Below are positions 1 through 31,325 of a stretch of 31,325 nucleotides of DNA, piece by piece. The stretch comes from a virus. Made by a program: the position numbers and the translations under genes. The number at the start of each line of letters is the position of its first letter. Within the stretch, counting starts at the first letter, position 1. The notes under the pieces were generated by a model that saw only the letters and a program-made list of their open reading frames with translations, was not told where the DNA came from and ran no database searches. The stretch spans positions 1 to 31,325 of the IMG/VR virus record IMGVR_UViG_3300020109_000088; one strand, written 5' to 3'.

Positions 1-218
1 TAATAATCAAATAAGGCTTTTGTTTTTTTAGTAGCATCAATAACTTTAGCATAAATATCTTTGCCCTCAAACATGATCTTTCCGTGATCTGTTAATCTTT
101 TATACGAGTATATGGTAAATGCTAAACTACTTGTGCTGGCATCAATTGCACAAATAACACCAGGCTGAGTAGACAACTCTGGCTTAAAATATCTATCTGT
201 TTCTTTTGCTCTTGTCAT
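1..218 (-). CDS. RuvC-like Holliday junction resolvase, N-terminal part (cut by window edge)
   Basis: Open frame starting at ATG 218 and still open at base 1, so only the first 72 residues are visible. The segment CAIDASTSSLAFTIY (about residues 22-36) has the beta-strand, Asp and small-residue pattern of the first catalytic motif of RuvC/RNase H-fold resolvases, where the Asp binds metal. A following strand (KIMFEGKDIY) fits the fold. An AAGGA ribosome-binding sequence sits about 8 bases upstream, and the start overlaps the end of the upstream zinc finger gene by 26 bases. RuvC-type enzymes cut four-way DNA junctions, which would suit the recombinase and exonuclease genes upstream in the same run. 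The remaining catalytic residues lie outside the window, so another RNase H-fold enzyme is possible. Confidence 0.5.
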   Translation of the reverse strand, partial: MTRAKETDRYFKPELSTQPGVICAIDASTSSLAFTIYSYKRLTDHGKIMFEGKDIYAKVIDATKKTKALFDY

Positions 219-489
219 TTGACAAATCCTTAATTTCCTTGATTGCTTTTTTTACATCTATTGGATTTATAGAACATCTTGTGCATAGCAAATCATCGTT
301 ATATATTGATAACCTAGATCCACAATCTCTACACATTCTATTTTTTCCTTTTCTTTTTTGTCTTTTTGTTTGTATGTATCTTTGTGCAATTTTTTCTTTA
401 GTAGCAGTCTCTCTACATTGTTCTGAACAATATATTTGATATGAAACTATTGATTCAAAGTCATTGTCACACCATTTACAATTCTTCAT
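193..489 (-). CDS. Double zinc finger protein, function unknown
   Basis: A 98-residue basic protein with two four-cysteine clusters: C4/C7/C21/C25 (CKWC...CSEQC) and C53/C56/C69/C72 (CRDCG...CTRC), joined by a Lys/Arg-rich helix-like linker around residues 31-50. The spacing fits two zinc ribbons or knuckles, and the basic linker suggests nucleic acid binding. Start is ATG 489 with GGAG about 10 bases upstream. It overlaps the end of the Cas4-like nuclease gene by 14 bases and runs 26 bases into the resolvase gene, so it is part of the recombination gene run. It could be an accessory DNA-binding factor or a transcription regulator. No catalytic domain is visible and I do not recognise a named family. 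Confidence 0.75.
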   Translation of the reverse strand: MKNCKWCDNDFESIVSYQIYCSEQCRETATKEKIAQRYIQTKRQKRKGKNRMCRDCGSRLSIYNDDLLCTRCSINPIDVKKAIKEIKDLSNDKSKRNR

Positions 490-1336
490 CTTTTAGCAAC
501 TCCAGAGGTTTAATTTTAATTACCCCTGTCTCTGCTTCAGCGCATGCTTTTTGAATTGGACAAACCTTACATGTTTTAGAATTAGATCTATATGGCTTCT
601 GTGGAAGTTCCTTATTTTTCCAACTCTCGTATACTTTTTTCATCCAATCAAATGCCTGGTCTACCCACCGACGGTAATGATCGTTTACTAATACTGGTAA
701 AGTTAACAACTTATGATCATTTTTATTTTCATAAATTATAACACCCTTGCCAATTTTCCAAACCTTCATATACATTAATAACTGCATAAGATGAGCCAAC
801 TTGGGATTTCTAGTTCTCTTCTTATACTCAAATCCATCACTAGATATTACTTTAATTTCTCCAATGACACGTTCTTCGTTTATATTTAACATTACATCGC
901 CATAACCATCAAATGGTGGATCTTCTGTTTTTACTCTAAACTCCATTGCTGGGTGTGTTTGTTTGTTATATTTTCTTTCTAGAGGATCAAACTCCATTGT
1001 TTCATCAAGAAGACCAGATGCTTTTATTGCTTCTTGAATTCTTTCATGACCCAAAGATCCATTAGTCCTATTTGCAACTCCATATGCGTCTGAATTGTCA
1101 TAATGCACTGCTCCATCAAAAGCAAGATACCAGTATCTAGGACATTCTCCAGCACCATAAGTTAATGCAGATGCAGAAAAATTACTTTTTTTAGTAAACT
1201 TTGGTTTTGTTTTTGTCATATATCCAGAATTTATTTTGTCAATTATTCCGTCAACAAAACTTACATCTTCTTGTGATACATTTTTCTTTTTCTTTGGATC
1301 TCTTGTCATTACTTGTTGTAATAAATTTTTAGCCAT
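476..1336 (-). CDS. Cas4/RecB-like PD-(D/E)XK exonuclease with predicted Fe-S cluster
   Basis: A 286-residue protein. PD-(D/E)XK motifs appear in the order expected of the RecB/Cas4 family: H97 (LGHERI), D147 in GYGDVML, E160-x-K162 in VIGEIKV, and Q185/Y189 in QLLMYM. One cysteine lies before the nuclease core (C65, GECPRYW) and three near the C-terminus (C256, C259, C265; CKVCPIQKAC), the split arrangement that holds a 4Fe-4S cluster in Cas4 and AddB. Likely role: resecting DNA ends to give single strands for the UvsX-like recombinase encoded upstream in the same gene run. Start ATG 1336 has an AAGGA sequence upstream. It follows a 36-base gap containing a TATAAT box. No CRISPR or other cas genes are near, so this is a phage recombination nuclease. 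Confidence 0.83.
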   Translation of the reverse strand: MAKNLLQQVMTRDPKKKKNVSQEDVSFVDGIIDKINSGYMTKTKPKFTKKSNFSASALTYGAGECPRYWYLAFDGAVHYDNSDAYGVANRTNGSLGHERIQEAIKASGLLDETMEFDPLERKYNKQTHPAMEFRVKTEDPPFDGYGDVMLNINEERVIGEIKVISSDGFEYKKRTRNPKLAHLMQLLMYMKVWKIGKGVIIYENKNDHKLLTLPVLVNDHYRRWVDQAFDWMKKVYESWKNKELPQKPYRSNSKTCKVCPIQKACAEAETGVIKIKPLELLKDEEL

Positions 1337-1359
1337 GTCTTATTCCTTTGTTTAAATTA

Positions 1360-1365
1360 ATTATA
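1360..1365 (-). promoter_or_regulatory. TATAAT -10-like box
   Basis: The minus strand reads TATAAT in the 36-base gap between the stop of the small UvsY-like gene and the Cas4-like gene, about 23 bases upstream of its ATG. No good -35 element is seen at 16-18 bases. AT-rich DNA gives such boxes by chance, so this rests on position only. Confidence 0.3.
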
Positions 1366-1372
1366 TCAGATA

Positions 1373-1678
1373 TCAGCGAATTATGTATTTTAGTGCAGAT
1401 ACTAGATTATTTATTGACTCTGCTGCAGTGTAATATATATTTTTTTTACTGCGGTTAGACTTATCCACGTTGGCCATCCAAGTGGCACGTAGTGCCATTT
1501 TAGATGCTATTGCCTGAAGTCTAACGATTTCTAAAGTGGCAACATTCATAGGAATGTCTGGCTTTAGTATTAGTTTTGCAATTACAGTAAGTGCTGTAGT
1601 CAGTTCTTCATCTTTCATGTACTCTGATATTTCTGAGAGTCCATTTATCATTTCTATTGTAGTTTGTTGTTGTTCCAT
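1373..1678 (-). CDS. Small helical protein, possible UvsY-like recombination mediator
   Basis: A 101-residue protein starting at ATG 1678, which overlaps the stop codon of the upstream oxygenase gene by one base (TAATG), a tight translational coupling. A GTG further upstream would add 17 residues but lies inside the upstream gene and is less likely. The protein looks helical. A central segment (VATLEIVRLQAIASKMALRA) is followed by a basic stretch and a C-terminal helix (ESINNLVSALKYIIR). This order resembles phage UvsY-type mediators, which load the UvsX recombinase onto SSB-coated DNA, and a UvsX-like gene lies about 1.9 kb upstream in the same gene run. The resemblance is weak and by eye. 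It may equally be an unrelated small replication protein. Confidence 0.4.
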   Translation of the reverse strand: MEQQQTTIEMINGLSEISEYMKDEELTTALTVIAKLILKPDIPMNVATLEIVRLQAIASKMALRATWMANVDKSNRSKKNIYYTAAESINNLVSALKYIIR

Positions 1679-2466
1679 TATCCCATCGATTCTGTTGATA
1701 TTCCGTCTTGTAAACCATCTTTTGCCCACAAATTAAAAGCAGCCTGCATGTCTGTCCTTGCTTGTAATTTATCTAAATACTCTTTTCTTTTCTCTGGATA
1801 TTTTTCTGGATCTATTGGATTTTCTTCCTTGGTAAATCTATAACTATTAATAGGACAATAATCCATACTAATAATTTCACAGAATTCTCCTTCTTTAAAC
1901 TTCCGTTTTGGTCTCCAATGTATTTGATTTACTGCGCTAAATACTATGGTTTGTCCTGCTCCAAGAGTATACCTGGTAAAATTTTTAGTATCATTCCAGT
2001 TTCCAACATATAAATCCCACTCTATATTTGTATCTGGACAGTAATTAACTGTTACTAAATTTTCATCTGCATCTAAATGCGGTGGCAATGCTGGACTATT
2101 ATCCCCATAGCCATACTTTAAGTTATAATCTATATAATTCCAATGACACAATGCTATGTCTTCTTTATACAATGGCTTTGCAATTTTGTCTAAAACTGCC
2201 TCGCAATCTTCTGGCATATCAAATTCAACTAAAACTCTTGACATATTCTTTGCTATCTTAGGCTGAAACCTACTCTTAAATGGAGATTTTCTAATATATC
2301 CGTCTTCTATTCTATCTCCTATAACAAAAGGTTCAAGTTTACGATTTTCTTGAATTAAATTCATTATCCTTTTCTTTTGATCTTCTGTAAATAAATTGTC
2401 TACATAAAAAGGCAATGGCTTATTATATTTGTCAAACCCAGTTAAATAATTATGAAGTTGAGCCAT
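1678..2466 (-). CDS. 2-oxoglutarate/Fe(II) oxygenase-like protein (copy 2)
   Basis: A 262-residue protein with the signature of a double-stranded beta-helix oxygenase. The metal triad candidates are H130-x-D132 (PPHLDAD) and H183 (QIHWRP). A basic residue a few positions after the second His would bind 2-oxoglutarate. The region after it, HWR..+FKEGEF, is nearly the same as in the neighbouring upstream gene, so the two are paralogs. Start ATG 2466 is chosen over ATG 2520 because AGGGGGGTGG lies 4 bases before it and nothing precedes the other. It overlaps the upstream gene by 17 bases and its stop overlaps the next start. The family oxidises diverse substrates (protein side chains, nucleobases, small molecules). 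The substrate here cannot be told from sequence. Confidence 0.6.
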   Translation of the reverse strand: MAQLHNYLTGFDKYNKPLPFYVDNLFTEDQKKRIMNLIQENRKLEPFVIGDRIEDGYIRKSPFKSRFQPKIAKNMSRVLVEFDMPEDCEAVLDKIAKPLYKEDIALCHWNYIDYNLKYGYGDNSPALPPHLDADENLVTVNYCPDTNIEWDLYVGNWNDTKNFTRYTLGAGQTIVFSAVNQIHWRPKRKFKEGEFCEIISMDYCPINSYRFTKEENPIDPEKYPEKRKEYLDKLQARTDMQAAFNLWAKDGLQDGISTESMG

Positions 2467-3067
2467 TTGTCCACCCCCCTGCATCAAAATATGCTTTACG
2501 ATATTTATCAACTTTTTCATCCATAATTTTATTTAAGCCTTCTTCTTTTGGACCAGAGTTTGGATCTGAGAAGTGGCAAAAAACCATTTCTACAAAATTG
2601 CCGTCTTTAAACTCAGTTGGCTTTCTCCAATGTACTTGATGTGTTCCACTAAATGTTATTGCCTGGTTATCCTTTAATATAAATTCTTTGTCTGGTTCAA
2701 CAAAAAGTGGCCAACTTATATTAGAACTTAACTGATAGTCAAAAGTAAATCTAGGCTCTTTAAAGGTTTCGTCATAATGAGGAAACAGTGATGGCTTGAA
2801 ATGAAATTTGCCACAATTACTAGTGACATTTTCATACCTGGCAAAACAAAATTCTGTTAATACTAGATTGTCGTTGCCACTTACTCGCCTTGCTACTTTG
2901 GTAAATTTTTTAACAACTTCTATCTCTAGTTCAATGAATAAGTTTGCTTGACAATGTTCTTGAACAAAGTTGCCACCAGTGCTTCTAGAAATAGATTTTC
3001 TTACAGAATCTATTCCATCTTGATTTAATATATCATCTACTATTACATTATTTTCATTATGTTTCAT
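2450..3067 (-). CDS. 2-oxoglutarate/Fe(II) oxygenase-like protein (copy 1)
   Basis: A 205-residue protein with H97-x-D99 (FPHYDET) and H146 (HQVHWRKP) as candidate iron ligands in a predicted double-stranded beta-helix. The downstream neighbour has the same layout: HxD, about 50 residues, then QxHWR, then F-K-(E/D)-G-x-F. Its N-terminal part is shorter, so the pair probably arose by duplication and divergence. Start ATG 3067 has GGAG about 9 bases upstream. The 41-base gap before it contains a TATAAT box overlapping the stop codon of the preceding gene. The pair sits between recombination nucleases, which makes DNA or replisome modification conceivable, but small-molecule or virion-protein hydroxylation is equally open. 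The remote family call rests on the motifs only. Confidence 0.58.
   Translation of the reverse strand: MKHNENNVIVDDILNQDGIDSVRKSISRSTGGNFVQEHCQANLFIELEIEVVKKFTKVARRVSGNDNLVLTEFCFARYENVTSNCGKFHFKPSLFPHYDETFKEPRFTFDYQLSSNISWPLFVEPDKEFILKDNQAITFSGTHQVHWRKPTEFKDGNFVEMVFCHFSDPNSGPKEEGLNKIMDEKVDKYRKAYFDAGGWTNGSTS
2471..2480 (-). promoter_or_regulatory. Ribosome-binding site deciding the oxygenase copy 2 start
   Basis: The minus strand reads AGGGGGGTGG, ending 4 bases before ATG 2466. It is a run of six G in an otherwise AT-rich sequence and matches the anti-Shine-Dalgarno core with one substitution. It supports the shorter 262-residue product over the 280-residue reading. Confidence 0.5.
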
Positions 3068-3107
3068 TTTATGTCTCCGTTTCGGATCTAAGAAGTGTCA
3101 TATATAT

Positions 3108-3113
3108 ATTATA
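3108..3113 (-). promoter_or_regulatory. TATAAT -10-like box upstream of the oxygenase pair
   Basis: The minus strand reads GGTATAAT here. The box overlaps the TAA stop of the PD-(D/E)XK gene and lies about 40 bases upstream of ATG 3067. The -35 region is weak (TTAGAA at 16 bases). It could start a transcript for the oxygenases alone. Confidence 0.35.
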
Positions 3114-3393
3114 CCCTATCAATCAATGATTCTAATAGTTCAAATTCTAATATTGCTAATCTAGTTTTTTTGTTGCCCTCACCTAAAACAACAACTATCG
3201 CTGGATCATTATTGTTTTTAATAGCATCGGTAGTTACCTTAGCCCACACATCTTGATTTAATGTAAAAGATTTTTTATTTTCTTTAAAATCTACAGTAAA
3301 ATTATTCCAAGTGGCGTCACCCTTTTTAATTCCACGTCCAGAATTTTTATGCTGCTTGGCACCAATTCTTTTGCTTTCACTTTTCTCTGTCAT
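3109..3393 (-). CDS. Small PD-(D/E)XK nuclease, Holliday junction resolvase-like
   Basis: A 94-residue protein. It shows a compact PD-(D/E)XK pattern, G25-D26 then V34-D35-F-K37, followed by KSFTL and a helix (NQDVWAKVTTDA), then a strand AIVVVLGE. This layout, with Ser/Phe-Ser/Thr-Leu after the catalytic Lys, matches small phage endonuclease/resolvase-like proteins. Asp replaces the more usual Glu in the (D/E)-x-K motif, which is allowed in the fold. The length, about 90 residues, is right for the minimal core. Start ATG 3393 has AAGGA 8 bases upstream and overlaps the zinc ribbon gene by 17 bases. Likely role: cutting branched DNA or ends made by the adjacent recombinase. A RuvC-like gene also occurs in this window, so roles may be split. 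Confidence 0.55.
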   Translation of the reverse strand: MTEKSESKRIGAKQHKNSGRGIKKGDATWNNFTVDFKENKKSFTLNQDVWAKVTTDAIKNNNDPAIVVVLGEGNKKTRLAILEFELLESLIDRV

Positions 3394-3565
3394 TTTTTTT
3401 CCTTGTTTTATATCCTACTTTAAATAATTGACTTTCAGATAAATGTTTGTCTGGACACATCCATGTGGAAATTCCAGTAGCCATATAAACACGTATAGTC
3501 TTTACTTCTTTTTTACAAGTTTTGCAAGGAAACTTGCCTTCATAAATACTATACCTTTCGGTCAA
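3377..3565 (-). CDS. Small zinc ribbon protein
   Basis: A 62-residue protein with C14-x2-C17 (FPCKTCKKE) and, 19 residues later, C37-x3-H41 (WMCPDKH), a plausible single zinc ribbon with a His ligand. The start is a TTG at 3565, supported by AAGGA five bases upstream. The only ATG downstream in frame would remove the first Cys pair. It overlaps the recombinase gene by 17 bases and the nuclease gene by 17 bases, so the three are translated from one transcript. Function is unknown. Small zinc ribbons in phage replication regions often bind nucleic acid or host polymerase, but nothing here decides. Confidence 0.65.
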   Translation of the reverse strand: MTERYSIYEGKFPCKTCKKEVKTIRVYMATGISTWMCPDKHLSESQLFKVGYKTRKKNDREK

Positions 3566-4568
3566 CTTTATCCTTAATCATATTTTGTAGATCAAGATCC
3601 TTTCTTACTTTAGTAATAAATCCTTCTCTGCCTTGAACTTTTAAACCATCTGGCAGAAGATACCAGGCTCCTGTACGCTCTACAATTCCCATTAGTTCAG
3701 CAGTGTCAACAAGATCGGCAATAGAATCGACGCCCAAATTGCTGCCTTTAAAATAGAAATCATATTCTCCACTTTGAAAAGATGGAGATGTTTTTGAGAA
3801 CTGCAACTCCCATCGAACTTTTCTACCAATCTTTTCTTCAATTGCTTTGTCGCCAACATACAACTTGCCCTTAATTGCTTGATTCTCTGATTCTGAAGAA
3901 AACAGTTTAATTACAGTAGATGAATAAAATTTTGTAGCCTGACCACCAGTTGGCTGTTGAATTGTATACATAGCATTAATATTATTTCTTGATTGACTAA
4001 TTAAAAGTAATAAAGTTGGCTTAACTTTGTTGTTTGCATAATTAAGCATTTTCCATGCGTTACTAAAATCACGAGACTCTGCACCAATCTGTTTTGTATT
4101 TTCTAATTGCTTTAATTCTGTAGAATCTTTTTCAAAATAGATAGCAGGTAGTAAAGAAGTTATGGAATCTATTGCAATAATATCAACACCAGCCTCAATT
4201 AAACTTACTCCTGTTTCAACCATATCATTGATAGTTCTTGCCTGCGAAACTATTAGTTTAGATATGTCAACTCCCAACTTAGCAGCCCAATCTTTGTCAT
4301 AGGACATTTCTGCATCAATCCAGGCACAGACTTTTCCCTCCGCCTGTGCATTGGCAATTGTTTGTAAGCATAATGATGACTTAGCGCTTGATTTACTGCC
4401 CCATACTAAGACTTGCCTGCCATAGGGAAATCCACCATTTAATGCACGATTAAGTCCGTGACTGGGTGTTACTGCGTATTCTGTCTTTGGCACCTCATCT
4501 CCAACCAAAATACTTTTACGAAGTTTAGGGTTTAACTGTGCTAATACATCTTCAATACTAACTGACAT
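3549..4568 (-). CDS. UvsX/RecA-like strand-exchange recombinase
   Basis: A 339-residue RecA-fold ATPase. A Walker A-like loop, VWGSKSSAKSSL, lies at residues 55-66 and Walker B, VDIIAIDSITSLLP, at 128-141. ICAWIDAEMSYD-type sequence at 81-92 corresponds to the RecA strand with the catalytic Glu (E87), and LLLLISQSR at 186-194 to the next strand. The conserved Gly before the Walker A Lys is Ala (A62), a deviation of the kind known in phage UvsX proteins. Expected role: forming filaments on single-stranded DNA, catalysing strand invasion, and driving recombination-dependent replication. Start ATG 4568 has GGAGGA 5 bases upstream and overlaps the polymerase gene by 11 bases. Phage UvsX and bacterial RecA cannot be separated by eye, but the context favours UvsX. 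Confidence 0.88.
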   Translation of the reverse strand: MSVSIEDVLAQLNPKLRKSILVGDEVPKTEYAVTPSHGLNRALNGGFPYGRQVLVWGSKSSAKSSLCLQTIANAQAEGKVCAWIDAEMSYDKDWAAKLGVDISKLIVSQARTINDMVETGVSLIEAGVDIIAIDSITSLLPAIYFEKDSTELKQLENTKQIGAESRDFSNAWKMLNYANNKVKPTLLLLISQSRNNINAMYTIQQPTGGQATKFYSSTVIKLFSSESENQAIKGKLYVGDKAIEEKIGRKVRWELQFSKTSPSFQSGEYDFYFKGSNLGVDSIADLVDTAELMGIVERTGAWYLLPDGLKVQGREGFITKVRKDLDLQNMIKDKVDRKV

Positions 4569-7500
4569 TTACATCCTCCAATATTACTGTCCCCTCTTTG
4601 GTCTTACCAAATTCAAATTTATACGCATTGCCTTCTTTAATATGCATATATGCTTTTGCAAAAGATGTAGGAAACACTGTTATTGAATGAAGGTCTCTCT
4701 TGGTATCTGCTAGGGTAAGTGAGGCCATCTTTTTCCCCTTCTTTGTTATTCTAGGTTTAAATGATACAACAAACATTTCATCATCTTTATATGGCAACAT
4801 CTTGTAATTTAAAAACTTAACCAATGCTGCACTAGAACTTTTTATTTCATCCACAGGAACTGCAGACACAATCCTGTTATCACTACAAAGGACCAAATAA
4901 GAACGACCTGTCTCAATAGTCGTATTTTCATCATCAAATATACCGACAGACCCAGTTTTGTCCAAAATTTCAACTCTAGACCAACCCTTTCCCCTCTTAA
5001 TTGATTTTACCATACCCAGAAAAATATAGCAACCCTTATCATCAAAATCTGATATCTCCTGAATAAAGGCATAGTAGTGAGAAGGAATGGTCATGTTAAA
5101 TTCTGGAAGGTTTAAATACTCGTATAAATGTTCTCTCTTCTCTTCTTCGGTTTTAATATTATCTGAAAACTCTGCAGCACCAATTACATTGAGCGCTTGA
5201 AGTGCTCTGCTATTTACACCATTTCCTTTAGTAAAGGTGAACTTTTCAAGTTCTGCATAAGACTTAAAAGGTCGTGCCTGTATATATCGTTCTGCAATCT
5301 TATCAGAGATATATTTGATTGCCGTGAGTCCGATCCGAATACCCTTACCCTCAATTTTAAAATCAATATCCGATTCATTAATATGAGGTAGTTTAACCCT
5401 AATCCCCATTCTTTTCGCTTCAATAAGATATTCAGTTCGTGCATCTTTGTCTCCTTCGTTTTTAAGCACCGAGTACATAAACTCAAGTGGATAGTAATGC
5501 TTTAGCCACGCCGTCCAATACGAGAGCGTAGAATAAGCAACCGCATGACTCTTGTTGAACGAATATCCCGCATGCTCTTCAAAATCATGCCATAGGTCAC
5601 GAGCAGTATTAGGATTAATGTACTTAGAAGCACCGCCAACAAACTTATCACGAAACGCATCTAATTCTCTTGCATCCTTTTTCTTACCAATAATTTTACG
5701 AACCTTATCGGCCTCAGACCAAGACATCCCCCCCAACTCAACGCAAGCCTGCATAACTTGCTCTTGGTATAGGATACACCCATATGTTTCTTCTGTGAAC
5801 GGTTTCATTGTCTGATGTAAATAATTGACTGCCTGTCTACCGTGCTTTCTTTCAATATAATCTTTTCCGATAGTGTTCATGGCACCTGGACGAACAAGAG
5901 CATTTGAGGCAGCAAGTTCTGATAGATTTTTTACACCCATCTTAATGAGAAGGTTGGTGTATGGCGCTGCTTCACACTGAAAGACTCCTTTTGTGTGTCC
6001 ATCAGAAAGCATTTGATATACCTTTGGGTCAGACATATCAATGTTTAAAAGGTCAATGTCCGTGCCCTCTCGTTCTTTAATTATGTTTACAGTATCTTTA
6101 ATTACACTCAAAGTTTTAAGTCCCAATGCATCAATCTTAATAAGGCCAATTCTTTCAGCCTCCTCCATGTCAACAGCAACTACAGGAATGCGCTCATCCG
6201 ATCCTGGAGCATTTCTTGTTTCCATAGGTGCATATCTAAAAATAGGATTCTTGCTAGTGACAACACCAGCAGCGTGAATACCAGTGCCTCGAATGCGCCC
6301 ACGAAGTTTTTCTCCGTACTCTTCTAACTCTGGATATTTTTCCCTAAACCATAGAGTGGTTTTAGAAGTGCAATAGTCGTCCCAAGTGTCAACCAACTTT
6401 AAAACCTTGTTTACATCTGATAAAGGAATGTTTAATACACGAGCAACATCTCGCACCACACCCTTATCTTTAAACTCTAAAAATGTTGCAATTGAAGCAA
6501 CGTGTTTATACTGTCTAACAAGATAATCTTTAACCTCATCACGACGAGAATCTTGAATATCCGTATCGATATCTGGAAAGTCATTGCGCTCTGGATTAAT
6601 AAAGCGGAAGAACAAAAGTCCGTGCTTAATGGGATCAATCTCAGTAATGCCAAGAACGTAACAAAGCAGAGAACCAGCAGAAGAACCACGACCAGGGCCA
6701 ATCAAAATATCTTCTTTTTTGGCCCACGAAATCATACTTTGAACCACAAGAAAGTATGGCCCAAACTTTTTATTTTTAATAACTTCAAGTTCCTCATGAA
6801 GTCTATCCAGATATTCTTTATTTTTATCTAAACCTTTTGCTACTAAACCTGACATTGCAAGTTCTTCTAACTGCTTATCAGGATTTTTATATTGAACTGG
6901 AAGAAGATTTAGCCCATCTTTAATTTCATAATCTTCTATACTATTGGCAAGTTCAACTGTATTTTCATATATATCTGTTCTATAGATTGACTGCTTTTCC
7001 ATAGCAGCCTGAATTTCTTCATACGACAACAAGTGAATATCAAATTTATTAAATGACATTTGTCTATCTGCACCATACAAATAATCAAGGCGCTTCATTA
7101 GGTCCCCTTGCTTTTTAGACTTCTCGTATGTAGCGTCTTTCTGAATTTTATTTGAATAAGTGTTAAGAATAAGTTTTAGTTCCTGAATTTCTTTTTGTGA
7201 TGGGTCAACATGATGACAGTCTGGGGTTACAATTGGTTTAATTTTAAACTCATCTGCTAACTGTAATATTGTATTATTGACTGAATAGTCATTGTGTGGC
7301 ATTACTTCAAGATAATAATCATCGCCAAATGTTTCTTTAAACCACTTAATATACTTCTTTGCCATTCCAAGTTCTCCAAGTTCTATTGACTTGGCAATAA
7401 TACCGCTTGGGCAGGCAGAAGATACAATAATGCCTTCTTTATGTTGGGATAAAATCTCAAAGTCAATTCGTGGCTTTTTGTAATAACCTTCTGTCCATGC

Positions 7501-7836
7501 AATTTCATTTAACCTATTAAGATTTTCTAGCCCTGCCTGATTCTTGGCTAGAAGAATTATATGATTATAAACCATGTCTAATGGTGTAGTACGATCCTCT
7601 TTGTCTCTTCGATCAAAGCGATCCTCACACATATAACCTTCTATGCCAAGAATAGGTTTGATACCACTTTCTTTGGCAATGCGATACATTTCTCTGTGGC
7701 CAGAAAGGGAGCCGTGGTCTGTAATCGCTATTGCAGGCATACCCAACTTAACTGCACGTGCTACATATTCGGACGGCAACCCAATACCATCGAATAGTGA
7801 AAAGTGAGTATGTAAGTGTAGTGGTACGTAGTTCAT
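4558..7836 (-). CDS. dnaE: DNA polymerase III alpha subunit (DnaE-type, C family)
   Basis: A 1092-residue replicative polymerase, close to the usual DnaE length. An N-terminal PHP domain (about 3-210) keeps metal ligands H7/H9 (HLHTHFS), D40-H41 (ITDHG), E66, C142, H181 and D206/H208 (TPDCHH). The catalytic core has GPGRGSSAGS at 381-390, active-site Asp D422 and D424 (PDIDTDI), and the third Asp D569 in IKIDALGL. A helix-hairpin-helix-like segment lies near 830-890. Two OB-like beta regions follow (about 935-995 and 1018-1090). The first stop of the upstream SSB gene is three bases before ATG 7836 (TAGTAGATG). No separate DnaQ exonuclease or clamp is visible nearby, so the PHP site may supply proofreading. 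Confidence 0.95.
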   Translation of the reverse strand: MNYVPLHLHTHFSLFDGIGLPSEYVARAVKLGMPAIAITDHGSLSGHREMYRIAKESGIKPILGIEGYMCEDRFDRRDKEDRTTPLDMVYNHIILLAKNQAGLENLNRLNEIAWTEGYYKKPRIDFEILSQHKEGIIVSSACPSGIIAKSIELGELGMAKKYIKWFKETFGDDYYLEVMPHNDYSVNNTILQLADEFKIKPIVTPDCHHVDPSQKEIQELKLILNTYSNKIQKDATYEKSKKQGDLMKRLDYLYGADRQMSFNKFDIHLLSYEEIQAAMEKQSIYRTDIYENTVELANSIEDYEIKDGLNLLPVQYKNPDKQLEELAMSGLVAKGLDKNKEYLDRLHEELEVIKNKKFGPYFLVVQSMISWAKKEDILIGPGRGSSAGSLLCYVLGITEIDPIKHGLLFFRFINPERNDFPDIDTDIQDSRRDEVKDYLVRQYKHVASIATFLEFKDKGVVRDVARVLNIPLSDVNKVLKLVDTWDDYCTSKTTLWFREKYPELEEYGEKLRGRIRGTGIHAAGVVTSKNPIFRYAPMETRNAPGSDERIPVVAVDMEEAERIGLIKIDALGLKTLSVIKDTVNIIKEREGTDIDLLNIDMSDPKVYQMLSDGHTKGVFQCEAAPYTNLLIKMGVKNLSELAASNALVRPGAMNTIGKDYIERKHGRQAVNYLHQTMKPFTEETYGCILYQEQVMQACVELGGMSWSEADKVRKIIGKKKDARELDAFRDKFVGGASKYINPNTARDLWHDFEEHAGYSFNKSHAVAYSTLSYWTAWLKHYYPLEFMYSVLKNEGDKDARTEYLIEAKRMGIRVKLPHINESDIDFKIEGKGIRIGLTAIKYISDKIAERYIQARPFKSYAELEKFTFTKGNGVNSRALQALNVIGAAEFSDNIKTEEEKREHLYEYLNLPEFNMTIPSHYYAFIQEISDFDDKGCYIFLGMVKSIKRGKGWSRVEILDKTGSVGIFDDENTTIETGRSYLVLCSDNRIVSAVPVDEIKSSSAALVKFLNYKMLPYKDDEMFVVSFKPRITKKGKKMASLTLADTKRDLHSITVFPTSFAKAYMHIKEGNAYKFEFGKTKEGTVILEDVNVS

Positions 7837-7839
7837 CTA

Positions 7840-8502
7840 CTACCAGTCGATGTTGGTCGCTGATGTAGATGAAGGCGAATCAAAACCAAGATAGAATGCC
7901 TCTTGTTCCGCATATGGAACACGGCGCAATGCCTTTTCTAAAGGATATGGTTCTACCTCTGTCCAGTTAAAAGGTTCTTTATCTGGTGGTGAAGGAAGCA
8001 AGATGTAAGTAGTTTCTTTTCCTTGACCATTGCGCTTTAACTTCCATGTTAGATTTGAAATGCTGCCAGTTTCCATAGCATGATCTCTAATTACATTAAA
8101 TGAAGATTGCTTGCTAATACCCATTGACCAAATGGCGACATAAGGGTTTGGCTCAATGCCATCATCTACAAGTACATTGCAATAAAAACGAAGACGACCA
8201 CGCCATCCGCTGTTACCCTTTGGATCTTTGCGATACAACTCTTCCGCCCAGTCACGACCCTCTGTGTCCATAGTGTCTACAGCCTTACGCTTATAGTCTT
8301 TTGGATTTGTGTGTTCTTTAACAACAAACGCTAAACCACGTTTGCTGTCATAATTTGCAGAATCCTCATCTAATTCTTCAACGAATCGGATTTTAACGGC
8401 CTGCCCATCGGCTAGTTTTAGCCACTTAACCTTTGGTCCACTCTCTTCTGCTTTCTTGTCAAGCAGAGCATTGATATTTTTTAGTCCTACGATTTTGTTC
8501 AT
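7840..8502 (-). CDS. Probable single-stranded DNA-binding protein
   Basis: A 220-residue protein. The N-terminus (VGLKNINALLDKK) is followed by a beta-rich part with WLKLADGQAVKIRFVEEL, then a basic KDYKRKA segment and alternating strands such as LRFYCNVLVDD and YVAIWSMGISKQS. This is the look of OB-fold phage SSBs of the gp32/gp2.5 kind. Placement directly between primase and polymerase genes supports this strongly. The C-terminus (ATNIDW) is only mildly acidic, and the usual run of acidic residues that recruits partners is absent. No zinc-binding cysteine set is seen, only one Cys. Start ATG 8502 has AGAGGAGA upstream. An unrelated replication accessory protein is possible. The family call depends partly on gene order. 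Confidence 0.58.
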   Translation of the reverse strand: MNKIVGLKNINALLDKKAEESGPKVKWLKLADGQAVKIRFVEELDEDSANYDSKRGLAFVVKEHTNPKDYKRKAVDTMDTEGRDWAEELYRKDPKGNSGWRGRLRFYCNVLVDDGIEPNPYVAIWSMGISKQSSFNVIRDHAMETGSISNLTWKLKRNGQGKETTYILLPSPPDKEPFNWTEVEPYPLEKALRRVPYAEQEAFYLGFDSPSSTSATNIDW

Positions 8503-8517
8503 GATTTCTCCTCTTGT

Positions 8518-9462
8518 TTATTTTAGCATAGACAGTATTGATTTGTCGAACTGATATTCTAGTTCTTTAATTGACTTATCGTCCATATCGCCTATATCTT
8601 TATATTGTTTATCTAAGTTAATCACAGTAACGTTGCCATTTAATCTTTCGACTATTTTTTCTTTCATGTTACCGCCTGCCTCATCATTATCAGCAATAAT
8701 TATTATATCACTAAAATATTTTTGAAGCAAATCTATTTGTTTGGATGAAACATTAGCGCCAAGTGTGGCGACTGCTGGGAATCCCACCTGATCTAATCGA
8801 ATAGCATCAAATGAGGATTCTACAACATAAACTTTTGATGCTGTTTTAACTCTGTTTAAATTAAATAATATTTTTGACTTAGGAAGTTTTGGAGTGTTCT
8901 TAAAATCTTTGCCCTCAATGGACCTTCCAACAAAGCCTACGCATAAGCCGTCATTATTATGAACTGGTATACATATCATGTCCTGTGTTGCAGAATAGCC
9001 CAACTTAAACTTAATTGCAGATTCTTTATTAATATTTCTTTTTATAAAGTACTCTTTTGCTCTTTCAGATACGATTGCTTGTTCATGAAGTCTTTGAACA
9101 ACAGAAGCGTCAAATTCTTCCCATTCTTCTTTTTCTCTCAATTTAAAATTGACATCAGATAAAATATCAGTTTCAACCTCTTTGCTTTTAATAAATCTAA
9201 CAGACTCAAAATATGTTCTATTTGAATAATGCATTACTAATTCTATTAAATCTACAGTTTTGCCACAAGAAAAACAAAAAAACAAACCGCTATATTTATT
9301 TATTTCTCCAGCAGGGGTGCGGTGATTAGAATGAAATGGGCAAAAGACAATATACTCAGAATCAGATTCTTTCTCTACAGTTACGCCAGATCCTGCGAGA
9401 ACTCTCTTAACCTGACTGGCTGTGTATAAATTGGTTTCGTTCCGTCTATCCCTAGTATCCAT
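8518..9462 (-). CDS. DNA primase, DnaG-type (CHC2 zinc finger and TOPRIM)
   Basis: A 314-residue protein. A CHC2-type zinc finger has C41-x2-H44 (CPFHSN) and C63-x2-C66 (FFCFSCG), which binds template DNA. A TOPRIM fold follows, with the glutamate in VVESSFDAIRL (E215) and D258-x-D260 in IIIIADNDEAG, the metal site for RNA primer synthesis. It is shorter than bacterial DnaG and lacks an obvious C-terminal helicase-binding domain, as in many phage primases. Start ATG 9462 has AGAAGG four bases upstream and lies 82 bases inside the upstream gene. No later in-frame start would keep the helix before the zinc finger. It works with the DnaB-like helicase two genes upstream. Confidence 0.9.
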   Translation of the reverse strand: MDTRDRRNETNLYTASQVKRVLAGSGVTVEKESDSEYIVFCPFHSNHRTPAGEINKYSGLFFCFSCGKTVDLIELVMHYSNRTYFESVRFIKSKEVETDILSDVNFKLREKEEWEEFDASVVQRLHEQAIVSERAKEYFIKRNINKESAIKFKLGYSATQDMICIPVHNNDGLCVGFVGRSIEGKDFKNTPKLPKSKILFNLNRVKTASKVYVVESSFDAIRLDQVGFPAVATLGANVSSKQIDLLQKYFSDIIIIADNDEAGGNMKEKIVERLNGNVTVINLDKQYKDIGDMDDKSIKELEYQFDKSILSMLK

Positions 9463-9707
9463 TCTGCCTTCTTTCTCCCTATATATATTCCGTATACGCT
9501 TAATTCAAAATTAAAATAGTTTTTGTCTTCACTGTAAGATAATGTAAATTCTGGATTAATGTCAAATCTTGGAGCATATCCAGATAGGCGCATTTCTGAT
9601 ACCAGTAATCTGATATATTCTTGTTGCAGTCTGTATATGGCCGAGTCATCAACTATGATTCCGTCCAGCCCAAACCGCTTTATCGCCTTGTGTGGAAATG
9701 TCTCCAT
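9381..9707 (-). CDS. Unknown protein between helicase and primase
   Basis: A 108-residue alpha/beta protein. It contains RLQQEYIRLLVSEMRLSGY (helix), DINPEFTLSYSEDKNYF and FELSVYGIYIGRKKAEWI, the last part being the most family-like. No catalytic motif is visible and I do not recognise it. Position between helicase and primase suggests a replisome accessory role, such as helicase-primase coupling. The last 27 codons overlap the primase gene in another frame. ATG 9707 has no Shine-Dalgarno sequence, but TATAAT lies seven bases upstream, overlapping the helicase stop. It may thus be made from a leaderless transcript, or by coupling to the helicase, whose stop is 8 bases away. Confidence 0.7.
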   Translation of the reverse strand: METFPHKAIKRFGLDGIIVDDSAIYRLQQEYIRLLVSEMRLSGYAPRFDINPEFTLSYSEDKNYFNFELSVYGIYIGRKKAEWILGIDGTKPIYTQPVRLREFSQDLA

Positions 9708-9714
9708 GTGGCAT

Positions 9715-9720
9715 ATTATA
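9715..9720 (-). promoter_or_regulatory. TATAAT -10 box, candidate leaderless promoter
   Basis: The minus strand reads GTATAAT overlapping the helicase stop codon. Seven bases separate the box from ATG 9707, so a transcript would begin at or next to the start codon. No Shine-Dalgarno sequence precedes that ATG. No clear -35 element is found, which is common in leaderless actinobacterial promoters. Confidence 0.45.
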
Positions 9721-10942
9721 CTGACTTATCTTCATAATCCTTATACCTATAATATCCTTTGTCAAAATCAACCTGAACCAAGAACTCGCCCATAAAACCA
9801 TGGCGATTCTTGCGAAATACGCATTCAATTACATCGCTATTAGATGCTCTACCCAATGCAAGGACCCAGTCAGCATCATAGGCAATCTGCCTTGACCATG
9901 CCGTTTGTCCAAGGGTCGGCACAATTTCAAGTTTTTTGACATCATCGGGGGTAGCAGATGAAATGGCAATAATAGGAACCTCTTCACTAATAGCCATTAA
10001 CTTAAGTTCACGAGACAGGTTCTTCATTCGTACCGTTTCATTTTCAGACTTTTGGTTTGGAGACATTAACTGTAGATAATCGACAACAACAAAGTCTGGC
10101 TTATATTGATCTATTTTTCCACGAAGAACTATTGGGTTGATATCTCCGCCAGTATCGTTTGAAACAATATGAAACTCTGGCCTACCTTGAACATTTTTAG
10201 CATGCCAAGATTTAAGCGTATCCATCTCAACCTGACCAGCACTTAGTTTTCTATGAGACCATACCCCTTCTCCCATGATTGCAAATACACGATTGCGAAC
10301 TTCAACTTCAGACATTTCAAGACTTATGATCATCGGGCTACGACCCTGTTTCCAGGCCTGTACAGCAAAATAGAGAGACAACCACGACTTTCCTATGCCT
10401 GGGTATGCAAGAAAGACCCCCAACTGCCCTGGCATAATTCCAGCAGGTAAATAGTTATCAAATCCTGGAAGACCAGTTTTGATTCCAATTGCCCCCATTG
10501 CTTGCTGTTTTTTAAGATTTTCAAAATAGGCGATTGCAGAATCTAAATCTGTAACATCAATATCACGAATGGCTGCTGTGTTTTTTCTTAACTCTGCAGT
10601 TTTAGTAATTAAAGACTCAAGGGCACCCAGTCCCTGTCCACCTTGAACATCTGTAGCAGCAGATCTAATAATCTCTTTAAGGCTATTTGTTAAATATTCT
10701 GCTTGTACTTCTTCAAGATGATGTTTGGTAGAACCTACATTACTGACTGGCTCAAAATCCCTAAACTTTTCTATAACCAATTCTGTTGGAGGGACAGTTG
10801 AGTTATGTTCGTAGTATCTTTTAATAAATTGCCATAGGTCTGTGTGTGTGGTTAAAATATTGTCTATATTGGCCTGCAACAATACGTGTGCCTGCTTGTC
10901 TTGCAGCACTGCAGAAATTAGTTTAGATTCTACATCGTTCAT
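9716..10942 (-). CDS. Replicative DNA helicase, DnaB-like
   Basis: A 408-residue RecA-fold hexameric helicase. The N-terminal helical domain (about 1-65) is DnaB-like (ESKLISAVLQDKQAH). The C-terminal domain has GIKTGLPGFDNYL at 153-165, Walker A YPGIGKSW at 180-187, and SLEMSEVEVRNR at 207-218, the classic DnaB motif. Walker B VVVDYLQLM is at 285-293 and the RELKLMA motif at 311-317. It unwinds DNA at the fork ahead of the DnaE-type polymerase. Its ATG at 10942 overlaps the TGA of the 42-residue membrane gene (ATGA), so the two are translationally coupled. It is somewhat shorter than bacterial DnaB (about 450-470), the N-terminal part being reduced. Confidence 0.92.
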   Translation of the reverse strand: MNDVESKLISAVLQDKQAHVLLQANIDNILTTHTDLWQFIKRYYEHNSTVPPTELVIEKFRDFEPVSNVGSTKHHLEEVQAEYLTNSLKEIIRSAATDVQGGQGLGALESLITKTAELRKNTAAIRDIDVTDLDSAIAYFENLKKQQAMGAIGIKTGLPGFDNYLPAGIMPGQLGVFLAYPGIGKSWLSLYFAVQAWKQGRSPMIISLEMSEVEVRNRVFAIMGEGVWSHRKLSAGQVEMDTLKSWHAKNVQGRPEFHIVSNDTGGDINPIVLRGKIDQYKPDFVVVDYLQLMSPNQKSENETVRMKNLSRELKLMAISEEVPIIAISSATPDDVKKLEIVPTLGQTAWSRQIAYDADWVLALGRASNSDVIECVFRKNRHGFMGEFLVQVDFDKGYYRYKDYEDKSV

Positions 10943-11067
10943 CGAGACACCTTATACAATATTAACGCCTGCATCACAAGCACAATTAATGTACCAACAG
11001 TCCTAATTAATCCCATCTTATGATTGTGCTCATCGCACCATCTTTCTAAGCGGTCTCTTTCTGCCAT
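10939..11067 (-). CDS. 42-residue single-span membrane protein
   Basis: Short gene read directly from the sequence: ATG 11067 to TGA at 10939-10941. The product has a charged N-terminus (MAERDRLERWCDEHNHK), then one hydrophobic segment (MGLIRTVGTLIVLVMQALIL) and a short basic tail (YKVSR), so it should sit in the membrane with one span. A strong GGGGGAGG sequence ends two bases before ATG. The stop overlaps the helicase start as ATGA, and the gene begins 22 bases inside the DUF2061 gene, so it fills what would otherwise be a 103-base gap in a packed run. These points make it a real gene. Function is unknown. Placement next to another small membrane protein hints at a shared membrane role. Confidence 0.72.
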   Translation of the reverse strand: MAERDRLERWCDEHNHKMGLIRTVGTLIVLVMQALILYKVSR

Positions 11068-11267
11068 GACCTCCCCCATCTAACCTTAAGCCAAGTTCTC
11101 TCATGTATATAATATAAAATGAAATTAATAACATTTGACACAATTGTAAACGATACGGTAAAGGCAATATCCTTAGTATAATACCAAGCAAGCACAAAGG
11201 TGCTAATGACTGCTATGACTCTCCATGTTAAGGCCTTGGTCAATGATCTTGCTTTTGTACTATTCAC
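11046..11267 (-). CDS. DUF2061-family small membrane protein
   Basis: A 73-residue protein matching the DUF2061 pattern: RSLTKALTWRVIAVISTF, then two hydrophobic spans (about 15-33 and 36-54), ending in the typical YYIHERTW motif. The start is GTG 11267 with AAGGAG seven bases upstream, overlapping the stop of the preceding gene by eight bases. DUF2061 proteins are predicted two-span inner membrane proteins of unknown function, also found in phages and cyanobacteria. In this location, between small unknown proteins and the replicative helicase, it could anchor replication at the membrane, but that is speculation. The family call rests on the WR and HERxW signatures and the length. Confidence 0.83.
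   Translation of the reverse strand: MNSTKARSLTKALTWRVIAVISTFVLAWYYTKDIAFTVSFTIVSNVINFILYYIHERTWLKVRWGRSWQKETA
11070..11077 (-). promoter_or_regulatory. Ribosome-binding site of the 42-residue gene
   Basis: The minus strand reads GGGGGAGG, ending two bases before ATG 11067. The spacing is short, but the match is strong and stands out in AT-rich DNA. It lies inside the DUF2061 coding region and supports the short gene as real. Confidence 0.5.
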
Positions 11268-11568
11268 TTAACCACTCCTTAGCCTTTTTTCTACGCTCTG
11301 CTCGTTCTTTTGTGTCTTTTATATGTTGTTCTTTTGCTTCCAGTATATCATCTGCCGTGTAGGCAAAATGACTCCATGTCGGATTGGATACCACTTCAAA
11401 ATAATACTCAAGTAACTCGTAGCAGGTCTCTAGTCCATATGAGTCAATAATTGCGTTAGCAGACCACTGCTCAACCCATTTGTTATATCTTGGCTTGTGT
11501 CCTAGTTTAAACGTGTAGTGTTTGTCAAACCGACTTAACAGAGCCAATCGCTTCTGCTTGTCGGTCAT
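11260..11568 (-). CDS. Unknown helical protein
   Basis: A 102-residue, charged, mostly helical protein. The N-terminal basic part (MTDKQKRLALLSRFDKHYTF) is followed by an aromatic-rich centre (YNKWVEQW; LLEYYFEVVSNPTWSHF) and a strongly charged C-terminal helix (KDTKERAERRKKAKEWL). The aromatic motif with Trp-Ser-x-Phe recalls short domains of phage replication initiation or helicase-loading proteins, and the helicase is two genes downstream. This is only a suggestion. Start ATG 11568 lies one base after the stop of the upstream gene, with a weak AGG eight bases upstream. Its stop overlaps the DUF2061 start. Confidence 0.65.
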   Translation of the reverse strand: MTDKQKRLALLSRFDKHYTFKLGHKPRYNKWVEQWSANAIIDSYGLETCYELLEYYFEVVSNPTWSHFAYTADDILEAKEQHIKDTKERAERRKKAKEWLSE

Positions 11569-11569
11569 A

Positions 11570-11776
11570 TTAGTTACCTGATTCTAATTGACCTTCTGCT
11601 TCTAAAACTTTTGCTGCTAGTTTATCCTCAACAAACTTATATACACGCTCAAAAGCCTGATCTGTATTTTCTGCATCACGCTTTGAATCTGTAATCCCCA
11701 GATCAATTCTTAATGATTGAAAATTTCCAAGGTTAACCGTATAGCCTAGCGTTACTGATATCTTTGTGTCTTCCAT
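11570..11776 (-). CDS. Small protein of a phage family of unknown function
   Basis: A 68-residue protein. The N-terminal half is beta-like (ISVTLGYTVNLGNFQSLRID), followed by an acidic helical half (AFERVYKFVEDKLAAKV). I recall similar small proteins with a TLGYTxNLGNF motif in other phage genomes, with no known function. Start ATG 11776 has AGAAAGG seven bases upstream. The 14-base gap to the MerR-like gene holds this ribosome-binding site and nothing else. No metal-binding or catalytic residues stand out. Its position at the head of the replication block suggests a replication or regulation accessory role. Confidence 0.65.
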   Translation of the reverse strand: MEDTKISVTLGYTVNLGNFQSLRIDLGITDSKRDAENTDQAFERVYKFVEDKLAAKVLEAEGQLESGN

Positions 11777-11790
11777 TTAATGCCTTTCTG

Positions 11791-12333
11791 TTATATTGAT
11801 TCTGACCAAATTGGTATAAATCTACCGTCCTCAGTCTTCGTATATGTCAGTATACCATCTCCCATTCGGCGTGTCAACTCAGCCTTTGTTGGAGTGATAT
11901 CGTTTGTTATTAAGTTGTCTTTTCTTGGCCTACCAATATGGTATGTAGCCAGTATATCACGAATTTCTTTTACTTGCGATTCAGAATAATAAGATCTTAC
12001 TTGCCATCCACGTTGACCGCCCTTTTGCGATCCAGTTGGAGATGGAATAATTTGACGCTTCATTAATGATGGCATATACTTTTTATGTCTATTAACAAGG
12101 TCAGCAGTTTCTCCCACTGTGTATGCCCTCTCTCTTTTAGTTTTAAAATCACTTATTAGACAACTCTCCATCCTATCTTTATTAATATTATAAATTGACA
12201 TAATGCCATTAGATCTGTTATAATGCACAACCCTAATCAAATCTTTATTTAAAAACCAAACTTTTTTATTACCAGGTATTACAGGAGCGACATTGTATTC
12301 TTCGCTCGTTCTGTTTCCTTTTTTAGTAGCCAT
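11791..12333 (-). CDS. MerR-like helix-turn-helix DNA-binding protein
   Basis: A 180-residue basic protein. Residues 1-65 have an extended, strand-rich domain (VWFLNKDLIRVVHYNRSNG). From about 70 to 130 it shows a MerR-type winged helix-turn-helix: YTVGETADLVNRHKKYMPSL, a wing with GSQKGGQRGW, then YYSESQVKEIRDILA. GRPRKD just after resembles an AT-hook, which would suit AT-rich DNA. Likely a DNA-binding regulator, or an excisionase- or replication-origin-type binder. There is no effector-binding cysteine domain. Start ATG 12333 has GGAGGAAGG close upstream, inside the zinc ribbon gene, which it overlaps by 55 bases. It lies at the boundary between tail and replication genes, a sensible site for a switch gene. 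Confidence 0.6.
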   Translation of the reverse strand: MATKKGNRTSEEYNVAPVIPGNKKVWFLNKDLIRVVHYNRSNGIMSIYNINKDRMESCLISDFKTKRERAYTVGETADLVNRHKKYMPSLMKRQIIPSPTGSQKGGQRGWQVRSYYSESQVKEIRDILATYHIGRPRKDNLITNDITPTKAELTRRMGDGILTYTKTEDGRFIPIWSESI

Positions 12334-12470
12334 CGACCTTCCTCCGAATCAGACGGTGGGTGAAAAAATTTTCTTGATCCACATACTAAACAGTATACCT
12401 CTAAATGTGATATTGAATTGTAAACCCTGTCTACTAGCATTTTGTGAAAACATTTTACACATTTTATCAT
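12279..12470 (-). CDS. Small zinc ribbon protein at the tail-replication boundary
   Basis: A 63-residue protein with C4-x2-C7 (IKCVKCFHK) and C27-x2-C30 (YCLVCGSRKF), a canonical four-cysteine zinc ribbon, then a charged helix (RWLLKKETERAK). ATG 12470 overlaps the stop codon of the upstream tail gene (TAATG) and has no Shine-Dalgarno sequence, so translation should depend on the upstream gene. It overlaps the MerR-like gene by 55 bases. Zinc ribbons of this size in phages can be transcription factors or polymerase-binding proteins. Function here is unknown. Confidence 0.7.
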   Translation of the reverse strand: MIKCVKCFHKMLVDRVYNSISHLEVYCLVCGSRKFFHPPSDSEEGRWLLKKETERAKNTMSLL

Positions 12471-12913
12471 TAAAGAGGAATGCCGACAACCAATATATTT
12501 ACCGATACTGACAAGTTTCCAGTTTCATTAAATCTAACTATGCCCTCTACACGTGAAGTTCCAACACTTTTTAAAACTACGGTAACATTTTCTCCAGCAT
12601 TAGTCTGTCCTATATTTACTGGTGTGGCGGTTGCAACTGGCTTAAATTTAAATTCGGCTGGAAACACATACTCAAAAGACTCTTCATCACCAATATTTTT
12701 TGAAGCGTTGGTTACAACTACTTTTTCTGTTCCAATAATTCTTGCCTCAGAAGCCTTGACTGATCTTGGCCCGTCACCTGGAATATCAACTGTTACATAT
12801 TTTGACGACGAAGGTGATATTTGTTTCGACAATTCATTTATCGCATTTACTATGCTATAAATATAGTTTACGTCTAGAGGCTGTCCTCGTTCTGGTGGTG
12901 ATATTTGTGCCAT
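12470..12913 (-). CDS. Tail tip/virion structural protein
   Basis: A 147-residue protein. A short N-terminal helix (VNYIYSIVNAINELSKQI) is followed by a Ser-rich linker and a beta-rich domain (KYVTVDIPGDGPRSV to VSVNILVVGIPL), typical of trimeric tail tip or fibre components. It is the last of the tail gene run, after an FN3-like protein. Start ATG 12913 has AGGAGGAA upstream. A 12-base palindrome containing TATAAT lies immediately before it. It could be a small adhesin or decoration protein. I do not recognise a named family. Confidence 0.6.
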   Translation of the reverse strand: MAQISPPERGQPLDVNYIYSIVNAINELSKQISPSSSKYVTVDIPGDGPRSVKASEARIIGTEKVVVTNASKNIGDEESFEYVFPAEFKFKPVATATPVNIGQTNAGENVTVVLKSVGTSRVEGIVRFNETGNLSVSVNILVVGIPL

Positions 12914-12923
12914 AGTTCCTCCT

Positions 12924-12935
12924 GTATAATTATAC
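12924..12935. promoter_or_regulatory. 12-base palindrome GTATAATTATAC with TATAAT box
   Basis: A perfect inverted repeat covering the stop codon of the FN3-like gene and lying just before the AGGAGGAA ribosome-binding site of the next gene. The minus-strand TATAAT is at 12929-12934. It could be a promoter element, an operator half-site pair or chance in AT-rich DNA. Confidence 0.3.
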
Positions 12936-13352
12936 CAAACTTAAAGTTCCCAAAAATATAGTATTGACGGTTCTTCTTTCTTTAATTATTCCGCCTATTT
13001 GTACGGCTATTTCTACACTGCTACCGCCCTGACTAACAATAGAGTAGTTATTTGAAACAGAGGCTCCATGATATGTGTAATTGGTTTGATTGTTATATTT
13101 TATAAATATATCATAAGACGCTATGCCTGGAACAGACTCCCAAGTGACCATGATAATAGAGTTAATTTGTGCAATGCTGCCGTTAACCAAAGACAGTGGT
13201 TTTCCAGTAACCTTGTGTATGTAAGACCAGTGCGAATATCTATTCTTATCTTGTGAAGCAATTCTATATCTAACTAAATATTCACCATCTTTACCCGCTG
13301 GGGGCAAGGACGATCTCGGAATAATTACTTTCTTGGTACCCTGATCAGCCAT
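12930..13352 (-). CDS. Tail protein with fibronectin type III-like fold
   Basis: A 140-residue protein. YLVRYRIASQDKNRYSHWS (about 24-42) and VTWESVPGIASYDIFIKYN show alternating strands with the Trp/Tyr pattern of FN3-like modules, which are common on phage tails and bind carbohydrate or host surface weakly. Start ATG 13352 overlaps the stop of the upstream gene by eight bases (ATGGCTGA). A TTG upstream at 13382 would add ten residues but lies further inside that gene. Followed 16 bases later by another tail gene. Probable role: minor tail or adhesion protein. The exact fold assignment is by eye. Confidence 0.6.
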   Translation of the reverse strand: MADQGTKKVIIPRSSLPPAGKDGEYLVRYRIASQDKNRYSHWSYIHKVTGKPLSLVNGSIAQINSIIMVTWESVPGIASYDIFIKYNNQTNYTYHGASVSNNYSIVSQGGSSVEIAVQIGGIIKERRTVNTIFLGTLSLV

Positions 13353-14508
13353 TATCAATGTCCATTCCAAATCTAAATTCAATATAACTAGTAGTATTGG
13401 CTTCTTTGATTATAGTTTCTGCATCTGTATTTTTAATTACTGAATACCCAACTAGTCCGTATAAAGGATTTACAGATGTTACATTTTCTAAACGAATAGC
13501 ATCAAAACAAACATAAAAATTATTTGACGGAACAGTAGCATTTTCTTCAATTACGGTTGTATATATTTTTACGGTATTGACTACATCCCAATTAAATCCA
13601 CTTGAACTTGTCCGTAACTGTTGCAATTGTTTAGGTACAACAATATATCTATTATTTGCAAAATTATAATCATCAATAATTACCTCAAACCTGGCCCACT
13701 GTCCACCCTCTAGTACATCGCTATCTGAAAATTCTATTAAGATATAAACTTTTTTTGGATTAATTGGAGCAGTGTCTTTATTGTTTTTATTTACAACAGA
13801 AAATGCAAGTTTTATTTGATCTGTTGGAGCATTCTTACTTAAATTTAATGTTGTTGCATTTAATCCAACATAATTGCTGCCTGGGTTTACCTTAAGCCTG
13901 GTAACTCCACCCACTGTTTCTTTTGATAGTTGTGACATTGCCCCATTTGTAATAACAATATTATTTAAAAATCTACATCTTTCGTATCGCTCAACTCTTT
14001 CTGAATTGGTAAAAATTCTATTATTGGCATTTGTTGTAAATGCCACTACATCTGCTCCATTGTTATCTTTAACATAAATTTCTCCAACATGATCTACGGA
14101 ATCTAACGGCGTATATTTTGGTGATAATTCAATTTGATTATTGTATTTCCACCCTTCAGATTCTGAAAACGAAAATAATGTTTTGCTGTCATATGCTCCT
14201 GCAGTGGGGTTGGCTCCTGCAGAATAAACTCCAATTTCAGAAACCTCATATCTTTCTTCGGTTGGAAGTTCTGCTGTAAGCACAATTTTAGCCGTTCCAT
14301 CTTCGTCCTTTACATACCCTCTAGACGTAATTGGCACACGAAACATTTCAAAATCTAAACAAGTTTTATTAGAATAGTCACCAAATGAAATCTCAGGATC
14401 GTTGTCCAACGGTGTTGCCCCACAGCCAACTGCAATGTAGGAAGCATATGCTGGGGACTGTCCCACAAGATATTTAGCAATTATATTTTTACCAGTTTTA
14501 GTTATCAT
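13345..14508 (-). CDS. Minor tail/receptor-binding-type protein with jelly-roll-like C-terminus
   Basis: A 387-residue protein. Residues 1-120 (KTGKNIIAKYLVGQSPAYA, AVGCGATPL, VSEIGVYSAG) resemble the attachment domain of phage tail fibre or minor tail proteins. Residues about 180-355 form a beta-rich segment (NNIVITNGAMSQLS through FYVCFDAIRLENV) with the look of a carbohydrate-binding jelly roll, ending in the typical phrase where the last strand reports an 'F-D-A-I-R-L' motif. GAGGTGG lies upstream of ATG 14508, two bases after the previous stop. It is a good candidate for binding the host surface. Whether it is the main receptor-binding protein is unknown. Confidence 0.68.
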   Translation of the reverse strand: MITKTGKNIIAKYLVGQSPAYASYIAVGCGATPLDNDPEISFGDYSNKTCLDFEMFRVPITSRGYVKDEDGTAKIVLTAELPTEERYEVSEIGVYSAGANPTAGAYDSKTLFSFSESEGWKYNNQIELSPKYTPLDSVDHVGEIYVKDNNGADVVAFTTNANNRIFTNSERVERYERCRFLNNIVITNGAMSQLSKETVGGVTRLKVNPGSNYVGLNATTLNLSKNAPTDQIKLAFSVVNKNNKDTAPINPKKVYILIEFSDSDVLEGGQWARFEVIIDDYNFANNRYIVVPKQLQQLRTSSSGFNWDVVNTVKIYTTVIEENATVPSNNFYVCFDAIRLENVTSVNPLYGLVGYSVIKNTDAETIIKEANTTSYIEFRFGMDIDNG

Positions 14509-14510
14509 AG

Positions 14511-15041
14511 TTATTCCACCTCGTATATTGTATCACTAAGAACAATTCCTTGCTGAAGTATCTGAACTTCTACCTGCTCTTCTATATTCATATTAATAAC
14601 ATTAATTACCAAATCCCCTGTTATTGGGTCTGTATATACTATTTTACAATTTTCTATTTGTTTTGTAGGGTCATTTGGATCAAGCGTATACCCCGTACCA
14701 CATTCTGGAATTCTGTCGCTAAGATTAATCGGAAAGTTTTTAAAATATGAATCTGCAGTTTTTTGTAATGCAAGAATATTTTGTGGATTATATTGAAAAA
14801 ATACGGAACTTAAATTTTTGATAGGGCTATAAATTACATTTTCTCCATTAATTAAATCGCTTCTAGACATAGTGATTATTTCATGACCGCCAATATCTTC
14901 AAATATTAAATCAGTCATTATTTCAATTGGAACGGTGTCTGGAGGGGTAATGATTAAGTCTGGAGTAGCAGGTTTAATCGCATTTGGTTTGTTAACATTT
15001 TGAGATGATTGTGGAATTTGTGGAGTTGAATTAATTGCCAT
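14511..15041 (-). CDS. Virion structural protein of tail tip
   Basis: A 176-residue protein with a Pro/Asn-rich flexible N-terminus (STPQIPQSSQNVNKPNA), then a beta-rich body (LIFEDIGGHEIITMSRSDL, VIYSPIKNLSSVFFQYN, IPECGTGYTLDPNDP). It sits between the large hub protein and the receptor-binding-type protein. Start ATG 15041 overlaps the stop of the hub gene (TAATG) with GAGGTAAGG upstream. Two Cys residues (C113, C132) flank a short Asn/Asp-rich loop, which could form a disulfide or metal site. I recognise no named domain. The role is inferred from gene order: a connector or minor tail protein. Confidence 0.6.
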   Translation of the reverse strand: MAINSTPQIPQSSQNVNKPNAIKPATPDLIITPPDTVPIEIMTDLIFEDIGGHEIITMSRSDLINGENVIYSPIKNLSSVFFQYNPQNILALQKTADSYFKNFPINLSDRIPECGTGYTLDPNDPTKQIENCKIVYTDPITGDLVINVINMNIEEQVEVQILQQGIVLSDTIYEVE

Positions 15042-18000
15042 TACCTTACCTCACTTAAATATATAGTCATGTTAGGACCTTCAGCAGTTTTGCTGTATTC
15101 AATATGATATACAACATATCTGTCATTTGTAATTTTTTGAATATTATCTTTTGTATATTTAACAGAAACAATGTCTCCTAATTGAATTGTTGAGTTAGCA
15201 AAAATTTTTAAACCTATAGACTTTCTTGGTTTAATAATTTTAGATAACAGCCACTTCATTAAATTGTTTGCCTGATCTTGTGTTTGAATGTATGGCGTTT
15301 GAATAGAAAAATCTTTTTTACCATATGTCATTCTACTTAATTTAATGTCTTCGTAATCTTTGTTTATTTTAAAAGGAGATGACACAACACTTGATCCCTC
15401 TAGTACGGGGTCAGATAAAGAACTATTTTTAGAGTAGAATTGATCTACGGTTAACTCTCCTCTAGATTCTTGAGTAAACGTTACTCCTTGAATTCTTAAA
15501 TAATTTCCTGTTGTTTCGTCTAAACTTAATGCTGTGTCTGTGGCATTAAATATTATAAACTCAGCCCCGTAAGATCCTGCTCTAAATCCAGACACTGTGT
15601 AACCTTTTATTTTATTAAATGTTGGAGACATTTTTGCATAAAGTGCTGGATAGGCTTTGTCGTATCTTATATTAAAGGTGGCAGCCTCACGCATAATAGT
15701 GCCAAATTCTTCAAAATACATATTGTATTTATTTGGTTCTGAACTACTGATTCCAGACAGGTATGTTTCTTGAACAATACCACTCATAGCATACTTTCTA
15801 AATGATTCGGTAGCATTAATCTCATTGTCATAAATGCTATTAACTGGTGTGTTTAAAGCAAAAACAGCATTTCGACTATAATTATTTGACAAGGCATATA
15901 TGTTTTCAAACATGATTCGTGACGAACCTCGAACAAATAAAGCCATATTGTTATATACTGGAAGTGGTTCTTGGTCTACTACTGTAGTTAAAAGCGATCC
16001 ATTCATATATAAATGAAATATTCTAGCGTTACCCAAGGCTTCATACTCAATCCCAATGTCATAAACAGTTGATTGTTGCTCAGATGCCATTCTATACTGA
16101 CCTGTAAATTTTCCATCATCTACAATAATATTTCCCAAGCCTTCCCAAATTTTTACTGGAATAGCATTATTAGAATTACTATCTTTTTTTATTTTGTAAA
16201 ATATAACATTGTGAACATTTTGTTTTTCAAGAGTAGATATATTAGAACTTCCAAGTGCGATTAATTCTAAATAATAGCCGTTATTTGTTTGTGGGTTTAA
16301 CATTACAGCAAGACCTCCACTACCTCCAGAAATAGTTATATCTTTATCTGGAGTTAAACCTGGGACAGTATAATATGTCGTACTGCCATTTGCGGTTTGT
16401 CCACGACTTGTATTGTTCTCTATTTTACCTATAATTCTCATTCTAGTACCGAAATGTTTAAAATTATTATTAAGTGGTTTATACACATATGATATAAAGT
16501 CTCTTGGTTTTTCTGTTACTGGAATTGGTGGTCCCTGCATAACAAAAGCAGAAGACTGTATAGTTCCAGGTTTTGTTGCTGTAAAATTATTTACATCTGA
16601 TTCAGCATTAAAGGTAGCAGACATAAAGTTTCTTATAATTCCATTTCTTGTTGTTTTTTTAGCAAGTTCATTATTAATTCCAGCAGCGCCTTCTTGGGTA
16701 GTTAACGCTTGAGTGTTGTTTTCAAACAAATGCTTAGACTGCATTGAACACCCTCTAATGTTTGAATCATTTTTCCAATACGAACTTAATCCTGCAAAAT
16801 GCTCTACAATAGTGGTGCCAAACTGGCCTCTACCGTGTTTAGCAACTAATCCATTTTTTAATTTTAACACTTGATTAACTTCTTCATAATTAGGCTCTGA
16901 ATATATTCTAACAAGTCCAGTTGGATAAATTTTACCGTTAAATGGTAATTGTGAAAAATAATATTCGTATTCTTGTGGACTGTTAATCCAAACATTTCCT
17001 ACTCCAGCAACATTAAATTGAACCGCATCATATTTAATTATTTCGCCATTAGAATAAAAGTATCCGTTATATCTTGCAATCCAATAAACCCCTTCGCCAA
17101 GATCTATAACGTTATCTGTTATTTCTCTATTAACGACTCGTGGTAATTGATTAGATAAATTAGAGTTAAGTGGTATAGCACTTAAAAGATAAGAAGACTG
17201 CATTCCCGTTTCATTATTAACAGATTTAGTATTTTCTGTTCCAGAAACCTCCCACAAAAGCACTGGTTTATAAATCCAATTTCTATCCATGTCAATTAAA
17301 CTTGCTTGCTTAATGGTTCCTACAGATCTTTGTATATATTTTTCAGCATAGTTAATTTTGCCATCATTAAAAACTTGATTTTCTTCTGAAGCAATTTCAA
17401 GAATATTTGGCATAATGTTTAAAGTTGAATCAGGATTATTTCCAGACAAATAAGCAGTTATAGGTCTTTGACTTTCTGTTGGCATTATATAGTCTTTGCT
17501 CATTATAACAAAATTATTGTATTCGTCAAAAAACATTGCCGATTGAGATGCAATGGCCAACTTCTCTAAAACTTCTGCAACGCTAATATCTGGCTCTACA
17601 TAAAAGTATGGAATAATTAATTCTACTTCATCGGCTACTCTTTTAAAACTATAATTTGCAAAGCCAACAGAATCTAAAAGATATGCTATTGCAGAACTAA
17701 GGGATACGTTTGTCATTAAAGTTTGTGTGGCTGTTAAATTTTCAAAGTAAAAAAACAAGTCTCGCAATTCCAATTGTATTGTTTGCTCCCCTTTATCAAT
17801 CTTTGGAAAACCATCTGAGTATAAAGTTTTTACTGGAACATAATAATCCCAACCTTCTACATTAAATATAATATCATAAAATTTAATTTGAATATGTCTA
17901 TTAATATATTTTTTAATTATACTTGTATTATTGTTTTCATTAAATGCATCATCATAATCAAATATAGAAAGTGATCCAGTAGACGCTAAAAGTTGACCTA

Positions 18001-19294
18001 CTGGCATTCCGCTAATACCTAAATCCGAAGCATTCTTTCTTACATTAAAATCTGTGACCTTATCAGAAATGTTTGCTGTTAATCTTGGGGACATCTCAAT
18101 AAGATCAAACGTACAATTTGATTTATTCATTGTATCAACAACAATTCTAATACCTTTAATGTTGTCAAACTCTCTGTAGACTTCAACTGCACCAACATTT
18201 AAATATTTTGTAGGATTTGTCATATCTGTTACAAAGTTAGTTAGCCTATCTACCTCAGACTCTTCTAAATACCAGCCGTACTGTGGTGTAAAAACTCTGT
18301 AATCGTTTATCTCGTCAAGCCAAATATGAAATTGGCCTATGTCATTTTCATTAGCACAAACCAAATATGCATACCCATTAACTGATTTTTCTGGTAATAA
18401 TGTTGTTGAACTATATTTTTCTGCATAAACAAATATATCTCTGTATTGCTGTGGTACTTTTAGTCCATAAGCCAATTCAACATACCCGTCACTTTTAATA
18501 ATAGGCGTTCCATCTTTTCTAAAAGAAGATTGATTAAAAGACAATAAGTCAACCCAAGAGTTATTTTTTAAAGCCTGTACCTTCCATTTAACTGGTGTTG
18601 ATCTTTTAGAATCACCATAAAACGGATCTGATATTGATGAAGACGCTGATGCAAAAGTACCGAGATCTACGCTGCCTACATGCGTTTGCATTTTAATAAC
18701 AATTCTATTTGCAGCAACAGCCTCTTTGTACACAATAAATGGTGCAGTGTCTTCAATGGCAAACTCTCCATTCTTTAAAAGAGATATGCCATACTCTATT
18801 CCATTTTCTGTTCTAAATGACGTCCAATATTTAAAAGAATCTGCTACGTCTGGCATATAATATCTAGGACGACTTGCCATATTAATGTTGGGGTGATGCA
18901 AATAATTACCTGGTAAAAATTTTGCCTTATTAATTCCAGACCTTGGTCTAAATTGTTTAAAACAATCTTCTAATGAATAAATTAATTCTAATTGTTCTTT
19001 TTTAGTTTTTAAAGTTATTGGTGATCCGTTATCTGCAAAGCCTCCATCAACAACTACGTCTGCATCAGTAGCACCATAATAAAATGGTATTTGTGTGTCG
19101 CTGGTTTCTGATGGATCAAAATTGCCTGGAATAATTTTATATGGAGAAGTAGACTGATTTGGCCTATATCTATAGTTACCAATTTTAAAAATATTGTTTG
19201 GAGAATTTAAATTCCATTCTGCAATTACAGCACTTTTAGTTTTAATTACAGAAGATGTTTCTAAATGTTTTTTTAAGTCTTCATTGTAAAACAT
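15041..19294 (-). CDS. Giant tail hub/minor tail protein with ligand-binding-like domains
   Basis: A 1417-residue protein. The start is ATG 19294, overlapping the stop of the upstream gene (TAATG). A TTG 33 bases upstream is unlikely. Residues about 140-390 contain strands like a galactose-binding (discoidin) fold: NRIVIKMQTHVGSVDLG and KVQALKNNSWVDL. Residues about 410-600 read like the tail-tip hub core (TDFNVRKNASDLGISG, IQIKFYDIIFNVEGWDYY). Residues about 930-1140 resemble a concanavalin/LamG domain (GTRMRIIGKIEN, YDIGIEYEALGNARIFHLY). The C-terminus, IQLGDIVSVKYTKDN to MTIYLSEVR, is the typical hub ending. It probably forms the tail tip and helps penetration. No peptidase or lysozyme active site is evident. 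Confidence 0.75.
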   Translation of the reverse strand: MFYNEDLKKHLETSSVIKTKSAVIAEWNLNSPNNIFKIGNYRYRPNQSTSPYKIIPGNFDPSETSDTQIPFYYGATDADVVVDGGFADNGSPITLKTKKEQLELIYSLEDCFKQFRPRSGINKAKFLPGNYLHHPNINMASRPRYYMPDVADSFKYWTSFRTENGIEYGISLLKNGEFAIEDTAPFIVYKEAVAANRIVIKMQTHVGSVDLGTFASASSSISDPFYGDSKRSTPVKWKVQALKNNSWVDLLSFNQSSFRKDGTPIIKSDGYVELAYGLKVPQQYRDIFVYAEKYSSTTLLPEKSVNGYAYLVCANENDIGQFHIWLDEINDYRVFTPQYGWYLEESEVDRLTNFVTDMTNPTKYLNVGAVEVYREFDNIKGIRIVVDTMNKSNCTFDLIEMSPRLTANISDKVTDFNVRKNASDLGISGMPVGQLLASTGSLSIFDYDDAFNENNNTSIIKKYINRHIQIKFYDIIFNVEGWDYYVPVKTLYSDGFPKIDKGEQTIQLELRDLFFYFENLTATQTLMTNVSLSSAIAYLLDSVGFANYSFKRVADEVELIIPYFYVEPDISVAEVLEKLAIASQSAMFFDEYNNFVIMSKDYIMPTESQRPITAYLSGNNPDSTLNIMPNILEIASEENQVFNDGKINYAEKYIQRSVGTIKQASLIDMDRNWIYKPVLLWEVSGTENTKSVNNETGMQSSYLLSAIPLNSNLSNQLPRVVNREITDNVIDLGEGVYWIARYNGYFYSNGEIIKYDAVQFNVAGVGNVWINSPQEYEYYFSQLPFNGKIYPTGLVRIYSEPNYEEVNQVLKLKNGLVAKHGRGQFGTTIVEHFAGLSSYWKNDSNIRGCSMQSKHLFENNTQALTTQEGAAGINNELAKKTTRNGIIRNFMSATFNAESDVNNFTATKPGTIQSSAFVMQGPPIPVTEKPRDFISYVYKPLNNNFKHFGTRMRIIGKIENNTSRGQTANGSTTYYTVPGLTPDKDITISGGSGGLAVMLNPQTNNGYYLELIALGSSNISTLEKQNVHNVIFYKIKKDSNSNNAIPVKIWEGLGNIIVDDGKFTGQYRMASEQQSTVYDIGIEYEALGNARIFHLYMNGSLLTTVVDQEPLPVYNNMALFVRGSSRIMFENIYALSNNYSRNAVFALNTPVNSIYDNEINATESFRKYAMSGIVQETYLSGISSSEPNKYNMYFEEFGTIMREAATFNIRYDKAYPALYAKMSPTFNKIKGYTVSGFRAGSYGAEFIIFNATDTALSLDETTGNYLRIQGVTFTQESRGELTVDQFYSKNSSLSDPVLEGSSVVSSPFKINKDYEDIKLSRMTYGKKDFSIQTPYIQTQDQANNLMKWLLSKIIKPRKSIGLKIFANSTIQLGDIVSVKYTKDNIQKITNDRYVVYHIEYSKTAEGPNMTIYLSEVR

Positions 19295-19914
19295 TATGCC
19301 TCTTCCAAGCCAATAGAAATATCCCAAAGATCTAAGTTAGGGCCACGCCTAATAACCGTGTGAGAAAAATCTGAAAAGAAAACTTCAAGTAACTGATTGT
19401 ATTGTGGTAAATGTGCATAAGCAGAATCATCTTTGCCAAATAGTGAATATTTGTCGTATGACAAATAACACCAAAAAGATCCTTTGTGCTTTTCATACCA
19501 GTCAAGCAATTCTACTCCTCCTGCACCGCCATCGGTTGTGTAATTGTGTTTATTGCTTTTTCCTTCTGAATCAAAATCTGGATTTAAAGAAAAACCTCTT
19601 GAGGGTAAATTTGTATAACTAAAAGATATCGACAACTTATCTGCAATATGATAAGAACGCATTCTGCCATTTATCATGCGCTCTCTTTTTTCAATTCGTA
19701 TATTTCCAAAATCAATTGACGATCTGTTATCGTCTGACAATATTAAAAACTGATTAATGTTATCTGGATTTACTTCAGAACCTGGATTAGAATTAATTTC
19801 AAGACCGTTAGGAATATACAAACCATTTTCCAGTTTGCCAGAATTTTCAGACCAAAGCATGGCTTGAGGTCTACCATATTTTTTACGACCAGAGATATAT
19901 GTGCTGGTTGCCAT
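19294..19914 (-). CDS. Tail tip protein following the tape measure (distal tail-like)
   Basis: A 206-residue protein encoded directly after the tape measure gene, the usual place of the distal tail protein that joins tube to tip. The sequence is strand-rich with aromatic residues: IDFGNIRIEKRERMINGRMR, LSISFSYTNLPSRGF, DWYEKHKGSFWCYLSYD, LLEVFFSDFSHTVIRRG. It ends in DLWDISIGLEEA, a pattern seen in tail tip proteins that report a 'W-D-I-S-I-x-L-E-E' strand. Start ATG 19914 overlaps the tape measure stop (TAATG), with AAGGAG about ten bases upstream. Role inferred from position and fold impression. No named domain is certain. Confidence 0.65.
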   Translation of the reverse strand: MATSTYISGRKKYGRPQAMLWSENSGKLENGLYIPNGLEINSNPGSEVNPDNINQFLILSDDNRSSIDFGNIRIEKRERMINGRMRSYHIADKLSISFSYTNLPSRGFSLNPDFDSEGKSNKHNYTTDGGAGGVELLDWYEKHKGSFWCYLSYDKYSLFGKDDSAYAHLPQYNQLLEVFFSDFSHTVIRRGPNLDLWDISIGLEEA

Positions 19915-22900
19915 TATAGTCTAACACTCCTTAACTTTTGAGAGTTTACTCTCTGTATATTTGTCATAACTGCCTGAGCAATTTCATCTGGGTTTGCATC
20001 AGACTTAACATTAACACTAATACTATAATTATACACTGAGTCTCCAACTGACTCCCCGCCATTTATTGCCTTCATCGTATCAATGCCGTGAGTATTAACA
20101 GCATACTTGCTCATTACAAATTCTCCTGGAGTAAGCATTGCTGGAACTGTATCAGTACCTAGTGGCATTCCTCCTGCAGCAAAATATTTTGTTATTAATC
20201 CACCAGCACTCTTAAATTTAATGGATCCTGCATGGATAGGGGTTGTAGAAACTGCTGTCTTGCTGAATTTTGCTGCATCTGCAATTTCTTTGGCTTTAAA
20301 TGAAGCATAAGTTGAATAAAATTTTTGTTGTTGTTCTGCTTTTTTCAATTGTGATGCTATAGAGGCTGCTCCAATTGCCCCACTTTCTGCTGCTGCTAAA
20401 ACACTAGGATTTACTTTTGCTGCAGCAAGTGCTGCTGCATTAAGATCTCCTGCTGCTTTTGCTGCTGCATATGACGCTGCTGCTTGTGCAGATGTAAAGC
20501 CAGTAGCACCTGTTGCACCAGTTGCACCCGTAGATCCTGTTGCACCATTACCGCCTGAAGATCCTCCTGTTTCATAGTTAACAGTTATAGTTACTGTTTT
20601 ACTTTTAATTTCATCATACAAACTTTTAATCTTTGCCCAGGTTTGTGCAGCAGTCGAACTATCTGCATTAAATCCATCAAGAGCCTCTTTAATTTGTTTT
20701 CTTAATTTTTCATCTATTAATGTTTGTTGAGCAAGAATTTCTTCCCATTGCTCTCTTGTCTGTCCTGCAACCTCTCTGTTACGATCATTAGCAGCAATAA
20801 TATTCCCAAGAACTGTGAGTTGATAATCTAACGCAAGATTTTTTGTTGTTTCAAGATTGATAGCAGTTTGCAATGGCAAAATTTTATTTTGTTCAATCTC
20901 ATATATTTTTTCTTCATGTGCTCTTATTGCAAGAAGCAAGCCTTCTCTTTTTTCTTCTATAGCATAAATAGCATCCTTGGCTTCTAGAATACTTTTTTCT
21001 AATGCCAATTTTTGAGGATCATTTTCAAGAGCATATATCTGCTGAGATATTTGCCATCTTCTTTCTTCAATCTGATCTTTTGTTAGTCCATTTGCATTGG
21101 TCAATCCCTTAATTGCATTGTCTCTTGCTTGTGTCAACGCATCGCCTTGTCCTGTTGCAAAATCTTGAGCATTTGATGCTCTCATGGCCTGTGCAGCACG
21201 GGCAGCAGCAGAGATATCACCCTGAGTTAAAGCATCCGCTAAATCTAATTGTTGCTCTTGTTGACGAATAATAGATTCATTAACCTTTTGAACTTCTTCT
21301 AATGCTTCGGCTTGTTCATCATATCTGTCGCTAATCTTGCCTGCCTGATAATTCATTACTTCTAAGTCATGAGAAAGAACATTGGATTCCTCTTGAAGCG
21401 TTTTAATTGGACGGTCATATTTCATCTCTATTTCTCGTTCCCAATCGCTAATCTGTTCTTTGAGATCTTCGAGAACGTACTTTAATTTACCAGTTACTTT
21501 TTTACCATCTACTGTTAGATTTAACTCTTTGACGTCCATATTTTCAACACTACGCTCAATCTTTTCAATTTCATCACTAATCATAGATATCTGATGTTCG
21601 TAAATAGCAAGTTCAGCATTCATTGCTGCAAGTGCTTCATCACTTTCAGTCTTACTTCTACTTAATTGCTTAAATGTTTTACCATTAAATTGATTAACTC
21701 CAGTGCTGTCGGCCATACCAGTAACATTAGATTTAAGGGTGTATTCATCCATTGTCTTGTATGCATCAAAAACCTTCATTGCTGCATCATATGCTTTTTG
21801 GAATTTTTCAAGTGGGGTCAAAAGATTTTTCTCAAGATCTTTAGCAGATTCGGAAGTAGAAATAAGATTAAACAAATCTTTCATTAATTTCTGAGTATCC
21901 CCAGTACCACTCTTAATCTGATCCATTATTGCAATCATTGAAATTAAATCTTCGGGATCTTGAATTGCATCATAGATAGAAGCCATGGAAAGGCTTACTT
22001 CTTTACCCGTTGCATCTATTGTTTTAAGTCCTGATAAGAAATTTATTAAATCTGGTGTTTTCTTTAAAGCATCAATTCTTGTTTCGTTGGTTTTGGTTTT
22101 GTCAACTAGGCCTTTTATTTGCTCTCTTAAGATACGTTGCTGAGTTAAAACATTATTAGTCTTTAATTCTTGCGCTGTTATTTTTCCTGTTGCTATGGCA
22201 GTAACATATGTCTGATTCTCCATAGCCTTTTCTATTTCAAGATTAGACAAACCAGCAGCCCTTAATGTTGCGTATGCCTTATTTTGTTGATTGATATTCT
22301 TAATAACCTTCTGTTGTTCTACTTGAAATTCTCCAACTACCGCCTTATCCATACCCTGGCGCATAGCATTACCTTTATCAGTTAATACGAAATCTCCCTT
22401 CTTGTATTTCTGAGTTCTTGTGACCATCTTACCTTTTTCATAGTCAAACTCTTTATACTTCTTCTTACCCTTTTTAGTTGCAGTAAATCCAAATTCTTTC
22501 TGTGCTTCTGGATCTAGATTAGTAATGTAATTAATGAAATCATCACTATATCCCTTCTTCATTAGTTGTTGTTCTATTCCAACAAATTTATTTGCTACTG
22601 ATTTACTTCCTGCAGCAGCGATTGCTTTTTGTAATTCTTTAAAACCACCCGCAGCATTAATTGCAGCATTTCTAACATTCTTGAGACGTTTCATAATATC
22701 TTCAAATGGATCTGCTTTTTTGCCACCCTTATCTTGTCCTTCATATTCGTTTGCGTTATTACTAGCAATATCTTGTTTGACCTTTTGCATAGTATCTATG
22801 CCAGCCATGTCCCTTCTAACTGATTCTCGACCAGCCTCAGTTGCGTAATAATCTCTTAATGTTTCCGCTCCGCCTGCTGCCTTAACTCTTCTTGCAATTT

Positions 22901-25900
22901 CAGCATCTACACTCTTATCATCAATTTGCTTAACAAGAGTTATATATTCTTGAACAACTGTTTTCCTTACCTCTTCTGGTAAATTTTCAAACTCTGCCCA
23001 ACGAGATAGAATTCCATCTAAGTTTACTCCACCTAACTCTTTAACCTCAGTTAAGGCCTTAAGTGTAAACGGCCCCTTATGGTCTTCTACTTCTTGTAAA
23101 GAGTCTGCCAGGTCTGTTAATCTTTGTTGTGCGTCATCTCCTTCAAAAAATGCCTCTATATCAATTTCTTTATTGTCCATTTTCTGCATAAGCATTAATG
23201 TTGCCATTATTTTTTCTGCTTGTTCTGGATCCTTTTGGGCCATCCTTGTAAGTATTTTAACATTTTTCTTACCAATGTCTTTATTTTTAAATCCTCCGAA
23301 GAAGTTAATAACTTCCATAAACTTTCCTGGATCACTAAACTTAGTTGATACAGTAAGAACCTTGTCTAAGCCTTTTTCATCATCTCCAAACATTTGCATT
23401 AGTGAAACTGCTGCCATTGGACTCATTTGACCAGAGGCAACTATTGTGTCTATCTTTACCTCTAATTCTTTACTATCTAGGTCTGCTGAAGTTTTTAAGA
23501 ATGCATCTGCCATCGGATCATTAGCCCATTTTGTTTTAACTTGAGACTTTAATGAATCAAAGAATGCATCCTCTACGGCCCCTCTCTTGGAAGCAACCTT
23601 AAATGCTTCTACCTGATCCTTTAAAATATCGCCATTTACTTTTCTTAAGTCAGCAGTTTGTGTTACTTGATCATCTTTCATTGTTCGAATTTGGGCTTCT
23701 AGTTTTAATTGTTTTTCTTTATTTGTAGTAGATGCTTTTTCTTTTTCTAACTTAGCAATTTCTTTTTCATATTGAATAGTTAAAGAGTCAATTTGTGATT
23801 GATTTAATTCAAGATTTTGCGTACCAATCGCTGCTGAGCCAGAAGCCATTGATTCTCCTGATGTTTGCTTAAACATTTCTCCAAAAGAGTAGTTTAAAAA
23901 TCCTGGAGCCTTCTGGAAAGCACCCATAACCGCAGTGGGAATTCCTATTCCTGGTATAACGACTTTTGAAAGTTGTGAAGCAACATTGTCAAAAGAATTG
24001 TTGTAACCAGCAAGATTTGTGGCTAAGTTTTTAGATACCTGCTTTCCAGTGTCTCTTTGCTGGTTTACTAAATTAACTCTAGTATTAAGTGGGTCTTTTA
24101 ATAAATCTTGTCCTTCTGGTCCAATTAACTCTAACAATTGTCCACTTATTTGTGCACCTAGTGTTGTATTCTTAAGATTTAATCCTATAGCCTCTGCAAC
24201 GCTATGAGCCTGTTCTGCAGAAAGAACTCCGTCAGAAACATATGCTCCAAGTTGAGTAGCCATTTGACTTGCAGATATTTCAGTTCCGAACCTAACCAGA
24301 CTTTCTTTAAATCCTCCAAGAACGTCTTTGCCTACTTCACTTTCTAAGAATGTAGTTCCAAATCTTTGTTTTCCTCTTTCAAAACCAGTTGTAAATCTGT
24401 CAGAGGCTTGCTGATTTCTTCTTCTAGACATTATCTCAGAAGCACCAACCTTGTCTGTTAGTTCTCCAATCTTTTTCATCTTTTCTGTAGTTGCTGATGT
24501 AGCATCTACTAACTTAGACATTGCTTCAGCATGCTTCTTGCCAGCCTTATCCGCTAAATAGAACGATCCTGCTAATGCAGTTGCAGCAACACCTGCTGCT
24601 ATATATGGATTTGCAAGCATAGGAGCCATACCAGCAACTGCTGAAGCACCCATAAGCGCCATACCAGCCCCAGTGTTTCCAGTCATCATCATACCCATAC
24701 CAGCAGTACCCAAGGCCATTGACATACCACCAGAGTATCTGCCAACTTTTTCTTGACGCATTTGTATTTTTTCTCGTCTTGCATCTTTTCTAGCCTGCTT
24801 TGCTGCTTTTGCTTTTTCTGCTTTGTTCCTTGCTTCATTAATTTTTAATGCTTCGTCATGAGCAGCAGCGATTCTGAGTGATTGTTTAGCACGATATGCT
24901 TCATCTTTTGCTCTTCTTTCTGCTCTTTGTGTTTCATTATCGGCCATTCTTGCTTGTTTTAGTTTATTGGCTGCAATTTTTTCATCATTCTTTTTTTGTC
25001 TTTTTAATGCATCTTTAATTTGCTCTTCAGTAAGATTGCGTCCACTTTGTCGTAATCTTTTGGCTCTTTGTTCGTTTAAACGTTGACCTGCTTCTGGTGC
25101 AGATTCATGACCAGGAATTAAAACACCTCTTGAAGTGCGTAGTGGTGCAATCTTAGACAATGCAGTAATCTGATTTGGTTTTGCAACAATCTCAGGCTTT
25201 TTTACTTTTACAGATCTGGTATCTTTAGTTGGTTTTCTTTTTTTATCAATAGGAATAACATTCGCAGGCAAAGGCTGTGTATTTTGTTTTGTTAGTTTTT
25301 TATATGTTTGATCTAAAACATTATAAAGTACTTCACCAGGTTTAACTCCAACTAGTGACGCTCTTGCATTACGTGAAATTTTTACGTTTTCAGATTGTGT
25401 TGAATCAGAACTTAAATCAAATATGGGCCTTGCTGCTCGCTGTTGCTTTTTATATAAACCAGCCTTAAATTGTTGATCAATTAAATAATCGACAGCCTTT
25501 GCCTGTGAAACTGACCCTAGATTTGGAAAACCTTTTGGCCGTCCGCCCTGTTGCTCTAAAAATGCTTCTGCCCTTATTCTAGCCTGTGCTGCCAACTGAA
25601 CCATCTTGGCCTGATCTGCCGATATCGGATGTTGACCAGACTTTAAGAAAGCACTTGCCTGTTGCAATACTTTTGCTGTCTCACGATCATATAACCTATA
25701 CTGATTATTTGCATTCCACGACAACAATTGTCCTAGCGTTGTGTTTTTTGGATTTGCAACGGAGCCTGGATTAACAAAACTGTTAATTAAATTTCTATCA
25801 AATGTAGCAAAACCACTTAACCATTTTTCCTTACCTATACCAGGCGCTCCAGCAGTTTTAGCAATATGAGATAGTTCGGTTCTTAAAAATTTGTTAATTG

Positions 25901-28900
25901 CCGTTTCAGTGTAACCTAACTCTTTCAATTTTGTTCTAAGGTTTGCTGTAATTTCAGAGGCTTTGTTTGCATTTGTAAATTTTGCTTCTTCGGCCAACAA
26001 TGCCTTCTTCAATGGCCCATCCTTTATATATTGTTTCCAATTTCCACTTTGAGATTTAACCGAAAAGTCTTCACGAAGTTTTGAAATACCCTTAGACTGA
26101 GAAGTATAGTTACCGTGAATTGGACTTGGCATTAAGCCCAGCCTATATAGTGTTTGTGACCTTAAGTAATCGAGCGACTTTCCTGTTTTACCTTTTTCAA
26201 AAGCGTCTTTAAGAAAAGCACCTTTGTCTGGATCAATTAATAATTTTTCTTTAAATAATTTTCTTAAAGTTTCACTTTGAGAAATATCAATTTTGCCATC
26301 TTGTAAAATTCCACTTCTTTGCAATTTCTCGATTGCTTTTTGATATTGACTTGGATTTACTGTTTTTAAAGTAGTAAGTGCAGCGCCTGCATCATTGTTT
26401 ATTTGTTTTATTAATGAAGAAATTTGAGTTTGGTTTTCTCGTTTTGCTACTGCTATTTCCCATGGACTTAGGTTTCCCTTACTATATTGAGGAACTTGTT
26501 GACCTGCCCTTATATGTGCAGCATGAACTTTTGTCCAGTCTGTTTTCAAGCCATTTTCTAATCTTGTAATTACATTTGCATATGCTTGCTTTTCTAATGC
26601 ATCAAGATTTTGAAAATTTTTACCACTAGATATTTCTTTTTTATACAAAGGAAGTACTCTTCTAATTTCATCTTTTATTGCTTGATCATATTGTTGTGGA
26701 GACATTTTGGATGCAAGCGCTGATGTTTGTTGTGCAAAAAACTTTTTAGATCCGCCCTTAAACGCTAAGGTATTGGCAAGAGCAGTTTGTTCCATCGATG
26801 GCATAGTTAGTGAGATTTCTCTAAAGCCAGAACCTTTAGGAAATACATATGCATTGCTTGGGTCTGGAGCACTCCTTCCAGAAACATTGCTCATTTGTAA
26901 ATCTCTGTCAGCACGAATTGAAGAAGCAACTAATTGCTTAACCATATCTTTTTGAGTAAATTTACCAGTCATACCTTCTGGACCAAACTTTTTATCATAT
27001 TTTGAAACAAGTGCTAAATACGATCTTTTACCTTCTGGATCAGTAGGATCTAAAATTTTTACAAGTTTAGGCTTTGGTGCACTAATTCCATGAAGTCTAG
27101 TTAAGTCATTTGACCTAATGTCTCCCATAGCGGTTGACGGACTCATGGTTGGTTTTACAACTACTAATTTTCCATCTTTTTGTTTATATACCCCGCCTAC
27201 GCCCTTTACTGGGAAACTATAGCCAGTAAATGGTTTGACTAATTCTCCCATGTCTTGTACTTTCATCTTAGCATATTGACCAACGTTTGCATCTCTAGAT
27301 ATCTTTTCTGCTACCTGTCTTGCTTGAGTTGTCTCACTAAATTTTTTAGGCATTCCGATATCTACTGCGCCTGACTGTTTTACTGGGTGCGAACTACCCC
27401 AAGGCAGCAATCCTTTACTATATCCAGGAACTTTATCTGCAAACATTGCATGTATGAGTCCACGATACTTTTCAGAAGTCTTTGCAGGTATAATTGCTTC
27501 GCCTGGAGAAACCATTGCTGGTACAACATCTCCAGCACCTTTTGGACCTGGAACGCTAACAACTCCCTCTTCATATTTTTTAACTGGTGGAACTTGAGGA
27601 AGTTTGGATACAGCACCTCTTGCTCCACTTAATCCTCCAGTAAACAATGTTGGATTTTGTAAAGCCATAGCCCTCATCTGAGTAGCCATTTGTTGATATG
27701 CTGATGCTAATTGTAAAGCAGCAACTTTTTCAATATTAAAAACTTCTGTCAATCTTGTATGTGTATTATGAAGTGCTTGTCCTGCTGCTTGTTGTTCTAT
27801 TTGTTCTTGAGTCACGTAATTAAAACCAGCACCCAGAATTGTTGTTTGTCCATTAAGTTTAGCAATTCCGCCACGTATTACTGAAAATAATTTAATTAAA
27901 TTGGCCAAACCATTCATTAATAAACCAAATGTCATCAGAACAATTGGTCCCAAACCTGCAACAATACCAATAATTATGGCTATAACTTTTTTTGTATGAT
28001 CTCCAAGTGAATTAAATTTTTCAAATAGTCCACCAAAAAACTTTACAATAGGAGTGATTGCTTCAAGAAATGCTTTTCCTAATGGCATAATATCTTGCTT
28101 AAAGTTTTCTACAGCAGCCTGGAATTTAACACCGACAGACTCTTCTATCTTCTTCATTTCTCGCTCAGATAGAACTGCTAATTCTTCTACAGATGCGCCA
28201 GCAAGATCAAATGCCCTGGCAGCCTGCGTTCCATCTTTTGAAACATTTTGAAATAATGTTGATAAACGAGCAAACTGGAACTTACCAAATAGTTGCTCAA
28301 TTGCCCTTGCACGATTTAAAGGATCTAATGTGTCTAGCGCTCTAGAAAATCCTACAACAGTTCCTTTAAGATCTCCTTGATTTGCCTCAACAATTCCTTT
28401 AATGTTAATGCCCATTTTACCAAGCATCTCGCTTGCTTTTTCTGTTGGGTTAATAAGAGATGCAAGACCAGACTTTAATGCGTTAGCGCCCTCTGATGCA
28501 TTAATGCCACCTTCTTTCATGGCAGTAAGGAAGAATGCTAAATCTTCTACACTACCTCCAAGTTGTTTAACGATTGGTGCTGCTTTAGGAATAGCAATTG
28601 TTAAATCTTCAATGGATAAAACAGTTTGGTTTTCTACTGCGTTTAAAAAATTAATCTTTTCTGCTAACTGTTCACTAGACAAGCCAAATGCATTTTGTAA
28701 AGAAATAGTTGTTTCAAGTGCTTGTTGTTGTTCTACTTGACCAAGAACTGCAAGTTTTGTTGCTGTTTCTACTTGTCTTGTTAGATCTTCCCCTTGGAAA
28801 CCTGCTGCTGCTGCAGTTGCAGCCATGTCCATTGTATCTACTACGGCTACACCAAATTTTGTATATTCTTCTGCAAGTTTTCTAACATTTTGCACTGCCT

Positions 28901-29639
28901 CGTCTATTTGTGCATCATTAGTAAAAGCATCTCCATAAACACGTCTAAATTTAACTGTAGCCTTTTCTAAATCTCTAAAGGCTTTAGCAGCATATCCCCC
29001 AAGCAATGCCAAAGGCATAGTTAAACCAACCATCAACTGACGACCAGCCCATTGAGTGTTTTTACCAAAATTTAATAATTGTGTAGATCCTTGCCTTAGT
29101 AATTGATTTAAAAATTGTTGTCTTTGTGCTGCATATTGTATTCTAGTACCAAGTTCTGTAAATCTGCCATTAGCCATCATCAATGTTCTTGGCATAATAC
29201 GCATTGCTTCCATAAATCCGCCCTGCGCTTTAGCCATTTGGATATACTGTGCTTGTAATGCCTTTACTCTATCTCTACGAGCACGATTAATAATTTCTCG
29301 TTCTCGTGCAAATGCTCTACCTAAAACCTTTGTGTTGGCTGTAGCAGCAGCCATACTGTATCTGTAGTATTCTCTAAGTGATAATTTATTTTTTTCTAGT
29401 GCGCTTGTAAACGCCATAGTGCTTGATGCAACTTTTGCTTGGCTTACAGCAAATTTTCCTGTTGCACCTATAGACTGGAATAATTGAGCATTTAAACCTT
29501 TTTGTGCATTTGCAGCAGCCAGGTTGCCCTCAGCAAGAGTCTGATGAAATTTACTGAGGCCCGCCTGTAATCTGCGTAATTGTGCTAAAGCGTCGGCAGT
29601 ATTAAAGTTGACATTAATATTAGAATTTACATCTGCCAA
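19914..29639 (-). CDS. Tail tape measure protein (3241 residues)
   Basis: Sets tail length and is ejected into the cell during infection. Residues 1-190 are coiled helices. Residues about 195-510 are the TP901-type core (QLMVGLTMPLALLGGYAAKA; AATAAAAGFQGEDL). A hydrophobic span lies at 551-590. The motif VVPAMVSPGEAIIP is at 705-718 and TVPAMLTPGEFVMS at 3164-3177. A kinase-like segment sits at 800-990, a basic charged coiled coil at 1500-1633 (KKNDEKIAANKLKQARM), and a Gly/Met/Ala-rich membrane-active segment at 1636-1697. Long coiled coils follow at 1940-3000, then a collagen-like repeat at 3032-3048. The start is TTG 29639 with GAGGTG eight bases upstream. By the rule of about 0.15 nm per residue the tail would be near 480 nm, less if the globular inserts do not contribute. 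Confidence 0.95.
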   Translation of the reverse strand: MADVNSNINVNFNTADALAQLRRLQAGLSKFHQTLAEGNLAAANAQKGLNAQLFQSIGATGKFAVSQAKVASSTMAFTSALEKNKLSLREYYRYSMAAATANTKVLGRAFAREREIINRARRDRVKALQAQYIQMAKAQGGFMEAMRIMPRTLMMANGRFTELGTRIQYAAQRQQFLNQLLRQGSTQLLNFGKNTQWAGRQLMVGLTMPLALLGGYAAKAFRDLEKATVKFRRVYGDAFTNDAQIDEAVQNVRKLAEEYTKFGVAVVDTMDMAATAAAAGFQGEDLTRQVETATKLAVLGQVEQQQALETTISLQNAFGLSSEQLAEKINFLNAVENQTVLSIEDLTIAIPKAAPIVKQLGGSVEDLAFFLTAMKEGGINASEGANALKSGLASLINPTEKASEMLGKMGINIKGIVEANQGDLKGTVVGFSRALDTLDPLNRARAIEQLFGKFQFARLSTLFQNVSKDGTQAARAFDLAGASVEELAVLSEREMKKIEESVGVKFQAAVENFKQDIMPLGKAFLEAITPIVKFFGGLFEKFNSLGDHTKKVIAIIIGIVAGLGPIVLMTFGLLMNGLANLIKLFSVIRGGIAKLNGQTTILGAGFNYVTQEQIEQQAAGQALHNTHTRLTEVFNIEKVAALQLASAYQQMATQMRAMALQNPTLFTGGLSGARGAVSKLPQVPPVKKYEEGVVSVPGPKGAGDVVPAMVSPGEAIIPAKTSEKYRGLIHAMFADKVPGYSKGLLPWGSSHPVKQSGAVDIGMPKKFSETTQARQVAEKISRDANVGQYAKMKVQDMGELVKPFTGYSFPVKGVGGVYKQKDGKLVVVKPTMSPSTAMGDIRSNDLTRLHGISAPKPKLVKILDPTDPEGKRSYLALVSKYDKKFGPEGMTGKFTQKDMVKQLVASSIRADRDLQMSNVSGRSAPDPSNAYVFPKGSGFREISLTMPSMEQTALANTLAFKGGSKKFFAQQTSALASKMSPQQYDQAIKDEIRRVLPLYKKEISSGKNFQNLDALEKQAYANVITRLENGLKTDWTKVHAAHIRAGQQVPQYSKGNLSPWEIAVAKRENQTQISSLIKQINNDAGAALTTLKTVNPSQYQKAIEKLQRSGILQDGKIDISQSETLRKLFKEKLLIDPDKGAFLKDAFEKGKTGKSLDYLRSQTLYRLGLMPSPIHGNYTSQSKGISKLREDFSVKSQSGNWKQYIKDGPLKKALLAEEAKFTNANKASEITANLRTKLKELGYTETAINKFLRTELSHIAKTAGAPGIGKEKWLSGFATFDRNLINSFVNPGSVANPKNTTLGQLLSWNANNQYRLYDRETAKVLQQASAFLKSGQHPISADQAKMVQLAAQARIRAEAFLEQQGGRPKGFPNLGSVSQAKAVDYLIDQQFKAGLYKKQQRAARPIFDLSSDSTQSENVKISRNARASLVGVKPGEVLYNVLDQTYKKLTKQNTQPLPANVIPIDKKRKPTKDTRSVKVKKPEIVAKPNQITALSKIAPLRTSRGVLIPGHESAPEAGQRLNEQRAKRLRQSGRNLTEEQIKDALKRQKKNDEKIAANKLKQARMADNETQRAERRAKDEAYRAKQSLRIAAAHDEALKINEARNKAEKAKAAKQARKDARREKIQMRQEKVGRYSGGMSMALGTAGMGMMMTGNTGAGMALMGASAVAGMAPMLANPYIAAGVAATALAGSFYLADKAGKKHAEAMSKLVDATSATTEKMKKIGELTDKVGASEIMSRRRNQQASDRFTTGFERGKQRFGTTFLESEVGKDVLGGFKESLVRFGTEISASQMATQLGAYVSDGVLSAEQAHSVAEAIGLNLKNTTLGAQISGQLLELIGPEGQDLLKDPLNTRVNLVNQQRDTGKQVSKNLATNLAGYNNSFDNVASQLSKVVIPGIGIPTAVMGAFQKAPGFLNYSFGEMFKQTSGESMASGSAAIGTQNLELNQSQIDSLTIQYEKEIAKLEKEKASTTNKEKQLKLEAQIRTMKDDQVTQTADLRKVNGDILKDQVEAFKVASKRGAVEDAFFDSLKSQVKTKWANDPMADAFLKTSADLDSKELEVKIDTIVASGQMSPMAAVSLMQMFGDDEKGLDKVLTVSTKFSDPGKFMEVINFFGGFKNKDIGKKNVKILTRMAQKDPEQAEKIMATLMLMQKMDNKEIDIEAFFEGDDAQQRLTDLADSLQEVEDHKGPFTLKALTEVKELGGVNLDGILSRWAEFENLPEEVRKTVVQEYITLVKQIDDKSVDAEIARRVKAAGGAETLRDYYATEAGRESVRRDMAGIDTMQKVKQDIASNNANEYEGQDKGGKKADPFEDIMKRLKNVRNAAINAAGGFKELQKAIAAAGSKSVANKFVGIEQQLMKKGYSDDFINYITNLDPEAQKEFGFTATKKGKKKYKEFDYEKGKMVTRTQKYKKGDFVLTDKGNAMRQGMDKAVVGEFQVEQQKVIKNINQQNKAYATLRAAGLSNLEIEKAMENQTYVTAIATGKITAQELKTNNVLTQQRILREQIKGLVDKTKTNETRIDALKKTPDLINFLSGLKTIDATGKEVSLSMASIYDAIQDPEDLISMIAIMDQIKSGTGDTQKLMKDLFNLISTSESAKDLEKNLLTPLEKFQKAYDAAMKVFDAYKTMDEYTLKSNVTGMADSTGVNQFNGKTFKQLSRSKTESDEALAAMNAELAIYEHQISMISDEIEKIERSVENMDVKELNLTVDGKKVTGKLKYVLEDLKEQISDWEREIEMKYDRPIKTLQEESNVLSHDLEVMNYQAGKISDRYDEQAEALEEVQKVNESIIRQQEQQLDLADALTQGDISAAARAAQAMRASNAQDFATGQGDALTQARDNAIKGLTNANGLTKDQIEERRWQISQQIYALENDPQKLALEKSILEAKDAIYAIEEKREGLLLAIRAHEEKIYEIEQNKILPLQTAINLETTKNLALDYQLTVLGNIIAANDRNREVAGQTREQWEEILAQQTLIDEKLRKQIKEALDGFNADSSTAAQTWAKIKSLYDEIKSKTVTITVNYETGGSSGGNGATGSTGATGATGATGFTSAQAAASYAAAKAAGDLNAAALAAAKVNPSVLAAAESGAIGAASIASQLKKAEQQQKFYSTYASFKAKEIADAAKFSKTAVSTTPIHAGSIKFKSAGGLITKYFAAGGMPLGTDTVPAMLTPGEFVMSKYAVNTHGIDTMKAINGGESVGDSVYNYSISVNVKSDANPDEIAQAVMTNIQRVNSQKLRSVRL
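20103..20168 (-). other. Tape measure PAM(L)TPGE motif, C-terminal copy
   Basis: Residues 3158-3179 carry the motif GTDTVPAMLTPGEFVM, a widespread tape measure signature near the C-terminus. A degenerate copy lies at residues 705-718, about 2460 residues earlier. Confidence 0.7.
20496..20546 (-). repeat. Collagen-like GAT repeat in tape measure C-terminus
   Basis: Residues 3032-3048 read GATGSTGATGATGATGF: five Gly-x-Thr triplets, encoded by a short nine-base imperfect repeat. An Ala-rich helix follows (about 3051-3100). Such repeats often form triple helices or flexible linkers and vary in number between relatives. Confidence 0.75.
26479..26495 (-). repeat. Linker repeat, downstream copy (VPQYSKG)
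   Basis: Seventeen bases encoding part of VPQYSKGNLSPW (residues 1049-1060). It matches 15 of 17 bases of a copy at 27415-27431 in the same gene and frame. The two copies flank the kinase-like segment. Confidence 0.5.
26670..27242 (-). other. Kinase-like segment embedded in the tape measure
   Basis: Residues 800-990. VGGVYKQKDGKLVVVKP (814-830) has the strand-turn-strand pattern with a Val-Lys-Pro lysine, as in PI4K type II and HipA-like kinases. HGISAPKPKLVKI (850-862) and YLALVSKYD (874-882) match the following strands. VASSIRADRDLQMSNV (904-919) has the DRxxxxN-like catalytic loop pattern, with D911, R912, D913 and N918. A clear metal-binding DFG-type Asp is not evident afterwards; D926 is the only nearby candidate. 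By eye this is a kinase-fold candidate, active or degenerate. It could also be an unrelated alpha/beta insertion. Confidence 0.35.
27411..27527 (-). other. Tape measure SPGE motif, internal copy
   Basis: Residues 705-743, containing VVPAMVSPGEAIIPAKTSEK and then ADKVPGYSKG. It repeats the C-terminal VPAMLTPGEFVMS motif and leads directly into the linker repeat and the kinase-like segment. Confidence 0.65.
27415..27431 (-). repeat. Linker repeat, upstream copy (VPGYSKG)
   Basis: Seventeen bases encoding part of VPGYSKGLLPW (residues 737-747), matching the copy at 26479-26495 at 15 of 17 positions. Both keep a V-P-x-Y-S-K-G-x-L core followed shortly by P-W. Confidence 0.5.
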
Positions 29640-29647
29640 TTCCTTTG

Positions 29648-29653
29648 CACCTC
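29648..29653 (-). promoter_or_regulatory. Ribosome-binding site for the tape measure TTG start
   Basis: The minus strand reads GAGGTG eight bases before TTG 29639. No ATG lies between the previous stop and residue 75, so this site decides the TTG start. Confidence 0.65.
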
Positions 29654-29663
29654 TTTATTTAAT

Positions 29664-29990
29664 TTATTTTGTCAAACCAGCAACAACTGATGCTTCGGCA
29701 TTCTGGAATCCAGATGCTGCATCAATTATTTGATAAACTGTAGGAAGATCTAATAGTTCTTCCAGTTGATCTCTTTCGTCTGCCAATTCTGGCTTATATT
29801 GTTTCATTGCAATCTGGACACAATCCATCAAAATATCCATGGACTTATCGTTGTCGTCTGAAACCGCAGCCAATTCTGCGAACTTTACCATAAAAGGTCT
29901 TAGAAGAGACAACTTAAGCGCTCTAACTGGGACCTCTGTGTTGTCGACTAACGTAATTGTTTTCTTATTATCTTTAGGCTTTTCGGCCAT
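29664..29990 (-). CDS. Tail assembly chaperone, second copy
   Basis: A 108-residue helical protein paralogous to the N-terminal half of the preceding gene. Shared segments are LVDNTEVPVRALKLSLLRPF against LIDGTELYITPLKIKFLKLF, and IAMKQYKPEL...LDLPTVYQIIDAASG against IAMRQYYPQI...IDMPTVYQILDYAAG. It sits immediately before the tape measure gene, as expected of chaperones that coat the tape measure during tail assembly. Start ATG 29990 has AAGGAGGA upstream. It ends at VVAGLTK without the C-terminal extension of its paralog, so it is the short (G-like) form. No slippery heptamer is evident near the end, and two in-frame stops separate it from the tape measure gene in the same frame. Confidence 0.75.
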   Translation of the reverse strand: MAEKPKDNKKTITLVDNTEVPVRALKLSLLRPFMVKFAELAAVSDDNDKSMDILMDCVQIAMKQYKPELADERDQLEELLDLPTVYQIIDAASGFQNAEASVVAGLTK

Positions 29991-30014
29991 TGTTCCTCCT
30001 TAAGGTATGAATAA

Positions 30015-30020
30015 ATTATA
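30015..30020 (-). promoter_or_regulatory. TATAAT -10-like box before the second chaperone
   Basis: The minus strand reads GGTATAAT in the 43-base gap between the two chaperone genes, with CTGAAA 18 bases upstream as a weak -35. A short GGTAT/ATACC inverted repeat surrounds it. AAGGAGGA and ATG 29990 follow about 25 bases on. Confidence 0.35.
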
Positions 30021-30033
30021 CCATAGAGGCATT

Positions 30034-30720
30034 TTATTTTTCAGTTAGATCCTCATAATCTAAGCCCAAACCAATACCAAACCCTGCTTGCTGTGCATTT
30101 ACTCCCTGTAGGGCTAATATGTCATTTGAATTAGTTGCCTTACCCTTGCTAAATACCCTGGCTTTCATTTCGTCCCAGGCGTTGCCCTTCTTGGTTTGTT
30201 TATCTAAATCTACACCTTGCATAGCAGCAAGAAATTTTTTATGAGAATAATCTAGGTCTCTTTTTATCTTAAGGGTAGCAACTATTTCGGGCATTGACAT
30301 AGATGACTCTAATTCTTCGTAATCTTTCCAAATACCGAGCAAAAACACCTCTGACTCTAGTTCTGCCAAATCTAATTCATCCCAGGTTGATCCGCTTTCG
30401 GTTGCCTGTTTTTTTACTGTATCCTCGGACTTTTCATTAATTTTAATTCCTGCAGCATAATCTAATATTTGATAAACGGTTGGCATGTCTATATTATCCT
30501 CTAATTCTTTTTGTGTTTTGATTTGCGGATAATACTGTCTCATTGCGATTACTGCACATTTTGCTAAAGCGTCTATAGCCTGATCATCATTTTTGGCAGA
30601 TTTAACATTTTCAAATTCTACTAAAAATAATTTTAAAAATTTTATCTTTAACGGAGTTATATATAATTCTGTTCCGTCTATTAATTCTACAACACTGCTT
30701 TTATATATTTCTGTAGGCAT
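30034..30720 (-). CDS. Tail assembly chaperone, first and longer copy
   Basis: A 228-residue protein. The N-terminal half (about 1-93) is the chaperone domain shared with the following gene. The C-terminal half (about 115-228) has LLGIWKDYEELESSMSMP, LDYSHKKFLAAMQGVDL and NDILALQGVNAQQAGFG, a pattern I recall from tail assembly chaperones of large actinobacteriophages. In many phages the long form arises by a programmed -1 frameshift. Here both halves are in one frame, so none is needed. It probably binds the tape measure and tube protein. ATG 30720 lacks a Shine-Dalgarno sequence, but TATAAT lies six bases upstream, so translation may start on a leaderless transcript. A terminator-like hairpin precedes it. 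Confidence 0.8.
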   Translation of the reverse strand: MPTEIYKSSVVELIDGTELYITPLKIKFLKLFLVEFENVKSAKNDDQAIDALAKCAVIAMRQYYPQIKTQKELEDNIDMPTVYQILDYAAGIKINEKSEDTVKKQATESGSTWDELDLAELESEVFLLGIWKDYEELESSMSMPEIVATLKIKRDLDYSHKKFLAAMQGVDLDKQTKKGNAWDEMKARVFSKGKATNSNDILALQGVNAQQAGFGIGLGLDYEDLTEK

Positions 30721-30726
30721 ATAACT

Positions 30727-30732
30727 ATTATA
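30727..30732 (-). promoter_or_regulatory. TATAAT -10 box, candidate leaderless promoter
   Basis: Six bases separate the box from ATG 30720, so the transcript would start at the A of ATG. No Shine-Dalgarno sequence lies between them. TTGAAA lies 20 bases upstream of the box, in the hairpin loop region, too far for an ideal -35. Confidence 0.5.
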
Positions 30733-30737
30733 TCAAA

Positions 30738-30775
30738 CAGAAAGGCCCAGACTTTCAAGGGTCTTGGGCCTTCTG
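30738..30775 (-). terminator. Hairpin after the major tail gene, putative terminator/attenuator
   Basis: Arms pair as CAGA(A)AGGCCC with GGGCCTTCTG, extended inward by AGAC/GTCT, giving about 14 base pairs with two single-base bulges and an eight-base loop. On the minus-strand transcript it is followed by TTTGATA, a weak U tract. It lies in the 73-base gap after the major tail gene stop. It may reduce transcription into the chaperone and tape measure genes, which are needed in smaller amounts. It could also be an RNA-processing or mRNA-protecting hairpin. Confidence 0.55.
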
Positions 30776-30793
30776 TATTATTAAGTTGTAGTT

Positions 30794-31325
30794 TTATGCT
30801 ACCGTACGATCAACGATCTTACCATAAGAGCCGTTATCGTTTGGAAGCAGACGGAATGAAACTTCAAACATTGTAGCCTCATCTCGTTTTGCAGATACGG
30901 TTACGCTCTCAATTGAAAGTGCACGATATGCAACATAGACTCGCTCTTTGTTTGAACTTTCGTCGCAATCACCAGTTCCTGGACCTACTGCGACAATTCC
31001 TCGCTCAATCGGACATTCACCAAGAGTTCCTGCCTTGAGATTGAGTGTTGGGTTTCCTGCTACTGTTGAAAGATCGTCTTCAGATCCTGCTGTGGCAACA
31101 AGAAGATTTTCCAATGTTGATTCAGCAAATGCGGTATTTAGGTTAACTGTCATACCTTGCTTGAATAACTTTGCAACGTCAAGAACTTGATCTACTGCGA
31201 CCTCACCAAAATCTGGCTGGAATTGAATTTCCAAACCATTCATGGTAAAACCGATGTTACGAAAATCGTCGTCGCCATCCAGAGTTGTTGCGTACTTAGT
31301 ACCACTTACATATGCTGGTAGAGCG
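30794..31325 (-). CDS. Major tail (tube) protein, 5' end outside window
   Basis: The frame is open to the right edge (the first readable residues are ALPAYVSGTKYATTLDG), so 176 residues of the C-terminal part are visible and ATG 31243 is internal, not the start. Key segments are DFRNIGFTMNGLEIQFQPDF, VDQVLDVAKLFKQGMTVNLN, AESTLENLLVA and FEVSFRLLPNDNG. The sequence of strand, 'x-P-D-F-G-E-V-x-V-D-Q' motif and the helix L-D-x-A-K-L-F is typical of siphovirus tail tube subunits, hundreds of which form the tail. Gene order (tube, chaperones, tape measure) supports this. A terminator-like hairpin follows the stop. Confidence 0.8.
   Translation of the reverse strand, partial: ALPAYVSGTKYATTLDGDDDFRNIGFTMNGLEIQFQPDFGEVAVDQVLDVAKLFKQGMTVNLNTAFAESTLENLLVATAGSEDDLSTVAGNPTLNLKAGTLGECPIERGIVAVGPGTGDCDESSNKERVYVAYRALSIESVTVSAKRDEATMFEVSFRLLPNDNGSYGKIVDRTVA

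Follow-up and report, generated by a model that had tools for sequence, protein, structure and literature searches.

A predicted kinase-fold cassette in the variable zone of a phage tape measure protein: a possible enzyme delivered to the host cell on infection

Can a phage tape measure protein carry a kinase that is delivered into the host at infection? The question is raised by a virus record of 31,325 bases (35.6% GC, with no tRNA genes found in it by ARAGORN), the whole of which was analysed and is referred to here as the window. The largest ORF listed in it encodes a tape measure protein (Table 1), inside which a first-pass annotation, made from the letters alone, had pointed out a segment resembling a kinase. 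The protein matches nine PHROG tape measure families, chiefly over its N-terminal 660 residues, and the best stretch for the tape measure family phrog_167 (residues 14-1101) crosses the putative kinase domain. Among the best-listed isolate matches, both the N-terminus of the tape measure and a DnaE-type polymerase lead to Streptomyces phages, three of which are Stanwilliamsviridae by record. Upstream of the tape measure gene, the ORFs at 29664-29990 and 30034-30720 on the minus strand look like paralogues of one another and occupy the position of tail assembly chaperones, the second being the longer of the two.

Table 1. Features of the tape measure gene in the window; residues are those of the tape measure protein, and counts out of 112 are of distinct relatives of the kinase-fold domain.
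Feature	Residues	Positions	Strand	Basis
Tape measure protein		19914..29639	(-)	3241 aa, TTG start; PhageMin_Tail and PHROG tape measure matches
Conserved N-terminal domain of the tape measure	256-452	28284..28874	(-)	PhageMin_Tail, Pfam PF10145, E 8.9e-29
Hydrophobic segment upstream of the kinase	548-588	27876..27998	(-)	Kyte-Doolittle mean up to 2.59 over 19 residues
Variable zone, with kinase cassette and module 2	about 690-1615	24795..27572	(-)	zone 459-966 aa in 56 tape measures
GDVVPAMVSPGE motif, upstream border of the zone	703-714	27498..27533	(-)	sequence
Kinase-fold domain (predicted)	about 756-1050	26490..27374	(-)	AlphaFold2 pLDDT 87, pTM 0.84; VIA-align matches
Glycine-rich loop GVGGVYKQKDGK	813-824	27168..27203	(-)	G816 111/112 (1 gap); G815 109/112 (A 1, S 1, gap 1)
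K829, candidate beta-3 ATP-binding lysine	829	27153..27155	(-)	112/112
D840, alpha-C acidic position, Glu in most relatives	840	27120..27122	(-)	E 106, D 4, Q 2 of 112
Catalytic loop RADRDLQMSN	909-918	26886..26915	(-)	R909, D911, D913, L914, N918 each 112/112
D926, candidate second metal Asp (DxG equivalent)	926	26862..26864	(-)	112/112
Module 2, usually after the kinase	1056-1510	25110..26474	(-)	conserved H1258, D1281, N1286, H1337-P1338
Conserved block after the zone, weakly hydrophobic in part	1616-1868	24036..24794	(-)	profile 66/81; hydropathy 1.49 at 1658-1676

Translation placed the segment singled out by the first-pass annotation (26670-27242, minus strand) at residues 800-990 of the tape measure, as had been stated, with the motifs GGVYK (815-819), VVVKP (826-830) and ADRDLQMSNV (910-919) where they had been reported; the domain itself is larger than this segment. 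Residues 756-1055 were modelled with AlphaFold2 from an alignment of 39 sequences, and the confident model that resulted has N-lobe strands, a helix following the K829 strand (alpha-C), two further strands and a helical C-lobe. It thereby has the two lobes of a kinase fold, as a prediction and with no solved structure behind it. When the model was compared with the PDB using VIA-align, the best row was the Helicobacter pylori kinase CtkA (3akk; Z 10.3, rmsd 4.5, 208 residues aligned), with the N-terminal fragment of LepB (Z 9.0), a Golgi casein kinase (8.9) that we take to be Fam20, Vps34 and PI4KII-alpha (8.8 each), HipA (8.6) and HipT (8.1) below it. A Z of 8 or more was reached by 34 of 999 PDB chains, and in the best 50 rows, wherever a title identifies the protein, it is an atypical kinase, a class that we have ourselves assigned to these rows, including LepB and the 'MDT' entries, presumed to be HipA. 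A best Z of 7-8 is common in such comparisons without any clear match or kinship. For comparison, module 2 of the same protein was taken through the same procedure and gave no row at Z 5, the best being 4.9 with a mixture of folds; this contrast is only partial, because the model of module 2 is the poorer one (pLDDT 80, pTM 0.60).

Foldseek gave a weaker picture. Against the PDB, the sole match with an E-value up to 0.001 was PINK1 (8.2e-4), and the best 50 rows, with TM-scores of 0.17-0.39, were of Ser/Thr kinases, HipA and CtkA among them. In a viral structure library seven matches had an E-value up to 0.001, one of them named as a PI3/4-kinase domain protein and the other six being an HK97 portal protein, two ADP-ribosyltransferases, an uncharacterised protein of an archaeal tailed virus and two unnamed entries; none of the five named matches at this threshold is a tape measure. 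These matches imply that kinase-like folds in large phage proteins are not unique to the tape measure of the window. The likeness to HipA and PI3K/PI4K kinds of kinase, which had been proposed from the order and spacing of the motifs, is thus recovered by structure prediction and fold search. With the conservation described below, the presence of a kinase-fold domain within the tape measure is well supported, and, while it remains a predicted fold, we have very little doubt of it.

Sequence searches, by comparison, did not assign the domain to a known family. Neither Pfam, PHROGs nor NCBIfam placed it when 39 of its members were searched, nor did Pfam and PHROGs with the whole protein; the matches to the 39 members were weak and scattered (1-7 members each), and one of these, to adenylate kinase (1 member, E 0.057), was dismissed since that enzyme has a different fold. 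The 191-residue segment alone had no PHROG match, and PDB sequence searches with a single sequence and with a profile returned chance-level matches only. The HipA_C family PF07804 is absent from the 11 Pfam families that the 39 members match at E up to 10 (filters on), as is PF00454 of the PI4K type II and PI3K enzymes, and neither occurs in the window record. In control searches the PF07804 profile found matches in 4 of 14 genomes; the control for PF00454 was poor, with matches in 1 of 14 genomes and none over the cut-off. Assignment to the HipA or the PI4K family was therefore rejected, as neither profile matches.

A profile of HipA built from nine proteins (that of E. coli and eight from plasmids, the plasmid HipA locus L252 being left out) gave a single match of 28-29 columns to the domain, pairing window residues 836-864 with HipA 199-227, which form the alpha-C to beta-4 stretch in both and stand in the expected register. 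Its score of 23.8 corresponds to a P of 0.01-0.03, depending on the part compared, and was reached in none of 150 column shuffles (mean 15.4, maximum 23.4), a small margin; global alignment of the domain family to the HipA profile failed. Such a sequence link may be called suggestive, and is insufficient for membership. As CtkA, LepB, the Golgi casein kinase, Vps34, PI4KII-alpha and HipA all lie within 1.7 Z units of one another, the structural comparison allows no choice between a protein and a lipid kinase, and a kinase family is not ruled out by its absence from the structural list.

Whether the domain could be catalytic depends on its active-site residues (Table 1), among which D913 is the candidate base and N918 a candidate metal ligand. 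K829, D911, D913, N918 and D926 are invariant in 112 of 112 distinct relatives, whose identity to the window falls as low as 35%. From this count we left out loci retrieved by a pattern that includes D911 and D913, to which circularity would apply; a further count over 46 representatives includes such loci and is given no weight as evidence. In a separate alignment of 39 relatives, retrieved with search patterns that do not cover any of the five positions, 55 of 300 columns are invariant and all five are among them, K829 being one of two invariant lysines among 34. The chance that all four positions named beforehand by the first-pass annotation (K829, D911, D913 and N918) would be invariant in these 39 is about 0.001, and the conservation that it had put forward as support is met in both sets. 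Its statement that the second metal-binding Asp is missing has to be corrected, this residue being D926. The Asp lies in a PDPSN context in the window copy and usually in ADVG or ADPG in the relatives, with Gly in 106 and Ser in 6 of the 112 sequences two positions after it.

The branch to which the window belongs is unusual at three positions, namely D840 at the alpha-C Glu site, V878 at the hinge Glu site and S928 at the Gly site of the DxG motif, while keeping the Lys, Asp, Asn and Asp; the earlier suspicion that the domain may be degenerate finds no support for the family. N918 and D926 are separated by 8 residues, whereas in E. coli HipA the corresponding pair, N314 and D332, is 18 apart, and the intervening turn in the domain must therefore be short; in the AlphaFold2 model it has single strand-or-bridge residues at 920 and 923. 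Because HipA likewise lacks a Gly after its metal Asp (FYDIIS), we do not read the substitutions of the window's branch as a loss of function. Pairwise dN/dS values for 28 pairs of the domain range from 0.07 to 0.42. By sequence, then, the beta-3 Lys, the catalytic Asp, the Asn and the second metal Asp of a kinase are all in place, though their geometry in a common site has not been shown. We consider it likely, with good though incomplete confidence, that the domain is catalytic, phosphate transfer itself being inferred and untested.

Set beside HipA and HipT, the domain shares, apart from the structural likeness and the stretch aligned by profile, a D-x4-N catalytic loop and an Asp-x-x metal motif; it differs in having no PF07804 match, in lying inside a tape measure and in the shorter distance from the Asn to its metal Asp (8 residues, not 18). 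With PI4K type II enzymes, whose motif is a glycine-rich loop followed by a V-KP strand, it has that succession in common along with the Z values of PI4KII-alpha, Vps34 and the LepB fragment, and differs in the absence of a PF00454 match, for which the control is weak. CtkA, although the best structural row, is 10% identical over the aligned part and is presumably not part of a tape measure.

Searches of viral contigs with the domain and with the N-terminus of the tape measure yielded at least 315 partly overlapping loci; four of the five viral lists consist of the best 80 matches, and locus counts are not phage counts. Among the viral-contig loci listed, the domain profile matches 269 ORFs, the window included. 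The tape measure N-terminus is held by 258 of them, so that the segment does recur in other tape measures, where the first-pass annotation had proposed to seek it by profile, and the remaining 11 run off the start of their locus with the upstream part cut off. No copy outside a tape measure was seen among these 269 ORFs. Two scans of species genomes, which relied on one or two short peptide patterns apiece and were hence of limited sensitivity, found no relative, and tblastn against 50,697 isolate phage records found no convincing one: three records in one search and one record in another had weak partial matches, among them a single Microbacterium match. Two Streptomyces phage regions, corresponding to an annotated primase/polymerase gene and to a hypothetical gene of the same size, were set aside as chance matches.

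How the domain sits in its carrier was examined in the 80 viral-contig tape measures that best match the window N-terminus (73-89% identical) and in those of three Streptomyces phages. It lies in a variable zone, 926 aa long in the window, between two conserved blocks. The block that follows the zone is recognised by profile in 66 of 81 viral-contig tape measures (the best 80 listed and the window); in the tape measures of the three Streptomyces phages the profile did not detect it. The kinase is present in 33 of the 83 tape measures, and in 27 of the 65 with both zone borders, figures that pertain to the best matches listed and are not natural frequencies. One relative lacking it is L160, whose N-terminal block is 89% identical to that of the window: its tape measure is about 308 residues shorter than that of L167 exactly at the kinase site, the two being 71-96% identical before the gap, 62-71% over the next 700 columns and less beyond. 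The kinase domain is, accordingly, a cassette, housed in a variable zone that has a conserved block on either side.

A tree of 56 N-terminal blocks requires at least four changes of presence, forced by well-supported branches. L160 and L197, without the kinase, fall inside the kinase clade, and L239 carries it far from that clade, on a long branch of unsure place. On this tree the domain is passed on over long stretches, with occasional losses and perhaps occasional gains; it is probably dispensable, since two relatives inside the kinase clade do without it. The tape measure ORFs of L168 and L193 end at about 2035 and 2201 residues, below most complete relatives, and are perhaps split or frameshifted. 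A GDxVPAMLxPGE-like motif that lies just ahead of the variable zone recurs towards the C-terminus of the window protein, near residue 3161 (about 20120-20160, minus strand), and such motifs may mark module borders.

Taken as a whole, we favor the reading that the domain is an active phosphotransferase which rides on the tape measure and works on a protein or lipid in the host cytoplasm at DNA entry, and give it a probability of roughly 0.57. In this active kinase K829 would contact the phosphates of ATP, partnered by the Asp or Glu at 840; D913 would act as the base, and N918 and D926 would hold the metal. The cassette would travel with the tape measure through the tail, become active on reaching the ATP-containing cytoplasm of the host at DNA entry and there modify a host protein or lipid, either being equally possible; timing and place of action are inferred. 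A paper on the effector Sle1 (PMC13277306) states that tape measures undergo ejection and membrane insertion. It would follow, as an inference, that the kinase could face a cytoplasm with ATP. Since actinobacterial membranes contain phosphatidylinositol, a lipid target is possible. The idea that a membrane segment on either side leaves the kinase in a loop has little behind it downstream, where hydropathy predicts only a marginal segment at 1658-1676 in the window and none in L167 at the same threshold. Given the dimensions of tails, a folded kinase may be too large for the lumen, in which case it would need to be unfolded or located at the tip. The more specific proposal, in which the variable zone is a cargo bay and the kinase an injected effector that phosphorylates a host protein or membrane lipid at the very start of infection, before phage genes are expressed, is tentative, and we would not put it at even odds. 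Of the explanations considered, action at entry is the best single one; it is plausible and, like delivery itself, rests on inference.

The same fold and conservation would equally be found if an active kinase did its work inside the producing cell, while tails are being assembled or late in infection, and were packaged only passively. Tape measures are made in the ATP-containing cytoplasm of that cell before assembly, which would suit such a role; but a separate gene would do as well, with no copy seen outside a tape measure among the loci listed, and the relatives without the kinase presumably still assemble their tails. We regard this as unlikely, while keeping it in view. A non-catalytic pseudokinase with a structural or binding role, its fold retained to serve as spacer, plug or tip module, could account for the loss of the domain in some relatives, for the very short spacing between N918 and D926 and for the Asp, Val and Ser that the window copy has at the usual Glu, Glu and Gly positions. 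What makes it rather improbable is the constancy of the five catalytic-type residues across all 112 relatives while overall identity drops to 35%, and the last of the three substitutions loses force with HipA itself lacking that Gly. That an unrelated fold merely happens to contain kinase-like short motifs could be argued from the low Foldseek scores and from the failure of every sequence profile search to tie the domain to a kinase family of the predicted fold; against the confident model, the kinases in the named top structural rows and the invariant residues such a coincidence is scarcely credible, and we reject it.

An active kinase delivered at entry would not be the first enzyme associated with a tape measure. 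According to the accessible text on mycobacteriophage TM4 (PMC1796659), its tape measure has a peptidoglycan-hydrolase motif that is dispensable for viability and helps infection; both proteins thus bear an accessory enzyme motif, that of TM4 being a cell-wall hydrolase and not a kinase fold. Contractile injection systems of actinobacteria have effectors related to tape measures, Tme (PMC11126660) and Sle1 (PMC13277306), and, so far as the available portions of these papers go, the likeness lies in a tape-measure-like carrier with a functional domain, exchangeable in Sle1-like effectors, and the difference in their belonging to injection systems rather than phages, with Tme carrying an endonuclease. 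The Sle1 text never uses the word 'kinase', and the Tme text uses it a single time, for a cloning enzyme. Within the literature searched (mostly without subscription papers, and partly at the level of titles), no kinase domain in a tape measure was recognised, and none is reported in the available parts of PMC7824862, PMC8876498, PMC6102473, PMC6293099 and PMC6591296.

The enzyme motif that has been confirmed in print for a phage tape measure, that of TM4, cuts the cell wall, as far as the accessible text indicates. A kinase-fold domain with constant catalytic-type residues suggests that tape measures may also be able to carry enzymes which alter molecules of the host at entry. The cassette parallels the tape-measure-related effectors of injection systems and offers a precise, testable protein segment, which may prove to be an enzyme that the phage delivers to the host cell on infection; both its activity and its target are untested.

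The kinase is usually accompanied by module 2 (about 455 aa), which follows it in 31 of 33 cases, the exceptions being L235, cut off just past the kinase, and L239, which has no module 2. L160 and L197 have module 2 but no kinase, and so has L238, for part of the module. In 28 sequences 18-38% identical to the window its H, N and HP residues are kept and its D nearly always, and it may be a second enzyme. Its null result against the PDB does not show a new fold, the tool advising smaller pieces, and in the viral structure library its one match with an E-value up to 0.001 is another tape measure. A stretch of module 2 recurs further on in several tape measures. In L183, L195, L216, L236 and other tape measures without the kinase, residues about 700-1000 are occupied by a different zone sequence with a recurring FAH/FSH motif, which may be an alternative cargo, possibly with a distant relation to module 2.
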